Below are positions 1 through 64,000 of a stretch of 64,000 bases of DNA, in pieces. The position numbers and the translations under genes were made by a program. Numbering within the stretch: the stretch's first letter is position 1; every line of letters starts with the position of its first letter. Source of the DNA: Winogradskyella marina (GTDB lineage: Bacteria > Bacteroidota > Bacteroidia > Flavobacteriales > Flavobacteriaceae); assembly GCF_015645385.1 (NCBI RefSeq), contig NZ_JADOET010000001.1, positions 434,001 to 498,000 on the forward strand, in the 5' to 3' direction. The notes under the pieces were generated by a model. It searched no databases. It was not told where the DNA came from and saw nothing but the letters and a program-made list of their open reading frames with translations.

Positions 1-345
1 AAGACCTTGCGCAATAATTTCTCTTTCGAAGGTATCTTTACAAAACCTGTATTGATTTATATTTTTAGGCAAGAACACCATTCCAACCGCATATTTCCCT
101 TTTACAGGCACTTTAAAACCACAAACGCGTTTAAAATAAGCATGCGGAATATCGATAAGTAAGCCTGCACCATCTCCTGTTTTTCCATCAGAACTCACCC
201 CTCCACGATGCTCCAGTTTTTCGAGAATTTCTAGAGCGTCATGTATAATTTGATTTGTTTTTTCTCCCTTAAGGTTACATATAAAACCAGCACCACAATT
301 TTCGTGCTCAAACTCTGGCAAATAAAGCCCTTGTTTCTTCATCAT
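1..345 (-). CDS. gltB: Glutamate synthase large subunit, N-terminal part (cut by window edge)
   Basis: Only the first 115 codons are present; the gene runs off the left edge. The product matches the N-terminal glutamine amidotransferase domain of the large subunit of glutamate synthase, which transfers the glutamine amide to 2-oxoglutarate to make two glutamates in the cytoplasm. A short propeptide precedes the nucleophile in ENCGAGF, at Cys17 from the chosen start. The conserved LEHRGG and TGDGAGLL segments follow. The gene starts with two consecutive ATG codons and I chose the outer one. It is divergent from an outer-membrane porin and amtB, so the locus joins ammonium uptake with ammonium assimilation. 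The identification is firm, and nothing can be said about the remaining domains. Confidence 0.93.
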   Translation of the reverse strand, partial: MMKKQGLYLPEFEHENCGAGFICNLKGEKTNQIIHDALEILEKLEHRGGVSSDGKTGDGAGLLIDIPHAYFKRVCGFKVPVKGKYAVGMVFLPKNINQYRFCKDTFEREIIAQGL

Positions 346-672
346 ATTTCAATAAAATTAAAAGGTTTTTACACCTTATTTCACCTCTAATATATAAGCA
401 TAAATTTTATTATAAAAATAGTTGAAACACTTTTCCCATATCGATAGTAATGTGCATTCTTATTGAAAATATTGCAATAATTACAACAAATTCTAATAAT
501 TAACTAATGAGTATTATTCAACAAAAAACCTAATTTATTGCTAAAACGTTTTCAAAAACAGAAAAACAATAAAATTAATTCACAAAAACAGCATTTTAAG
601 CTCATTTAAGCCAAAACGAAATTATTGATATACCAAAAAAATCGTTTAATTTTTTTATCACCCCAAAATTTA

Positions 673-736
673 TAGGGTATAAAACTTAATATTCACAAAA
701 ATTGCATTTTACACCTAACTTTTTCTAGGGTATAAA
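673..736 (+). promoter_or_regulatory. Direct repeat TAGGGTATAAA, two copies, candidate regulator site
   Basis: Identical 11-base copies lie at 673-683 and 726-736, start to start 53 bases, about five helical turns. The second copy is 11 bases upstream of the -7 box at 748-755, where an activator of the porin-amtB genes could bind. The repeat is seen directly; the role in nitrogen control is inference. Confidence 0.4.
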
Positions 737-747
737 TAATTATTACA

Positions 748-755
748 TAGATTTG
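748..755 (+). promoter_or_regulatory. -7 promoter box TAGATTTG for porin-amtB
   Basis: The box matches the Bacteroidota housekeeping consensus TAnnTTTG exactly and lies 33 bases before the porin ATG. No clear TTG -33 element is seen at the expected distance, which fits a promoter that needs an activator. Confidence 0.5.
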
Positions 756-788
756 ACCCGAACTAACCATTACTAAACTATCATTATT

Positions 789-1808
789 ATGAAAAAAATT
801 TTAACTTTAACTGTACTATTTATGTCAATAGTATTAACGGCACAAGACTCTAGTGAAGTCACTAAGGATAAAAAATTCACATTATCTGGAAGTGTAGACG
901 CTTATTACCAAACGCTATTAACCGCTTCTGACGATTCTGGCCAGTCTTTTGGAACTGCTTTTGCAGGAAAAACAGGTTTTGCATTGGGCATGGGTAATAT
1001 TATTGCTAGCTACGAAAGCGGCAAAGTAGGTGCTGTTTTAGATTTAGTAACAGGACCAAGAGGTGGTGCTGCTACATTCAACACCGACATTGTTGATGGT
1101 ATTGTAAACCAAGCTTATATTTATTGGAATGTTTCTGAAACAACCACTTTAACTATGGGACGTTTTAATACATTCTTAGGCTATGAAGTTATTGCACCAG
1201 CAGCAAACTTCAACTACAGTACATCTTACTTATTCTCTAGCGGACCTTTCTCTCATATGGGATTAAAAGCAGATTTTGCTTTATCTGATGATTTTAGCTT
1301 AATGTTAGCCGTTATGAATCCTTGGGATACTAACGACACATCTACAACAGGTGAGTATTCATTTGGAGCTCAATTAGGATATTCCGGTCAATATTTAAAC
1401 TTATACTACGACAGTGGTAATAATGGAGGGTTAGGATTTGAAGTAGATTATACAGGTGGATTCGATCTTGCGGATAGTTTTTTCTTAGGAATCAACGCTG
1501 CCTATAACGACAATGACGGAAGTGGCTTTTATGGCGCTGCACTATACCCACAATACACATTATCAGATGACTTCTCTCTAGGATTAAGAGGTGAATATTA
1601 TTCAAGACACGACGATGATCTAGATGATTTACCAAGTGTAATTGGCTTAACAGCAACAGGTAGCTATATTGTAGATAGCAACTTAATTATTAAGCCAGAA
1701 GTAAGATTAGACTCTTGGAGCAATAACGATGACGCTTTCTTCGATGCAGACGGAGAAGACTCAAGTAGTTTAGCTGTATTTACTCTAGCAGCTATCTACT
1801 CATTCTAA
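789..1808 (+). CDS. Outer-membrane beta-barrel porin next to amtB
   Basis: The 339-residue product has an N-terminal signal peptide (Lys-rich start, hydrophobic core, cleavage near TAQD at residues 18-20). The rest is dominated by alternating aromatic and polar strands rich in Gly, Asp and Tyr, and it ends in a terminal Phe (IYSF), the usual signature of an outer-membrane barrel. It resembles the Bacteroidota porin-like family often annotated only as outer membrane beta-barrel protein. It sits 27 bases upstream of the ammonium channel gene, so a role in letting ammonium or small nitrogen compounds across the outer membrane is a reasonable inference. No substrate can be read from the sequence. 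Confidence 0.75.
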   Translation: MKKILTLTVLFMSIVLTAQDSSEVTKDKKFTLSGSVDAYYQTLLTASDDSGQSFGTAFAGKTGFALGMGNIIASYESGKVGAVLDLVTGPRGGAATFNTDIVDGIVNQAYIYWNVSETTTLTMGRFNTFLGYEVIAPAANFNYSTSYLFSSGPFSHMGLKADFALSDDFSLMLAVMNPWDTNDTSTTGEYSFGAQLGYSGQYLNLYYDSGNNGGLGFEVDYTGGFDLADSFFLGINAAYNDNDGSGFYGAALYPQYTLSDDFSLGLRGEYYSRHDDDLDDLPSVIGLTATGSYIVDSNLIIKPEVRLDSWSNNDDAFFDADGEDSSSLAVFTLAAIYSF

Positions 1809-1835
1809 ACCACAACACTAACTAACACACATATT

Positions 1836-3134
1836 ATGATACCTAATTTTTTAACTATTATCCCAAGTCTTATTGCAGTACAAGATGCTGCAGAACCTAC
1901 CGAAGTCGAAGCGGCAGTTGCAGCCATAAATGGCGACATGGGAATGCTATGGATGCTAATCTCAGCACTCTTAGTTTTCTTTATGCAAGCTGGTTTCACC
2001 CTTGTTGAAACAGGAATGACACGCTCTAAAAACGCAGCCAATATCGCAATGAAAAACCTACTCGATATTTGTGTAGGATCATTAACCTACTGGTTTGTAG
2101 GCTATTCTTTAATGTATGGTGACACTTCAAACGGATGGTTTTTCTGGAGTGGCATAATGCAAGGTGAAGGAGCTGATTTATTATTTCAAACCATGTTTGC
2201 TGCAACAGCCGCTACAATTGTATCAGGAGCTATTGCCGGACGAACAAAATATTCTACTTACGCAATATTTTCAATCGTAATGACCGCATTAATTTACCCA
2301 ATCGCAGGTGGTTGGCAGTGGCAAGGTTCTGGTTGGTTAACCGAACTTGGTTTTATTGATTTTGCGGGATCTTCAATCGTTCACTCCGTTGGTGGATGGG
2401 CCGCTTTAGTAGCTGCATATATGGTTGGACCACGAATAGGAAAATTTGTAGACGGAAAAGTAAAGGCTATCCCAGGACACAATCAAATTCTTGCCACTTT
2501 AGGTGTTTTTATCCTATGGTTAGGATGGTTTGGATTTAATGGTGGTTCTCAATTAGCTTGGGGAGGCGATGATGCAATTGCAGCTTCAAACGTTGTATTA
2601 ATAACAAATTTAGCAGCAGGTGCAGGTGGCTTAGGTGCTTTAATAACCACTTGGATCTGGTACGGAAAACCAAATCTACCACAAACTTTAAATGGAGCCT
2701 TGGCTGGTTTAGTAAGTATAACCGCTGGCTGTGGAAATATGTCTACGGTTGGTGCTGTATTTGCGGGATTAATTGGAGGTATTATCGTTGTTTTCTCAAT
2801 TGAAATTATTGAGAAGAAGCTAAAAATTGATGATGCTATCGGAGCAGCCTCAGTACACGGTGTTGCCGGAGTTTGGGGAACACTTGTTATTGGTCTTTGG
2901 GGAATTGATGGAGATACAGGAATAGGCTTATTTAATGGTGGAGGCTTTGGTCAGCTAGGTACTCAAGCTATCGGAGCTTTAGCTTATGGCGTATGGGCTA
3001 TTACTTTATCATTTATTATTCTAAAAATATTAAAATCTACAATGGGACTTCGAGTTAGCGAAGAAGAAGAACTTGTTGGTCTAGACCTTTCTGAGCACGG
3101 AGAAATTGCTTACCCAGGAAAAAGAGAAAGATAA
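1836..3134 (+). CDS. amtB: Ammonium channel/transporter AmtB
   Basis: The 432-residue inner-membrane protein of the Amt/Mep/Rh family conducts ammonia after recruiting ammonium in the periplasmic vestibule. About eleven hydrophobic segments are visible. The twin-histidine pore is present: one His near residue 183 in the DFAGSSIVH segment and one near 341 in AASVHGVAG. The FNGGS segment and the C-terminal cytoplasmic tail with LRVSEEEE and LDLSEHGE, which contacts PII proteins in other bacteria, are both intact. The gene is 27 bases after the porin and probably shares its transcript. No glnK gene follows; two hairpin terminators close the unit instead, so any PII partner is encoded elsewhere. 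Confidence 0.96.
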   Translation: MIPNFLTIIPSLIAVQDAAEPTEVEAAVAAINGDMGMLWMLISALLVFFMQAGFTLVETGMTRSKNAANIAMKNLLDICVGSLTYWFVGYSLMYGDTSNGWFFWSGIMQGEGADLLFQTMFAATAATIVSGAIAGRTKYSTYAIFSIVMTALIYPIAGGWQWQGSGWLTELGFIDFAGSSIVHSVGGWAALVAAYMVGPRIGKFVDGKVKAIPGHNQILATLGVFILWLGWFGFNGGSQLAWGGDDAIAASNVVLITNLAAGAGGLGALITTWIWYGKPNLPQTLNGALAGLVSITAGCGNMSTVGAVFAGLIGGIIVVFSIEIIEKKLKIDDAIGAASVHGVAGVWGTLVIGLWGIDGDTGIGLFNGGGFGQLGTQAIGALAYGVWAITLSFIILKILKSTMGLRVSEEEELVGLDLSEHGEIAYPGKRER

Positions 3135-3183
3135 ATATTCTTTCATATAAGTTTTAATTGATAATTAATTTAATTGTTAGAAT

Positions 3184-3218
3184 AAAAACCTTCGAAGCTT
3201 AAGCTTCGAGGGTTTTTT
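3184..3218 (+). terminator. Hairpin terminator after amtB
   Basis: An A-tract, an inverted repeat centred on GAAGCTTAAGCTTC and a T-tract form a hairpin 50 bases after the amtB stop. The symmetric A and T tracts allow it to work in both directions. Confidence 0.8.
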
Positions 3219-3241
3219 GTTATTGCTTATTTTACAATCAC

Positions 3242-3278
3242 AAAAAAACCTTAGAAGAAATTCTTCTAAGGTTTTTTT
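3242..3278. terminator. Second, bidirectional hairpin terminator between amtB and ppc
   Basis: The arms CCTTAGAAGAA and TTCTTCTAAGG are perfect, flanked by seven A on one side and seven T on the other. It lies 21 bases past the minus-strand ppc stop, so it probably ends the leu-ppc transcript as well as backing up the amtB terminator. Confidence 0.85.
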
Positions 3279-3298
3279 AAACGCTTATGTAATCTAAA

Positions 3299-5878
3299 TT
3301 ACGCCGAATTACGACTAGCATTAATATTTCCAAACAAAGATCGCGTTACCATTTTCTCAAAGATTTTAATCTGTTCTTCATCGCGTACCTCAGCCTTTTC
3401 TAGCTCTTGAATTTTCTTTAAGGCATACTGCTGAATTGTTAACAACGGCAAAACAATAGATTCTCTAACAGCAATAGATGCTTTTCCAGATGGTTCTTCT
3501 TGCATTAATTCCTTATAACCAGTAAGTTTTAAGATTAAACGTTTCGAAGTTTCATATTCTTCATAAATAACGTTCCAGAATTCACCATATTCTTTGTCAT
3601 TAGCCATATAACGTGTTAAATCGAAAAAAGATTTAGACAATGACATCATACTATTTTCAATCAATGTTTTAAAGAAACTCGATGTTTTAAAGAGGTGTTG
3701 CACTTTTTCAAATTCATTGGCATCCTCATAATGTTTTAACGCCGTACCAACTCCGAAAAAACCTGGAACATTTTGCTTTAATTGGCTCCATGATCCAACA
3801 AATGGAATAGCTCTTAAATCTTCAAACACTAAACCTTCTGCTTTTCCTCGCTTACTTGGGCGACTTCCAATATTAGTTTTTGCATAATACTTCAACGTAC
3901 TCATGTGCTCTATATACGAAATGAATTTTGGATGTGACTTAAACTTCACATACGCCTCGTAACTTCGCTTTGACAGATCTGACATTACATCCCTATTGTC
4001 TGGATGCATTTTTAAATCTGTATCGCTTAAACTATTATTAACACCAGAACTTATTAATTGCTCAAGGTTATACTGTGACGATTCTAAAGTTCCGAAATTA
4101 GAACTTATTGTTTGCCCTTGTATGGTTAACTGCACTTCTTTGTCTTCTATCGTTGGCCCTAATGACGCATAGAAATTATGTGTTTTTCCACCACCTCTAG
4201 CTGGAGGTCCACCACGACCATCAAAGAAAACAACCTTAATACCATGTTCTCGAGACACTTTTGTTAAATTCTCTTTAGCTTGATAAATTGCCCAGTTTGC
4301 CATTAAGTAACCACCATCTTTTGTACCATCGCTAAAACCAAGCATTATAGTTTGGTTGTTACCTCTAGATTTTAAGTGTGCCGCATACTCCGGGTTTGTA
4401 TATAATTCTTCCATCACTTTTGGAGCATTTTCTAAATCCGTAATGGTTTCAAACAATGGTCCAATATCTACAGTTAATTCTTCTTGAAATGCCACCAATT
4501 TTAACATTGCAAATAATTGCATTACATGTAATGTGGTCTGATTATTACTAATGATATATCGGTTGGCTGCCTGCTCACCATTAGTTTCTTGAATGGTTTT
4601 TATAGCTTTAATCGTTTCTAAAGCCATCAACGTTTCATCATCTTTTATTAAAGCTAAATCAATACTACCTTCTACTTTAGATAGAATTTTAATCTGCTCA
4701 CTTTCAGATAAATCATGATAATTTTTTGGAAAAATATCACTTCCGCTTTCGATTAATGCATTTACTATGTCATTAAAAAATTGCGCGTGTTTACGACTGT
4801 CTTGTCTTATGTCTAGATTTGCAAAATGGAATCCGAATAAGTGTGTTTTATTAATAAGACTGTTCAACTCATTCTCATAAAGCGAATTGTGATTAGTAAT
4901 AATTACTTCCTTCACAGCTTTTAATTCTGAAACAAAAAAGTCTAACGTAAAGTCAGTAGGCTCGTTAGTAATAATCTTATACAGCTCACGTTCTAGCACT
5001 GACATTCGCTCTTCCACTCCTTGAAACGTTAATTTCCGTTTCAATTGTCTTACATTTCTGTAATAATTTTTAATGATAGAAAGACGCAATCTGCCTGCCA
5101 CTTTTAATGTTATTTCTGGAGTAACAAATGGATTTCCATCTCTATCTCCACCTGGCCAAAACCCAATATTTATAACATTATTTTCAATTTGTTTTCCGTC
5201 GAAAATATTTTGTTGAATGTAATCGTAAATGCTTCCGAAGGATTTATAGAATACATTTTCTAAATACCATATTAAACTCACCGCCTCATCAAAAGGTGAT
5301 GGTTTTTCGTGCTTAAAAAATGGTGTTTTTCCTAATTGGGCTAGCAAGTCATTAATTCGTAATAAATCATTTTCACGAATAGCTTCTGTTAAATCAGTAA
5401 TAATTCCTAAAACAGAACCAGGATAAAACTGCGTTGGGTGTGCAGTCAGTACGATTCTAACTTTAAATTCTTCTAAATATTTCTGAAGCACCTCTAACTT
5501 ATTCTCTGCAGAAACGGTTTCTTTTAAACTTCGCAATGTTCCAATACCATCCATATTGTTAACAACAGGAAATGCAGCATCTTCAATAGCATCAAATAGT
5601 ACTACTTGTCTTTCGATATATTGAATAAATCGAAATAACAAATTGATCTGACTTTCAGGCGACCGTCTGGCTTGGTATTTTTTAAAAAATGACTCTACAA
5701 TAGCTGTAGGATTATCTTGATTTGCGAATCCTTTTTGACATGTTTCGTGAAATAAAGGTAAAAGCGCTCCTGTTTTTGTAACATCATCAAAAGGTAGCGT
5801 CATAAATATACTATTGTATATCTGATACTTAGACAAAACATTTTGATTGAAGCGTGTTAATTTTGGTTGTGTGGGCAT
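3299..5878 (-). CDS. ppc: Phosphoenolpyruvate carboxylase
   Basis: The 859-residue enzyme adds bicarbonate to phosphoenolpyruvate to give oxaloacetate, the anaplerotic feed to the citrate cycle. The catalytic His lies in VLTAHPTQ (His147). The GGDRDGNP segment, the FSDGTKDGG loop near residue 515 and the RGG loop (DGRGGPPARGGG, near 555) are all present. The C-terminus ends NINASRNSA rather than the enterobacterial QNTG, as is usual for the Bacteroidota branch. Length is typical. The ATG is only 9 bases after the leuB stop, so ppc appears to be the last gene of the leu operon. A strong hairpin lies just past its stop. Confidence 0.96.
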   Translation of the reverse strand: MPTQPKLTRFNQNVLSKYQIYNSIFMTLPFDDVTKTGALLPLFHETCQKGFANQDNPTAIVESFFKKYQARRSPESQINLLFRFIQYIERQVVLFDAIEDAAFPVVNNMDGIGTLRSLKETVSAENKLEVLQKYLEEFKVRIVLTAHPTQFYPGSVLGIITDLTEAIRENDLLRINDLLAQLGKTPFFKHEKPSPFDEAVSLIWYLENVFYKSFGSIYDYIQQNIFDGKQIENNVINIGFWPGGDRDGNPFVTPEITLKVAGRLRLSIIKNYYRNVRQLKRKLTFQGVEERMSVLERELYKIITNEPTDFTLDFFVSELKAVKEVIITNHNSLYENELNSLINKTHLFGFHFANLDIRQDSRKHAQFFNDIVNALIESGSDIFPKNYHDLSESEQIKILSKVEGSIDLALIKDDETLMALETIKAIKTIQETNGEQAANRYIISNNQTTLHVMQLFAMLKLVAFQEELTVDIGPLFETITDLENAPKVMEELYTNPEYAAHLKSRGNNQTIMLGFSDGTKDGGYLMANWAIYQAKENLTKVSREHGIKVVFFDGRGGPPARGGGKTHNFYASLGPTIEDKEVQLTIQGQTISSNFGTLESSQYNLEQLISSGVNNSLSDTDLKMHPDNRDVMSDLSKRSYEAYVKFKSHPKFISYIEHMSTLKYYAKTNIGSRPSKRGKAEGLVFEDLRAIPFVGSWSQLKQNVPGFFGVGTALKHYEDANEFEKVQHLFKTSSFFKTLIENSMMSLSKSFFDLTRYMANDKEYGEFWNVIYEEYETSKRLILKLTGYKELMQEEPSGKASIAVRESIVLPLLTIQQYALKKIQELEKAEVRDEEQIKIFEKMVTRSLFGNINASRNSA

Positions 5879-5887
5879 TATTTTTTA

Positions 5888-7006
5888 TTAAATTATTGTG
5901 GACTGCCCTAAGTGGATATTCTTAAAATTGAGGTTTGTATCTTTAGGATTAAAGATAAAATCCTCTATAAAGTCACCAACATTAGAGGTCGTCACTGTGT
6001 TTACCACCGAATTTATATCAGGTGTTGAGATGTTTAATTTTAACGATTTTTCTACAGCTAACCTAATTAATTCGGCTTCATTATGTAAGTTAAAGTGACT
6101 GAGCAACATAGCAGCAGAAAGAATTGAAGCAATAGGATTTGCGATTCCTTTATCAGCTGCTTGAGGGTATGATCCATGAATTGGCTCGAACATTGCATAT
6201 GTATCTCCAACAGAAGCTGAAGCTAAAAGCCCTATTGAACCACCAATAACACTAGCTTCATCACTAATAATATCACCAAACATATTTTCTGTTAAAATAA
6301 CATCGAATTGTTTCGGGTTTAATATCATTTGCATAGCTGCATTATCTACAAATAAAAAGTCTAATGTCACATCTGAATATTGCTCCGCAACTTCTTTTAC
6401 TACTTTTCTCCAAAGTCGAGACGATTCTAAAACATTAGCCTTATCGACTAAAGTTACTTTATGATTTCTATGTTCTGCTTCAACAAAAGCTAAATGTGCA
6501 ATACGCTCAATTTCTTCGCGAGAATATGAACATAAATCAGAAGCGTAATCACCATCTTTGGATAAGTGCTTTTCACCAAAATAAATTCCACCAGTCAATT
6601 CTCTATAAATTGAAATATCTGTACCTTCAATGATATGTTTCTTTAAAGGAGACTTATCTAATAATGTTTTATAAGCTTTTACAGGCCTAATGTTAGCATA
6701 TAAACCTAATTCTTTTCGCAGTTTAAGCAAACCTTGTTCTGGACGTACTTTTGCCGAAGGGTTATTATCGTATTTTGGATGTCCAATAGCACCAAATAAA
6801 ATCGCATCACTATTTTTACATAAATCCAATGTTTTGTCTGGCAAAGCATCATTATGATTATCTATCGCAACAGCACCAACATCTGCCGTTGTAAATTTAA
6901 AATTATGATTAAATTCTGAAGCAATTGCTTTCAAAGCTTTAATAGCTTGATTTGTTACTTCTGGACCAATACCATCACCTGGTAAAACTGCTATATTTAA
7001 TTTCAT
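5888..7006 (-). CDS. leuB: 3-isopropylmalate dehydrogenase
   Basis: The 372-residue enzyme oxidises and decarboxylates 3-isopropylmalate with NAD+ to 2-oxoisocaproate, the third step of leucine synthesis. The N-terminal LPGDGIGPEV, the substrate loop with RPEQGLLKLRKEL, the metal site (DNAAMQMI, GDIISDEAS) and the NAD-binding segment FEPIHGSYPQAADKGIANP are intact. It follows leuD by 47 bases and precedes ppc by 9 bases. Length and motifs are ordinary for the family. Confidence 0.97.
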   Translation of the reverse strand: MKLNIAVLPGDGIGPEVTNQAIKALKAIASEFNHNFKFTTADVGAVAIDNHNDALPDKTLDLCKNSDAILFGAIGHPKYDNNPSAKVRPEQGLLKLRKELGLYANIRPVKAYKTLLDKSPLKKHIIEGTDISIYRELTGGIYFGEKHLSKDGDYASDLCSYSREEIERIAHLAFVEAEHRNHKVTLVDKANVLESSRLWRKVVKEVAEQYSDVTLDFLFVDNAAMQMILNPKQFDVILTENMFGDIISDEASVIGGSIGLLASASVGDTYAMFEPIHGSYPQAADKGIANPIASILSAAMLLSHFNLHNEAELIRLAVEKSLKLNISTPDINSVVNTVTTSNVGDFIEDFIFNPKDTNLNFKNIHLGQSTII

Positions 7007-7053
7007 CTAGAGAAAAATCGTTTCCGAATCAACGGTACTTTTAAGTTAATTAT

Positions 7054-7644
7054 TTAATATATTTTTTGAGCTTCAAAAGCTTCAATTTGTTCTTTGTTAT
7101 TTACGAGATAATCAATATCGTCATAGCCATTAATCATACATGTTTTTTTGTAGGCATCAATTTCAAAATCTTCTTGTAAATCTGAACCTTTTACAGAAAT
7201 GGTTTGACTTTCGAGATTCACTACAATTTCGGTCTCTGGTTTAGACACTAAAAGGTCCAATAAGTCACTTAAAAATTCTTCCGAAACCTGAATGGGTAAC
7301 AAGCCATTATTTAAGGCATTGCCTTTAAAAATATCTGCAAAAAAACTAGAGACTACGACTTTAAAGCCATAATCTGTTAACGACCATGCCGCATGTTCTC
7401 TACTAGATCCACAGCCAAAATTATCTCCGGCTACTAATATTTTTCCAGAATACTTAGAGTCATTGAGTGCAAAATCTGTATTAACTGAACCATCTTTATG
7501 ATATCTCCAATCTCTAAACAAGTTATCACCAAAGCCTTTTCTGTCTGTTGCTTTTAAGAAACGTGCTGGTATAATTTGATCTGTATCTACATTCTCTATA
7601 TGTAATGGAATGGCTCTAGATTGTAATGTTGTAAACTTTTCCAT
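7054..7644 (-). CDS. leuD: 3-isopropylmalate dehydratase small subunit
   Basis: The 196-residue swivel-domain subunit pairs with LeuC to isomerise 2-isopropylmalate to 3-isopropylmalate. The typical [11 protein letters not shown] start region and the [15 protein letters not shown] substrate-recognition loop are present, and the C-terminal PPLP-like region is of normal length. The leuC stop and the leuD start share a base at 7644, so the two subunits are translationally coupled. Confidence 0.97.
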
Positions 7645-9026
7645 TAATTTAATTGCTTTGAAATATCTATAATTTTACCTTCTACTGCTGTTGCTGCTGC
7701 GACCAACGGACTCGCTAAGATAGTACGAGACCCTTGACCTTGTCGTCCTTCAAAATTTCTATTTGAAGTAGACACGCAGTATTCTCCTTGTGGAATCTTA
7801 TCATCATTCATGGCCAAACATGCCGAACAACCTGGTTGACGTAATTCAAAACCAGCATCATCAAAAATAGTTTTTAATCCTTCGTCTATAATTTGCGTTT
7901 CAACCTGCTTACTTCCTGGCACTAACCAAGCTGTAACATTAGCTGCTTTTTTCTTTCCTTTAATATAATCTGCTGCGACTCTAAAATCTTCAATTCTAGA
8001 ATTGGTACAACTTCCTATGAACACAAAATTGATGGGTTTGTTAATTAAACTTTCTCCAGCTTCAAAATTCATATAAGACAATGACTTTTTAAACGATGGA
8101 TTTTCATCCGTAGGAATGTTTTCAGAAATTTTAATTCCCATTCCTGGATTAGTTCCATAGGTGATCATTGGCTCTATATCGGCGGCATCAAAGCTGTATT
8201 CCTTATCAAACGTTGCATCATCATCTGTTGGCAAGGTTTTCCAATAGGCTACTTTCTTTTCAAAATCTTCTCCTTGAGGTGCAAATTTTCGACCTTTTAC
8301 ATAATTAAAAGTGGTTTCATCTGGCGCAATCATTCCGCCACGTGCTCCCATTTCAATACTCATGTTACAAACGGTCATACGACCTTCCATACTCATCTCT
8401 TCGAAAACATTTCCAGCATATTCACAGAAATAACCTGTCCCTGAATTGGTTCCTAATTTTGAAATAATATAAAGAATAACATCTTTTGGTAAAACGCCAT
8501 TCTTCAATTGACCATTAACCGTTACTCTTAGACTTTTTGGCTTGGTAAGCAACAAACATTGACTTGCAAAAACTTGCGCTACTTGACTTGTACCAATACC
8601 AAAAGCAATGGCTCCAAACGCACCATGTGTTGAGGTATGACTATCGCCACAGACCATGGTTAAGCCTGGTTGCGTCACTCCCAACTCTGGAGCCATTACA
8701 TGCACAATACCGTTATATTTATGCCCTAACTCGTAAAGGGTAATATTATTTTTTTTACAATTTTCAGACAATTGCTCCAATTGATTTCGAGATAATGCAT
8801 CCTTAATGGGCTTATCTTGATGTAATGTTGGAGTGTTATGATCTGCTGTCGCCACAATTTGATTGGGCCTAAAAATAGGAATCCCACGCTCTTCTAGTTC
8901 ATTAAAAGCTTGCGGACTTGTTACTTCATGGATTAAATGCTTGTCAATATATAATATCTGCGGTCCGTTTTCTATCGTACTGACCACATGCGAATCCCAA
9001 ACTTTATCGAATAATGTTTTACCCAT
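7644..9026 (-). CDS. leuC: 3-isopropylmalate dehydratase large subunit
   Basis: The 460-residue aconitase-family subunit carries the [4Fe-4S] cluster that binds and dehydrates 2-isopropylmalate. Cluster cysteines are visible in GSCTNSR and in the CSACLAMN segment near the C-terminus; the [13 protein letters not shown] segment is conserved. It lies 3 bases downstream of leuA and overlaps leuD by one base, inside a tight leuACDB unit. Confidence 0.97.
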
Positions 9027-9029
9027 CTA

Positions 9030-10205
9030 TTATGCTGAAATTATTTGTTGATACACCTTACTTGTTTCAATAATTTGATGAATATCATTATCATTGATTT
9101 CTTTCTTTTTATCTGCAAAACTTAAGAAATTAGCATACACATCATCTAATTGCAGTTTTGTAAGCTCGTAACCTACATTTTTTGCTCTATACGCCAAAGC
9201 AGCTCTCCCACTTCTTGCCGTTAACACAATTGCAGACTCAGTAACACCTACATCTTTAGGGTCAATGATTTCATACGTTTCTCTATTTTTAATCACACCA
9301 TCTTGGTGAATTCCAGAGCTATGCGCAAACGCATTTGCTCCAACAATTGCTTTATTTGGCTGTGTGTAAATTCCCATACTGTCACTGACCAACTGGCTCA
9401 GCCCATAAAGCATAGAGGTATTTATATTAGTATCTAAATTGAGATAAGGATGTTGCTTTAACACCATAACAACCTCTTCTAAAGCTGTGTTTCCGGCACG
9501 CTCACCAATACCATTAATAGTACATTCTATCTGGCGAGCTCCATTAATTACACCTTCTATAGAATTTGCTGTTGCCAATCCTAAATCATTATGGCAATGA
9601 CAAGACAAAATAGCCTTTTCAATACCTTTTACATTTTCTTTTAGGTACTTAATTTTTGCTCCATACTCGCTTGGCAAACAATACCCTGTTGTATCAGGAA
9701 TATTTAGCACTGTTGCACCTGCTTTTATCGCCGCTTCACAAACTCTTGCTAAATACTCATTATCTGTTCTTCCTGCATCTTCAGCATAAAACTCAACATC
9801 TTCTACAAATGATTTTGCAAATTTTACAGCTTCAAAAGCACGCTCTAATATAGCCTCTCTGTTCGATTTAAATTTGTGAATTATATGCGAATCAGAAGTA
9901 CCAATACCTGTATGAATTCTTGGTTTTTTTGCATATCGAAGCGACTCTGCAGCTACTTTTATGTCATTTTCTACAGATCGGGTTAAACCACAAACTGTAG
10001 CATTTTTCACTATTTTAGAAATGCCTTCTACCGATTTAAAATCACCTGGACTAGACACTGGAAACCCTGCTTCAATCACATCAACTCCAAGTTGATCTAA
10101 CTTTTCAGCAATGATTACTTTTTGTTCAGAATTTAATTTACAACCTGGCACTTGTTCTCCATCCCGAAGGGTTGTATCGAAGATTTGTATGTTGTTATTT
10201 GACAT
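9030..10205 (-). CDS. leuA: 2-isopropylmalate synthase, short form without regulatory domain
   Basis: The 391-residue enzyme condenses acetyl-CoA with 2-oxoisovalerate, the committed step of leucine synthesis. The TIM-barrel motifs are clear: [13 protein letters not shown] at the start, the metal ligands in SCHCHNDLG, and [10 protein letters not shown]. The protein ends about 120 residues earlier than the usual 510-residue LeuA, so the C-terminal leucine-binding allosteric domain is absent. Some Bacteroidota keep that domain on a separate gene between leuD and leuB; no such gene is present here. First gene of leuACDB-ppc, with a good promoter upstream. Homocitrate or citramalate synthase are possible alternatives, but the operon argues against them. 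Confidence 0.92.
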
Positions 10206-10270
10206 ATATCAAAATATATTTTATAGTATTGTCTAACGAATATATGTTTTGAAATTGCCATAAATTTTGA

Positions 10271-10303
10271 CAAACCTATAACTTTACGATGTTCAGTTGC
10301 CAA
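10271..10303 (-). promoter_or_regulatory. Promoter of the leuACDB-ppc operon
   Basis: Read on the minus strand there is a TTG at 10303-10301, a 22-base spacer, and TAGGTTTG at 10278-10271, an exact TAnnTTTG box. A transcript from here would have a leader of roughly 60 bases before leuA. No leucine-rich leader peptide was found in it. Confidence 0.6.
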
Positions 10304-10350
10304 AATGTATTTTAAATTACTGATTAACAGGTTTCTAAATCTATTTTATA

Positions 10351-11898
10351 TTGATAACTAAAGACCAAAAAGATAATTTATTCTCACTCATAAAGTCATT
10401 GACTAAGTCTGAAAAACGACAATTCAAACTTTATGTGGGTCGACTTGGAGTAAATTCAGATTCAAAATTTTTGAAACTTTTTAATCTTTTAGACAAATCA
10501 AAAACCTATAATGAAGCAGCAATTATAAAAAGTGGCATCGTTAAAAAACGACAACTTGCAAATGTAAAAGCTCATTTATACAAACAAGTTTTAATAAGTT
10601 TAAAACTTAACCCTTCGCATCAAAATGTGCGTTTACAAATTAGAGAACAACTAGATTTTGCTTCAATTTTATATCATAAAGGCTTGTATAAACAAAGCTT
10701 AAAAATCTTAGATAAAGCTAAAGAACTAGCGATTGCAAATGAAGAAAAAAATTCTGCTTTTGAAATTGTTGAACTCGAAAAAGTAATAGAATCACAATAC
10801 ATTACACGAAGCATCAGCACACGCGCAGATGAGTTGACAGTGCAAGCTAAGGAGCTGAGTTCACTGAACATGATAGCGAGTAAACTTTCTAATTTATCGC
10901 TTCAGCTCTATAGTACTATTTTAAAAACCGGCTATATTAGAAATGAAGAAGAGGCCAACATGGTCACTAATTATTTTAACAAACGCTTACCTAAGGTAAA
11001 AATTGAAGACCTTGGGTTTCGTGAAAAATTATGGCTTTATAAAGCCAATTTATGGCAAAGTTTTTTGCTTCAAGACTTTTTAAGTTGTTACAAATACGCT
11101 TCAAAATGGGTGGATTTATTTTATCAGAATCCAAGCATGATTAACCTAAACCCCGTTTTCTTTTTAAAAGGTAATAATTACTTACTCGAAGCTTTATTTT
11201 TTATTGGAAACAAACCAAAATTCTTAGAAAAGTTTACTGAGTTTGAGCTAACTGTGAACAAAGCCAATTTCCCTAAAGATGAAAACGTTGCCTCTTTAGT
11301 GTTTCTTTACACCAACTTTCACAGTATTAATCAACACTTTATTGATGGAAGTTTTGAAGAAGGTTTAGATTTAATTCCTAAAATTGAAAAAGCCTTAATT
11401 CCGTTTAATAACAGAATTGATCCGCATCATAAAATGATATTTTATTACAAGTTTGCCAGTTTACACTTTGGAGCAGGAAACAATAAAGCATGTATAAAAT
11501 ATTTAGACAAAATTATTTCTAACAAATCACTTTCAATGCGCGAAGATTTACTCTGCTTCTCTAGAGTTCTAAATCTCGTTGCACATTATGAAGCTGGTTT
11601 AGACTATCATTTAGACACCCTTTTACGAAGTACTTATAAGTTTTTAATTAAGATGAATGACCTTCATGAAGTGCAAAAAGAAATGATAAAATTCATTAGA
11701 GGACTTCAATATATTTATCCACACGATCTTAAAAACGCCTTTATTGAATTGCATAAAACCTTAAAAACTTTTGAAGAGCATCCATACGAGCGACGCGCCT
11801 TTTTATATCTCGATATTATTTCTTGGCTAGAAAGTAAGATTGAAAACAAGCCTGTAGCCGAAATTATACGTATTAAGTATTTATCAAAAAACAGCTAA
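10351..11898 (+). CDS. Conserved helical protein of unknown function, TTG start
   Basis: I do not recognise a named family for this 515-residue protein. It is almost entirely predicted helix, Lys- and Leu-rich, without signal peptide or membrane segment, and its repeated paired-helix layout suggests a TPR-like solenoid in the cytoplasm. The N-terminus (FSLIKSLTKSEKRQFKLY) resembles uncharacterised Bacteroidota proteins of about 500 residues. The only start that keeps this region is TTG at 10351; the next in-frame Met is past residue 170. It is divergent from leuA and stands alone before the SAM riboswitch. Function cannot be inferred from context. Confidence 0.7.
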   Translation: MITKDQKDNLFSLIKSLTKSEKRQFKLYVGRLGVNSDSKFLKLFNLLDKSKTYNEAAIIKSGIVKKRQLANVKAHLYKQVLISLKLNPSHQNVRLQIREQLDFASILYHKGLYKQSLKILDKAKELAIANEEKNSAFEIVELEKVIESQYITRSISTRADELTVQAKELSSLNMIASKLSNLSLQLYSTILKTGYIRNEEEANMVTNYFNKRLPKVKIEDLGFREKLWLYKANLWQSFLLQDFLSCYKYASKWVDLFYQNPSMINLNPVFFLKGNNYLLEALFFIGNKPKFLEKFTEFELTVNKANFPKDENVASLVFLYTNFHSINQHFIDGSFEEGLDLIPKIEKALIPFNNRIDPHHKMIFYYKFASLHFGAGNNKACIKYLDKIISNKSLSMREDLLCFSRVLNLVAHYEAGLDYHLDTLLRSTYKFLIKMNDLHEVQKEMIKFIRGLQYIYPHDLKNAFIELHKTLKTFEEHPYERRAFLYLDIISWLESKIENKPVAEIIRIKYLSKNS

Positions 11899-11943
11899 AA
11901 ATTTTATGAAATTGTTAAAAAACAAATAAAAGCAGCAAAATAT

Positions 11944-11975
11944 TTGGATTTCTAAATTTTGTATTGCAATATTTG
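11944..11975 (+). promoter_or_regulatory. Candidate promoter for the SAM-riboswitch transcript
   Basis: A TTG at 11944-11946, a 21-base spacer and AATATTTG at 11968-11975 (one mismatch to TAnnTTTG) would place the transcript start about 25 bases before the riboswitch helix P1. Confidence 0.4.
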
Positions 11976-12005
11976 TGCTCACAAAGTTCAAACACTTACT
12001 GAAAT

Positions 12006-12125
12006 GTTATCAAGAAAGGTGGAGGGAATGACCCTATGAAGCCTTAGCAACCCTTAGATTTACTAAGAAGGTGCTAAATTCTACTTAAATATGCAAGTCA
12101 TTTTTTGCACATTTGGATAGATAAC
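12006..12125 (+). ncRNA. SAM-I (S-box) riboswitch
   Basis: The conserved S-box core is easy to read: AAGAAAGGTGGAGGGA, then CCCTATGAAGCC, GCAACCC and AAGGTGCTAAATTC. Closing helix P1 pairs GTTATC (12006-12011) with GATAAC (12120-12125). The P4-like arm contains TGCAAGTCATTTTTTGCA. It precedes metY, metX and an osmC gene, the expected targets for S-adenosylmethionine control of methionine synthesis. Confidence 0.95.
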
Positions 12126-12131
12126 TCAAGA

Positions 12132-12165
12132 CTAATTACTCATCTGTAATTAGCATTTTCTTTAT
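12132..12165 (+). terminator. Hairpin in the expression platform of the SAM riboswitch
   Basis: CTAATTAC (12132-12139) pairs perfectly with GTAATTAG (12146-12153) over a six-base loop, and a T-rich stretch follows. It starts just after P1, the position of the intrinsic terminator in S-box switches. The stem is AT-rich and weak, so a different mode of control is possible. Confidence 0.55.
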
Positions 12166-12272
12166 AATATTTTTCTATTAAGTACGCTTCTAACCCTTTG
12201 ACAATGTTCAGGGAAAAGAGAGGCTTATTTGGCTTTTGGTTTAATCATTTATTAACTCAAAAACTTAGAAAA

Positions 12273-13571
12273 ATGAGTACACAAAAATTCGCAACACAAG
12301 CGTTGCACGCAGGTCACGACACCAATCAAACATCTGGAACAAGAGCTGTTCCTATTTACCAAACATCATCGTATGTTTTTGACGATTCCGATGATGCAGC
12401 CGGACGATTTAATCTTTCCGTTCCTGGTTTTATTTACACACGTTTAAACAATCCAACAAACGACATTCTAGAGCAGCGTTTAGCAGCACTAGAAGGAGGT
12501 ATTGCAGCTGTTGCTACAGCCTCTGGAACCTCAGCAATTGCTACAACATTACTGACGCTTTTAAGAGCAGGTGACCATATTGTAGCATCGAGCAGTTTGT
12601 ATGGAGGAACCTACAATTTATTAAGCGTTACCTTACCAAGACACGGCATTACCACAACATTTGTAGATGCTTCAAATCCCGAAGAATTTGCAAAAGCAGC
12701 ACAAGAAAATACAAGAGCATTCTTTGTAGAATCTTTAGGAAATCCGAAGTTAGACGTTTTAGATCTCGAAGCCATTTCTACAGAAGCAAAAACGCACAAG
12801 GTGCCTTTAATCGTAGATAACACTGTTGCTACACCTTATTTATTAAAACCAATTGAACATGGTGCTAACATTGTTATTCACTCATTAACAAAATACATAA
12901 CCGGAAACGGAACCTCACTTGGAGGCGCTATTATTGATGCAGGCACCTTTGATTGGACTAACGGAAAATTCCCAGAATTCACAGAACCATCTGCTGGTTA
13001 CCATGGCTTAGTCTATAGTGAAGCCATTGGAGCAGCTGCTTTTATAGCTAAAATAAGAGTAGAAGGTTTACGAGATTACGGTGGAGCTTTAAGTCCATTT
13101 AATGCGTTTCAAATTATTCAAGGTTTAGAAACCTTAGAACTTCGTATAAAGAAACATAGTGAAAATGCTCTTGAATTAGCAACTTGGTTACAAGAACAGC
13201 CAGAAGTGAAATGGGTCAATTATCCAGGATTAGAATCTAGTCCATACCACGTGCTAGCTAAAAAATACTTACCAGAAGGTCAGAGTGGCGTCGTAACTTT
13301 TGGAGTTGACGGAGGTTATGAAGCTGCAAAAACCATTGCAGACACTACCAAATTATTCTCACTGTTAGCCAATATTGGAGATACAAAATCACTTATTATT
13401 CATCCTGCAAGTACAACACATCAACAATTAAGTGATGAAGCACAAGAAACCGCAGGAGTTACAAAAGATTTAATTCGTTTATCTGTTGGCATTGAAAACA
13501 TTGAAGATTTAAAAGACGATTTAAAAGACGCTTTTGCTGTTGTAAAGCAGAAAAAAGCACTTCAGAATTAA
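12273..13571 (+). CDS. metY: O-acetylhomoserine aminocarboxypropyltransferase (sulfhydrylase)
   Basis: The 432-residue PLP enzyme of the Cys/Met metabolism family makes homocysteine from O-acetylhomoserine and sulfide. The N-terminal TQALHAGHDTNQTSGTRAVPIYQ, the PLP-lysine segment SLTKYITGNGT, and YTRLNNPTND are all diagnostic. An in-frame ATG exists 75 bases upstream at 12198, but the extra residues do not resemble the family and the ATG at 12273 starts exactly at the conserved MSTQKFATQ. It is the first gene downstream of the SAM riboswitch, followed after 79 bases by an osmC gene and then metX, so the unit supplies homocysteine when S-adenosylmethionine is low. Confidence 0.95.
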   Translation: MSTQKFATQALHAGHDTNQTSGTRAVPIYQTSSYVFDDSDDAAGRFNLSVPGFIYTRLNNPTNDILEQRLAALEGGIAAVATASGTSAIATTLLTLLRAGDHIVASSSLYGGTYNLLSVTLPRHGITTTFVDASNPEEFAKAAQENTRAFFVESLGNPKLDVLDLEAISTEAKTHKVPLIVDNTVATPYLLKPIEHGANIVIHSLTKYITGNGTSLGGAIIDAGTFDWTNGKFPEFTEPSAGYHGLVYSEAIGAAAFIAKIRVEGLRDYGGALSPFNAFQIIQGLETLELRIKKHSENALELATWLQEQPEVKWVNYPGLESSPYHVLAKKYLPEGQSGVVTFGVDGGYEAAKTIADTTKLFSLLANIGDTKSLIIHPASTTHQQLSDEAQETAGVTKDLIRLSVGIENIEDLKDDLKDAFAVVKQKKALQN

Positions 13572-13650
13572 ACTTTAATGAATAGCTAAGTAGATGCCTT
13601 TGCGATAAAGGCGTCTACTTTAAATTTTCAAAATTAAAACAGACAAAACA

Positions 13651-14103
13651 ATGAGTGATTTAAAATTCTCAGTTGTAGGAGATAGTGCTTCTGCAACTCA
13701 ATTTATAGGAAAAACAAGACAATTTACTTTAGTCGTAGACGAACCAGAAGCTTTAGGAGGCACAGATGAAGATGCCAATCCTGTAGAATATATTTTAGCA
13801 GGATTTGCAGGTTGTGCCAATGTTGTAGGACATTTGGTTGCCAAAGAATTAGGCTTCACAATTAAAAGCTTAAAAATTGAAGTTTCGGGTGACATAAATC
13901 CAAATCGTTTTTTAGGTACTTCTACTGAAGAGCGCGCTGGTTTTAAAACTATAAACCTCAATCTAATTCCAGAAACTGATGCTAGTATTGAAGTGCTAAC
14001 AAAGTGGCTTCAAATTGTAGAAGAACGTTGTCCTGTAAAAGATAATTTACAGAATAAAACACCTTTAAAAATTTCAGTAGAAAAAGAATATACAGCTATA
14101 TAA
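13651..14103 (+). CDS. OsmC/Ohr family protein in the methionine operon
   Basis: The 150-residue protein has the OsmC fold signature: one redox cysteine in AGFAGCANVV near residue 55 and a second in ERCPVKDNL near residue 128. Family members reduce organic hydroperoxides with the two cysteines. It lies between metY and metX, 9 bases before metX, and so probably belongs to the SAM-regulated unit. A link between peroxide or persulfide handling and sulfide-using MetY is plausible but is inference. The protein is cytoplasmic, without signal peptide. Confidence 0.85.
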   Translation: MSDLKFSVVGDSASATQFIGKTRQFTLVVDEPEALGGTDEDANPVEYILAGFAGCANVVGHLVAKELGFTIKSLKIEVSGDINPNRFLGTSTEERAGFKTINLNLIPETDASIEVLTKWLQIVEERCPVKDNLQNKTPLKISVEKEYTAI

Positions 14104-14112
14104 CTATTTGTA

Positions 14113-15120
14113 ATGGCACATTTACACTATATAACATTAAACAATTACACAACCGAAAGTGGTAAGACAATCAATGCAAAATTGTCTTACCAAACTTTTG
14201 GTCAATCGTTACATTCTGCACCAATAATCTTAGTAAACCATGCACTTACAGGGAACTCTAATGTGATTGGCGAAAATGGTTGGTGGAACGATATGATAGG
14301 TAAAGAAAAATGTATAAACACAGCGGATTACACCATTTTATCGTTTAATATTTTAGGTAATGGTTTTGACAATATTCCTGAACATATTATTGAAAATTAT
14401 AAAGATTTTACAGCAAGAGATATTGCAAAACTATTTGCTTTAGCGATAGAACAATTAGAAATAAAAGAATTATTCGCCGTTATTGGTGGCTCTGTTGGTG
14501 GTGGAATCGCATGGGAATTAGCCGCTTTAAAACCACGTTTAATTCAACATTTAATTCCTATAGCTACCGACTGGAAATCTACGGATTGGGTCATTGCCAA
14601 CTGCCACATTCAAGACGCACTGTTAAATAATTCATCTCAAGCTTTAGCTGATGCAAGAATGCACGCTATGACCTTGTATCGCACACCAGAATCCTTGACT
14701 CAAAAGTTTGGACGCACTAAGAAAAACAACACACTTTATAATATTGAATCGTGGTTAAGTTATCATGGTGAGGCACTAGAAAGTCGTTTTCAGGTGGCAG
14801 CTTACAAACTGATGAATCAGATATTACGAACTATAGATATTACAAAAGATAGACCTGAATTTTTAGAGGTCGCTTCTAAAATTGAAAGCGATATTCATAT
14901 CATAACTATTAATTCTGATTTATTCTTTAAAGCCGATGAAAACTGGAACACCTTTGTCGATTTAAAAAGCGTGAAAGAAAACGTCAATATCCATGAGATT
15001 AAATCCATACATGGTCATGATGCATTTTTGATTGAATTTGATCAATTAGCACGATTCTTAAAACCGATTTTTTCGAACCAACTGCAAAGTCAAAAAAAAC
15101 TTGAACAGCAAGTGGCTTAA
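14113..15120 (+). CDS. metX: Homoserine O-acetyltransferase-like alpha/beta hydrolase
   Basis: The 335-residue protein matches the MetX branch of alpha/beta hydrolases, which acetylates homoserine from acetyl-CoA. LVNHALTGNSNV forms the oxyanion region. The nucleophile elbow reads GGSVGGG (family GGSMGG), the acid lies in TINSDLFF and the catalytic His in IHGHDAFL. Genetic context behind metY under a SAM riboswitch supports this role. The acyl group (acetyl versus succinyl) cannot be read with certainty, but the sulfhydrylase partner favours acetyl. It starts 9 bases after osmC. Confidence 0.9.
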   Translation: MAHLHYITLNNYTTESGKTINAKLSYQTFGQSLHSAPIILVNHALTGNSNVIGENGWWNDMIGKEKCINTADYTILSFNILGNGFDNIPEHIIENYKDFTARDIAKLFALAIEQLEIKELFAVIGGSVGGGIAWELAALKPRLIQHLIPIATDWKSTDWVIANCHIQDALLNNSSQALADARMHAMTLYRTPESLTQKFGRTKKNNTLYNIESWLSYHGEALESRFQVAAYKLMNQILRTIDITKDRPEFLEVASKIESDIHIITINSDLFFKADENWNTFVDLKSVKENVNIHEIKSIHGHDAFLIEFDQLARFLKPIFSNQLQSQKKLEQQVA

Positions 15121-15128
15121 ATTCAAAA

Positions 15129-15161
15129 TTGCTAGAATTCCCAATCTATCTCGTATCTTTA
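15129..15161 (+). promoter_or_regulatory. Candidate promoter of the DUF885 gene
   Basis: A TTG at 15129-15131, a 22-base spacer and TATCTTTA at 15154-15161 (one mismatch to TAnnTTTG) lie 83 bases before the first ATG. Confidence 0.4.
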
Positions 15162-15243
15162 TAACGGTAACGGATTCGTAATTATTAATAAAAGCGAAAA
15201 TATACACGTCGTATACTTTCTCTACCTTCTATTTTAGTAATTT

Positions 15244-17001
15244 ATGACTCTAAAAAACAACCTTTATAAATCTTATATGAAATACCTCAGAGCATTATTA
15301 GTCGTTATGTGTTTAGGATTATTATCCTTTCAATCCCTTTCCGATTCCGATACTTTAAATGCGATTATTAAAACGTATGAAACAGAAAGAGAATACGACT
15401 TCAAACCTTTTGAATCTGTTGAAAACACCATTAAATATTATAAAGCTGAAGCTCTTTTTGCAGAAAACTTAAAAAAAGAACTTGAACAAATTTCAGACGA
15501 CGAATTATCTGAATCCGAAAAAATTTCAAAAGAATTATTAGCCTTCGTATTACAAGATAAGATTGACACAAACACTTATAAAACCTATTTAAATACAATA
15601 ACAAACGAGTATGCATTTCATTTACGATTAAATCGAATAGGAAACACAACCTTAAACACTAAAGAACAAATAAACAATTATTTAAAACGTCTCGATAATC
15701 TACCACAAACAGTTGATTACAATATCAGCCTTATGAGAGCTGCCATAAAGGAAGGTATGACACAACCTAGAGCTGTTTTTAATAATTATGAAATCACCTA
15801 TGACAAACACATCGTTTCAGATGTTACAACCAGCGAATTTTATAAGCCATTTCTCAATTTACCAGAGTCTTTGCCGACCACTTTAAGAGATTCTATCATT
15901 AATGTTGCGAAAACGAGTGTTCAAAAAAATGCCATTGATCAATACAAAAAAATTAAGCGATTTTTTGAAGATGAATATTTCCCAAATACAAGACAAGAAT
16001 TAGGTATTTCAAGTATTCCAGATGGTGAAGCATTTTATCAGAACAGAATTAACTTTTTTACAACCAGTAATGCATACACAGCAGATGATATTCACAAAAT
16101 CGGCCTAAACGAAGTCGCAAGAATTAGAGCAGAAATGCAACAAATTATTGATGATTTAGAGTTTGAAGGCAACTTTGCCGATTTCATAGAATTCCTTAGA
16201 ACAGACGAGCAGTTTCAACCAAAAACAGCTAAAGAACTAATGATGTTCGCAAGAGATATATCTAAGCGGATCGATGCTGAGCTTCCAAAATATTTTAAAA
16301 CATTGCCTAGAAAACCTTATGGTGTTATTCCTGTACCTGAAGAGATTGCGCCTAACTACACTGCCGGACGATACGCCTCTTCGCGCAGCAGCACAACGGC
16401 AGGATTTTATTGGGTTAACACTTATAATTTACCAAGCAGAACCTTATACACCATACCAGCTTTAACAGCTCACGAGGCCGTTCCTGGACACCATTTACAA
16501 ATTTCACTGAATAATGAATTACCTGAAACAATCCCTAAATTTAGACGAAATCTATATCTATCTGCTTATGGTGAAGGTTGGGGATTATATTCCGAATATT
16601 TAGTTGACGAAATGAATATTTACACAACACCTTACGAGAAATTCGGTCAATTAACGTACGAAATGTGGAGAGCCTGCCGACTTGTGGTTGACACAGGTGT
16701 TCATGCAAAGGGCTGGACAAGACAGCAAATGATTGACTATATGTCTGAAAACACAGCATTATCCATTCACGAAGTCACTACCGAAACGGATCGTTACATT
16801 TCATGGCCAGGACAAGCCATTTCTTATAAAATTGGTGAACTTAAAATCAGAGCATTAAGACAAAAAGCAGAAACCGAATTAGGTACATCATTTAATGTTC
16901 GCGACTTCCATAGCATCATTTTAGAAGAAGGCACAGTGACGCTGTCTATTCTTGAAAGACGTGTTAATACCTATATTGAAAACGCAATGAAAGCAAAATA
17001 A
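15244..17001 (+). CDS. Exported DUF885-family zinc peptidase-like protein
   Basis: The 585-residue protein has an N-terminal signal: a basic start followed by the hydrophobic ALLVVMCLGLLSF. If translation starts at the in-frame ATG at 15277 the signal looks more compact, so that start is equally likely. The DUF885 hallmark TAHEAVPGHH near residue 410 gives an HExxxGHH zinc site, and the SAYGEGWGLYSE segment supplies the further Glu ligand. Members are thought to be exported or periplasmic carboxypeptidase-like enzymes; substrate is unknown. It is a single gene between the methionine unit and tamB. Confidence 0.88.
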   Translation: MTLKNNLYKSYMKYLRALLVVMCLGLLSFQSLSDSDTLNAIIKTYETEREYDFKPFESVENTIKYYKAEALFAENLKKELEQISDDELSESEKISKELLAFVLQDKIDTNTYKTYLNTITNEYAFHLRLNRIGNTTLNTKEQINNYLKRLDNLPQTVDYNISLMRAAIKEGMTQPRAVFNNYEITYDKHIVSDVTTSEFYKPFLNLPESLPTTLRDSIINVAKTSVQKNAIDQYKKIKRFFEDEYFPNTRQELGISSIPDGEAFYQNRINFFTTSNAYTADDIHKIGLNEVARIRAEMQQIIDDLEFEGNFADFIEFLRTDEQFQPKTAKELMMFARDISKRIDAELPKYFKTLPRKPYGVIPVPEEIAPNYTAGRYASSRSSTTAGFYWVNTYNLPSRTLYTIPALTAHEAVPGHHLQISLNNELPETIPKFRRNLYLSAYGEGWGLYSEYLVDEMNIYTTPYEKFGQLTYEMWRACRLVVDTGVHAKGWTRQQMIDYMSENTALSIHEVTTETDRYISWPGQAISYKIGELKIRALRQKAETELGTSFNVRDFHSIILEEGTVTLSILERRVNTYIENAMKAK

Positions 17002-17138
17002 AGCGAATATGTTAACGCGTTATCAAAATGAAACTTGAATTAATCACCATCTCATTTTAGTTAAAAATGCATTTGAGAGCGTTAATATTATTAGCATTAA
17101 AGACAATAGTTATACTTTTACACGTATATATTTGACTA

Positions 17139-20100
17139 TTGGATAAAATCGAAAACAAAAGACCTCAAACACCACAAAAACGACACTATCGTTGGCTTCG
17201 CAGAACCTTACGCGTACTGCTAGGCATTTTTGTGTTTTTGTTTTTAATGATTCTATTTGTGAGAAGTCCTTGGGGACAAGATATTATCGTCAACAAAGCG
17301 GTTAATTTCGTCTCTGACAAAACAGGAACAAAAGTAGCTATTGAAAAACTTTTTATAACCTTTGATGGTGATTTACAACTCGATGGTCTTTATCTAGAAG
17401 ACACCAAAGGAGATACTTTAGTCTATTCCAATTCGCTTGAAGCCAACATTCCACTTTGGAAAATGATACAAGGCGAAGCCGTTGGTGTCGATGCCTTGGA
17501 TTGGGATGGATTGCGTGCCAATGTAATTAGAAAAGATAGCGTTACCGGATATAATTTTCAGTTTTTAATTGATGCTTTTGCTTCAACCGATACCACGACC
17601 GTTGCTACAGACACCACTTCTACTCCACTAAACTTAGTGATTGGCAACTTAAATTTCAATAATTTCGATATTGTTTTCAATGATGCTGTTGCAGGAATTG
17701 ATTCTAGATTTAAGATTGGAAACCTTCAAGCCCATATGGAAACCACCAATATTGAAGACATGATTTTTGAGGCGTCGGAAATTGAACTTAGTGATGCCAA
17801 CATCAAGTTTGTTCAAAAACCTGTTGCGATAGATACAACCACTTCAGAGGCTTCTTTACCAAAACTTTCTTTTGAAAACTTAGCCTTAAACAATGTTAAA
17901 GCGTATTACGAATCTCAACCAGACAGACTCATTGCAGATGTTGATATTTCGGAATTTTCAACAGAAGTTCCAATAATAAATTTGAGTGATAGTGATTTCG
18001 ACCTTAAGAATATTACCTTAAAAAATTCTAAAATTAGTTTAACGACAGAAGCTGAAATCAATGGCTTAACACAACAAATTGAAGAGGTATCAGAAAAGAC
18101 AAAAACAGACATTACGACTTTTGAGTGGCCGCAACTGACAATTAATGTGGCTTCAATTGATTTTGAAAATAACCAGCTCGATTATCGTGTAGGAAATGCA
18201 AAACCTATAAAAGACATTTTTAATCCCAATGCCATTTCACTGGCAAACCTAACACTTCAGGCTAAAGATATTTTATTAAAGGATAAAAAAGCGACATTAA
18301 ATTTAGAACAGTTTAATTTCAATGAAGCTTCAGGATTAAACTTAAACCAATTGGCTGTGAAATTCAACGCTACAGACCAAGACATGCATTTGGATGGATT
18401 AAACTTCAAACTAAATAACAATTCAATTTCGGGTGATGCAGAGCTCAACTACACATCACTTTCAAAATTAATAGAAGCACCAGAAACCACTAAGGTGAAC
18501 TTAAATTTACCTGCATTTCAGTTGTCACTGACAGAAATTTTCAAGTTTCAACCCGATTTAAAAAACAACGAATACCTTAATAAATTAAGCAAAAAACTTG
18601 TTTTAGGACACTTAAATGCTTCAGGAACTTTAGCAGCTATCAAATTAAACAAAGCGGAACTCAATTGGGGAAATTCAACACAAATTTCCGCAAACGGTAC
18701 CATTCAAAACGTCACAAACCCTGAATTGATTCAATTTGATATTCCACAATTTTCTGCAGTAACAAAACGATCAGATTTAATTCAATTTGTAGATGAAGCA
18801 GAATTAGGAGTCCATTTCCCAAATGACATCAAATTTATTGCGCAAGTAAATGGGAATCCTGAAGACATTTCCGCTAACGCAAAACTAACCACGTCACAAG
18901 GTGTGGCAACTGTTGATGGCCATTATAAAAATGAAGAAGACATTGCTTTTGATGCCGACGTTACTATTGACGATTACAAAATAAATGAATTGCTAAACAA
19001 TCCGCAATTTGGAGGATTGAGTCTTATCATAAAATCGAAAGGAAGCGGTAAAAACATTAACACACTTAATGCCAACGTAGAAGCCAATATATCTGAATTT
19101 CAACTGAACAATTATGCCATTACAGATCTCAGTATTGATGGCGATATTGTTAATGGTTCTGGATCGATTAATTCAAATTACAAAGACGACAATCTGAATG
19201 CCAATTTAGAGACCTTCATTGTTTTAGATTCTATTAAACCTGAAATACAATTAAACCTCGATATTATTGGTGCCAATTTAGAAGCACTTGGTGTCATGCA
19301 GCGTAACGTTAAAACTGCTATGCATATTAATGCCAATTTTAAAGGCAACGCAGAGCACTTTGACGCAGATGCACTAATTGATGATGGCATTATAGTTTAT
19401 GACAATAAAAGCTATTTAGTTGGTGATATAAAAGCGTTAGCTCATGTGGATAAAGACACTACATCAGTAGCGCTAAACAACAAAATCATAGATCTTAATT
19501 TAGAATCTAACACCAATCCGCAGACCTTTAGTAAAGCCATAAAAAGACATATTTTAAGCTATTTCTATAGAGATGAAAAGGTTTCAGATAGCATTACAGA
19601 TTTTGTAAACTTAAAGCTTAAAGGGAAAATCTCAGAATCACCTCTACTCAACGATGTGTTTTTAGTAAATGTAAGAGATTTAGATACTATTGATATCGCC
19701 TTAGATTTCAAAGAAAAAGAACGGTTATTAAAAGCAAACATTACGGCTCCCTATTTTAATTACAGCGGAAACACCTTAGACAGCTTGGCGTTTTCAATGG
19801 ATACAGACAAGGATAATTTCAACTTTAATTTAGGATTTCAAAACATAACGGCTGGCCCTTTAAATGTTCCTAAAACAATCATAAAAGGCCAACAATCAGA
19901 TCATGAGCTCCTTCTAGATTTTTTAGGATATCATAACGACGAGCAGCTAATGAATGTCAGTACTAAAATATCAGGTAATCGTGATGAATTAAAATTCACC
20001 GTTAATCCCGATAGTCTAATTCTGAACAAAGAAACATGGACCATTCCAGATAACAATGAAGTTATTATTACTGATAAAAACCTTGAGTTTAACGCCTTCA

Positions 20101-22226
20101 AAATCACAAAAAACAACCAATCAATAGAACTTACTGATAAATTAGAAAATATTACGGAAAAACATATTGCAATAGCTTTTGAAAATTTTGATATCAACGA
20201 AGTTTTCAATTATTTAAACCCTAAAGCAGAATTAGCAACAGGTCAATTAAATGGTAATTTTATTGTTGAAGATCCCTTTGAAAACGCAGGTATTGTTGCC
20301 GATTTAAACATCGAAGAATTTCATACACTCCAAACAGATTTAGGCACGTTAAGTATCAATGGAAATTCGCTTGGTACTAACAGTTATGCATTTAACGCAG
20401 GCTTAAAAGGAGGAGACATTGATTTTGATCTTGTTGGTGATTACACCGTAAGTAACAGTATCGCTAATTTAGACTTGGATTTAGATATTAACGAATTTAA
20501 AATGAAAGCCCTCAACACGCTTTCTTTGGGTGAAATTAAAGAAACTGACGGCAGTTTTTCTGGTGCTTTTAAAGTTACAGGTACCACAACAGATCCTCAG
20601 TACGATGGGTTTTTAACATTTAACAATGCGAGTTTCAACGTTGCTAAACTCAACACAAAATTTACGATGGCAGATGAAAAGCTAAACGTAAACAACGCAG
20701 GACTTTCAATGACCAATTTCACCATTAGTGATGAAAACAATAATGATTTAGTGTTTTCTGGAAAAATAGGGACAGAAAGTTTTGTAAACCCAACGTTCGA
20801 CTTAAGTGTAAAAGCCACTAATTTTCAAGTATTAAATGCCACAAAAGAAGATAACGAAACCTTTTATGGTAAAGCGAGTTTTAATGCCAACGCAAAACTT
20901 ACTGGAGATTTACAGATCCCAAAACTAGATGCTAAACTCACCTTAGGGTCAGACACTAATATTACTTATGTTATGCCATCGTCAATGGCAAGTATTGAAG
21001 AACGCGAAGGTGTTGTTGTTTTTGTAAATCGTGAAAATCCTGATGCGATTCTCACCCAAACCGAAGAACAAACCGCTACAATTAAAGGTTTTGATATTTC
21101 TTCTGAAATTATTATTGATAAAAATGCAGCCGTCACAGTTGTCTTAGATGAAGAAACTGGTGATAATTTTAAAGCTTCGGGCGAAGGGAATCTCATTTTT
21201 ACAATGGCACCAAATGGTCGTATTTCGCTTACCGGATCTTACGAAATTTCAGATGGTCATTACGAACTTAATTTGTATAATTTAGTTAATAGAAGATTTT
21301 TAATTGCACCAGGAAGTCGTGTTACTTGGTCTGGTGACCCTTTTGATGCCGAACTCGATGTACGCGCCATTTACAATTTAGAAACCTCCGCTACTGGTCT
21401 TATGGCATCGCAGATTTCAGGTTCTGATCCATCGGTTCAAAATAAATATAAACAAGTTTTACCATTTAATGTCTATCTTAATATTGATGGTGAATTATTG
21501 CAACCTAAGATTTCTTTTGGCTTAGATATGCCTGAAGAAGAACAAGGTGCAATTAGCGGCCAAGTTTATAGCAGAGTGCAACAAGTTAACCAACAAGAAG
21601 GTGAGTTAAATAGGCAAGTATTTTCACTATTAGTCTTAAACCGTTTTTATCCAGACTCCGGAAGTGATGGTAGTTCTGGTGGATTTGCAACGATTGCACG
21701 AGATAATTTAAACGATGCGGTTTCAGACCAATTGAATGCATTTTCAGATAAATTGTTAGGTGGTTCTGGTATTGAACTCGATTTTGGCTTAAATAGCTAC
21801 ACCGACTATCAAGGAGACGCTCCAACAGACCGTACACAATTAGATATTGCCGCACAAAAAAAACTATTTAATGATAGGTTAACCGTTAGAGTTGGTAGCG
21901 AAGTAGATATACAAGGCAGCAGCAGTACAGGTGAGGAAGCACCACTAATTGGTAATGTTAGCTTAGAATATACCCTTACAGAAGACGGAAGATATCGTTT
22001 AAAAGGCTTTAGAAAAAGTGAATTTGAAAATGTTATTGATGGTCAAACGATTGTCAGTGGCATTAGTTTAATTTTCACACAAGAATTCAACCAATTTAGT
22101 GAACTTTGGGATGCAATTATCATGGCTAGAAAAGCGAAACGTGAAGCCGAAAAAGAAGCAGCTGAAAACGAACTTGACACCAAAGAAGAAACGACAAATA
22201 AAAGCATAGAACAGAAAAAGGACTAA
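17139..22226 (+). CDS. tamB: TamB-like translocation and assembly protein (DUF490/AsmA type)
   Basis: The 1695-residue protein has one N-terminal membrane anchor (LRVLLGIFVFLFLMILFV, residues 26-43) and a very long periplasmic part of repeating beta-strand units typical of TamB/AsmA lipid-bridge proteins. A C-terminal TamB domain lies near residues 1330-1660, and a charged Lys/Glu tail follows. It probably spans the periplasm and passes phospholipid to, or assists folding at, the outer membrane together with the Omp85 protein encoded 2 bases downstream. The start is TTG at 17139; no ATG is available before the membrane anchor. An exact TATATTTG box at 17127-17134 sits so close that the start would be nearly leaderless; a second box, TACTTTTA, lies at 17113-17120. 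Confidence 0.92.
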   Translation: MDKIENKRPQTPQKRHYRWLRRTLRVLLGIFVFLFLMILFVRSPWGQDIIVNKAVNFVSDKTGTKVAIEKLFITFDGDLQLDGLYLEDTKGDTLVYSNSLEANIPLWKMIQGEAVGVDALDWDGLRANVIRKDSVTGYNFQFLIDAFASTDTTTVATDTTSTPLNLVIGNLNFNNFDIVFNDAVAGIDSRFKIGNLQAHMETTNIEDMIFEASEIELSDANIKFVQKPVAIDTTTSEASLPKLSFENLALNNVKAYYESQPDRLIADVDISEFSTEVPIINLSDSDFDLKNITLKNSKISLTTEAEINGLTQQIEEVSEKTKTDITTFEWPQLTINVASIDFENNQLDYRVGNAKPIKDIFNPNAISLANLTLQAKDILLKDKKATLNLEQFNFNEASGLNLNQLAVKFNATDQDMHLDGLNFKLNNNSISGDAELNYTSLSKLIEAPETTKVNLNLPAFQLSLTEIFKFQPDLKNNEYLNKLSKKLVLGHLNASGTLAAIKLNKAELNWGNSTQISANGTIQNVTNPELIQFDIPQFSAVTKRSDLIQFVDEAELGVHFPNDIKFIAQVNGNPEDISANAKLTTSQGVATVDGHYKNEEDIAFDADVTIDDYKINELLNNPQFGGLSLIIKSKGSGKNINTLNANVEANISEFQLNNYAITDLSIDGDIVNGSGSINSNYKDDNLNANLETFIVLDSIKPEIQLNLDIIGANLEALGVMQRNVKTAMHINANFKGNAEHFDADALIDDGIIVYDNKSYLVGDIKALAHVDKDTTSVALNNKIIDLNLESNTNPQTFSKAIKRHILSYFYRDEKVSDSITDFVNLKLKGKISESPLLNDVFLVNVRDLDTIDIALDFKEKERLLKANITAPYFNYSGNTLDSLAFSMDTDKDNFNFNLGFQNITAGPLNVPKTIIKGQQSDHELLLDFLGYHNDEQLMNVSTKISGNRDELKFTVNPDSLILNKETWTIPDNNEVIITDKNLEFNAFKITKNNQSIELTDKLENITEKHIAIAFENFDINEVFNYLNPKAELATGQLNGNFIVEDPFENAGIVADLNIEEFHTLQTDLGTLSINGNSLGTNSYAFNAGLKGGDIDFDLVGDYTVSNSIANLDLDLDINEFKMKALNTLSLGEIKETDGSFSGAFKVTGTTTDPQYDGFLTFNNASFNVAKLNTKFTMADEKLNVNNAGLSMTNFTISDENNNDLVFSGKIGTESFVNPTFDLSVKATNFQVLNATKEDNETFYGKASFNANAKLTGDLQIPKLDAKLTLGSDTNITYVMPSSMASIEEREGVVVFVNRENPDAILTQTEEQTATIKGFDISSEIIIDKNAAVTVVLDEETGDNFKASGEGNLIFTMAPNGRISLTGSYEISDGHYELNLYNLVNRRFLIAPGSRVTWSGDPFDAELDVRAIYNLETSATGLMASQISGSDPSVQNKYKQVLPFNVYLNIDGELLQPKISFGLDMPEEEQGAISGQVYSRVQQVNQQEGELNRQVFSLLVLNRFYPDSGSDGSSGGFATIARDNLNDAVSDQLNAFSDKLLGGSGIELDFGLNSYTDYQGDAPTDRTQLDIAAQKKLFNDRLTVRVGSEVDIQGSSSTGEEAPLIGNVSLEYTLTEDGRYRLKGFRKSEFENVIDGQTIVSGISLIFTQEFNQFSELWDAIIMARKAKREAEKEAAENELDTKEETTNKSIEQKKD

Positions 22227-22228
22227 AC

Positions 22229-24517
22229 TTGAAACGATTTTTAAAACATAGTGTTTATTTAATGTGCTTCGGAATAGTGTTGTACTCGTGTAGTATAACA
22301 AAATACATTCCTGAAGACGAAAAACTATATACAGGTGCCAAAATTGAAATTGATGCAGATTCTTCAGTGACGACTGTTAAAGACTTAAAAACAGAACTAG
22401 AATCAGTGCTAAGACCAGAACCTAACTCTAAGTTTTTAGGTATGTATTTGGGACTTTATTACCATTACAAAGGACAAAAGGAAAACCCTGGATTCATTAA
22501 TCGCTGGTTAAATAAAAAATTAGGTAAAAAACCCATTTATCAATCTGATATAAAACCTTTTGAAGTTGAAGACATTTTAATAAATCGATTAGAAAACAAA
22601 GGCTACTTCTTCAGTACAGCTACTTCAGCCTTTGAAGAAGAAGAAACAAAAGCTTCTGTTGCGTATAACGTAAAAATTGCTCAACCATATAAAATGGCAA
22701 ATTACCAATTGGATTCCATGCCTTCACCAATGTACGAAGAGGTGCAAAAAGAAGTTAAAAAATCACCATTTCAAAACGGTTCGTATTTTGACTTGTCTCA
22801 CATGAAGTTAGAGCGTCAACGTATCGATCAAGAATTAAAGAAAAGAGGGTATTATAACCTGAATCCAGATTTTTTCATATTTGAAGCCGACACCAATCAA
22901 TATGATAATAAACGGTTCAATTTATTCTTAAAACTGAAGGCGGAAGTTCCTAAGAAAGCAACAATTCCATACCAAGTTAAAACGATTAATGTTTTCCCAA
23001 ATTACGATCTACAAGATTCCACATTCAATACAAAGGAACGGTTTCAAAATAAAAATTATTACCAAGACACCTTATTTATTAAACCCAAACATCTCGATAG
23101 ATATATTACACTAAAAGAAGATGATTTTTACGATCCTTTAGCTTCAAAAAATACAGCAAGACGCTTGTCAACTATAGGAGCTTACAAATATGTAAACATT
23201 CAGTATAAAGAAATCGACACCTTACAAACAGATAGTTTGGGTGTTCTCGAAGCTAATATTTTCTTATCGCCTTTAACTAAAAGGGCATTCCGAGCCGAGT
23301 TACAAGCCGTAACGAAATCTAATAATTTTACAGGTCCAAATTTAGCTTTAACCTATAGTAACAGAAATCTTTTTAAAGGAGGTGAAACCCTAAACATCAG
23401 CACAAATGTTGGTTACGAAACGCAATTTAGAAGTGGTGACAATTCGGGACTTAGCAGTTTGGAATTAGGCTTAAAAAGTGAAATTATTTTTCCACGCGTA
23501 ATTTTCCCCTATACCTTTAACGAAAATTTCTTCGAATATTCCATTCCAAAAACAAAAACGAGTGTTGGTGTCAATTATTTACGTCGTAGTAAATTATACA
23601 CCCTTTTATCAGGAAACGCTCTTTTTGGGTATTCATGGAATGCTAATCGGTATATCACCTACGAGTTTAATCCTATTTCTGTTAATTATACGCAACTTAT
23701 AAAAACCTCAACAGAATTTGAAAATATTTTAGACGAGAACCCTTTTTTAAAGCAAAGTTTCGATCAGCAATTTATTTCAGGAATGACCTTTTCATTTACG
23801 TATAACGAAATGGTAGATGCTAACGATCCGCACCAATTTTATATGAATACCACGCTCGATGTGGCAGGAAATTCAATTAGTCTTTTCGGTAAAGATCCAG
23901 AAGTCTCAGGTGAACCAAAAACATTCCTAGGTTTGCAATATGCTCAGTATGCTAAAGCAGATATGGACTTAAGGTTTCACCTCAATTTCGGAAAAGACAA
24001 AGCACAAACTATTGCAACCCGATTATTTGCAGGTTATGGCATGCCATATGGAAATTCTGAAGTGATTCCTTATGTGAAACAGTATTTTTCTGGCGGACCA
24101 TACAGCGTAAGAGCCTTTAGAATCCGTTCATTAGGACCAGGAACTTACAACGAAGAAACTGATGAAAGTAGTGACGGCACTTACTTTGACCAAACCGGAA
24201 ACGTACGACTAGAGGCCAATGTAGAATATCGTTTTCCACTCTTTTCATTCTTTAAAGGAGCCATTTTTGCCGATGCAGGAAACGTGTGGAACTCAAAAGC
24301 AAATCCTACGTTTAATGGTGAAGACAAGTTTACCTCAAATTTTATAAATGAATTAGGAATGGGAACAGGAATCGGCTTACATATCGATGTCCAAGGTTTT
24401 GTAATTCGTTTTGATCTGGCAGCACCATTTCACGATCCGTCTGAAGACCAAAGCAAACGATGGGACTTTAAAGTAGATGAACCTGTACTTAATTTTGCTA
24501 TTGGGTATTCGTTTTGA
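22229..24517 (+). CDS. Omp85-family (BamA/TamA) outer-membrane lipoprotein
   Basis: The 762-residue product starts with TTG directly after the tamB stop, so the two are translationally coupled. It has a lipoprotein signal ending in VLYSC (Cys21), POTRA-like periplasmic domains over residues 30-350, and a C-terminal 16-strand-type barrel with the Omp85 segment GGPYSVRAFR near residue 620 and a terminal Phe (IGYSF). Lipidated TamA-like Omp85 proteins paired with TamB are usual in Bacteroidota. The pair likely assembles outer-membrane proteins or keeps the outer-membrane lipid balance. It is not the essential BamA, judging by the TamB partner. Confidence 0.9.
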   Translation: MKRFLKHSVYLMCFGIVLYSCSITKYIPEDEKLYTGAKIEIDADSSVTTVKDLKTELESVLRPEPNSKFLGMYLGLYYHYKGQKENPGFINRWLNKKLGKKPIYQSDIKPFEVEDILINRLENKGYFFSTATSAFEEEETKASVAYNVKIAQPYKMANYQLDSMPSPMYEEVQKEVKKSPFQNGSYFDLSHMKLERQRIDQELKKRGYYNLNPDFFIFEADTNQYDNKRFNLFLKLKAEVPKKATIPYQVKTINVFPNYDLQDSTFNTKERFQNKNYYQDTLFIKPKHLDRYITLKEDDFYDPLASKNTARRLSTIGAYKYVNIQYKEIDTLQTDSLGVLEANIFLSPLTKRAFRAELQAVTKSNNFTGPNLALTYSNRNLFKGGETLNISTNVGYETQFRSGDNSGLSSLELGLKSEIIFPRVIFPYTFNENFFEYSIPKTKTSVGVNYLRRSKLYTLLSGNALFGYSWNANRYITYEFNPISVNYTQLIKTSTEFENILDENPFLKQSFDQQFISGMTFSFTYNEMVDANDPHQFYMNTTLDVAGNSISLFGKDPEVSGEPKTFLGLQYAQYAKADMDLRFHLNFGKDKAQTIATRLFAGYGMPYGNSEVIPYVKQYFSGGPYSVRAFRIRSLGPGTYNEETDESSDGTYFDQTGNVRLEANVEYRFPLFSFFKGAIFADAGNVWNSKANPTFNGEDKFTSNFINELGMGTGIGLHIDVQGFVIRFDLAAPFHDPSEDQSKRWDFKVDEPVLNFAIGYSF

Positions 24518-24713
24518 GTTATTGAAAAATAAGTTTTTTATTTAGTATTCTATATACACAGCCTGGTTCTTTTTTCGTATTTTCTCTCACCTCTAATTTC
24601 TCATCTCTAATTTCCTATCTCTTCGCTCTTGGCTTTTAAAATGAATCCATTTTCATTCTATTCTCAAAAATTTAATACCTTTATTCAAAACTAAAAATAG
24701 ACACAAATTATAT
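24518..24713. other. Intergenic stretch with pyrimidine-rich tandem repeat
   Basis: Near 24585-24625 the unit CTCTAATTTC occurs twice (ACCTCTAATTTCTC, then ATCTCTAATTTCC) within a C/T-rich tract. A possible -7 box TACCTTTA at 24676-24683 lies 30 bases before guaD. I see no reading frame. Confidence 0.4.
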
Positions 24714-25187
24714 ATGAACAATAAAGAACAATTCATGAAAGAAGCAGTTAATGCTGCTCTTAAAGGAATGAATAACAACGAAGGCGGCCCATTTGGTTGC
24801 GTCATCGTAAAAGACGGAAAAATTGTAGGACGAGGCAACAACAAAGTCACCTCAACCAACGACCCAACAGCACATGCAGAAGTATCTGCGATTAGAGATG
24901 CTTGTAAGAACTTAGATTCATTTCAGCTAGAAGGCTGCGAAATCTACACCTCTTGCGAACCTTGCCCAATGTGTTTAGGCGCCATTTATTGGGCACGACC
25001 AGACAAAGTTTATTATGGAAGTAACCAAGTAGATGCGGCAAATATTGGCTTTGATGATGAGTTTATTTATAAAGAAATCCCCTTACCTTACGAGAAACGA
25101 AGTATCCCTTTTGAACAATTAGCAAGAGAAGTTGCTTTAGAGCCTTTTCAGGAATGGAGTAAGAAGGTGGATAAGACGCAATACTAA
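24714..25187 (+). CDS. guaD: Guanine deaminase (nucleoside deaminase family)
   Basis: The 157-residue enzyme belongs to the zinc cytidine-deaminase fold. The zinc and proton-relay site reads PTAHAEVSAI, and the second zinc pair SCEPCPMCLGAIYWARP. The segments GGPFGCVIVKDG and NIGFDDEFIYKEI follow the small Bacillus-type guanine deaminase closely over the full length and differ from tRNA adenosine deaminase. It hydrolyses guanine to xanthine. The next complete enzymes downstream are xanthine dehydrogenase subunits, which consume xanthine, so the context agrees. Confidence 0.9.
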   Translation: MNNKEQFMKEAVNAALKGMNNNEGGPFGCVIVKDGKIVGRGNNKVTSTNDPTAHAEVSAIRDACKNLDSFQLEGCEIYTSCEPCPMCLGAIYWARPDKVYYGSNQVDAANIGFDDEFIYKEIPLPYEKRSIPFEQLAREVALEPFQEWSKKVDKTQY

Positions 25188-25190
25188 TTA

Positions 25191-25592
25191 TTGATATTTT
25201 TGAAAAACACCTTATCTTTAATATTACTTATACTGCTTTGTTTTACATCATGTGAATCAAAAGCAAAATACACGGATTATGAGGAATCTGACTTTTATGA
25301 AGTTCAAGGTGTAATCATTTCCGCTGTGCAAAATGATAATTACTTTGACAGCTCTCTAGTAAAAAATATAAGTTTCAACTATTTCTTAGACCGCGAAATT
25401 CCAAAAACAGGAATAGAGAAGAATCTAGAAATTTTTGAAGCTAAAAAAGGTTACCCTTTAATTGTTCTTGTGCACAAAGAAAATGAGAATATTAGCTTTT
25501 ATGGCCGAGTTGGTATTCTAGATAGTATAAATGAAAAAGAAAAGGTATTTCTCAGTAAACATTTTCAAGAAGAAATCGAAAAACTGAATTAA
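25191..25592 (+). CDS. Small lipoprotein of unknown function in the purine locus
   Basis: The 133-residue product has a lipoprotein signal (LSLILLILLCFTSC) and a charged mature part without a family I recognise. TTG at 25191 or TTG at 25200 are the possible starts; the second gives a tidier Met-Lys-Asn signal. It lies 3 bases after guaD and 11 bases before the xanthine dehydrogenase gene, so it is probably co-transcribed with them. A role at the outer or inner membrane in purine uptake or sensing is only a guess. Confidence 0.65.
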   Translation: MIFLKNTLSLILLILLCFTSCESKAKYTDYEESDFYEVQGVIISAVQNDNYFDSSLVKNISFNYFLDREIPKTGIEKNLEIFEAKKGYPLIVLVHKENENISFYGRVGILDSINEKEKVFLSKHFQEEIEKLN

Positions 25593-25603
25593 AATTAAAA
25601 CTA

Positions 25604-27016
25604 TTGATAACCTTCATCCTAAATAACAAAACCATAAAAACACCAGAAAACTCTGGTATGACCTTATTGGATTTTGTTCGCTATCAACAACGCCTCACAG
25701 GCACCAAAATTGGTTGTCGTGAAGGCGATTGTGGTGCTTGTACTGTTTTGGTAGGCACATTAAACACCAAAGGCATTTTAGAATACCAAAGCATCACCTC
25801 TTGTATTTCGCCATTAGGAAACGCACACGGCAAACACATTGTAACGGTTGAAGGCACAAATCTAAACGACAAGTTAACCACTGCACAAGAAGCCATGAAA
25901 TCCAATTACGCCACACAATGTGGTTTTTGCACACCTGGTTTTGTAGTGGCTTTAACCGGTTTTGCATTGTCTAATTCTGAAAACAATTACAGTACTGCTT
26001 TAGATGCCATAAGCGGAAATATTTGTAGATGCACAGGTTATAAATCTATTGAAAAAGCGGCGCATCAAGTCGTTGAAAAGCTTGAAAACAAAAATACAAA
26101 CTCAATAAATTGGTTGATTGAAAATGAATTTATTCCTCAATATTTTGAAACCATTCCGCAACGTTTAAAAGCCATTGAAATTAAAGATTTAAATCAACCC
26201 AAAGGAAAATACATTTCTGGAGGAACAGATTTATATGTGCAACAAGCCGATAATTTAACCAATAATTCTGTGCATCTCATTGCAGAAAAGGATTACCTAA
26301 AGGGCATAACTATTGAAAACGATATTTGCACCATCGGAACCAATACAACCGTTTCAGATTTATGGAATCATTCGGAATTGAACAACTATTTCCCAAACTT
26401 AAAAAAGCATTTAAAACTCGTGTCTTCTGAACAGATTAGAAACATGGCATCTTTAGGTGGCAACTTTGTGAATGCATCACCAATTGGAGACATGACCATT
26501 TTCTTTTTAGCGTTGAATAGCGATATTACAATTACTGATAAAGACGAAAAAGAACGTACTATTGCTCTTAAAAATTTCTATCAAGATTATAAAACTTACG
26601 ATTTAAAAGACGGCGAACTTCTAAAAAACATCAGTTTTAAGCTACCCAACAAAAGCACATTTTTCAATTTTGAAAAAGTTTGTAAACGCACCCATTTAGA
26701 TATTGCGAGTGTGAATTCGGCGATTCATATATTAGTTGAAAATGAAATGATTTCAGAAGCACATATTGCTATTGGAGGAGTTGCTGCCATTCCAAAATAT
26801 TTACATGAAACCTCTAAATTTTTAACAGGAAAATCATTGACTTCAGAAACTATTTTGGAAGCCAACGATATACTTCAAAATGAGATTGCACCAATTTCTG
26901 ATGTTCGTGGCACCAGCGACTATAAACGCTTATTAGCACGACAATTATTCTTCGCGCATTTTACAGAAGTATTCCCTAAGCAATTCACATTAAAAGACTT
27001 TATTCAACATGCATAA
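25604..27016 (+). CDS. xdhA: Xanthine dehydrogenase small subunit (2Fe-2S and FAD)
   Basis: The 470-residue subunit carries electrons from the molybdenum site to NAD+. The plant-type [2Fe-2S] domain has CREGDCGACTVL (near residues 38-49), the second helical cluster has CGFCTPGF and CRCTGY (near 107-145), and an FAD-binding domain with GGTDLYVQ and GGNFVNASPIGD follows. It starts with TTG and overlaps the large-subunit gene by 8 bases. The FAD domain is complete, so this is a two-subunit XdhAB enzyme of the bacterial type. Confidence 0.95.
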   Translation: MITFILNNKTIKTPENSGMTLLDFVRYQQRLTGTKIGCREGDCGACTVLVGTLNTKGILEYQSITSCISPLGNAHGKHIVTVEGTNLNDKLTTAQEAMKSNYATQCGFCTPGFVVALTGFALSNSENNYSTALDAISGNICRCTGYKSIEKAAHQVVEKLENKNTNSINWLIENEFIPQYFETIPQRLKAIEIKDLNQPKGKYISGGTDLYVQQADNLTNNSVHLIAEKDYLKGITIENDICTIGTNTTVSDLWNHSELNNYFPNLKKHLKLVSSEQIRNMASLGGNFVNASPIGDMTIFFLALNSDITITDKDEKERTIALKNFYQDYKTYDLKDGELLKNISFKLPNKSTFFNFEKVCKRTHLDIASVNSAIHILVENEMISEAHIAIGGVAAIPKYLHETSKFLTGKSLTSETILEANDILQNEIAPISDVRGTSDYKRLLARQLFFAHFTEVFPKQFTLKDFIQHA

Positions 27017-29339
27017 AAACAAATCACATAACACGTTGAATTCTGAATTGGATGCGGTTTCCAAAGCATTAAAGAAGAGCATTAAAAACTTAGATTCTTA
27101 CACGCATGTTCGTGGAGAATCGCTTTATGTTGATGATGTAAATATTAGACAAGGGACGTTTCACGCCGTGGTTTTTGATTCACCAAAAGCACATGGGAAA
27201 ATAAAACATATCGACTACTCAAAAGCTGAAGCTTTAGAAGGTGTAGAACGCATCTTGACTTATAAAGATATTCCTGGCGAAAATGAAATCGGAGGCATCA
27301 TTGCAGACGAACCTTTATTCGCAGAATACGACGTCCATTTCTGGGGAATGCCAATCGCATTAATCGTGGCAGAATCAGAATTTATTGCTCGAAAAGCTCG
27401 AGGTTTAATTGACATTGACATAGAAGAACTTCCCGTTATCACCACTGCAAAAGAAGCTAAGGCAAAAGGTAGTTTTATAAATGCTCCTCGATCATTCAGT
27501 TTAGGTAATACTGAAAAAGCATTTGCGGATTGCGACTATATTTTTGAAGGAGAAACCTTTTCCAACGGACAAGAACATTTATACATTGAAGCGCAAGGAG
27601 CATATGCAGAACCTTTAGAAAATGGTAATATAAAAATCACATCATCCACGCAAGGCCCAACCGCTGTACAAGCCACTACCGCTAGAGTTTTAGGCTTAGC
27701 GATGCATAAAATTGAAATAGATGTGACGCGTCTTGGTGGTGGATTTGGTGGTAAAGAGGATCAAGCCACACCTTGGGCTGTGATGGCTGCTTTGGCAACT
27801 TATCATTTAAATCAATCCGTAAAACTAGTACTGAATCGCCATGATGATTTACGCATGACAGGTAAACGACATCCTTACGAAAGTTCGTATAAAATCGGCT
27901 TATCTAAAGACTTAAAGATTTTGGCTTATGAAGCGGAATTTCTTCAAAATTCTGGTGCAGCAGCCGATTTATCGCCAGCCATTGCCGAGCGTACTTTGTT
28001 TCATGCCACAAATAGTTATTTTGTTCCCAACGTCACCACAAAAGTGTTGAGTTGCAAAACCAACTTACCACCAAACACAGCCTTTAGAGGTTTTGGCGGA
28101 CCACAAGGGATGTTTGTGATTGAATCTGCCATTGCAAAAGCGGCAAGTGAGATTGGTGTGTCGTCGAAAGCGATTCAAGAAGCTAATTTATTAGATGAAA
28201 ATGATACGTTTTCGTATGGTCAAATTGCAAAATTGGTTGAAGCTAAAAACTCTTGGAATTCGGCAAAATCATTATTTAATAGTGAAGGATTAGAACGTGA
28301 AATTGAAACCTTTAATCAGAACAATTCAAATTTCAAAAAAGGCATCGCGTTTATGCCGATTTGTTTCGGGATTTCGTTTACCAACACACCAATGAATCAT
28401 GCACGTGCTTTGGTTCATATTTATTTGGATGGAAGTGTTGGTGTAAGCACAGCTGCTGTTGAAATGGGACAAGGCGTCAACACCAAAATGATGCAAATTG
28501 CAGCACAAGTATTTTCAATTCCAATTGAAAAAATAAAAATTGAAACCACCAATACCACAAGAGTTGCCAATACCTCGCCTTCTGCGGCAAGTTCTACTGC
28601 AGATTTGAATGGAAAAGCAACCTTAATGGCTTGTAATTCACTTTTAGAACGTTTGAAGAAAGTCGCATCAGAAGACTTAAACGTTTCAGAAAACGAGATT
28701 TCATTACAAGATGAATTTGTTTATATCAATGCTAAAAAATCAGAATTATCTTGGACAGAGCTCATTAGTAAAACCATGTTAAAACGTGTGGCTTTAACTG
28801 AAAATGCACATTATGCCACGCCAGAAATCCACTTTGATAAAACCAAAGAAAAAGGACACCCTTTTGCATACCATGTCTACGGCACAGCAATTACAACGGT
28901 GACTGTAGATTGCACACGTGGCACTTACGAATTTGATTCTGTGAAGATTGTTCACGATTACGGTAAAAGCATGAGTGAAGGTATCGATTTAGGACAGGTT
29001 GAAGGTGCTTTAATACAAGGTATCGGCTGGATGACTTTGGAAGAAATCGCCTATAACGACGACGGCAAATTATTATCGAATGCCTTATCAACTTACAAAG
29101 TTCCAGATTTATTTTCAGTGCCTAAAGTTGTTGAAACTATTCCTTTAGAAACAAAAGGACATGATTTAGCCATTTTAAAATCTAAGGCCGTTGGCGAACC
29201 TCCTTTAATGTATGGGATTGGAGCGTATTTTGCGCTTCAGAATGCTATAAAAGCCTTCAACCCGAATTATAATATGAAGTTTCATGCACCAATGACAGCT
29301 GAAAAGGTTTTGATGGGATTGTATGAGGATTCAAAATAA
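27009..29339 (+). CDS. xdhB: Xanthine dehydrogenase molybdopterin-binding subunit
   Basis: The 776-residue subunit hydroxylates hypoxanthine and xanthine to urate at the molybdenum cofactor. The molybdopterin contacts GGGFGGKED and RGFGGPQG, the substrate loop and the C-terminal KAVGEPPL with the catalytic Glu are all present. No signal peptide, so the enzyme is cytoplasmic. It needs a sulfurated cofactor, which the XdhC protein encoded at 31983-32759 would deliver. No urate-degrading enzyme is seen in the window. Confidence 0.96.
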   Translation: MHKNKSHNTLNSELDAVSKALKKSIKNLDSYTHVRGESLYVDDVNIRQGTFHAVVFDSPKAHGKIKHIDYSKAEALEGVERILTYKDIPGENEIGGIIADEPLFAEYDVHFWGMPIALIVAESEFIARKARGLIDIDIEELPVITTAKEAKAKGSFINAPRSFSLGNTEKAFADCDYIFEGETFSNGQEHLYIEAQGAYAEPLENGNIKITSSTQGPTAVQATTARVLGLAMHKIEIDVTRLGGGFGGKEDQATPWAVMAALATYHLNQSVKLVLNRHDDLRMTGKRHPYESSYKIGLSKDLKILAYEAEFLQNSGAAADLSPAIAERTLFHATNSYFVPNVTTKVLSCKTNLPPNTAFRGFGGPQGMFVIESAIAKAASEIGVSSKAIQEANLLDENDTFSYGQIAKLVEAKNSWNSAKSLFNSEGLEREIETFNQNNSNFKKGIAFMPICFGISFTNTPMNHARALVHIYLDGSVGVSTAAVEMGQGVNTKMMQIAAQVFSIPIEKIKIETTNTTRVANTSPSAASSTADLNGKATLMACNSLLERLKKVASEDLNVSENEISLQDEFVYINAKKSELSWTELISKTMLKRVALTENAHYATPEIHFDKTKEKGHPFAYHVYGTAITTVTVDCTRGTYEFDSVKIVHDYGKSMSEGIDLGQVEGALIQGIGWMTLEEIAYNDDGKLLSNALSTYKVPDLFSVPKVVETIPLETKGHDLAILKSKAVGEPPLMYGIGAYFALQNAIKAFNPNYNMKFHAPMTAEKVLMGLYEDSK

Positions 29340-29346
29340 AAACAAA

Positions 29347-29460
29347 CGTCAGTTCGAGTGATTTGAGGAACGAAAATTGTATCGAGAACCAATTGAACTA
29401 AATTCTTATTCTCGATACAAATTTCACTCATTTAAATCGTAAAATCCACTCGAATTGACG
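29347..29460. repeat. Nested palindromic repeat (family B)
   Basis: Outer arms CGTCAGTTCGAGTG (29347-29360) and CACTCGAATTGACG (29447-29460) pair with one mismatch. Inner arms TTGTATCGAGAA (29377-29388) and TTCTCGATACAA (29409-29420) pair perfectly. The whole unit is 114 bases, directly behind xdhB. A right-half copy lies inside the glycosyltransferase gene at 46177-46221, which shows that it is a dispersed family. Confidence 0.85.
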
Positions 29461-29479
29461 AATTTAATAAGAACAATAA

Positions 29480-29962
29480 TTGCATTACAAAAAACAAAAC
29501 ATCATAAAAGGTGCACTAATTTACAGTGCAGGCGACTCTATTGCTGCACTTTTATTAGGTGAATTTTCCATATATCGTTTAGTAGGAATGATGTTCATTG
29601 GTGCTACATTCTACGCATTTGAAATCCCTAATTATTTTGATTGGATTGTAAAAAAGACAGCTGCTCTAAAAGGCATTAAAGCCACATTGAGTAAAACAAT
29701 TTTGGCAATTGCCTATTTTAATCCACTGTGGATTGCCAGACATTTACTGTTTATTCAGTTATTTTCAGGTCAGTTTTCTGACATTAACTTAAGTCTTTTG
29801 GAAATTGCTTTTTGGTCGTTTTTGGTCAATATTCCTATTTCGTTTGTCGCGAATTATATTATTCAAAATCGATTTAAGATGAAGTGGCGATTTTTGGGAA
29901 GTGCTGTTTTCTCTGCTTTAATGGCGATTTATTATGCGATGAGTGAGACGCTTTTTTCTTGA
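29480..29962 (+). CDS. Small integral membrane protein of unknown function
   Basis: The 160-residue protein starts with TTG and has about four hydrophobic segments (residues 10-28, 32-46, 68-100, 110-155). The layout and the GDSIAALLLGE segment faintly resemble the Mpv17/PMP22 family, but I cannot confirm this. It follows the xdhAB genes after a palindromic repeat. Role unknown; a transport or membrane-organising function in purine metabolism would be inference. Confidence 0.6.
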   Translation: MHYKKQNIIKGALIYSAGDSIAALLLGEFSIYRLVGMMFIGATFYAFEIPNYFDWIVKKTAALKGIKATLSKTILAIAYFNPLWIARHLLFIQLFSGQFSDINLSLLEIAFWSFLVNIPISFVANYIIQNRFKMKWRFLGSAVFSALMAIYYAMSETLFS

Positions 29963-29965
29963 CAA

Positions 29966-29985
29966 ATTCCTGCAAAAGCAGGAAT
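29966..29985. repeat. Short palindrome (family D)
   Basis: ATTCCTGC, loop AAAA, GCAGGAAT. Near-identical hairpins occur at 31808-31825 and 34401-34420, all intergenic. Confidence 0.8.
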
Positions 29986-30024
29986 CTCATAAATGGGAAC
30001 AAAATTACTATCGCACCTATCCAA

Positions 30025-30047
30025 TCAGGTTTTTTAGAACCTGACAG
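30025..30047. repeat. Palindromic repeat, family A copy 1
   Basis: TCAGGTT (30025-30031) and AACCTGA (30038-30044) form the arms. The unit resembles the AAACCTGACAGGTTT motif seen elsewhere in the window. Confidence 0.7.
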
Positions 30048-30140
30048 GTATAAAAGCAAATTAGCAGCAATTTTTTTAAAATTCGTATCAGGACAACACC
30101 CAACAAATAGATTATAGCCTCTTGTTTTACCAGATCTGCT

Positions 30141-30155
30141 AGGTTTGAAAAACCT
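30141..30155. repeat. Palindromic repeat, family A copy 2
   Basis: AGGTTT, loop GAA, AAACCT, followed by GATAAG as in other family copies. Confidence 0.65.
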
Positions 30156-30271
30156 GATAAGTCTAATATAGTGAATCCGGATATTTCTAGTGAGTATATT
30201 AACTTTACCACATCATAATATTACAAATGAGATTGTATGATGAGGAACTAATGCAACGCGCCTATTCCAGA

Positions 30272-30298
30272 CCTGTCAGGTTTTTGAAACCTAACAGG
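30272..30298. repeat. Palindromic repeat, family A copy 3 (terminator-like)
   Basis: CCTGTCAGGTTT (30272-30283) pairs with AAACCTAACAGG (30287-30298) with one mismatch. It begins one base past the minus-strand NTPase stop codon, so it may end that transcript, although no T-tract follows. Confidence 0.75.
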
Positions 30299-30299
30299 A

Positions 30300-30797
30300 C
30301 TATGTCAGTAATTCTAAATCTTCTTTGGTTATAATTCTATGTTCAGTTATTGAATAATGCTTCAAAACAGCATCAACTAAATAATCTCTAACAACAAGAA
30401 TTAAGTGACTGTTTTCATTATTCTCAAATTCAGGAATCAACCTTTCAGCTGACACATGTAAACCTTCATTCTTTAATTCAAGTTTTCCTAGTTCATCAAT
30501 AATTAGATATTTATTTACCGCTTCAAAAGGATTCGAAATTAAAAATTCATTCGCTTCAACAAAAGCAGATTTCAAAAATTTAAAGGGTCCTATTTCAATG
30601 ATGTCTTCATTTTTGTTTTCAAGTTCAGTTTCAACTTCAAATTCAAATTCTTTTTTTGATTTTACTTTCAAAAAATAGCGCTTTCCATTGTCATTGTCTG
30701 GACTTAACAAACCATCAACATCATGCCTGGTGCCAACCCATTTTTTTAAAGCTGTCGTTTTCCCAGAACGAATTGTTCCTGTTAAGATATAAATCAT
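30300..30797 (-). CDS. P-loop NTPase, nucleoside-triphosphatase (THEP1)-like
   Basis: The 165-residue cytoplasmic protein has a Walker A motif at the extreme N-terminus (GTIRSGKTT, residues 6-14) and a Walker B-like strand YLIIDELGKLEL near residue 95. This layout fits the NTPase_1/THEP1 or DUF2478 group of small nucleotidases, not an ABC ATPase, since no LSGGQ signature is visible. Its start overlaps the stop of the upstream membrane protein gene by four bases (ATGA), so the two products likely act together. Location between xdhAB and xdhC suggests a link to purine or molybdenum cofactor metabolism. Confidence 0.75.
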   Translation of the reverse strand: MIYILTGTIRSGKTTALKKWVGTRHDVDGLLSPDNDNGKRYFLKVKSKKEFEFEVETELENKNEDIIEIGPFKFLKSAFVEANEFLISNPFEAVNKYLIIDELGKLELKNEGLHVSAERLIPEFENNENSHLILVVRDYLVDAVLKHYSITEHRIITKEDLELLT

Positions 30798-31801
30798 TCT
30801 GAAACCACTTTAAAATGAATGCAATTAGAGATGCTATTGGCCATAAAATACTGAAATCTGGTATAGCCTTTTAAGTGTTTTGTTTCTTTCCAAGTGTACG
30901 AGATAATTTGTCTGAAATAGGGAAACAAATCCATAGCATTAGTAATTTCCTCTTGGTACTTAGATTCTTTTTTATGAAGGTATTTCCGAACGATTTTCAA
31001 TAACAAAGGACCTATGACCAAATACCACAGCATTAAAATCAAGAAACTTCGCAACACGATGTAAATTGCCTTTTCCCAACCAAAAAGAGGACCACCATAC
31101 AATGATAATCCCAACACAATTAACGCTACTGTAATCAACCAAATCCAAATAACTTTGGTTTTAAAAGTTACTTTTTTAGCTTTATTTTTAACCAATGTAG
31201 TTTCTAATTCAAGAGAAAAATCTTTTTCCTTTTTATTAGCAATGATGGTCATGATGTTTTTAATAAATACTCCTGCCATAACACCACAAACACCATAAAC
31301 CAACAGGTATAAGCTTACTAAAAATGTTGAAGTAGAAGTATTTGATATAAAATTCAATTTTTGCTGAACCCAAGCGCCATAAATATTTACAGCTTCCCAT
31401 AATTCCGTACCATAAACAATGGTGAGAATAATTAATTTTTGAAGGGCAGATTCCAAAAACGTCACCATGCCTAAAACCATTAGCGTTAATCCTTTCCAAG
31501 AAAAATTGGAAAACAAAAAAGCACCAACAATAGCTTGAAAACTAACAGCCACATAAGCTCCAAAAGGCGAATACGGGCTTACTGCCATTTTAATAATTAA
31601 GACAATGACCAACGCTTTAAAGATGGATTGCCATTTATTTTCTGCATAATAGGCGATTAAGCTTATGAGTAAAATGGATACTCCTCCAACAATTAATCCT
31701 GTGAATGGTGAGTTAAACACATGTAGAAATCCACCTAAACCTGACTCGTTTAGTGCCCAAAGCGCTGTAAGTTTATCTATTATGGATTTGTTGTTTTTCA
31801 T
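30794..31801 (-). CDS. Multi-pass membrane protein coupled to the P-loop NTPase
   Basis: I do not recognise a named family. The 335-residue protein has about eight hydrophobic segments in two groups: residues 25-170 (five or six, with a Gly- and Ala-rich SPFGAYVAVSFQAIVGAFLF stretch) and 210-265, then a basic cytoplasmic C-terminal part. The first half recalls the small-molecule binding subunits of energy-coupling-factor or cobalt-type transporters; this is only an impression of composition. The gene overlaps the NTPase gene by four bases and is flanked by purine-catabolism genes. Confidence 0.65.
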   Translation of the reverse strand: MKNNKSIIDKLTALWALNESGLGGFLHVFNSPFTGLIVGGVSILLISLIAYYAENKWQSIFKALVIVLIIKMAVSPYSPFGAYVAVSFQAIVGAFLFSNFSWKGLTLMVLGMVTFLESALQKLIILTIVYGTELWEAVNIYGAWVQQKLNFISNTSTSTFLVSLYLLVYGVCGVMAGVFIKNIMTIIANKKEKDFSLELETTLVKNKAKKVTFKTKVIWIWLITVALIVLGLSLYGGPLFGWEKAIYIVLRSFLILMLWYLVIGPLLLKIVRKYLHKKESKYQEEITNAMDLFPYFRQIISYTWKETKHLKGYTRFQYFMANSISNCIHFKVVSE

Positions 31802-31807
31802 CTTTAG

Positions 31808-31825
31808 TTCCTGCGAAAGCAGGAA
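31808..31825. repeat. Short palindrome (family D), second copy
   Basis: TTCCTGC, loop GAAA, GCAGGAA, 7 bases upstream of the membrane protein start on the minus strand. Confidence 0.75.
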
Positions 31826-31859
31826 TCTGTTTTAAATTTCATTAAAAAACACCCCTAAA

Positions 31860-31875
31860 GTCCCCTTAAGGGGAC
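31860..31875. repeat. Perfect 16-base palindrome (family E)
   Basis: GTCCCCTTAAGGGGAC is a perfect palindrome in the 181-base gap between xdhC and the membrane protein gene. Similar CCCCTTAAGGGG elements are frequent between genes in Flavobacteriaceae, from general knowledge. Confidence 0.7.
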
Positions 31876-31982
31876 AATTCTTACGTTCAACTTTCAGGTG
31901 AAATTTCATTTTCATTATTCGCGATTGTCAAAAATTTAATTTAAAAACTCAAAGCCTAATTTCACTCGTATAACTATTGCTT

Positions 31983-32759
31983 TTATTCTGTAACTTTATA
32001 ATGCACCTGCAGTAATTGCGCCACCACACTAATGGCTATTTCCTTTGGTGTATCACCTCCGATATCTAATCCTATTGGACAAACCACATTGGTCATACCT
32101 TCGGCAATATGCATCTCTTTAATTAACATGTTATTGAAACGTACTTTTTTCGTTTTGCTACCTATTAGACCTAAGAATTTTGTTTCGTTTTGCAACGCCA
32201 TGGTTATAATATCAAAATCGATAGCGTGATTATGTGTTAATACTAAAACGTAACAATTGCTTCCCCATTTCACAGGATCTTTAAAGGTCTTGAAATTAGT
32301 TTCGGTGGCTTGATGCGTGGTTACACTGTTATCTAATTCTAGATTAGAAAACCAATTGTCGCGAGAATCGATAAGGTTCACTTTAAATGGTGTGTCGATC
32401 AACAATTTGGTAATTTCAATGCCGATATGTCCTGCTCCAAACAAAAATAATTCAGGAGATTGATTCATAGGTTCAATAATAAATTCAACTTTTCCTCCGC
32501 AACATTGTTCAAATTCTGGACCTAAAGTATACGTGGATTCTATAATTTTATTTTCTTTTAAAGCGATTATCGCTTCATCTATCGCTTTAAATTCAAGCTT
32601 ACCTCCTCCAATGGTTCCATGAATATCTTTATCCTCTGTCACTAACATACGCGAACCCACCACACAAGGTGTTGACCCTAAACACTTAGTCACCGTTATA
32701 AAAGCGACAGGTATTTGCTTTTGTTTAAATTCAGAAAGTAATTCAATCCAGTTATGCAT
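31983..32759 (-). CDS. xdhC: XdhC-family molybdenum cofactor maturation protein
   Basis: The 258-residue protein binds and helps sulfurate the molybdenum cofactor and passes it to xanthine dehydrogenase. An N-terminal XdhC domain has the GSTPCVVGSRMLV and GTIGGGKLE segments, with a CC pair in EFEQCCGGKVE. A C-terminal Rossmann domain follows with LFGAGHIGIE near residue 107, then GLIGSKTKKVRF and the GLDIGGDTPKEIA ending. All parts are intact. It is transcribed opposite to xdhAB and has the unusual NTPase-membrane pair downstream on its own strand. Confidence 0.93.
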   Translation of the reverse strand: MHNWIELLSEFKQKQIPVAFITVTKCLGSTPCVVGSRMLVTEDKDIHGTIGGGKLEFKAIDEAIIALKENKIIESTYTLGPEFEQCCGGKVEFIIEPMNQSPELFLFGAGHIGIEITKLLIDTPFKVNLIDSRDNWFSNLELDNSVTTHQATETNFKTFKDPVKWGSNCYVLVLTHNHAIDFDIITMALQNETKFLGLIGSKTKKVRFNNMLIKEMHIAEGMTNVVCPIGLDIGGDTPKEIAISVVAQLLQVHYKVTE

Positions 32760-32913
32760 TCCTAATAATAAAAAAAAAAGAGAATTTAAAAATAAGGATT
32801 TTTGATTTAAATGATCTTCTATTTTTAAAAACTAGCCTCAAACCTTTTAATAGAAATCAATCTTTTAAAATTTTCTGTAATCTTTAAGATTTAACTTCGA
32901 CTTAATCATTATA

Positions 32914-32931
32914 TTGATTTTTCTAAATCAA
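32914..32931 (+). promoter_or_regulatory. Palindrome in front of the arsenosugar locus, candidate operator
   Basis: TTGATTT (32914-32920), spacer TTCT, AAATCAA (32925-32931) is a perfect dyad that ends 11 bases before the first ATG of the plus-strand locus. An overlapping dyad AATCA (32904-32908) and TGATT (32915-32919) precedes it. ArsR-type repressors bind AT-rich dyads of this kind, but no arsR gene is in the window. Confidence 0.4.
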
Positions 32932-32942
32932 AAAATAATTTT

Positions 32943-33278
32943 ATGTCAAAACCATATTACGATGCTGCGGATTTACGCAAGTTTGGAAAAATTACCGAAT
33001 GGAGTGAAGAATTAGGAACTAAATTCTTTGACTATTACGGAAAAGTATTTGAAGAAGGTGCTTTAACCGCTCGTGAAAAATCACTAATCGCCCTAGCTGT
33101 AGCGCATACAGAACAATGTCCTTATTGTATTGATGCTTACACAAAAGATTCACTGCAAAGAGGTGTAACTAAAGAAGAAATGATGGAAGCGATCCATGTT
33201 GGTGCTGCCATAAAAAGTGGTGCTACTTTAGTACATGGTGTACAAATGATGAATAAAGTCAACAAATTAGACGGTTAG
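32943..33278 (+). CDS. AhpD-like carboxymuconolactone decarboxylase-family protein, arsenosugar-associated
   Basis: The 111-residue protein is a compact helical AhpD-like domain with the redox pair EQCPYC followed by His-containing turns, the peroxidase/thiol-reductase signature of the family. Full-length similarity points to the small peroxidase-like protein that accompanies ArsS in arsenosugar loci. It may protect or reduce thiol- or arsenic-bound intermediates; the real reaction is not established. It is the first gene of the unit, 56 bases before arsS, with a dyad just upstream. Confidence 0.85.
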   Translation: MSKPYYDAADLRKFGKITEWSEELGTKFFDYYGKVFEEGALTAREKSLIALAVAHTEQCPYCIDAYTKDSLQRGVTKEEMMEAIHVGAAIKSGATLVHGVQMMNKVNKLDG

Positions 33279-33334
33279 GCATAAAACCTCAACCGTATTA
33301 ATTTCGTAAGAATTACAAACAAGAGAAACGATTA

Positions 33335-34390
33335 ATGGCAACAAAGTCCCTAAAAAAACTCGGAAACGATTTAGCGCAAAGCAATAAACAAATAGAAATA
33401 CTCTCTAATGGTATCTTTAAAACTGGTGAATTACCAACCTTTAAAGATAAAATTTCTGAAACGAGTCAATTTCCAATTAAAGCAAAAAAGCTAGAGATTC
33501 TACAGATTAATGTTGGCTACATGTGCAACCAAGTTTGCGATCATTGCCACGTTGATGCTGGGCCAGACCGAAAGGAAATTATGACCAGAGACACCATGAG
33601 ACAATGTCTTGAGGTGATTAAAAACTCAGGTGCACATACTTTAGATTTAACAGGTGGAGCCCCAGAAATGAATCCGGACTTTAGATGGTTTGTAGAAGAA
33701 GCCGCTAAAGTTGGTATTAAAGATTTCATTGTACGTTCTAACCTAACTATTATTAGAGCTAACAAAAAATATTACGACCTACCAGATTTCTTTAAAAAAC
33801 ACAATGTGCACGTGGTAAGTTCTATGCCACACTGGACGCGTGGAAAAACAGATAAACAACGTGGTGATGGTGTTTTTGATAAATCGATAAAAGCCTTACA
33901 AGAACTAAATGCTGTGGGTTACGGAATGCCTGATTCTGACCTGAGACTAGATTTAGTTTACAATCCGTCTGGAGCCTTTTTACCAGGTGATCAAGAGGCT
34001 ATGGAAAAGGATTTTAAAAAGGCCTTAATGGAAGATTTCGGAATTGAATTTCACAATCTATTTGCCATTACAAATTTACCGATTGCACGATTTTTAGATT
34101 ATTTAATCGCTTCAGAAAACTACGAAGATTACATGTATTCTTTGGTCGAAGCTTATAATCCGTCTGCTGTGGAAAACGTCATGTGTACGAACACCTTATC
34201 GATTAGTTGGGACGGCTATTTATTTGATTGTGATTTTAATCAGATGCTAGAATTACCCGTAAATAGCAAATCCAGACATGTTTCTGATTTTAACGAAGAG
34301 TTATTAGAAGGACGTAACATCGTTATTTCTCAACACTGCTATGGTTGCACTGCCGGCGCAGGAAGTAGTTGTCAGGGTATTGTAGCATAA
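33335..34390 (+). CDS. arsS: Radical SAM arsenosugar biosynthesis enzyme ArsS
   Basis: The 351-residue enzyme has the radical SAM cluster motif CNQVCDHC (near residues 67-74), followed by HVDAGP and the LDLTGGAPEMNP SAM-binding strand. The C-terminal part holds a cysteine-rich twitch-like domain (CTNTLSISWDG, CDFNQM, HCYGC, SSCQG). This arrangement is that of the radical SAM/Cys-rich family TIGR04167. ArsS transfers the 5'-deoxyadenosyl group of SAM to dimethylarsinous acid, making the precursor of arsenosugars. No arsM methyltransferase gene is in the window, so the methylated substrate must come from elsewhere. Confidence 0.93.
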   Translation: MATKSLKKLGNDLAQSNKQIEILSNGIFKTGELPTFKDKISETSQFPIKAKKLEILQINVGYMCNQVCDHCHVDAGPDRKEIMTRDTMRQCLEVIKNSGAHTLDLTGGAPEMNPDFRWFVEEAAKVGIKDFIVRSNLTIIRANKKYYDLPDFFKKHNVHVVSSMPHWTRGKTDKQRGDGVFDKSIKALQELNAVGYGMPDSDLRLDLVYNPSGAFLPGDQEAMEKDFKKALMEDFGIEFHNLFAITNLPIARFLDYLIASENYEDYMYSLVEAYNPSAVENVMCTNTLSISWDGYLFDCDFNQMLELPVNSKSRHVSDFNEELLEGRNIVISQHCYGCTAGAGSSCQGIVA

Positions 34391-34400
34391 ATCAATTAAT

Positions 34401-34420
34401 ATTTCTGCCTTTGCAGGAAT
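34401..34420. repeat. Short palindrome (family D), third copy, before a start codon
   Basis: ATTTCTGC, loop CTTT, GCAGGAAT. It fills the 35-base gap between arsS and the next gene, ending 5 bases before that ATG, where it could hinder translation start. Confidence 0.7.
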
Positions 34421-34425
34421 GAAAT

Positions 34426-35106
34426 ATGAATAATAAAACCGCCATATTAATCTTTGCAAATTCTGCAGAAAAACAATTGATATCAAAATCAATTGCTTCT
34501 TCTGACTTCTTTAATTTGCTTGATTCTGACACTGTAAAAACAGTAAAAAAAGCCGGTTTACCTTATTTTCATTTTTCCGAAAAAGCGCAAATAGGACATT
34601 CATTTGGCGAGCGTTTTACTAATGCCATTGAAACCATTTTTAATAAAGGATTTCAAAATGTGATTACACTAGGTAATGACATTCCCAACCTTACCGCTAA
34701 TCTTATAGTTAAAGCCAAAAATAAATTAGAAAATTCAGATTATGTTTTAGGACCTTCAACTGATGGAGGTTTCTATTTAATGGGTTTTAAAAAAGCACAT
34801 TTTAATAAAACAGACATCCAAAATTTACCTTGGCAAACGTCTCATTTACAACGTTGTTTACATCATGAATTGCAACAGCAAAACGAAAGTATTTCTTATT
34901 TAGAAACACTAACAGATATTGATGATACGTCAGATATAGAACTCATCTTAAAAAGTTTTAAGTCTTTAGATTTCAAGATTAGAAAACTACTTTTAAAAAT
35001 TCTAAAAAAAGTAAAAACAATTGCAATAGTCGCTTCTGTTTTTCATGGCAGAACCGTTTTTAAAAGACATTATAATAAAGGCTCACCTATTTTACTTCAT
35101 ATTTAA
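34426..35106 (+). CDS. DUF2064 glycosyltransferase-like protein, divergent copy
   Basis: The 226-residue protein has the DUF2064/TIGR04282 fold: a GNDIPNL strand where family members have GSDxPxL, and GPSTDGGFYLMG. The N-terminal nucleotide-binding segment KTRL seen in the second copy (42634-43263) is replaced here, with FANSAEKQLISKSI instead. A Lys-rich C-terminal helix of about 40 residues is extra. It may be an inactive or altered-specificity paralogue that still serves the arsenosugar pathway. No signal peptide is visible. Confidence 0.75.
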   Translation: MNNKTAILIFANSAEKQLISKSIASSDFFNLLDSDTVKTVKKAGLPYFHFSEKAQIGHSFGERFTNAIETIFNKGFQNVITLGNDIPNLTANLIVKAKNKLENSDYVLGPSTDGGFYLMGFKKAHFNKTDIQNLPWQTSHLQRCLHHELQQQNESISYLETLTDIDDTSDIELILKSFKSLDFKIRKLLLKILKKVKTIAIVASVFHGRTVFKRHYNKGSPILLHI

Positions 35107-35195
35107 AATTGGGTTTTAATTTCATTAATTCCTTAGAATTTTTCAGTCAAATAATCTCACATTTTAAAAACCGCCACAGATTTTGTGGTCTACAT

Positions 35196-38100
35196 ATGAA
35201 GCACATTTACTTATGCTTACTGCTATGCTTTTGCTTTTTCAGTAATGCTCAAATAACCATTACAGGTACGGTTACAGAAGCCAGTTCTAGGACACCTTTG
35301 CCTTTTGTAAACATTTCATCTAACAACGGCAATGGAACAACGTCAAATGATGACGGCACCTATTCCATAATAGTTAACTCAACTACAGATAAACTTACCT
35401 TCTCATTTTTAGGCTTTAAATCGCAAACTATTGATATTGGAAATCAAACCATTATTAATATTGAATTACAAGAAGATTCTGCTGCTTTAGATGAAGTTGT
35501 CATTACCGCTTTAGGTCTTGAGCGAGATACCCGAGAATTAGGTTACGCTGTGCAAGCCATTTCTTCTAAAAAACTAACGGAAGTAAAAACAGTAAATTTT
35601 CTAGATAATTTACAAGGCAAATTAGCAGGAGTAACCGTAACACAAGGCGCAACAGGTGTTGGTTCCTCTTCCAAAATCACGATTAGAGGCGAAGCTTCTT
35701 TTTCTAATAACAACCCTTTATTTGTCGTTGATGGTGTACCAATTAACAACGAAACCGTTTTTAATTTCACTAATGAAGCTGCTGCCGGATTTCAAGAAAT
35801 TGATTTTGGTAATGGCGGTATGGAAGTGAATCCAGATGATATTGGTTCCGTTACGGTTTTAAAAGGGCCAAGCGCTGCTGCACTATACGGCACTAGAGCG
35901 TCTAATGGTGTTATTGTTATTGAAACCAAAAACGGAAAAAACAAAAGAGGTTTAGGTATTAGTTTTAATTCTTCTCTTTTTGTGGAAACAGCATTTAGAT
36001 TACCTGATTTTCAAAATTCTTATGGTCAAGGTAATTCTGGTCAGTTTGAATATGTAGACGGCTTAGGTGGTGGCATAAATGACAACATCACCTATTCTTG
36101 GGGACCACGTTTAGACACCGGTTTGTTAATTCCTCAGTTTGATAGTCCTGTACAATTAGCTAACGGTTCTTTTGTTCGTGGTGGAGACACAGCATTGTAT
36201 GATGGCTTAGACATCACAGCAATCCCTTTTACATCAAATCCAGATAACTTAAAGGATTTTTACGAAACTGGTATTACAACTATTAATAACATATCGGTTT
36301 CTAATGGATTTGATACTGGTAATTATAGATTATCGTTTACCGATTTAAGAAGTGAATCAATTATTCCTGGTGTTAATTTAGACCGACAAACCATTTCTGC
36401 TAAGTTAAACTTTCAACCGAGTGAACATACTGAAATCAATTCGTCGTTTAGTTATATAAATTCTAACAGTGACAACAGACCTTCAAATGGTTACGGCAGT
36501 GAAAACGCAAATTATTCACTTGTTGCTTGGGGTCCACGTTCTTTAAATATTCAAAATTTAAAAAACTATTGGCAACCTGGATTAGAAGGCACACAACAAT
36601 ACTCATTTAACTATACTTTTTTTGATAATCCGTATTTCATATTAAATGAAAACACCAATGCCTTTAATCGCGACCGTATTTTTGGGAACATTTCCATTAC
36701 ACAAGAACTGACTAAAAACTTAAGTATTTCCTTAAGAACAGGAATGGATTATTCTACAGAAAAACGTCAATTACGTCGTGCTTACAGTAGCAACCGTTTT
36801 AGTAATGGCGCATACGCAGAACACGATGTGATGTTTAGAGAAGTGAATACCGATTTTTTAATCAACTATAAAAATCAGTTTAATAACTTTTCAGTGGATG
36901 TGTTTTTAGGTGGAAATAGATTGAATCAAACCGCAACCACCAATCAATCACAAACAGTGAGTTTGGCACAACCAGGAATCTTTAATTTAAATAATGCAGC
37001 TTCACCTATTGAAACATTTCAGTTTGAAAGCGAAAAGCGAATTAATTCATTTTACGGTATTACAAAATTAGGCTATAAAGATTATTTATTTTTAGATATT
37101 ACAGGTCGAAATGATTGGTCTAGTGCTTTAGCTACACCTTTTTCTGTGGACGGAACCTCGTTCTTCTACCCTTCTATGTCTTCAAGTTTTATATTATCTA
37201 ATGTCGCGGAATTACCTCATATCATTTCATTTGCAAAACTTAGAGCAAGTGTGGCGCAAGTTGGAAACGATACAAGTGCTTACCAAACTTCTGGTGCTTT
37301 TGTATCGCAAATACCTTACAATAGCGAACCTACCTTTAGCGACCAAGATTTTATTCCAAATGCCAATTTAAAACCAGAACGCACTACGTCGTATGAGTTT
37401 GGTACAGATTTACGATTTTTAGACAATAGACTACGCTTAGATTTTACCTATTACAACGCCAATACAGAAGACCAGATTATTTCATTACCCGTTGCCATCT
37501 CTTCAGGTTATAACCAACAAGTGGTTAATGGCGGAAAAGTAAATACACAAGGTATCGAAATTATATTAGGCATAACACCTATACAAACGGATAATTTTAA
37601 CTGGAATACCACATTTAACTTCGCCACTAATCGCTCTGTGATTACAGATTTACCACAATCCGACGGCAGATTAACATTAGCTTACAGTCGAATTTATGAC
37701 AGCGCAAACCAAACCGTTTGGTTTCAAGTAGAAGAAGGTGGACGAGTTGGTGATTTCTACGGAACAGGGTATCAAAAAAATGATAATGGCGAATTTTTAA
37801 TTGATGATAATGGTAACTATATCGCAGATGATAATTTAAAAAAATTAGGGAATTATAATCCAGATTTCACTTTAGGATGGAGTAATAATTTCAATTATAA
37901 AAATTGGAATATGAGCTTTTTATTCGATTGGCGACAAGGAGGAGAAGTGGTTTCTAGAACACGAGCTTTAGGAAATGTTGGCGGCCAACTTGCCGAGACC
38001 AGTTACAGACCAGATGCAGGAATTATTGCTCAAGGTGTTAATCTAAATACAGGACAAACAAACACCGTTGCCATTACGGCAGAAAGCTATTACCGACAAT

Positions 38101-38390
38101 TTTACGATAGAAATCATGAAGAGAATAATGTTTATGACGCTTCCTTTTTAAAACTACGCCAATTTTCAGTTGGTTATACTTTTGACATTAAAGATGGCTT
38201 TTTAGGATTAAAAGAAGGTGCTGACATCAGTATCTCTATCGTTGGAAATAACTTATTTGCTTTCACAGAAAATCCACATTTTGACCCAGAACAATTAGCC
38301 GTTCAAGGCAATGGATTTGTAAGTGGTGTTGAAGATATGAGTTATGCGACCACACGAAGTATTGGTTTTAAAGCCGGATTTAACTTCTAG
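35196..38390 (+). CDS. SusC/RagA-family TonB-linked outer-membrane transporter
   Basis: The 1064-residue protein has a signal peptide (MKHIYLCLLLCFCFFSNAQ), an N-terminal carboxypeptidase-like regulatory beta-sandwich (residues 20-100), a plug domain ending in VTVLKGPSAAALYG and RASNGVIVIETKNG, and a long beta-barrel ending in GFNF. The open frame extends 87 bases further to 35109, but that piece has no signal and the ATG at 35196 fits exactly. It pairs with the SusD-like lipoprotein 82 bases downstream to import a large solute with TonB energy. The ligand cannot be read from sequence; its place between arsenosugar genes is unusual. Confidence 0.93.
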   Translation: MKHIYLCLLLCFCFFSNAQITITGTVTEASSRTPLPFVNISSNNGNGTTSNDDGTYSIIVNSTTDKLTFSFLGFKSQTIDIGNQTIINIELQEDSAALDEVVITALGLERDTRELGYAVQAISSKKLTEVKTVNFLDNLQGKLAGVTVTQGATGVGSSSKITIRGEASFSNNNPLFVVDGVPINNETVFNFTNEAAAGFQEIDFGNGGMEVNPDDIGSVTVLKGPSAAALYGTRASNGVIVIETKNGKNKRGLGISFNSSLFVETAFRLPDFQNSYGQGNSGQFEYVDGLGGGINDNITYSWGPRLDTGLLIPQFDSPVQLANGSFVRGGDTALYDGLDITAIPFTSNPDNLKDFYETGITTINNISVSNGFDTGNYRLSFTDLRSESIIPGVNLDRQTISAKLNFQPSEHTEINSSFSYINSNSDNRPSNGYGSENANYSLVAWGPRSLNIQNLKNYWQPGLEGTQQYSFNYTFFDNPYFILNENTNAFNRDRIFGNISITQELTKNLSISLRTGMDYSTEKRQLRRAYSSNRFSNGAYAEHDVMFREVNTDFLINYKNQFNNFSVDVFLGGNRLNQTATTNQSQTVSLAQPGIFNLNNAASPIETFQFESEKRINSFYGITKLGYKDYLFLDITGRNDWSSALATPFSVDGTSFFYPSMSSSFILSNVAELPHIISFAKLRASVAQVGNDTSAYQTSGAFVSQIPYNSEPTFSDQDFIPNANLKPERTTSYEFGTDLRFLDNRLRLDFTYYNANTEDQIISLPVAISSGYNQQVVNGGKVNTQGIEIILGITPIQTDNFNWNTTFNFATNRSVITDLPQSDGRLTLAYSRIYDSANQTVWFQVEEGGRVGDFYGTGYQKNDNGEFLIDDNGNYIADDNLKKLGNYNPDFTLGWSNNFNYKNWNMSFLFDWRQGGEVVSRTRALGNVGGQLAETSYRPDAGIIAQGVNLNTGQTNTVAITAESYYRQFYDRNHEENNVYDASFLKLRQFSVGYTFDIKDGFLGLKEGADISISIVGNNLFAFTENPHFDPEQLAVQGNGFVSGVEDMSYATTRSIGFKAGFNF

Positions 38391-38437
38391 TTCTCAAGAC
38401 AATGAGAATCTCAAGAAGAGAAAATAAAAGAATAAAG

Positions 38438-38455
38438 TTCCCTTTTTCAAGGGAA
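38438..38455. repeat. Hairpin between susC-like and susD-like genes
   Basis: TTCCCTT (38438-38444), loop TTTC, AAGGGAA (38449-38455), 17 bases before the next ATG. It may tune translation of the lipoprotein relative to the transporter, or be another dispersed palindrome. Confidence 0.6.
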
Positions 38456-38472
38456 TGAAAATAAAATTTTAA

Positions 38473-39915
38473 ATGAAAAAAATCACATACATACTTTCAG
38501 TTTTATTTATTGCAACAACACTGAGTTGTACTAAAGATTTTGAAGACATCAACACCAACCCCAATTCACCAAGTTCTGTACAGCCAAGTTTGTTACTGAG
38601 ACAAGTGATTTACGATTTTGGCGAAAACATGAGTTATGAAGGTTTTGTTGCTGGCGATTTATTAGCCCAACACAGAACTGCTTTAGATTTTAATTTATTT
38701 GATAGACACGCGCTAAAATCACCACAATTAGGTGGCAACCCTTGGCCTATTTTTTACACCAATTTAAGAGATAACGAGATTATCTTAAACCAATCGCAAA
38801 CCGTTGAAACCTTTGCTGTTTACGAAGGTCCTGCATTGATCTTAAAAGCCTACATGGCAGCAGGATTAACCGATTTATTTGGTGATGTGCCTTATTTTGA
38901 AGCGTTCAACGGTGTTGCCGGAACCGTTACACCTGCATACGATTCTCAAGAAGACATCTACCTCAATGAAAACGGAATTTTAGACAATTTAGATAAAGGC
39001 ATTGCGGCTATCGAAGGATATTCTGATGTTATTCCGTTAGAAGGTGATATTTTATTTGATGGCGATTTAAACGCTTGGATTCGTTTTGCAAACGCATTAA
39101 AAATTAAACACCTAGTTCGTGTTTCAAACAAAGTAGATGTTTCAAATCAATTGCAAACCTTATATGCTGAAGGTAATTATATCACTTCAAACAGTGAGAA
39201 TGCTATTTTCAATTTTACAAACACAGACCCAAATAGTTTTAGGTTAGCACAATTACGTGTTGGAGATTTTAACAATTTTGTATTGTCAGAAACCATGGAA
39301 GACATTCTGGTTAGCCTAAATGACACGAGACTTTCAAGTTTATTCCGTCCGTTTTCAAATTCAAGCACTAATGAATTCAATGGTTTATTAAACGGTATTG
39401 ATGCGGCTTCTACTTCAATTGCTTTGGCGGATTATTCTTTAGCAAGTGCAGCTTTCAGAGAAGACACTTCAACTTTAGATGCTAATTTTATTACCGCTTG
39501 GGAAGTGCATTTTGCCTTAGCAGAAGCTGCAACCAAAGGCCTAATCAACGCAGATGCACAAACCTTATACGAAACCGGAGTCACCTTAGCTTTTGAATAT
39601 TGGAACACAGAGTTACCTACAGATTACCTTTCTGGTCCTGCTGCTTATAATGCTGTTGGGGCAAATCCGATGGAACAAATTTTAACACAGAAATGGATAG
39701 CCAATGTCATTAATGGTTACGAAGGTTGGATAGAATACAGAAGAACAGGTTTCCCACAATTGCAAACTATTTCAGCAAGTTTAAACAATGATTTAATTCC
39801 AATAAGAATGCCTTATCCTGCGGAAGAAGAAGCTTTAAATTTTGAAAATTACAGTGTTGCAGCAACCGCAACAGAAAACAACAGTATAAACGTCCCAGTT
39901 TGGTGGAACGAATAA
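38473..39915 (+). CDS. SusD/RagB-family outer-membrane lipoprotein
   Basis: The 480-residue protein has a lipoprotein signal ending in TLSC (Cys19), followed by the helical SusD fold with TKDFEDINTNPNSPSSVQP and the GYEGWIEYRRTGFPQL segment near the C-terminus. As in other SusC-SusD pairs it should form the lid of the TonB-dependent transporter and bind the substrate at the cell surface. A sodium:solute symporter follows 6 bases later, which would carry the substrate across the inner membrane. Confidence 0.93.
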   Translation: MKKITYILSVLFIATTLSCTKDFEDINTNPNSPSSVQPSLLLRQVIYDFGENMSYEGFVAGDLLAQHRTALDFNLFDRHALKSPQLGGNPWPIFYTNLRDNEIILNQSQTVETFAVYEGPALILKAYMAAGLTDLFGDVPYFEAFNGVAGTVTPAYDSQEDIYLNENGILDNLDKGIAAIEGYSDVIPLEGDILFDGDLNAWIRFANALKIKHLVRVSNKVDVSNQLQTLYAEGNYITSNSENAIFNFTNTDPNSFRLAQLRVGDFNNFVLSETMEDILVSLNDTRLSSLFRPFSNSSTNEFNGLLNGIDAASTSIALADYSLASAAFREDTSTLDANFITAWEVHFALAEAATKGLINADAQTLYETGVTLAFEYWNTELPTDYLSGPAAYNAVGANPMEQILTQKWIANVINGYEGWIEYRRTGFPQLQTISASLNNDLIPIRMPYPAEEEALNFENYSVAATATENNSINVPVWWNE

Positions 39916-39921
39916 ACATAT

Positions 39922-41280
39922 ATGGATATAATTAACTGGCAATGGACATTGATAATTGCATCGAGTGTACTACTCTTTCTATTATCACCATTAGCGAAAA
40001 CTACAGACGAATTTTTTAAGGCGGTTCATAAAAAGAAAGCACCGAATAGTTTAGTGCTTACCGGAAGCCTTATTATTTCTTGGATTTTTGCCAAGAGCAT
40101 TACCAATGCGGCTAATCTGGGTTTAGATTTTGGTATTGTTGGTGGTGTGGCCTATGCTGGTTATTATCTATCCTTTGCGGTTGCAGGTTTACTGATTTAC
40201 AAGATGCGTGTTATTGGTGGATTTGAAAGTATTCATCAGTTTTTAACTACCCAATTTGGTAAAGGAGCTATGGCCTTGTTTTCTATACTGATTGCTATCC
40301 GGTTGTTTAATGAAGTCTGGAGTAACACCATGGTTATTGGTAGTTATTTTGGCGAAACAGGAAGTTCTAACTATTATTGGGCCATTATCGTTTTTACCGT
40401 TTTAACTTTAGCGTATGCGATAAAAGGCGGACTGAGTAGTTCCATTTTCACTGATGTGATTCAAATGGTATTATTTAGTATTTTACTTATGGTAATTCTT
40501 TATAATATCTTTTCTATAGAAACCTTTAGCGTTGCTGATGTCGCAACTTCTGGAACTTGGAGTTTTGAATTGGGTTTAAACCTTTTCTTCGCTGCTATTA
40601 TCCAATCTTTTAGTTATCCGTTTCACGACCCCGTTTTAACGGATAGAGCCTTTCTCAGTTCGCCAAAAGTGACCCGAAAAAGTTTTTTATGGGCGAGTTT
40701 ATTAGGCGCTATTTGTATTGTACTATTCAGCGTCATTGGTATCTATGCACAAACCCAAGGTTTTAAAGGTCAAGCTGCCGTAGAAGTCGGAAAAGCCTTT
40801 GGTGTGGTTATTTTATTGGTTATTAACTTTATAATGATAACCTCAGCAGCATCGACATTAGACTCAACGTTTTCATCCTTTTCAAAATTATTAGCTATTG
40901 ATTTAGGTATGGTTAACGATATTACTTTTGGTAGAGCCTCTATGGCTGCCATTGCTATATTAGGCACGCTACCTGTTTTTCTCGATGCAGAAATTCTATC
41001 CGCAACTACCATATCAGGAACAATGGTCATTGGATTAACACCTGTATTTTTATTCTGGAATACTAAAGTTCCTAAACTGAGTTTCTATTTGAGCGTTATA
41101 ACCGGATTAGTATTTGGATTCACCTTGGTTTTTAATGTGTTCCCAGAAGCCTTAATTTTTACAGAAGGTAAGTATGCCGATTTACTTTGGGTTAATATTT
41201 GGGGAATTTTAAGTTGTAATATTCTATATTTCATACCAAAATGGTTGAAATCTAAAAAAATGAGCGATTCACTTGTGTAA
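39922..41280 (+). CDS. Sodium:solute symporter family transporter
   Basis: The 452-residue inner-membrane protein has about 12 hydrophobic segments and the SSS-family feel of SIFTDVIQMVLF and TSAASTLDSTFSS, the latter carrying the Ser-rich sodium-site helix. It lies 6 bases after the SusD gene and 8 bases before a metallophosphoesterase gene, so it belongs to the SusCD transport arm. Its substrate is unknown. It could be any solute taken up with sodium, including a sugar or an arsenic-containing nucleoside. Confidence 0.88.
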   Translation: MDIINWQWTLIIASSVLLFLLSPLAKTTDEFFKAVHKKKAPNSLVLTGSLIISWIFAKSITNAANLGLDFGIVGGVAYAGYYLSFAVAGLLIYKMRVIGGFESIHQFLTTQFGKGAMALFSILIAIRLFNEVWSNTMVIGSYFGETGSSNYYWAIIVFTVLTLAYAIKGGLSSSIFTDVIQMVLFSILLMVILYNIFSIETFSVADVATSGTWSFELGLNLFFAAIIQSFSYPFHDPVLTDRAFLSSPKVTRKSFLWASLLGAICIVLFSVIGIYAQTQGFKGQAAVEVGKAFGVVILLVINFIMITSAASTLDSTFSSFSKLLAIDLGMVNDITFGRASMAAIAILGTLPVFLDAEILSATTISGTMVIGLTPVFLFWNTKVPKLSFYLSVITGLVFGFTLVFNVFPEALIFTEGKYADLLWVNIWGILSCNILYFIPKWLKSKKMSDSLV

Positions 41281-41288
41281 AAATTGTT

Positions 41289-42116
41289 ATGAATAAAAAC
41301 ATCGTTGACATAGGAAAACTTACAGGTAAAGTACTACTCTTTGGTGGTGTTTACAGCAACCTTCAAGCCCTTGAAGCACTAATTGCCGTGGCAGAATCTG
41401 AAGGTGTTCCGCCTGAAAATTGTATTTGCACTGGCGATATTATTGGCTATTGCGCCCAACCCGAAGAAACCATGCAAACCTTTAAAAATTGGAATGCCCG
41501 AAGCATTGTTGGGAATGTAGAAATTCAACTTCGTGATGATGAAGACGATTGTGGTTGCGATTTTAGAGAAGGGTCGCGATGCGATGGGTTTTCGCAACAA
41601 TGGTATCCGTATGCTAAAAGCAAATTGTCTAAAGATTCTCTTGACTATCTTGAAACGCTTCCAGACCATATACAATTCACATTGGGAAATCAAAAGGTGA
41701 CTGTTGTACATGGTTCCTATGGTAATGTTTCAGAATTTATTTTCAAATCGACACCTTGGACTACTAAGCACTCTAATTTTGAAGCTACCGAAAGTGATAT
41801 CATTATTGCTGGCCATTGTGGTTTACCTTTTGAACACAACAACAGCGATAAACTTTGGATAAATCCTGGTGTGATTGGTATGCCTGCTAATGACGGAAAA
41901 CCGAATGTTTGGTTTGCTGTTTTAGATGATTCAACAAAACCATTACAGGTGAATTTTCGTAAGTTAGAATACAACTATACGCTAACTAATAAACTAATGC
42001 TAAATGGCTTGCTTCCAGAATCTTATGCGAAAACGATCGTTTCAGGAATTTGGGACAACATGGAAATACTACCTGAAGCCGAAAAACAGCAACAAGGAAA
42101 AGCACTAGAGTTGTAA
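41289..42116 (+). CDS. Metallophosphoesterase-like protein with altered metal-site residues
   Basis: The 275-residue protein has the calcineurin-like fold layout: GDIIGYC, VVHGSYGN and an AGHC segment appear in order, with YSNLQAL at the start. Key ligand motifs deviate. The first motif (usual D-x-H) reads GGVYSN, the third (usual GNH) reads VGNVE, and GHTH reads GHCG. A Cys-rich insert (CGCDFREGSRC) lies near residue 87. It is a metallophosphoesterase relative whose ordinary two-metal site is probably changed. It sits between the symporter and the rhodanese, and no function is proven. Confidence 0.75.
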   Translation: MNKNIVDIGKLTGKVLLFGGVYSNLQALEALIAVAESEGVPPENCICTGDIIGYCAQPEETMQTFKNWNARSIVGNVEIQLRDDEDDCGCDFREGSRCDGFSQQWYPYAKSKLSKDSLDYLETLPDHIQFTLGNQKVTVVHGSYGNVSEFIFKSTPWTTKHSNFEATESDIIIAGHCGLPFEHNNSDKLWINPGVIGMPANDGKPNVWFAVLDDSTKPLQVNFRKLEYNYTLTNKLMLNGLLPESYAKTIVSGIWDNMEILPEAEKQQQGKALEL

Positions 42117-42146
42117 GGAATATCAAATAATTTATACTAATTGGAC

Positions 42147-42641
42147 ATGCGAAACCTCTTTATTTTATCTTTTTTGCTCTTTAGCTGCTTTGGAAATAGC
42201 CAAGAAACGCTTCAAGAGTTATTAAAAACGCATAATAAAGAGCGTATACCATATATTTCTGTTCAAGAATTGGCCATGCCAAAAACAGATGTTATTTTAT
42301 TGGATGCCAGAGAGGCTAGAGAACACGACGTAAGTCATCTTGAGAATGCCATTCATGTGGGCTACAATAATTTTGATATCGATGTTGTTGCACAAACAAT
42401 TCCAGATACTTCAAAAACTATTGTAATCTATTGTTCTGTTGGTATTAGATCTGAAGATATCGCAGAACAACTGAAAAACAAAGGTTACACCAATGTTTAC
42501 AATTTATTTGGTGGTATTTTTGAATGGAAGAATAACAATTTTCCCGTATATAATTCGGAAGGAAATGAAACAGATCACGTACATGCTTACTCTAAAGACT
42601 GGAGTAAATGGTTATTAAAAGGTATTAAAACTTATGAATAA
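42147..42641 (+). CDS. Exported rhodanese-like protein
   Basis: The 164-residue protein has an N-terminal hydrophobic signal with a lipoprotein-like Cys (LLFSCFGNS) and one rhodanese domain ending in the active-site loop YCSVGIRSE. Frame-wise a TTG at 42141 could add two residues. Rhodaneses transfer sulfane sulfur or bind related oxyanions, and single-domain ones are common in arsenic loci, where they may act in arsenate reduction. Its export suggests a periplasmic role. It overlaps the following glycosyltransferase gene by 8 bases. Confidence 0.85.
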   Translation: MRNLFILSFLLFSCFGNSQETLQELLKTHNKERIPYISVQELAMPKTDVILLDAREAREHDVSHLENAIHVGYNNFDIDVVAQTIPDTSKTIVIYCSVGIRSEDIAEQLKNKGYTNVYNLFGGIFEWKNNNFPVYNSEGNETDHVHAYSKDWSKWLLKGIKTYE

Positions 42642-43263
42642 ATCACTCGTTATTGTGTTTGTTAAAAACATAAAATTAGGAACCGTAAAAACTAGACTCG
42701 CTAAAACCATTGGAGATTTTGGGGCTTTTGAAGTGTACACCGAGTTGGTGAAAATTACAGAAAAAGCAACTCAGAAATTAGATATCGATAAACGCATTTA
42801 TTTTTCTAATGCTATTGTAGACGACCAATGGAAAGGTGAATTTAAAGCGGTACAATATGGAGCTGATTTAGGAGAACGCATGTTGAATGCTTTTAAAGAT
42901 GGATTTGATGCTGGCTATAAAAACATTGTATTGATTGGTTCTGATTTACCAGATATCAATGCCACACACCTAAAAAATGGATTAGATGCCTTAACCACAA
43001 ATGAAGTGGTTTTTGGTCCAGCAGAAGATGGTGGTTATTATTTAGTTGGCATGTCTAAACTGAATGCCGAAATTTTCACCAATAAACCATGGAGTCAACC
43101 CAATTTATTAGAACTAACGTTACAAGAGTTACAGAGTAATCAAATTTCAGTTGGTATCTTAGACACTTTAAACGATATTGACACCTATGAAGACTTAATT
43201 GCTTCAGACTTTTACAAATCGAACATTAAATTACAAGAAAAAATACAGCAACTAAATGATTAA
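42634..43263 (+). CDS. TIGR04282-like arsenosugar glycosyltransferase (DUF2064)
   Basis: The 209-residue protein follows the DUF2064/TIGR04282 pattern closely: VKNIKLGTVKTRLAKTIG near the start as the nucleotide site, LIGSDLPDIN as the aspartate-rich strand, and GPAEDGGYYLVG. This family is found beside arsS and is thought to act in the final steps of arsenosugar formation. The gene overlaps its neighbours by 8 bases on each side, tightly linking it to the rhodanese and the nucleoside phosphorylase. It is the intact counterpart of the divergent copy at 34426-35106. Confidence 0.9.
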   Translation: MNKSLVIVFVKNIKLGTVKTRLAKTIGDFGAFEVYTELVKITEKATQKLDIDKRIYFSNAIVDDQWKGEFKAVQYGADLGERMLNAFKDGFDAGYKNIVLIGSDLPDINATHLKNGLDALTTNEVVFGPAEDGGYYLVGMSKLNAEIFTNKPWSQPNLLELTLQELQSNQISVGILDTLNDIDTYEDLIASDFYKSNIKLQEKIQQLND

Positions 43264-44068
43264 ATTAATTTCAGAAAGCACAGAATATTTACAAAGCAAA
43301 GGTTTTGAAAAACCAGAAATAGGTATCATTTTAGGCACAGGATTAGGACAATTAATTGATGAGATTGAAATCATTGCTGAAGCCAGTTATAATCACATTC
43401 CAAACTTTCCTACAGCAACTGTAGAATTTCATAAAGGCAAACTTATTTATGGTCTTTTAGAAGGTAAAAAGGTGGTTGTTATGCAAGGTCGTTTTCATGT
43501 ATATGAAGGCTACACATTGCAAGATGTAACATTCCCAGTGAGAATAATGGAGAAGTTAGGCATTTCAACCTTATTGGTTTCTAATGCTTCTGGCGCCATT
43601 AATCTCGATTTCAAAAAAGGAGAATTAATGCTTATTGACGATCATATTAATCTTCAAGGAGGGTCGCCTCTAGCTTTTAAAGGCGTTTCTGAATTGGGAG
43701 AACGTTTTACAGATATGAGCGCGCCTTACGATGCAGATATCAATTCTAAATTTGAAAATATCGCCAAAGAAAACAATATTACATTACATAAAGGTGTTTA
43801 TGCAAGTGTGGTTGGACCACAATTAGAAACACGAGCAGAATACAGAATGCTAAAAATTATAGGATCTGATGCTGTTGGTATGAGTACCGTACCAGAAATC
43901 ATTGTGGCAAATCACTTAAATTTAAAAGTCGCGGCGGTTTCTGTATTAACTGACGAATGCGATCCAGAGAATTTAAAACCTGTTGATATCAATGAAATCA
44001 TTGCTATGGCAAACAAAGCAGAACCGCATATGATTACCTTGTTTAAGGAATTGATTAAAACACTTTAA
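43256..44068 (+). CDS. punA: Purine nucleoside phosphorylase
   Basis: The 270-residue enzyme has the trimeric PNP signature: GIILGTGLGQL for the phosphate site, VMQGRFHVYEGY, SNASGAINLD, and the purine site GPQLETRAEYRM and DAVGMSTVPE. It splits purine nucleosides with phosphate to a base and ribose 1-phosphate. Here it likely removes adenine from the arsenic-containing deoxyadenosyl product of ArsS, leaving an arsenic-ribose phosphate that a glycosyltransferase can use. That assignment is inference from position; the ordinary salvage reaction is equally possible. It overlaps the upstream gene by 8 bases. Confidence 0.93.
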   Translation: MIKLISESTEYLQSKGFEKPEIGIILGTGLGQLIDEIEIIAEASYNHIPNFPTATVEFHKGKLIYGLLEGKKVVVMQGRFHVYEGYTLQDVTFPVRIMEKLGISTLLVSNASGAINLDFKKGELMLIDDHINLQGGSPLAFKGVSELGERFTDMSAPYDADINSKFENIAKENNITLHKGVYASVVGPQLETRAEYRMLKIIGSDAVGMSTVPEIIVANHLNLKVAAVSVLTDECDPENLKPVDINEIIAMANKAEPHMITLFKELIKTL

Positions 44069-44130
44069 TAGTTGGTAGTCCTCAGTTTGCAGTCTTCAAC
44101 CTCACTGATTCGCAACTAAACGCTGAAGAC

Positions 44131-44200
44131 CTGTAAGATCCTGAAAACCTTATAGGTATAAAACATAATCAAAACCTACAAGGTTTTAGAAACCTTGCCG
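44131..44200. repeat. Palindromic repeat region, family A variant
   Basis: The 173-base gap between the phosphorylase and the next gene holds CCTGAAAACCTTATAGG and AAAACCTACAAGGTTTT, related to the AAACCTGACAGGTTT family. Confidence 0.65.
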
Positions 44201-44241
44201 GATAACAAAAAAAAGAGATACCTGCTTTCTCTGGAAGTTGT

Positions 44242-45159
44242 ATGGAAAAATACATAGACATATTCACAAAATCATATTCCGATTACTGGAATTACCTCAA
44301 ATACGAGCTCATTGACCTCAATCATTGGGACAACTTTTTTTATGGTCTTATCCTTATTTCTATTTTAGTTTGGATACTTGAAATTGCATTTCCTTGGCGA
44401 AAAGACCAAGCCTTGTTCAGAAAAGATTTTTGGCTAGACACCTTTTACATGTTTTTCAATTTCTTTTTATTGAATCTAATTGTTTTTATTGCCTTATCTA
44501 ATACAGCTTCAGAACTATTTAATGATATTTTAGGCCTTGTAGGACTGTCTGTTTCAAGCTTTCAATTGTTTGATGTCGACGAACTTCCTAAGTGGTTAGG
44601 CTTGTTTATCTTTTTTATAGTTTCAGATTTTGTACAATGGAATACGCATCGGCTTTTACACCGTTTTGAATGGCTTTGGAATTTCCATAAAGTCCACCAT
44701 TCTGTAAAAGAAATGGGATTTGCAGCTCACTTGCGCTACCATTGGATGGAACCTGTAGTTTATAAATCTATACTTTATATTCCTATTGCTATCATTGGTG
44801 GTTTTGATGCTCAAGATGTGGCTATTGTTTATTTCTTTAGCATTGCTATTGGTCATCTCAACCACGCTAATTTGGGTTGGGATTATGGATTTTTAAAATA
44901 CATTTTTAATAATCCTAAGATGCATATTTGGCATCATGTTAAAAAGTTACCTGAAGATGTAAGGTATGGTGTCAACTTTGGACTAACATTAAGTCTATGG
45001 GATTACATTTTTAAAACCGATTATATACCACACGATGGTAAAGATATTGAACTCGGTTTTGAAGGTGACGAAAATTTCCCTAAAGATTTTTTAAAACAAG
45101 AATTGTATCCTGCATTTTCAAAAAAACAGGATAGCAAGAGTTCAAAACAGTACGACTAA
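44242..45159 (+). CDS. Fatty-acid hydroxylase/sterol desaturase-type membrane enzyme
   Basis: The 305-residue integral membrane protein has the histidine boxes of diiron hydroxylases: HRLLH (near residue 137), FHKVHH (near 150) and HIWHH (near 230), with a further HLRYH and GHLNH. About four membrane helices precede and separate them. It probably hydroxylates or desaturates a lipid at the inner membrane. Its place inside the arsenosugar unit raises the chance that the product becomes a lipid, but nothing in its sequence names the substrate. Confidence 0.88.
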   Translation: MEKYIDIFTKSYSDYWNYLKYELIDLNHWDNFFYGLILISILVWILEIAFPWRKDQALFRKDFWLDTFYMFFNFFLLNLIVFIALSNTASELFNDILGLVGLSVSSFQLFDVDELPKWLGLFIFFIVSDFVQWNTHRLLHRFEWLWNFHKVHHSVKEMGFAAHLRYHWMEPVVYKSILYIPIAIIGGFDAQDVAIVYFFSIAIGHLNHANLGWDYGFLKYIFNNPKMHIWHHVKKLPEDVRYGVNFGLTLSLWDYIFKTDYIPHDGKDIELGFEGDENFPKDFLKQELYPAFSKKQDSKSSKQYD

Positions 45160-45177
45160 CATTTAAAAACATCATAC

Positions 45178-45939
45178 ATGAATTATTTATCAGCCTTAAT
45201 GGTCACTTTAATACTTACGTCTTCGTCTAGTAGTTTGCAACAAACAACGCAAGATAAAGCTATAGAAACAAATACTTCTGAGGTTGTTTATACCGAAACT
45301 TTTGATCATGCTATTTTTGATGCATTGTTAAAAAAGCACGTTTCAGAAAATGGAAATGTAAATTATAAAGGGCTTAAAGCTGAATCAAAAACTTTACAAC
45401 GTTATATTGATTTATTAAAAAAACAACAACCTACTGATGGATGGACCAAGAATGACAAACTCGCGTATTGGATTAATGCTTACAACGCTTTAACTATAGA
45501 TTTAATTCTTAGAAATTACCCAACAAAAAGTATAAAAGACATTAAAGACCCTTGGGATCAACGGCTTTGGAAATTGGGTAACACTTGGCAAAACCTAAAC
45601 GATATTGAGCATAAAATTCTTAGAGAGATGAATGAACCACGCATTCACTTTGCTATTGTTTGTGCGTCTGTATCATGCCCAAAACTTCAGAATACAGCAT
45701 TTACAGCTTCAAATTTAGACGCACAATTAACGAATGCTACAAAAGAATTTTTAGCAGATACATCTAAAAATGAACTATCTAAAGATAACATAAAGATTTC
45801 AAAAATATTTAGATGGTTTAAAAAGGATTTTGAACAAAATGGTAGCTTAATTGATTTCTTAAATCAATATTCAGACATTACCATTTCAGAATCTGCTAAG
45901 AAAAGTTACACGGATTATGATTGGGGTTTGAATGATTAA
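45178..45939 (+). CDS. DUF547 protein, exported
   Basis: The 253-residue protein has an N-terminal hydrophobic stretch (LMVTLILTSSSSS) and the DUF547 core: WINAYNALTIDLIL near residue 97 and FAIVCASVSCPKL near 158 with conserved Cys. DUF547 is a papain-like fold family of unknown reaction. It is often encoded next to rhodanese and arsenosugar genes in Bacteroidota, which matches its position 18 bases after the hydroxylase. The role cannot be stated. Confidence 0.88.
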   Translation: MNYLSALMVTLILTSSSSSLQQTTQDKAIETNTSEVVYTETFDHAIFDALLKKHVSENGNVNYKGLKAESKTLQRYIDLLKKQQPTDGWTKNDKLAYWINAYNALTIDLILRNYPTKSIKDIKDPWDQRLWKLGNTWQNLNDIEHKILREMNEPRIHFAIVCASVSCPKLQNTAFTASNLDAQLTNATKEFLADTSKNELSKDNIKISKIFRWFKKDFEQNGSLIDFLNQYSDITISESAKKSYTDYDWGLND

Positions 45940-45971
45940 AACTACAGTCATTAATTTATCGTAAGTACTGT

Positions 45972-46808
45972 ATGATTAGTATAATTATTCCGGTTTTAAA
46001 TGAGGCTGATACTATAAGTCGTTTGTTAACACATTTAATTGATAATTCGTCGCCTAAGAATATTTCTGAAATTATAGTGGTTGATGGAGGTAGTACAGAT
46101 GGCACTTTGGACATTCTTAAACCTGACAGGTTTTTAAAACCTGATAGGTCTGTTATAGAAAGCATGACACCCAATGTTCTCGATACAAAATTCCAAAAAC
46201 AGAATTTTACTCGAACTGACGTACAACTAGGTAGCGAAATAGGAGATCCTGAATCAAGTTCAGGATGGCATATTCAATCAAAAATACTTTTGCTTGAATC
46301 TTCCAAAGGCAGGGCAAAGCAAATGAACTTAGGTGCAAAACATGCCAAAGGAGAGGTTCTCTATTTTCTTCATGCCGATTCTTTTCCACCTATAGATTTT
46401 GATCAACTTATTATAAATGAAATTCAAAAAGGTAACCAAGCAGGCTGTTTTAGAATGCAGTTTGACAGCAAGCATTGGTGGTTACGTTTAGCCAGTTGGC
46501 TTACCCAATTTTCTTGGCGTGCTAGTAGAGGCGGCGACCAGAGTCAGTTTATTACAAAAACACTGTTTAACGATATTGGTGGTTATAATGAGAACTATAT
46601 TATCTACGAAGACAATATTCTGATTAATGAATTGTATGCTCGGAATGAATTTACCGTCATCAATAAAAAACTAACAACCTCTGCACGACTTTATCGTAAA
46701 CATGGTGTTTGGAAATTACAATACCACTTCTGGACAATTTATGTAAAGAAATGGTTTGGTGCTTCGGCAGATGAGTTATTGGCTTATTATAAGAAGCATG
46801 TTTGTTAA
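45972..46808 (+). CDS. TIGR04283-like arsenosugar glycosyltransferase with in-frame repeat insertion
   Basis: The 278-residue GT-A protein has IPVLNEADTI, VVDGGSTDGT and HADSFPP, and SSKGRAKQMNLGAKHAKGE, the TIGR04283 signature. In relatives only about ten residues separate the SSTDGT and KGRAKQMN segments; here residues roughly 50-105 lie between. The DNA for this piece (46119-46266) is made of a family A palindrome, the right half of family B, and a perfect ATCCTGAA-TCAAG-TTCAGGAT hairpin, all read without a stop. The conserved parts before and after keep one frame, so the gene is probably still expressed, but the loop is foreign to the fold. Confidence 0.88.
   Translation: MISIIIPVLNEADTISRLLTHLIDNSSPKNISEIIVVDGGSTDGTLDILKPDRFLKPDRSVIESMTPNVLDTKFQKQNFTRTDVQLGSEIGDPESSSGWHIQSKILLLESSKGRAKQMNLGAKHAKGEVLYFLHADSFPPIDFDQLIINEIQKGNQAGCFRMQFDSKHWWLRLASWLTQFSWRASRGGDQSQFITKTLFNDIGGYNENYIIYEDNILINELYARNEFTVINKKLTTSARLYRKHGVWKLQYHFWTIYVKKWFGASADELLAYYKKHVC
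46119..46150. repeat. Family A palindrome inside the glycosyltransferase gene
   Basis: AAACCTG-A-CAGGTTT at 46119-46133 is a perfect dyad, followed by a second AAACCTGATAGG at 46138-46149. The same motif is intergenic at 30025-30298. Confidence 0.85.
46177..46221. repeat. Family B right half inside the glycosyltransferase gene
   Basis: TTCTCGATACAA and the end ACTCGAACTGACG match the right half of the nested palindrome at 29347-29460 (29409-29420 and 29448-29460, one base different). Spacing between the two blocks is shorter here. Confidence 0.85.
46246..46266. repeat. Family C palindrome inside the glycosyltransferase gene
   Basis: ATCCTGAA, loop TCAAG, TTCAGGAT, a perfect hairpin of a type that is common between genes of Flavobacteriaceae, from general knowledge. 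Confidence 0.75.
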
Positions 46809-46828
46809 TTAAGCCTCACCATTTGGAA

Positions 46829-47272
46829 TTATTTTTCCAGCTTTTTTTGAGTTAAATTTACTTTTGTTCTAAAATAATTATGTCCTCCATCAAATACCAT
46901 AAACCAATCACTTAAATTAACCCATTCGTTATGTGGGTGAAAACGACAGGAATAGATTAATAGAATTTCTTCATTGTTTTCAAATAAAGTTGGAATTATA
47001 AAGAACCGATAATCATTAATATCAATTTGGCGGTTTTTGTATTTAACATTAAAACGGTTTACTCCTTCTTCTAAAATTTGAAAAAGGACACTAAACTCTT
47101 CCTCATTTAAAGAAGTTCTTGAATTATGTTTATAATGCAGATAACCTAAGTTATCAAGTTTTACTTGAGCATTTGCTAAATCAAAGTCAATGATTTTAAA
47201 ATTATCTTTCTTTATTCTAGGTTCACAACTAAAAACAAAAGTTAAAACAACAAAGCTTAAAATTAGTTTCAT
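46829..47272 (-). CDS. Small lipoprotein of unknown function
   Basis: The 147-residue product has a lipoprotein signal (LTFVFSC, Cys16). The mature part is mixed alpha/beta with aromatic residues in the second half, and I recognise no family. It lies 3 bases downstream of a phosphatase gene on the same strand, with which it is probably co-transcribed, and is convergent with the arsenosugar unit. No function is proposed. Confidence 0.6.
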   Translation of the reverse strand: MKLILSFVVLTFVFSCEPRIKKDNFKIIDFDLANAQVKLDNLGYLHYKHNSRTSLNEEEFSVLFQILEEGVNRFNVKYKNRQIDINDYRFFIIPTLFENNEEILLIYSCRFHPHNEWVNLSDWFMVFDGGHNYFRTKVNLTQKKLEK

Positions 47273-47275
47273 AGT

Positions 47276-48007
47276 CTATTTCTTATTCCTCCCCTTTTCA
47301 TCAGGATACAAATCCATAACCTTATCACTCTGAAAAATTTCTTTGGTATCAATATCTATAGCCGATAGTTTTCCTGTAAACGTTGCGCCTGTATCAACAT
47401 TCCAAACGTTAGCTGCATGCATCGGTTGGTCTTTACCAAAATTAATAGTTGGGGTATGACCTATATAAATTTCAGCATAATGTTTTAAACGGTTAGGATA
47501 AAGTTTTGAGTTCTTCTCTATACGCTGATCCAAGGTTAACGCCATTTCCCATAATGTTCTATCAAAATAGAAATTTTCTTTGTGCAATTCGCGTTCCACA
47601 CCATGCATAGAGGTAAATCCGGCATGTAGGAACAATCGATTTTCAGAATCAATGTGATATAAGGGCATGCCTTCAAAAAAATCGAGATGCATTAATTTTT
47701 GGTCTTTAGAAAAGCCATCGTAACTTTCTATAGTTTCCTTACCGCCATTTTTAAACCAAACATCATTCACGGTACCATACGCCAACCATTGTTCGCACCA
47801 AATATCATGATTACCCTTAATGAAAACACAGGTATTCGTTTTAGATAATTCAATTAAATACTGAATCACTTGTGCAGCTTCACTCCAGCCATCAACATAA
47901 TCTCCTAAGAAAATTAATGTATCATCAGAACTCACATTTGCGCGTTCTACAACTTGAACCAACCCTCTTAAACCACCATGAATATCTCCTACTGCTAACG
48001 TTCTCAT
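47276..48007 (-). CDS. Calcineurin-like serine/threonine phosphatase
   Basis: The 243-residue cytoplasmic enzyme has the complete metal-site motifs of the PPP family: GDIHGG (residues 7-12), GDYVDGW (near 35), KGNHD (near 65) and LHAGF/IGHTP further on. It resembles small bacterial protein phosphatases and symmetrical Ap4A-like hydrolases; substrate is not determined. It stands in clear contrast to the altered metallophosphoesterase at 41289-42116. Confidence 0.9.
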   Translation of the reverse strand: MRTLAVGDIHGGLRGLVQVVERANVSSDDTLIFLGDYVDGWSEAAQVIQYLIELSKTNTCVFIKGNHDIWCEQWLAYGTVNDVWFKNGGKETIESYDGFSKDQKLMHLDFFEGMPLYHIDSENRLFLHAGFTSMHGVERELHKENFYFDRTLWEMALTLDQRIEKNSKLYPNRLKHYAEIYIGHTPTINFGKDQPMHAANVWNVDTGATFTGKLSAIDIDTKEIFQSDKVMDLYPDEKGRNKK

Positions 48008-48189
48008 ATGACTTCTATTTTTATCAAAGCTAAAATTAAGTATTTAATAATGATACACTTAATTTGAATTCTTAATTTTTCTTAAAGTTGTTAAACTTAA
48101 GATAAATCTTACTTAACAAAAGTTTAAATCGACTTTCTAAAAGACTTCATTCTTCTACTTTGGCTGAAATCTAATCAACCAACCAAAAA

Positions 48190-49719
48190 ATGAAAATCAA
48201 TCAAATCATCATTGCGCTTACGTTATTTTTAACGTCGCAATCTTACGGACAGCAAACCTTTTCTTCAACATTACTAGATTCTAAAACAGAGAAACCCATT
48301 CCTTTTGCTAGCATTCAATTTAACTCTAAAACTGGAGTTATTAGCAACGATCAAGGCGAGTTTAACATCAGTATTAATCGTGCTATAAAAGCAACCGACT
48401 CATTAATGATAAGTTGTTTAGGCTATGAAGAAAAACGTATTCCACTTTTAAATTTTAACCAATCTACCATTTTATTAACTTCAAAATCTGTTGATTTATC
48501 CGAGGTTTTAGTCACCAATAAAAACTACAGCATAGACGAAATTCTAGATAAGATAAAAGAAGGCTTAACGCTTAATTACGATTTTAGTTATAACAAACGA
48601 AAATTGTTCTATAGAACATCTTACTACACAGACATGGATAAGTATGATGTTATATTAGAAAAGTCAACCATCCCTGAATTCAATCAGCAATTTATAGATA
48701 GCTTACTTCTAATTATGCCTAAAAGTAATAGTAATCATACTGAAGTATTAGGTGAACTCTATGGAGAAATTGAACCAGAAGCATCTCAAAAAATGGACAT
48801 TCTAAAAGCTTGTCGTTTATATGACAAATCTAAAGACATCAACTTAGATAATTATGAAAAACGGTTTAATGACATCTTTAAAAAGTATGTAAAACGCGAT
48901 TCGTATTTTAAAATTAAATCGGGTTGGTTTAGCGTGAAAGAAGAAATGGATTCGTCTTTATTTGGAGATACAAATGAGAAAGAGGAAGCCGTTACTGATG
49001 CTTTACTTGCAGAGCAACAAAAGAAAGACTCTATCCGTAAAATAGGATTTTTACATTGGCGAAAAATGATGATACATAAATTTGAAAACAATAATTTTAT
49101 TGATGACGATAATGACCTCAACTTTATTCATAAATCACGACGCTATGAATTTGAAATCGCAGACTATGCATATATCAATAATATGTTTGTGTATGTGATT
49201 CCATTTAAACCAAAACGAAGTGAAGACTTTTCGGGAACGATGTATGTGAATACAGAAGATTTTGCAGTTATACGCGTTGATTATAAAAATGTGAAGCCAC
49301 TAAGTAAGTTTTCTCTTCTTGGAATTTCCATGAAAAAATACTTAAAGGAAGGAACCATTATCTTTCAAAAAAATGACAATGATAAATACACTTTAAAATA
49401 CAGAGATGAGTCTTTAGGCCAACGCGTTGGTATTAAACGACCTTTTAAAATTGTGGAAAAAAATAAAAATGTAAAAGGCAGACGAAAACAAAACGAATTA
49501 AAAGGTGATATTCATTTTATTGTTAGAAATATTGAAAAAACAGAACTTGTGGTCTTTGAAACCAATAGTATTTCTGAATCTGATTTTAAAAATTTCAAAG
49601 AAAAACCGCAGGTTTCACCAACACAATTAAACCAATATGATCCTGAGTTTTGGAAAGGCTATAATATTATTGAACCTAATAAAGCTATAAAAGATTTTAA
49701 GGTGCTTGAACGTGAGTAA
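48190..49719 (+). CDS. Exported protein with carboxypeptidase-like regulatory domain
   Basis: The 509-residue protein has a signal peptide (MKINQIIIALTLFLTSQSYG) followed by a beta-sandwich carboxypeptidase D regulatory-like domain (residues 25-110, with KPIPFASI and LGYEEKRIP), common at the start of Bacteroidota surface proteins. The remaining 400 residues are rich in Lys and aromatic residues without a TonB barrel and are of unknown function. It is a single gene between opposite-strand neighbours. Confidence 0.8.
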   Translation: MKINQIIIALTLFLTSQSYGQQTFSSTLLDSKTEKPIPFASIQFNSKTGVISNDQGEFNISINRAIKATDSLMISCLGYEEKRIPLLNFNQSTILLTSKSVDLSEVLVTNKNYSIDEILDKIKEGLTLNYDFSYNKRKLFYRTSYYTDMDKYDVILEKSTIPEFNQQFIDSLLLIMPKSNSNHTEVLGELYGEIEPEASQKMDILKACRLYDKSKDINLDNYEKRFNDIFKKYVKRDSYFKIKSGWFSVKEEMDSSLFGDTNEKEEAVTDALLAEQQKKDSIRKIGFLHWRKMMIHKFENNNFIDDDNDLNFIHKSRRYEFEIADYAYINNMFVYVIPFKPKRSEDFSGTMYVNTEDFAVIRVDYKNVKPLSKFSLLGISMKKYLKEGTIIFQKNDNDKYTLKYRDESLGQRVGIKRPFKIVEKNKNVKGRRKQNELKGDIHFIVRNIEKTELVVFETNSISESDFKNFKEKPQVSPTQLNQYDPEFWKGYNIIEPNKAIKDFKVLERE

Positions 49720-49765
49720 GTAAATTAGTATTCATCATTACCGATTTAATTTCCGATCAAAAACA

Positions 49766-50770
49766 CTACTCTTTATAATGTGCTCTTATAATATCCTCCA
49801 CAGGTTTATTCTGTGGAGTAAATTGATTATCATCCATACCACCAACTTCATCATGCTGTACAAACCACTTCCAAAGATAACCGCCTGCGAACCAATCTTC
49901 GTTCCAAACCGCATCGAATAAGGCTTGTGTGGCATTCTTTTGTGCTTCGTGATTAACTGAGGTCATAGAACGGTCGTACCTCCATGGTTCTTTTGCCGTA
50001 AAATCTACACTTCTATATCCAAATTCGGTGAATAAAATTGGTCTGTTTAGTTTCTCTGAAAACCCTTTTAAATCGTCTTTATGTTTTCCCCAACCTTTTA
50101 TACAATCCTCAATCGTTGGTGTTTGCATATCACTGACAGGAAAATAAGCATCAATACCAACATAATCTAATTCCGACCAAAATGGTGTGCTCCAAAATTC
50201 ATCCCAATTAGCCGCATAGGTTAAGTTCCCTGTATATACCGTTCTAATTTCCTTTATTAATTGATGCCAATATTCTGGTCTATTTTTTATAAATTCTTGG
50301 AGTTCGGTTCCAATGCAAAATACTTCTACATTAAATTCTTCAGCCAATTCAGCATATTCTATGATAAAGTCGGTATATGAGGTTTCTAACAATTGCCAAT
50401 CGGCTTCCGAAGATGCTTTTAAAAACCCTGTGAATTCTCCATGAGAAATCCATAATTGAGGTTTTACCATTACCTTAATTCCCTCCTTGTGAAGGGCTTC
50501 AATATATTGTCCGGCACCAGATCGCGTTTCACCAAACCACTGACGGTCTGTATTATGAAGTATTTCAGGGCGGTTAACATCTCTTATAAAACCAAAAGGC
50601 ATAACCGCTGCAGCATTCGCATTAATATTTACTAACGGCTCCACATGAGTAGAATCCACAACACCTCTTGAGGCCACAAAACTAACTCCATTTATTTTCT
50701 GAGGTTTGTATTTGGCCGCAGCACAACTTATAAAAATAAAACTTAAAAGGAAATAAAATATTTGTCGCAT
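49766..50770 (-). CDS. Glycoside hydrolase family 113-like lipoprotein
   Basis: The 334-residue protein has a lipoprotein signal ending in IFISC (Cys16) and a TIM-barrel with the GH113-like sequence. The acid/base Glu lies in CIGTELQEF near residue 155 and the nucleophile Glu in LFTEFGYRS near 248, with YVGIDAYFP and KWFVQHDE around them. GH113 enzymes cut beta-1,4-mannan; a related TIM-barrel specificity is possible. It is anchored to the outer membrane and starts 97 bases from a divergent oxidoreductase gene. Confidence 0.82.
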   Translation of the reverse strand: MRQIFYFLLSFIFISCAAAKYKPQKINGVSFVASRGVVDSTHVEPLVNINANAAAVMPFGFIRDVNRPEILHNTDRQWFGETRSGAGQYIEALHKEGIKVMVKPQLWISHGEFTGFLKASSEADWQLLETSYTDFIIEYAELAEEFNVEVFCIGTELQEFIKNRPEYWHQLIKEIRTVYTGNLTYAANWDEFWSTPFWSELDYVGIDAYFPVSDMQTPTIEDCIKGWGKHKDDLKGFSEKLNRPILFTEFGYRSVDFTAKEPWRYDRSMTSVNHEAQKNATQALFDAVWNEDWFAGGYLWKWFVQHDEVGGMDDNQFTPQNKPVEDIIRAHYKE

Positions 50771-50867
50771 ACTGTAAAATTATGTCTAAATTTAAAGAAA
50801 TTCGGCTTTTAGGATAAGGTTTTAACAAAAGCTTCGACCTATAGTCTATATTAACAACCTCAATTAT

Positions 50868-52172
50868 ATGGAACACATCGTTATTATTGGCAACGGCATT
50901 TCTGGAGTTACCCTTGCAAGACACGTTAGAAAACTATCCGATAAAAGAATAACTATCGTCTCTGCCGAAACCGATTATTTCTTCTCACGTACCGCACTAA
51001 TGTACGTTTACATGGGACACATGAAATTTGAACACACCCAACCATACGAAAATTGGTTCTGGAAAAAAAACAGAATTGAACTCAAAAAAGGGTACGTAAA
51101 GCAAGTTGAAACAGCAACCAAAACACTTCATTTTGCAGAAGGAGACACTTTGCAATACGATAAATTAATTATCGCCACAGGAAGTAAACCCAATAAATTT
51201 GGTTGGCCAGGACAAGATTTAAACGGTGTAATGGGGATGTATCACAAGCAAGATTTAGAAAATCTTGAAAAACATGCACCCAATAATGAGGTCTGCAAAC
51301 GTGCCGTGATTGTTGGAGGTGGATTAATAGGTATTGAATTGGCAGAAATGCTAAATAGCCGAAGTATTCCTGTAACATTTTTGGTTAGGGAAGATAGCTT
51401 TTGGGATGGCGTGTTGCCTCAAGGAGAAAGTGAAATGATTAACAGGCATATAAAAAATCATCATATCGATTTACGATTATCTACCAACTTGAAAGAAATA
51501 AAATCCGATGAAAACGGAAAAGTCAAATCTGTAATTATTGAGGAAACAGGAGAAGAACTAGAATGTAATGTGGTTGGCTTAACAGCTGGAGTAGCTCCAA
51601 ATATTGATTTCATTAAAGATTCTGATATTGAAACAGGAAGAGGAGTTAAAGTGAATCGTTTTTTAGAAACCAACATTCCAGATGTCTATGCTATTGGTGA
51701 TTGTGCCGAACAGCATGAAGCCATTGGAAACCGAAGACCAATTGAAGCCGTTTGGTACACTGGTCGTATGATGGGTGAAACATTAGCACAAACCATTTGC
51801 GGTAATAAAATGGAATACAAACCAGGTCATTGGTTTAATTCTGCTAAATTTTTAGATATCGAATATCAAACCTATGGTTGGGTCTTTGGCAAAGGCGGAC
51901 GACCAGAATACGAACAACATTTTCATTGGAAACATGATGACGACACCAAATGTATAACTGTTGCTTACGATAAAAACACCAATGCATTTTTAGGCATTAA
52001 CACCTTTGGCATTAGAATGCGCCATGAAGTCTTTGATCAATGGCTTACCGAAAAACGCGATGTAGATTATGTAATGCAACATCTAAATGAAGCGAATTTC
52101 GATCCTGAGTTTTACTCAAGATTTGAAAACGAAATTTTACAAGCCTATAATAACCAATTACAAACTGCATAA
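50868..52172 (+). CDS. FAD/NAD(P)-dependent oxidoreductase
   Basis: The 434-residue flavoprotein has two Rossmann motifs, IIGNGISGVT at the N-terminus (FAD) and VIVGGGLIGIE near residue 147 (NAD(P)), and the conserved VYAIGDCAE of the pyridine-nucleotide disulfide oxidoreductase fold near 275. The redox Cys pair of glutathione reductase-like enzymes is absent, so it resembles nitrite-reductase or rubredoxin-reductase-type flavoproteins. The next gene starts 2 bases after its stop and encodes a membrane iron-sulfur protein, a likely electron partner. Confidence 0.88.
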   Translation: MEHIVIIGNGISGVTLARHVRKLSDKRITIVSAETDYFFSRTALMYVYMGHMKFEHTQPYENWFWKKNRIELKKGYVKQVETATKTLHFAEGDTLQYDKLIIATGSKPNKFGWPGQDLNGVMGMYHKQDLENLEKHAPNNEVCKRAVIVGGGLIGIELAEMLNSRSIPVTFLVREDSFWDGVLPQGESEMINRHIKNHHIDLRLSTNLKEIKSDENGKVKSVIIEETGEELECNVVGLTAGVAPNIDFIKDSDIETGRGVKVNRFLETNIPDVYAIGDCAEQHEAIGNRRPIEAVWYTGRMMGETLAQTICGNKMEYKPGHWFNSAKFLDIEYQTYGWVFGKGGRPEYEQHFHWKHDDDTKCITVAYDKNTNAFLGINTFGIRMRHEVFDQWLTEKRDVDYVMQHLNEANFDPEFYSRFENEILQAYNNQLQTA

Positions 52173-52174
52173 TA

Positions 52175-53764
52175 ATGAGCAATAAATTAAATCACAGTAT
52201 GTCTTTAGCAAAACCAGATGCTTTAGGTATTAATAACAAACAAAAAGTAGCTCTTGCCATAGGAGTTATTGGCTTATTTATTTTAGCCTTAGCGCTTTTT
52301 AACACTAACTTTCCAAATAAAGGTTTATTTCTTACACTGTCGTTAGGATCTATAATTGGTGGTATTATCATGTATTCTAGAGAAGCTTACCTTTCAAAAC
52401 TAGAAGGCATAAAGAATGATGGAGTTTGGTTTAAATCTATTTCCTCGCGTGGAATTTGGGGCTGGATTATTGGTGTTGTCTTAACGACGTTTTATATTGT
52501 ACTTTACTTCTTTCCAAAATACTTAGGTTTAGGGACCGACGGAGAGGCCAACACAGGGTTAATTGCGCTTTTTGACCCATTAAGTCAACTCTTATCCGGT
52601 AGAAATGCGAGCCAATGGTTTGTTTACGGTACACTATATACCGTTGCGATTTTAGCCTTTGGTTATAAATTTATATTAAAATACAGACATAATCGTTACC
52701 AACAATTACGTACCGTTTCAGTGATGTTTTTCCAATTAGGTTTTGCCTTTTTGATTCCTGAATTTATGTACGTTATGAATAACGATTTACCATATTATGA
52801 CCTTAAAAGTATATGGCCGCTTAATTATTACATTTTTGATGAATGGTCTGTAAATGGCTTTCTATCTAATGGAAATATTGGATTAGCATTACTTCTATTT
52901 GGCATCCTATCTATTTTTGTTTTTACGCCTATTTTAACTTATAAATATGGAAAACGTTGGTATTGCTCTTGGGTTTGTGGCTGTGGCGGCTTAGCAGAAA
53001 CTGCTGGTGATTCTTTTAGACAATTATCGTCTAAAAAAATGTACGCATGGAAAATAGAACGTTGGTTAATTCATGTGGTATTGGTCTTTTCAATTGTGAT
53101 GACAACCGCTGTGGTTTACACTTATTTAGGCTATGACAAGAATGATTTTTGGTTAACACGAGGTGTTTTTATCAGTTTAGTTATTGGATTTTTGACCCTT
53201 GTTTTTGCGTTAGTAATGCTATTTAAAAGACACGAATTAGGCAAAGATGCTAAATACGGAGCTATTGGTTTCTTTATTGTAATCGCACTTTTACTCGGAA
53301 TGCATTATACGGGTACAACAGACCACTTATTCTATATTAAAGCCGGAGCTTTACGATCTGCATATGGTATTTATATTGGTTCTATTTTCTCAGGTGTAAT
53401 TGGTACAGGCTTTTACCCTATTTTAGGAAACCGATCATGGTGTCGTTTTGGTTGCCCTATGGCAGCGATTTTAGGATTTCAACAACGTTTATTTTCTAAA
53501 TTTAGAATTACCACAAATGGTGGACAATGTATTTCTTGTGGTAACTGTTCTAACAGTTGTGAAATGGGAATTGATGTAAGACACTATGCACAAAAAGGAG
53601 AAAACATCGTACGTTCTAGTTGTGTTGGTTGCGGTATTTGTTCTGCAGTGTGCCCAAGAGGTGTTTTAAAATTAGAAAATGACTCTATGAAAGGACGTAT
53701 CAATCCAACAGAGGTCCTTTTAGGAAACGATGTTGATTTAATGGATTTAGTAAATCAAAAATAA
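52175..53764 (+). CDS. Membrane polyferredoxin (NapH/NosR/RnfB-like)
   Basis: The 529-residue protein has about ten membrane segments, Cys motifs CSWVCGCGG and RFGCPMA near the membrane, and two [4Fe-4S] clusters near the C-terminus (CISCGNCSNSC, CVGCGICSAVC). The architecture is that of quinol-linked polyferredoxins which feed electrons to or from a soluble flavoprotein; the partner is encoded immediately upstream. The electron acceptor is not identified. Confidence 0.88.
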   Translation: MSNKLNHSMSLAKPDALGINNKQKVALAIGVIGLFILALALFNTNFPNKGLFLTLSLGSIIGGIIMYSREAYLSKLEGIKNDGVWFKSISSRGIWGWIIGVVLTTFYIVLYFFPKYLGLGTDGEANTGLIALFDPLSQLLSGRNASQWFVYGTLYTVAILAFGYKFILKYRHNRYQQLRTVSVMFFQLGFAFLIPEFMYVMNNDLPYYDLKSIWPLNYYIFDEWSVNGFLSNGNIGLALLLFGILSIFVFTPILTYKYGKRWYCSWVCGCGGLAETAGDSFRQLSSKKMYAWKIERWLIHVVLVFSIVMTTAVVYTYLGYDKNDFWLTRGVFISLVIGFLTLVFALVMLFKRHELGKDAKYGAIGFFIVIALLLGMHYTGTTDHLFYIKAGALRSAYGIYIGSIFSGVIGTGFYPILGNRSWCRFGCPMAAILGFQQRLFSKFRITTNGGQCISCGNCSNSCEMGIDVRHYAQKGENIVRSSCVGCGICSAVCPRGVLKLENDSMKGRINPTEVLLGNDVDLMDLVNQK

Positions 53765-53796
53765 GAAGATTACTTTTGCACTTTCAAACACACTAA

Positions 53797-54489
53797 ATGC
53801 CTAACATAAAAGTTATTATTCCTGCGTATAACGAAGAAGAATCAATTCCTCTCGTCATAAAAGACATACCTTCTATTGTCGATGAAATTATTGTGGTTAG
53901 TAATAATTCTACAGATAATACTGAAACTAATGCTAAAAATGCTGGAGCTACAGTATTAGTTGAAAACAGAAAAGGGTATGGTTATGCGTGTTTAAAAGGC
54001 ATGGATTATATCGCCAAGCAAGAAAAAAAAACAGACATTGTAGTTTTTTTAGATGGGGATTATAGTGATTATCCTGAAGAATTAACAAAAATTGTTCAAC
54101 CTATTATTAATAACAATGTTGATTTTGTGATTGGTGCTCGTGTTAAAGAATTGCGAGAAGAAGGTTCAATGACTGCCCCTCAAATTTTTGGTAATTGGCT
54201 AGCAACTAACTTAATGACTTTGTTTTTCCGTTCTACATTTACTGACTTAGGCCCTTTCAGAGCAATTAAATATGACAAACTTTTAGGGTTAAATATGGAA
54301 GATAAAACCTATGGCTGGACTGTAGAAATGCAATTAAAGGTTTTAAAACAAAAATTAAGTTATAAGGAAATTCCTGTTAATTATAGAAACAGAATAGGTG
54401 TCTCAAAAGTTTCAGGTACGATAAAAGGTGCTATCTTTGCAGGTATAAAAATCTTAGGTTGGATTTTTAAATATAGTTTTAAGAAATGA
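53797..54489 (+). CDS. GT2 glycosyltransferase, dolichyl-phosphate-mannose-like
   Basis: The 230-residue GT-A enzyme has IPAYNEEESI, VVSNNSTDNT and the DGDYSDYP metal site near residue 90, then a C-terminal hydrophobic stretch. Such enzymes transfer sugar from an NDP-sugar to a polyprenyl phosphate at the inner membrane. It overlaps the next gene by 4 bases and begins a three-gene set with a large processive glycosyltransferase and a membrane glycosyltransferase. Confidence 0.9.
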   Translation: MPNIKVIIPAYNEEESIPLVIKDIPSIVDEIIVVSNNSTDNTETNAKNAGATVLVENRKGYGYACLKGMDYIAKQEKKTDIVVFLDGDYSDYPEELTKIVQPIINNNVDFVIGARVKELREEGSMTAPQIFGNWLATNLMTLFFRSTFTDLGPFRAIKYDKLLGLNMEDKTYGWTVEMQLKVLKQKLSYKEIPVNYRNRIGVSKVSGTIKGAIFAGIKILGWIFKYSFKK

Positions 54490-55976
54490 TTCTCGAATCA
54501 ATAATTATTGTCATATACACCATTGCCATTGTACTAATTTTCATGTATGCTTTGGCACAGCTAAACTTACTGTACAACTATTTGTCTTCTAAAAAGAAAA
54601 GACAAGACTGTGAAACTTTTGATTTTTCAAATCCTGAAGAAATCCCAATAGTTACCATACAACTTCCTGTTTTTAACGAAATGTATGTAATGGAACGTTT
54701 ATTGGATAATATCGCGCGCTTAGAATATCCAAAAGACAAGTTAGAAATTCAGGTTTTAGATGATTCTACAGATGAAACAATTGAAACTACAAAAGCACAT
54801 GTTGAAAAACTTGCCAAAACAGGTTTAGATATTACACATATTACTAGAACTGACCGAAGTGGATTTAAAGCTGGAGCACTTAAAGAAGGACTAAAAATTG
54901 CTAAAGGTGAATTTATTGTCATTTTTGATGCCGACTTTTTACCGCAACCTAATTGGCTAAAGCGTACCATTCCTTATTTTAAGAATGAAAAAATAGGTGT
55001 TGTTCAAACACGTTGGGGACATATCAATAGAAACTATTCCTTATTAACTAAAATTCAAGCGTTTGCTTTAGATGCCCATTTTACATTAGAGCAAGTAGGC
55101 AGAAACAGCAAAGGACATTTTATTAATTTTAATGGAACAGCAGGTGTTTGGCGAAAAACCTGTATTCTCGATGCCGGAAATTGGGAAGGAGACACCCTTA
55201 CCGAAGATTTAGATTTAAGTTATAGAGCACAATTAAAAAATTGGGAATTTAAATACTTAGAGGATGTTGAAACTCCTGCAGAATTACCAGTTGTTATTAG
55301 TGCTGCACGTTCGCAACAATTCCGTTGGAATAAAGGTGGTGCCGAAAACTTTAGAAAAATGCTTTGGCGTGTTGTGAAGTCTGATAATATTTCAACTAAA
55401 ACTAAAGTACACGGTTTACTTCATTTGCTTAATAGCACTATGTTTTTAAGCATTTTTACAGTCGCTATTTTGAGTATTCCGATGTTGTATATAAAGAACG
55501 AATACGCCCACCTAAGAAACTACTTTTACATCATGAGTTTCTTTGTAATGAGTACCATTATTTTCTTTATCTGTTATTGGTTTATGTATCGCAACATTTA
55601 TGGTAGTGGTTTTAAAAAATTCTTTGGTTATATAGGTATGTTCTTTACATTTTTCTCAATAGCTATGGGCTTTTCACTTCACAACTCTATTGCAGTAATT
55701 GAAGGCCATATTGGTAAACGTAGTGAGTTTGTAAGAACACCAAAATTTAATATTAGCAACATTAGAGATTCTTGGAAAGGCAATAAATACCTCAGAAAAA
55801 AATTATCACCACACGTGGTTATAGAAGGTATATTGATGCTGTATTTCGCATTCGGAATGTATAGTGCTTTTATAGTTGGTGATCAAGGTGGTGATTTTGG
55901 ACTGTTTCCTTTTCACTTAATGCTTTTTATTGGCTTTGGCTACGTATTTTTTAAGTCTTTAAGTTCTAAGGTGTGA
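54486..55976 (+). CDS. Cellulose-synthase-like GT2 glycosyltransferase, processive type
   Basis: The 496-residue membrane protein has one N-terminal and about four C-terminal hydrophobic segments around a cytoplasmic GT-A domain with QLPVFNEM, DDSTDETI, DADFLP, TLTEDLDLSYRA and QQFRWNKGG (the QxxRW motif). It resembles glucan- or mannan-type synthases and lipid-linked glucosyl/mannosyltransferases of Bacteroidota. Overlap of 4 bases with its upstream gene and 4 bases with the next gene (GTGA) shows coupling. Confidence 0.9.
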   Translation: MILESIIIVIYTIAIVLIFMYALAQLNLLYNYLSSKKKRQDCETFDFSNPEEIPIVTIQLPVFNEMYVMERLLDNIARLEYPKDKLEIQVLDDSTDETIETTKAHVEKLAKTGLDITHITRTDRSGFKAGALKEGLKIAKGEFIVIFDADFLPQPNWLKRTIPYFKNEKIGVVQTRWGHINRNYSLLTKIQAFALDAHFTLEQVGRNSKGHFINFNGTAGVWRKTCILDAGNWEGDTLTEDLDLSYRAQLKNWEFKYLEDVETPAELPVVISAARSQQFRWNKGGAENFRKMLWRVVKSDNISTKTKVHGLLHLLNSTMFLSIFTVAILSIPMLYIKNEYAHLRNYFYIMSFFVMSTIIFFICYWFMYRNIYGSGFKKFFGYIGMFFTFFSIAMGFSLHNSIAVIEGHIGKRSEFVRTPKFNISNIRDSWKGNKYLRKKLSPHVVIEGILMLYFAFGMYSAFIVGDQGGDFGLFPFHLMLFIGFGYVFFKSLSSKV

Positions 55977-57496
55977 AAGCGCTTTGGAAATATCACAAAA
56001 TTCCATTTCTATTTTTTATTGTTAGTAGTCTATTGTATCTATGGTTTGCGTATGCCATTGTAAGGACCAACACTATTCAACTTCTTTTTGCTTATGTTTT
56101 ATTATTTGCTTTTGCTTATAAAATTATAAGTTCATCTGAATTTAATAGCTCAAAGTTTAAACTTTTAGTTGTCTTCTCTATAGTTTTAAGGCTGCTATTT
56201 CTTTTTGCCACACCTAATTTATCGCAAGATTTTTATCGCTTTATTTGGGATGGCCGTATGATTCTAGAAGGTTTCAATCCCTATTTATACACACCTGATT
56301 CCTTTATGGATAGTGGCAAATTTCCTGTTGCGCAAGCCCAAGAACTATATAATGGCATGGGTGAGTTAAGCGCCTCTCATTACACCAATTATCCGCCAAT
56401 CAACCAAGTTCTATTTACAGTTGCAGCTTTATTTTCAGGACATAGTATTTTAGGTTCTGCGATTGTAATGCGACTTATTATAATTGTAGCTGATATTGGA
56501 ACATTATATTTCGGAAAAAAACTTTTAGAACGTTTAAATCTACCTTCAAAAAGAATCTTTTGGTACATATTAAATCCTTTTATCATTATTGAATTAACAG
56601 GTAACCTTCATTTTGAAGGTGTTATGATATTCTTCCTCATTTGGTCTTTATATTTGCTACATTCTGGTAAATGGAAATGGGCTGCGGTTGTTTTTGCTTG
56701 TTCTATTTCTGTGAAGTTGATCCCTTTAATGTTGTTGCCTTTGTTTTTTGGTTGGTTTAGAAAAAATTCAGTCATTTCAAATGATATTGAGAAACCAAAA
56801 AAACCTTTTATCCCAACTGATATTGGGAGTGCTGAAGGAGACATTCCTGTGAATTTAAACTTATCAAATAAAGATGCTTCGACTGCGCTCAACATGCCAT
56901 CCAAGAATAAGACTTCAAAAGTTTTTAAAACCATTAAGGTCTCGTACCAAAAATTAATTACGTTTTACATAATAATTGGTTTAACGACACTTCTACTCTT
57001 CCTCCCGTTCTTTTCCATGGAATTTGTGACTAATTATTCTAAAACTGTTGGACTTTGGTTTGGAAACTTTGAGTTTAATGCCAGTATCTATTATCTCGCA
57101 AGAGCTATTGGCTATGCACAAACGGGCTATAATGAAATTGCCATTATTGGTAAAATACTACCTGTAATTTCAGTGCTAATAATTCTTGGGTTATCCATTT
57201 TTAAACCGAATAATAGTTTGCCCAAATTAATGACTTCAATGTTATTAGCACTTAGCTTTTATTTGTTTTTAAGCACAACAGTTCATCCTTGGTATATTGC
57301 AACGTTAGTCGTCTTAAGTCTGTTTACCAATTATAAATTTCCGTTGGTTTGGTCTTTAGTGGTTGTGTTGAGTTATTTAGCGTATTCTAATACTGATAAT
57401 TCTGAAAACTTATGGATTATTGCCATAGAGTATGTGATTGTGTTTTCAGTCTTTATTTGGGAAGTCATCCTAAAAAAAAGACTGCCAGTGTCCTAG
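55973..57496 (+). CDS. Multi-pass glycosyltransferase (GT-C-like), with in-frame repeat-derived loop
   Basis: The 507-residue integral membrane protein starts with GTG. About ten hydrophobic segments are seen, with NLSQDFYRFIWDGRMILEG in the first large loop (DxD-type Asp-rich motif) and NPYLYTPD, the layout of GT-C mannosyltransferases that use polyprenyl-phosphate sugars. A hydrophilic loop at residues 265-325, between two hydrophobic segments, has repeat-like DNA (TTCGACTGCGCTCAACATG at 56878-56896). The last codons coincide with a minus-strand terminator. Confidence 0.8.
   Translation: MKALWKYHKIPFLFFIVSSLLYLWFAYAIVRTNTIQLLFAYVLLFAFAYKIISSSEFNSSKFKLLVVFSIVLRLLFLFATPNLSQDFYRFIWDGRMILEGFNPYLYTPDSFMDSGKFPVAQAQELYNGMGELSASHYTNYPPINQVLFTVAALFSGHSILGSAIVMRLIIIVADIGTLYFGKKLLERLNLPSKRIFWYILNPFIIIELTGNLHFEGVMIFFLIWSLYLLHSGKWKWAAVVFACSISVKLIPLMLLPLFFGWFRKNSVISNDIEKPKKPFIPTDIGSAEGDIPVNLNLSNKDASTALNMPSKNKTSKVFKTIKVSYQKLITFYIIIGLTTLLLFLPFFSMEFVTNYSKTVGLWFGNFEFNASIYYLARAIGYAQTGYNEIAIIGKILPVISVLIILGLSIFKPNNSLPKLMTSMLLALSFYLFLSTTVHPWYIATLVVLSLFTNYKFPLVWSLVVVLSYLAYSNTDNSENLWIIAIEYVIVFSVFIWEVILKKRLPVS
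56873..56896. repeat. Repeat fragment (family F) inside the membrane glycosyltransferase gene
   Basis: CTTCGACTGCGCTCAACATG matches a motif widespread between flavobacterial genes, from general knowledge. A degenerate copy, TTTCTACTCCGCTCAACCAGAC, is intergenic at 61546-61566, and AGCATGACA at 46161 resembles its end. Confidence 0.6.
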
Positions 57497-57502
57497 CAGT
57501 CT
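57472..57502 (-). terminator. Intrinsic terminator of the minus-strand polyamine operon
   Basis: Read on the minus strand, AGACTGC (57502-57496), a 10-base loop, GCAGTCT (57486-57480) and eight T (57479-57472) form a strong terminator. It overlaps the last codons and stop of the plus-strand membrane glycosyltransferase gene. Confidence 0.75.
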
Positions 57503-57613
57503 CTATCTCTAATTTTATAATTTCTATTGAATTACTATTCCTTAGCTTTCTCGTCATCAAAAAAGCATCGCTAAATAGCGCTCATATAATACCTTAAACA
57601 AGGCGTAAGTTCT

Positions 57614-57940
57614 TTAAGAAAAATCTTCATCTTCAGCTCCAGGTTCTAATTCTGGATCCACGACTGCATTAGGATCATCGTCTTCAAAATCTTCATAATC
57701 CTCTTCGTCATAATTTTCCATCGTCTGCTCTAGTTTCGTGCTCACTTTCACCAAATACTTGGTATCTTCTGTGGTCACCTCTACAGCTTCGACAATTTCA
57801 TTTTTAGCATTCTTAAACGATACAATTTGGCCGTCATCATAACCATCTGGGTATTTTTCTACTAAAAGTGCTAAAATTTCTGGTGTCAATTTTTTGAAAT
57901 CAACTATAACTCGTTTTAAATGTGCGTCTTTTGGTTTCAT
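57614..57940 (-). CDS. Acidic conserved protein of unknown function
   Basis: The 108-residue protein has a globular N-terminal part of about 70 residues and an Asp/Glu tail (residues 73-107, about 60 percent acidic). I recognise no family. It is 44 bases downstream of the GNAT-nitrilase gene and before the operon terminator. An acidic tail often binds polycations, so an interaction with the polyamines made by the locus is a possibility, stated as inference only. Confidence 0.65.
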   Translation of the reverse strand: MKPKDAHLKRVIVDFKKLTPEILALLVEKYPDGYDDGQIVSFKNAKNEIVEAVEVTTEDTKYLVKVSTKLEQTMENYDEEDYEDFEDDDPNAVVDPELEPGAEDEDFS

Positions 57941-57984
57941 TCTTTAATATTATTTCTAAAGCTAATTTTTTTTAAATATAATAC

Positions 57985-59517
57985 TTATTTAATTACTCGA
58001 ATAACATCGTAAACATCTTTTCTTCGATCTTTTAAATTTTTTACGGCTCCAAAGGAATGTAACTCTCTTAGCAAGCCTAAATCTACATCGGCTACCAATA
58101 TCATTTCGGTATTTGGTGTAGTTTCTGCTTTTATACCATTACTTGGAAAGGCAAAATCACATGGTGTAAAGACCGCTGACTGTGCATATTGAATATCCAT
58201 ATTATTCACATTAGGTAAATTCCCTACACTTCCAGCAATAGCCACATAACATTCGTTTTCAATGGCACGCGCCTGTGCACACAACCTTACGCGCGAATAC
58301 CCATTCTGCGTATCGGTTAAAAATGGGACAAATAAAATGTCCATACCTTCATCGGCTAACAATCTTGATAATTCAGGAAACTCAGAATCGTAACAGATTA
58401 AAACGCCTATTTTACCCGCATCCGTTTCAAAAGTTTTTAATTGATGACCGCGTTGCATACCCCAAACTTTAGCTTCATCTGGCGTGACATGGATTTTCTC
58501 ATAACGTTCTAAACTCCCATCTCTTCGGCACAAATAGCCTACATTATACAAGACATCATCGACCACTTCAGGCATGCTTCCGGTGATAATATTTATATTA
58601 TAGGAAATAGACAGCTGCTGCATTTTTTCAACAATGGTTTGCGTATAACCTGCCAATTCTCTAATCGCTTGCGGCTCGTGCAAATGATTATACTTTGCCA
58701 TTAATGGCGCATTAAAAAACTCTGGAAACACCGCAAAATCGGAGCGGTAAGCTGAAACGCTATCTACAAAATATTCTACTTGCTGCATCAAATCCTCTAA
58801 ACCATTATAAGGACGCATTTGCCACTGAATCAACCCTAAACGCACCACAGTTTTTACACTGCTGGCTTTTTTATTGGGTTTGGTATAATAAATATTATCC
58901 CACTCCATCAACACCGCATATTCGCTAGAGGCTGTATCGCCTTCTAGATAACCCTTAATAATTCTTATCGGATGAAAATCATTGGAGGTTTGAAAATTTA
59001 AAACCGGGTCATGAATTTCCTTATGCTTTACTTTTTGAATGTATTCTTTTGGCGAATATTGGTCTTTATACTTGTGGTAATTTGGCATTCTTCCACCAAA
59101 AACAATCCCTTTTAAATTCAGGTTTTCACATAATTCTTTACGATAATCATACAAACGACGCCCTAAACGTAAGCCTCTAAATTCGGGTTTTATGAATACA
59201 TCAATACCATACAACACATCGCCATCTGGATCGTGATTTTTAAATTTATCCCCTTCAATAATATCGGCATAGGTGTGGTTATCATCAATCTTATCGTAGT
59301 CGACAATTAAAGATAAGGCACAACCTGCCAACTGACCATCGATACGAATTACGACCTGACCTTCCGAAAAAATAGAGGTCAAACGTGCAATATGCTCTTT
59401 TTTCCAATACGAATTTAAAACGCCACCATAAGCTTCTAAGGTTGCCGATTTTAATTCTTCAAAATCACCAACCGTTAAAAAGCTTAATTCTATATTATCA
59501 ATCTTATGTTCTTCCAT
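57985..59517 (-). CDS. GNAT acetyltransferase-nitrilase fusion protein
   Basis: The 510-residue protein joins an N-terminal GNAT domain (residues 1-215, with VFIKPEFRGLRLGRRLY as the CoA loop) to a C-terminal carbon-nitrogen hydrolase (220-510) with the Glu-Lys-Cys triad: VFPEFFNAP, KIHVTPDE and LICYDSEFPE. Family members act as amidases, such as N-carbamoylputrescine amidohydrolases. The ATG overlaps the upstream stop by one base (TAATG). Its place in a polyamine locus hints at acetylation or amide cleavage of a polyamine or agmatine derivative, but the substrate is not established. Confidence 0.85.
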   Translation of the reverse strand: MEEHKIDNIELSFLTVGDFEELKSATLEAYGGVLNSYWKKEHIARLTSIFSEGQVVIRIDGQLAGCALSLIVDYDKIDDNHTYADIIEGDKFKNHDPDGDVLYGIDVFIKPEFRGLRLGRRLYDYRKELCENLNLKGIVFGGRMPNYHKYKDQYSPKEYIQKVKHKEIHDPVLNFQTSNDFHPIRIIKGYLEGDTASSEYAVLMEWDNIYYTKPNKKASSVKTVVRLGLIQWQMRPYNGLEDLMQQVEYFVDSVSAYRSDFAVFPEFFNAPLMAKYNHLHEPQAIRELAGYTQTIVEKMQQLSISYNINIITGSMPEVVDDVLYNVGYLCRRDGSLERYEKIHVTPDEAKVWGMQRGHQLKTFETDAGKIGVLICYDSEFPELSRLLADEGMDILFVPFLTDTQNGYSRVRLCAQARAIENECYVAIAGSVGNLPNVNNMDIQYAQSAVFTPCDFAFPSNGIKAETTPNTEMILVADVDLGLLRELHSFGAVKNLKDRRKDVYDVIRVIK

Positions 59518-60497
59518 TACATATCTAAAAGATAAGCAAAAATTAATGGTGCTACGATAGTGGCATCACTTTCAATGATGAATTTAGGCGTGTCAATATC
59601 AAGCTTTCCCCAAGTAATTTTTTCATTTGGAACCGCACCAGAATACGAACCATAACTGGTGGTACTATCACTAATTTGGCAGAAATAACTCCAAAATGGT
59701 GTTTCAGGACGCTCCATATCTTGGTATAACATTGGCACGACACAAATAGGAAAATCGCCAGCAATACCACCACCTATTTGAAAGAATCCAATCCCATTTT
59801 CAGAATTATCCGTATACCAATCGGCTAAAAAGGTCATGTATTCAATCCCCGATTTCATAGTGCTTGCTTTCAATTCACCTTTAAGCACGTAGCTGGCAAA
59901 AATGTTACCCATAGTACTATCTTCCCAACCTGGGCAAACAATAGGTAGGTTTTTTTCAGCCGCTGCATACATCCAAGAATCTTTCAAATCTATTTCGTAA
60001 TGCTCTTCTAAAACTCCGGAAAGTAATAATTTATACATGTATTCATGTGGTAAATAGCGTTCGCCTTTAGCTTCGGCTTCTTTCCAGATTTTAACGATAT
60101 GCTCTTGAATACGTCTAAAAGCTTCCTCTTCTGGAATACATGTATCGGTCACACGATTTAGTCCTTTCTCTAACAAATCCCATTCGTCTTGAGGGGTTAA
60201 ATCTCTATAGTTTGGCACACGTTTATAATGCGAATGTGCGACCAAATTCATGATATCTTCTTCAAGATTTGCTCCTGTACAAGACACGATTTGCACTTTA
60301 TCTTGACGAATCATTTCGGCAAAAATTTTACCCAATTCTGCTGTACTCATTGCACCAGCCAAAGACACTAACATCTTTGCGCCAGAATTAAGTTGCGCTT
60401 CATAACCCTTTGCCGCATCAACCAAAGCTGCTGCGTTAAAGTGTAAATAATATTTTTCTATAAATTTTGAAATTTCTCCTTTACTAGTACTCATCAT
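59517..60497 (-). CDS. Deoxyhypusine-synthase-family protein (bacterial homologue)
   Basis: The 326-residue protein follows eukaryotic deoxyhypusine synthase in its NAD-binding and active site: SCTGANLEED, PGWEDSTMGN, and the catalytic Lys in NEKITWGKLDID near residue 295. Bacteria lack the eIF5A substrate, and some bacterial homologues instead make spermidine or homospermidine from putrescine with NAD. Here it lies after speB, overlapping it by 14 bases, so a polyamine-forming role is the best inference. Which polyamine cannot be read. Confidence 0.9.
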   Translation of the reverse strand: MMSTSKGEISKFIEKYYLHFNAAALVDAAKGYEAQLNSGAKMLVSLAGAMSTAELGKIFAEMIRQDKVQIVSCTGANLEEDIMNLVAHSHYKRVPNYRDLTPQDEWDLLEKGLNRVTDTCIPEEEAFRRIQEHIVKIWKEAEAKGERYLPHEYMYKLLLSGVLEEHYEIDLKDSWMYAAAEKNLPIVCPGWEDSTMGNIFASYVLKGELKASTMKSGIEYMTFLADWYTDNSENGIGFFQIGGGIAGDFPICVVPMLYQDMERPETPFWSYFCQISDSTTSYGSYSGAVPNEKITWGKLDIDTPKFIIESDATIVAPLIFAYLLDM

Positions 60498-61425
60498 CGT
60501 TATTTTTTGAAAATTTATTTAATCCGTTTGTCTTGTCGTTGAAATTACTTTCAAAATCATCACCACTATTTTGATTTAGAAATTTGTAGCTCAACATTTT
60601 GTAATATAATTTGGCTGCTAAGAAATCTGATGATTTATCGTTTTCATTAGGACATAATTCCACGATATCAAAACCAACCACATTCTTTTCTTCGAATACT
60701 TGTTTTAAGAATTCCAAAGTTTCATAATACAGTAAGCCGCCTGGTTCTGGTGTTCCTGTACTTGGCATTATAGAAGGATCAAAGGCATCTAAATCGAATG
60801 TGATAAATACGTTATCGGTCATTTGATCGATTGCCGAATCCATCCAACTATCATCCATTGCCATTTCGTGAGCGAAATAGGTTTTTTCTTCGTCCATAAT
60901 CGATTTTTCAATGCTATCCATGGAACGAATGCCAACTTGAATTAAGTTAGTGGTTTGACTCGCTTCATATACAGCACAAGCATGGTTGCACGTTGACCCT
61001 TCGTAGCTTTCGCGTAAATCGGCATGCGCATCAATGTGAAGCACAGTTAAATCTTCAAACATTTCATTGAACGCTCTAATGGTTCCGATTGATACCGAAT
61101 GTTCACCACCAAAAATGGTTACAAATTTGTTTTTCTTAATGTATTTTTTAGTGGCTTGGTGCACCGCTTCCACCATCGCTTCTGGTGACGCATTTTCGGT
61201 TACAGCATCAGCCAAAAATACACCTTGTTGGTACACTTCTGAATCGGTTTCAATATCATAAAGCTCCATATTTTCTGAAGCATCTAAAAAAGCATCAGGA
61301 CCTTTATCGGCGCCTTTTTGCCAAGTGCTTGTACCATCATAAGGTACAGGAATTAATACGATTTTAGCGGTTTCTAATTTTGCTAAATCTTCTGGAATTC
61401 CAGCGTAAGTTTTTGTGTGTATCAT
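60484..61425 (-). CDS. speB: Agmatinase
   Basis: The 313-residue ureohydrolase splits agmatine into putrescine and urea. The two-manganese site is intact: GGEHSVSIG, DAHADLRESY and FDLDAFDPSIMP, then GTPEPGGL. It follows speA and precedes the deoxyhypusine-synthase homologue, the order expected for arginine to putrescine to a longer polyamine. The last 25 codons are Asn- and Asp-rich and may be a species-specific tail. Confidence 0.95.
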   Translation of the reverse strand: MIHTKTYAGIPEDLAKLETAKIVLIPVPYDGTSTWQKGADKGPDAFLDASENMELYDIETDSEVYQQGVFLADAVTENASPEAMVEAVHQATKKYIKKNKFVTIFGGEHSVSIGTIRAFNEMFEDLTVLHIDAHADLRESYEGSTCNHACAVYEASQTTNLIQVGIRSMDSIEKSIMDEEKTYFAHEMAMDDSWMDSAIDQMTDNVFITFDLDAFDPSIMPSTGTPEPGGLLYYETLEFLKQVFEEKNVVGFDIVELCPNENDKSSDFLAAKLYYKMLSYKFLNQNSGDDFESNFNDKTNGLNKFSKNNDDEY

Positions 61426-61600
61426 TATATGTTATTTCCCAATAAAATGGGAATCTTATTAATTGTTATTTTTTATTTTAAACTATACTATTTCCAACGA
61501 TCTCTTTCTAAGTAATTAAAACGTTTATTTCTTTGCTTAACTAGGTTTCTACTCCGCTCAACCAGACAATCGTTATTCATTTTTAACTTTTAATTATTAA
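61426..61600. other. Gap between speA and speB with repeat remnants
   Basis: This 175-base stretch holds TTCCCA-N6-TGGGAA (61436-61453) just upstream of speB and a degenerate copy (61546-61566) of the CGACTGCGCTCAACATG repeat. No reading frame is seen. The two genes are on the same strand and could still share one transcript. Confidence 0.5.
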
Positions 61601-62998
61601 TCAAGAACCATATCCCAAAATACCCAACAAGTTTTCACTTTTCTGTTGCTCAGCAAACACTTTAGTACTTAGGTTTCCATCGGCATCTTTTTGAATTAAA
61701 ATATGCTTTGGTGTTGGAATTAAACAGTGTTGTAAGCCACCAAAACCACCTATGGTTTCTTGATAAGCTCCTGTATTAAAGAAACCTATATATAAATCTT
61801 TATCCTTATTGTATTTAGGTAAATAAATGGCATTAGTGTGTTGTTCGCTGTTGTAATAATCGTCGCTATCGCAAGTAAGACCACCTAATAACACACGCTC
61901 ATAACTATCGTACCAACGGTTAATTGGCAACATTATAAAACGCTTATTAATCGCCCAGGTATCTGGTAAGGTTGTAATGAAAGAGGAATTAATCATGTTC
62001 CATTTTTCACGATCGTTTTGTTGTTTTTGATAGAGAATCTTATAAATAGCTCCACCACTTTCGCCTACTGTAAAACTTCCGAATTCTGTAAAAATGTTTG
62101 GTGTGTCTACCGCTTCTTCCTCACAAACGAGTTTAATTTGGTTAACAATTTCATCGACCATATAAGCATAATCAAAATCGAAGGCTAAAGAGTTTTTAAT
62201 CGGGAAACCACCGCCAATATTTAAACTATCTAAGCTTGGACATATTTTCTTTAATGCGGTATAAACCTTTAAACACTTGTGTAATTCATTCCAGTAATAG
62301 GCATTATCTCTAATTCCTGTATTGATAAAAAAGTGTAACATTTTAAGTTCTACTTTCTTATTTTCCTGAATTTGAGACTTATAAAATGGCACAATATTTT
62401 TGTAGCCAATCCCTAAACGTGAGGTATAGAATTCAAATTTTGGCTCTTCTTCAGAAGCGATTCTAATCCCAACTTGGAACTTGCCGTTAATCTCTTGAGA
62501 TAACAAATCGATTTCTTCATAGTTATCGATAATTGGAATGGCATTTTTATGACCATCGTTAATTAAATCAGCAATATTAGAAATGTATTGTTCACGTTTA
62601 AAACCGTTACTTAACACATAAGTTTCATTTGTTATTTTGCCTTCCTTTTTTAGTGCTCTTACAATATCAATATCGAAAGCCGAAGAGGTTTCAATATGAA
62701 TATCATTTGTTAAGGCTTCATCTAAAACATGCTTAAAATGCGAACTCTTAGTGCAATAGCAATAATTGTACTTTCCTTTATAATCGTGTTTTTTAAACGC
62801 ATCAGAAAACCAGGATTTAGCACGTTGAATGTTATTGGATATCTGTGGTAAGTAGGTGAATTTTAAAGGTGCACCATAGGTTTCCACCAACTTCATTAAG
62901 TCGATATCGTGAAAATGCAACGCTTTATCCTCAAGTTTAAATTCGTCTTGAGGAAAGTGAAAGGATTGATCGATGAGATCAATGTATTTATTGTTCAT
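61601..62998 (-). CDS. speA: Arginine decarboxylase, PLP fold III type
   Basis: The 465-residue enzyme of the alanine-racemase-like decarboxylase fold makes agmatine from arginine. The PLP Lys lies in NYCYCTKSSHF (near residue 80), the phosphate site in LNIGGGFPIK, and the C-terminal Cys in GGLTCDSDDYY. It is shorter than the 630-residue E. coli SpeA and matches the Bacteroidota form. Diaminopimelate or ornithine decarboxylase are related alternatives, but the adjacent agmatinase supports arginine. A 50-codon reading frame and a promoter lie just upstream. Confidence 0.88.
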   Translation of the reverse strand: MNNKYIDLIDQSFHFPQDEFKLEDKALHFHDIDLMKLVETYGAPLKFTYLPQISNNIQRAKSWFSDAFKKHDYKGKYNYCYCTKSSHFKHVLDEALTNDIHIETSSAFDIDIVRALKKEGKITNETYVLSNGFKREQYISNIADLINDGHKNAIPIIDNYEEIDLLSQEINGKFQVGIRIASEEEPKFEFYTSRLGIGYKNIVPFYKSQIQENKKVELKMLHFFINTGIRDNAYYWNELHKCLKVYTALKKICPSLDSLNIGGGFPIKNSLAFDFDYAYMVDEIVNQIKLVCEEEAVDTPNIFTEFGSFTVGESGGAIYKILYQKQQNDREKWNMINSSFITTLPDTWAINKRFIMLPINRWYDSYERVLLGGLTCDSDDYYNSEQHTNAIYLPKYNKDKDLYIGFFNTGAYQETIGGFGGLQHCLIPTPKHILIQKDADGNLSTKVFAEQQKSENLLGILGYGS

Positions 62999-63063
62999 TG
63001 TTTAAATATAAATTCAAGTGTAAATAAAAATAGTAGTGTAAATAAGATTAGGGTTACACTAAA

Positions 63064-63216
63064 TCATACCTGAATTTGGCTTTGTGTAGTAGGTACAAAA
63101 CCATAAATATGCTGGCTAGCAGCTATCGCAGAAGCGGAAGTTAGCTCTAAAATTCGGTTACTTAATCTATAAGCTGCTCTTGAATATGACTTCCTAATTT
63201 TCAAGCGCCCGAACAT
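63064..63216 (-). CDS. Small arginine-rich reading frame upstream of speA, candidate leader
   Basis: The 50-residue frame starts at ATG 63216 and stops with TGA at 63064, 65 bases before speA on the same strand. Arginine falls at positions 4, 8, 13, 17 and 21, all in the first half, and the second half is small, polar and uncharged. Its DNA is less AT-rich than the flanking intergenic sequence, and codon choice looks like a real gene. A canonical promoter box precedes it by about 70 bases. I recognise no family. It may be a leader peptide that senses arginine or a polyamine, or a short independent protein. Confidence 0.5.
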   Translation of the reverse strand: MFGRLKIRKSYSRAAYRLSNRILELTSASAIAASQHIYGFVPTTQSQIQV

Positions 63217-63285
63217 ATAAACATGTTTCAATTGTTCAGCTAAAAACTGGATTATAATTTAATAGATTGACTCCAATTTTCGCTG

Positions 63286-63293
63286 CAAATGTA
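63286..63293 (-). promoter_or_regulatory. -7 box TACATTTG of the speA leader transcript
   Basis: On the minus strand TACATTTG followed by C matches the Bacteroidota -7 consensus exactly. Transcription would start near 63280, giving a leader of about 280 bases before speA which contains the small reading frame. Confidence 0.55.
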
Positions 63294-63490
63294 ATTTATT
63301 TTTTAATATGAAAACCTTTTTTTTAATTATTTTTAGCGTCTTGATTTTTAGACAAATAACAATCGATTAGGTTATAAAACGAAAGATTTCAAACTGGTTT
63401 ATTATTTTATAATCACATCGGTTTTTATACCAACCACACATATTTATCCTCCAATAATACACCTTCACTTTCAGCACAAAATAGTACCAT

Positions 63491-63498
63491 TATATTTG
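63491..63498 (+). promoter_or_regulatory. -7 box TATATTTG of the last gene
   Basis: An exact TAnnTTTG box lies 26 bases before the ATG at 63525. No good TTG is seen at the -33 position. Confidence 0.5.
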
Positions 63499-63524
63499 CC
63501 TAATAACTATTAATACTGCACACT

Positions 63525-64000
63525 ATGAATAAAATTACATCTTACTTATATCTTTTATTACTACCAACTTTTGTTGCTAGTCAAAATTTAATAGAAAACG
63601 GCAACGCAGAAGTCAGTCCAATTATAGAAAACGGATGGACACAAATTTCAGGAGATTGGCAACAACGAACAATATCACCACTGCCACAGGAGGGGAATGC
63701 TTATTTCTTTGCTGGTGCTAATAGTAGTGCTGAATTATTTCAAGATGTAGATGTTTCTGACAATAGCGCAAACATTGACTCAGGTAATCAATATTATACA
63801 TTTAGTTGCTATTTACACTCGTGGCCTCAAACACCAACCGACCAAGGTAGAGTTGTAGTTGACTATATGGATTCAGTTGGAGATATCTTAGATACTTATG
63901 ATACAGGAGTTAATACGAGAACTGATGAATGGGTTTATTTTACAGATACTCGTATAGCACCAATTGGAACAAGAACTATTAAAGTGACACTACTTTCTGA
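63525..64000 (+). CDS. Secreted protein, N-terminal part (cut by window edge)
   Basis: The open frame begins with ATG at 63525 and continues beyond the window; 158 codons are visible. It has a clear signal peptide (MNKITSYLYLLLLPTFVAS) and then a beta-rich region resembling jelly-roll carbohydrate-binding or lectin-like modules: LIENGNAEV, GWTQISGDWQ, SCYLHSW and VVVDYMDSVGD. Such modules are common at the start of Bacteroidota surface enzymes and secretion (type IX) substrates. Type of the full protein cannot be judged without the missing part. Confidence 0.75.
   Translation, partial: MNKITSYLYLLLLPTFVASQNLIENGNAEVSPIIENGWTQISGDWQQRTISPLPQEGNAYFFAGANSSAELFQDVDVSDNSANIDSGNQYYTFSCYLHSWPQTPTDQGRVVVDYMDSVGDILDTYDTGVNTRTDEWVYFTDTRIAPIGTRTIKVTLLS

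Follow-up and report, generated by a model that had tools for sequence, protein, structure and literature searches.

A loop of a flavobacterial glycosyltransferase as a probable landing site for palindromic repeats read in frame

A glycosyltransferase (GT) gene in the window, the whole stretch of 64,000 nucleotides analysed here, carries pieces of three palindromic repeat families (A, B and C) between its two conserved halves, and the question raised is how such elements came to be translated at this position and whether the position is peculiar to one genome. The host genome comprises 3,983,694 bases in 78 contigs and its nearest named relatives are Winogradskyella species. The gene (Table 1) scores 225.4 bits against NCBIfam TIGR04283, above the curated cut-off of 182, and is a member of that family; a match to Pfam PF00535 was also identified by profile search. 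The frame is open throughout across A, the B arm and C, and the stop-free, in-frame reading advanced in the original prediction is thereby borne out. The loop between the conserved halves has 66 residues in the window and 17-19 in many relatives free of inserts, which gives an added length of about 47-49 residues, within the 45-50 estimated beforehand.

Table 1. Coordinates of the glycosyltransferase gene, its loop and the palindromic elements in the window
Feature	Position	Strand	Remarks
TIGR04283-family glycosyltransferase (GT) ORF, 278 aa	45972..46808	+	NCBIfam, Pfam PF00535, orthologues
Expanded loop, 66 codons, about 17-19 of them native	46107..46304	+	Between DGGSTDGT and KGRAKQMN; AlphaFold2
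Family A palindrome, read KPDRFLKPDR	46119..46149	+	Same family flanks RAYT-like gene
Family B palindrome, right arm, read VLDTKFQKQNFTRTD	46177..46221	+	Whole B at same place in L039-L041
Family C hairpin, read DPESSSG	46246..46266	+	Perfect 8-bp stem, 5-nt loop
Whole family B palindrome outside genes, 114 bp (L121)	29347..29460	.	Comparison copy

The family A dyad AAACCTGACAGGTTT, predicted at 46119-46133, was identified at that place as the first half of a longer A unit. No chance match to the 27-nt A unit was obtained in 100 shuffles of the window, and the A core AACCTGNCAGGTT is present at 5 places in the own genome (reversed-pattern control, 0). The second family is represented by the 114-bp palindrome of Table 1, spanned by no open frame of at least 80 aa, and has 26 blastn matches in the own genome, itself included. 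Divergence keeps the GT copy out of this set, but the B peptide detects it; it is also matched by the loop DNA of a relative (88% over 50 nt), and it corresponds to the right half of the palindrome, as had been claimed. Eight of the 26 matches are spanned by an open frame of at least 80 residues: three of these frames are long and overlap B only near their start (L124, L138, L142), and the others comprise 80-106 residues. B-like elements at regular spacing were also observed in tandem arrays, at G021:C1:413731-414816 and G000:C17:1285-1639. The C hairpin of the GT, ATCCTGAATCAAGTTCAGGAT, is as perfect as predicted, and its core TCCTGAANNNNNTTCAGGA was identified at 6 places in the own genome (reversed control, 0), with one match inside a 128-aa frame (L157) that looks like a chance match. 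The genome search proposed with the original prediction thus identified A, B and C alike as repeats of the own genome.

Orthologues of the GT were identified in all 37 genus genomes (own included), in 42 of 60 genomes searched when matches to other glycosyltransferases in the remoter genomes are counted, and in 173 of 249 family genomes at E 1e-20; a further sample comprised 80 named loci. With duplicates discarded, the comparison covered 157 distinct proteins, with loops of 16-77 residues. Short loops (16-24 residues) were found in 72, one of them with B motifs, and long loops (25-77 residues) in 85; these shares are not estimates, because 40 family loci were chosen where frames or alignments hinted at long loops. 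The insert block is absent from many orthologues, including those of Winogradskyella with 17-residue loops, which answers the comparison with relatives proposed in the original prediction. A loop native to the family was considered and rejected, given the 72 short loops and the extension of TIGR04283 over both halves.

The motif rules divide the 85 long loops into B (23), B with C (4), C (4), A with B and C (2), A with B (2) and unrecognised (50). Some elements are missed by these rules, since three of the short loops retained in the tree, those of L105, L113 and L225, read KPHRFQKPVRF or KPNRFLKPVRF, and those of L105 and L113 contain a perfect A-type palindrome, AAACCTCACAGGTTTCAAAAACCTGTGAGGTTT. 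Within the genus, whole B together with C was identified in the loops of W. psychrotolerans RS-3 (L039) and W. undariae (L040), whole B lacking C in W. thalassocola (L041), and A with a short B variant in W. eximia (L042). Single elements are also present, A in L105 and L113 and C in L061 and L069, and other orthologues have hairpins of none of the three families at the same loop position. No internal stop was identified among the GT-locus matches listed in the genus and family genome searches. Outside the loop, protein length is nearly constant: the motif-to-loop distance is 39-41 residues in 138 of 138 proteins with both motifs found, and the distance from loop to C-terminal motif is 160 residues in 130 of the 138. 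This near-constancy, along with the occurrence of further families at this position in other genera, supports the reading of the loop as a place where insertions are tolerated and where palindromes read in frame have landed on more than one occasion within the Flavobacteriaceae, to which we give a probability of roughly 0.7. The idea of a landing place had been put forward in the original prediction and gains support from the same two observations.

It had also been held that close relatives bearing the same loop with none of the repeats would speak against insertion. In a weak form this was observed, as the 50 unrecognised long loops contain no recognised element; most of the 50 we infer to be decayed inserts. 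A hairpin with z below -2 against its own shuffles was identified in 33 of the 85 long-loop DNAs and in 10 of 166 equally long core segments. Many loops of 47 residues have no hairpin and are taken for decayed or unrelated inserts. Loops of 47-48 residues with no clear palindrome were observed in L085, L094, L103, L108, L109, L248, L254, L257 and L260. They have a KEAYHYI-like motif at one position in common, perhaps an old insert that has become conserved.

The condition of the gene was addressed through selection. The core is under strong purifying selection (dN/dS 0.05-0.22, 23 pairs) and the loop under weak selection (0.23-1.18, 22 pairs where defined), some of the loop values being affected by small numbers of codons, by saturation or by a lack of homology between the inserts. 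In 21 of the 22 defined pairs the loop value exceeds the core value several-fold, the exception being L042-L043, where the two are close. A disrupted, unexpressed pseudogene is for this reason barely credible: no point in its favour was found, the core values argue against it together with the stop-free GT matches among those listed, and the catalytic motifs are invariant in 42 aligned sequences. The pseudogene reading was accordingly rejected.

In the AlphaFold2 model of the window protein the core is modelled well, with pLDDT below 50 at residues 56-99, between a helix (51-54) and a strand (105-109), and a second weak stretch at 182-188. The very low confidence of the insert in this model is consistent with disorder. 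Foldseek identified GT-A-type glycosyltransferases, the best being WrtF (TMq 0.54), and a sequence search of the PDB matched only the first 45-50 residues. A homologue search with the insert region of L039 scored 10 candidates and yielded 6 proteins, all with GT Pfam domains; this search had too few exact words to reach other protein families. In L105 the palindrome encodes residues 53-63, and AlphaFold2 places a strand at 62-65 (block pLDDT 90), so that a core strand would take its first two residues from the palindrome. These two predicted residues would fit inserts kept for a function, such as binding or a flexible segment of the enzyme, as would an Algibacter-like group whose 47-residue loops have residues such as KEAYHYI in common and dN/dS of 0.28-0.79. 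Such a function is very doubtful, however, given a loop dN/dS far above that of the core in 21 of 22 pairs, the low pLDDT of the window insert and close relatives that live with loops of 17-21 residues.

The distribution of the inserts among genes was followed with the B peptide of L041. Each of the three frames that stay open through the element was used against 60 genus genomes, and the frame read in the GT also against 249 family genomes. For the genus, the GT frame returned 68 matches, 11 of them in uninterrupted frames of at least 200 aa, and all 11 are at the GT locus. Two further matches fall within frames 295 and 304 residues long, each interrupted by a stop. The former is L170, where B overlaps the 3' end of an ORF (L170:808-1518 in G000:C11, B at 41468-41569) and encodes the residues with which the ORF ends, VTSSDF, together with its stop codon; this ORF looks like trpF. 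In the same 60 genomes no match of the second frame (0 of 64, longest 150 aa) or of the third (0 of 61, longest 137 aa) lies in a frame of at least 200 aa. The 249 family genomes gave 18 matches, 5 of them in frames of at least 200 aa and all 5 in the GT; since this one-variant query missed the B-labelled GT loops of G281, G307, G288, G212, G167 and G311, B inserts in other genes could be missed as well. The check on repeat copies in coding sequence identified the B peptide uninterrupted, in frames of at least 200 aa, only in the GT. Of the matches to strict A, B and C patterns over 747,448 bases in 81 stretches around the gene, 27 lie inside the GT and 4 are intergenic, and the remaining one is in a 92-aa frame of doubtful status; the reversed control gave 0. 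For A and C the search of coding sequence covered the own genome, where a second in-frame case was identified, an A repeat between the reading frames of a RAYT-like gene and hemF.

Whether the loop elements come from each cell's own pool or by descent was approached through copy numbers and phylogeny. The B core GTCASTTCGAGYG was identified in 135 of 249 family genomes (the control pattern gave 9 matches over the 249). Among 72 genomes with both a loop read and a core count, 10 have a B loop and each of these has 12-47 B cores, to which the GT loop's own copy may add one or two, whereas 15 of the 62 genomes lacking a B loop have at least 10; these 15, rich in B yet with none in the loop, count against the landing-site reading. 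The association has a Fisher p of 6e-6 (the threshold having been set after the counts were seen; rank test with no threshold, p 9e-5), and recognisable B loops are confined to genomes with at least 10 B cores. A 29-nt copy identical to the A palindrome in the loop of L105 lies 4 kb from it. Descent is indicated by G230, whose loop B is closest to the GT-loop Bs of seven other genomes (79-85%), with 80-81% at best over full length to non-GT copies elsewhere and 71% over full length (83% in pieces) to copies of its own genome. These identities point to shared ancestry, and B in the loop is probably in part inherited and not all newly inserted.

The extreme form of descent is one old B insertion, inherited and modified by decay, loss and gene transfer, with few or no later entries. 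It would account for the slightly greater likeness of GT-loop Bs of several genera to each other than to non-GT copies, for their common reading frame and place, and for the many palindrome-free loops of 47-48 residues, which could be decayed B. We regard it as unlikely, given that recognisable B loops are restricted to B-rich genomes, that the A of L105 has its copy nearby and that A and C also occur in the loop. When 44 rows hand-picked after the tree was seen were compared by the AU test, C-bearing rows as one clade were rejected (p-AU 2e-6) and A-bearing rows less firmly (p-AU 0.023). Close sisters differ too: L044, L049 and L011/L064 form a starred group in the GT tree, with loops of 69, 54 (with another hairpin) and 21 residues and cores about 90% alike (measured for L044-L064), and L044 and L049 have a common C relic preceded by different elements. 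The loop-free GT tree requires at least 22 changes between long and short loops, 6 in the state of A, 20 in that of B and 12 in that of C, the A and C labels being partly by eye and including relics; the number of entries is unsure because the backbone is weak, with 20 of 154 inner branches starred. One pair, L090 and L099, has a loop pS of 0.05 and a core synonymous pS of 0.50, as if the loop had been recently exchanged or copied. The sliding identity of this pair (92-98% in the loop, 77-92% nearby) and the other pairs did not bear out loop conversion as a general process.

In the window, A next to half a B gives the impression that A took the place of the left arm in a formerly complete B, with C following; the loop of W. 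psychrotolerans RS-3 still has such a whole B. The nesting and adjacency of the elements might reflect a target at the DNA level, the elements preferring each other or the local sequence, with tolerance of the protein secondary. Intergenic B arrays (the one in G021:C1; also L139, L140 and L143) would agree with this, but some loops have A (L105, L113) or C (L061, L069) as their single element and no B, and a DNA-level target is judged unlikely.

Three PF01797 matches were identified in the own genome by profile search. Around one of them (L120; 26.1 bits in one search and 21.8 in another, cut-off 23) A repeats are present in inverted orientation at 1402-1431 and 2003-2029, the right-hand one, ACCTGTCAGGTTTTGGAAACCTTACAG, recurring exactly at L151. 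A is presumed from this flanking to be moved by a RAYT-type protein. No GTAG tag was identified next to A at the five copies inspected. In L120:1480-2940 (G000:C22) the RAYT-like frame runs stop-free through the right-hand A repeat into hemF. The hemF part matches PF01218 from profile position 3 (446.7 bits) with no ATG, GTG or TTG seen as its start, and the frame is, judged by its reading, a possible in-frame transposase-HemF fusion. The other two PF01797 genes, L118 (G000:C4) and L119 (G000:C3), have short palindromes of their own around them, GTCGCTCCTCTGGAGC-like and GTCCCTAACGGGACA-like.

The inserts were compared with three known systems. CGTC-tagged REPs are described as having a CGTC, TGTC or CCTC tag, an 8-9-bp stem beginning AT, a 4-5-nt loop and a CCA-like tail, and the available text of Di Nocera et al. 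2013 (PMC3733652) reports no dedicated transposase for them. The intergenic C copy L155 agrees with that definition (TGTC, stem ATCCTGAA/TTCAGGAT, loop CTTGA, tail CCA). The GT copy keeps stem and loop but has TGCC and CTC at tag and tail, and the other listed C copies vary. REPs within ORFs are reported from several species, with clusters coding for 43-82 residues, and recB of two Xanthomonas has REPs at about the same site (PMC3733652, available text). The GT inserts resemble these, with the differences that B, which starts with CGTC, is a palindrome of 114 bp and too large for a REP of 20-40 bp, that A has no GTAG tag, and that one site with unrelated families across a bacterial family is undescribed in the same text (PMC3733652). 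In RAYT, REPtron and TIRtron systems the likeness is the inverted A repeats around a PF01797 gene, a link found here for A alone among the three families; the missing tag and the frame running through A into hemF set A apart.

Rickettsia palindromic elements (RPEs) are found in frame in protein genes, where they add tens of residues with the protein apparently kept, according to the available text of PMC10969869 and PMC3733652. The GT inserts likewise are palindromic repeats in frame in a protein gene, and the comparison made in the original prediction holds for this behaviour. It does not extend to membership: RPEs occupy many unrelated genes, whereas three unrelated families occupy one loop of one gene here, across genera of another phylum. 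Many unrelated genes per genome were not found for B in uninterrupted frames of at least 200 aa, with A and C checked in the own genome. Searches of the openly licensed literature for in-frame palindrome inserts in Flavobacteriia and for B core strings found no description, and a single site common to unrelated palindrome families across a bacterial family appears to be undescribed.

In the proposed course of events the elements would come from the cell's own pool, A being probably moved by a RAYT-type transposase, and insertions elsewhere in genes would mostly be removed by selection. In-frame insertions would survive in the GT because the loop, between the second helix and the third strand of the glycosyltransferase, presumably leaves the core as a flexible stretch at the surface, at a distance from the catalytic motifs. 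Inserts may later lose their palindrome, be replaced or split by another element, or disappear, and the inserted residues would usually have no function of their own. A bolder reading, held tentatively and with the odds somewhat against it, joins two claims: that the loop is a family-wide landing pad for selfish DNA, swapped in frame so that nearly every species has its own insert, and that the palindrome of Thermobacterium/Luteirhabdus encodes the start of a core beta-strand, new protein sequence having arisen from mobile palindromes.

In-frame palindromes have so far been isolated curiosities. The GT loop offers one small site that can be followed across dozens of related species in states filled by different elements, empty, decaying or refilled, with the conserved enzyme core beside the loop serving as a clock. 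This makes it possible to test whether the spread of such elements reflects targeting or chance combined with selection, and whether junk peptides that originate in mobile DNA turn into functional parts of proteins.
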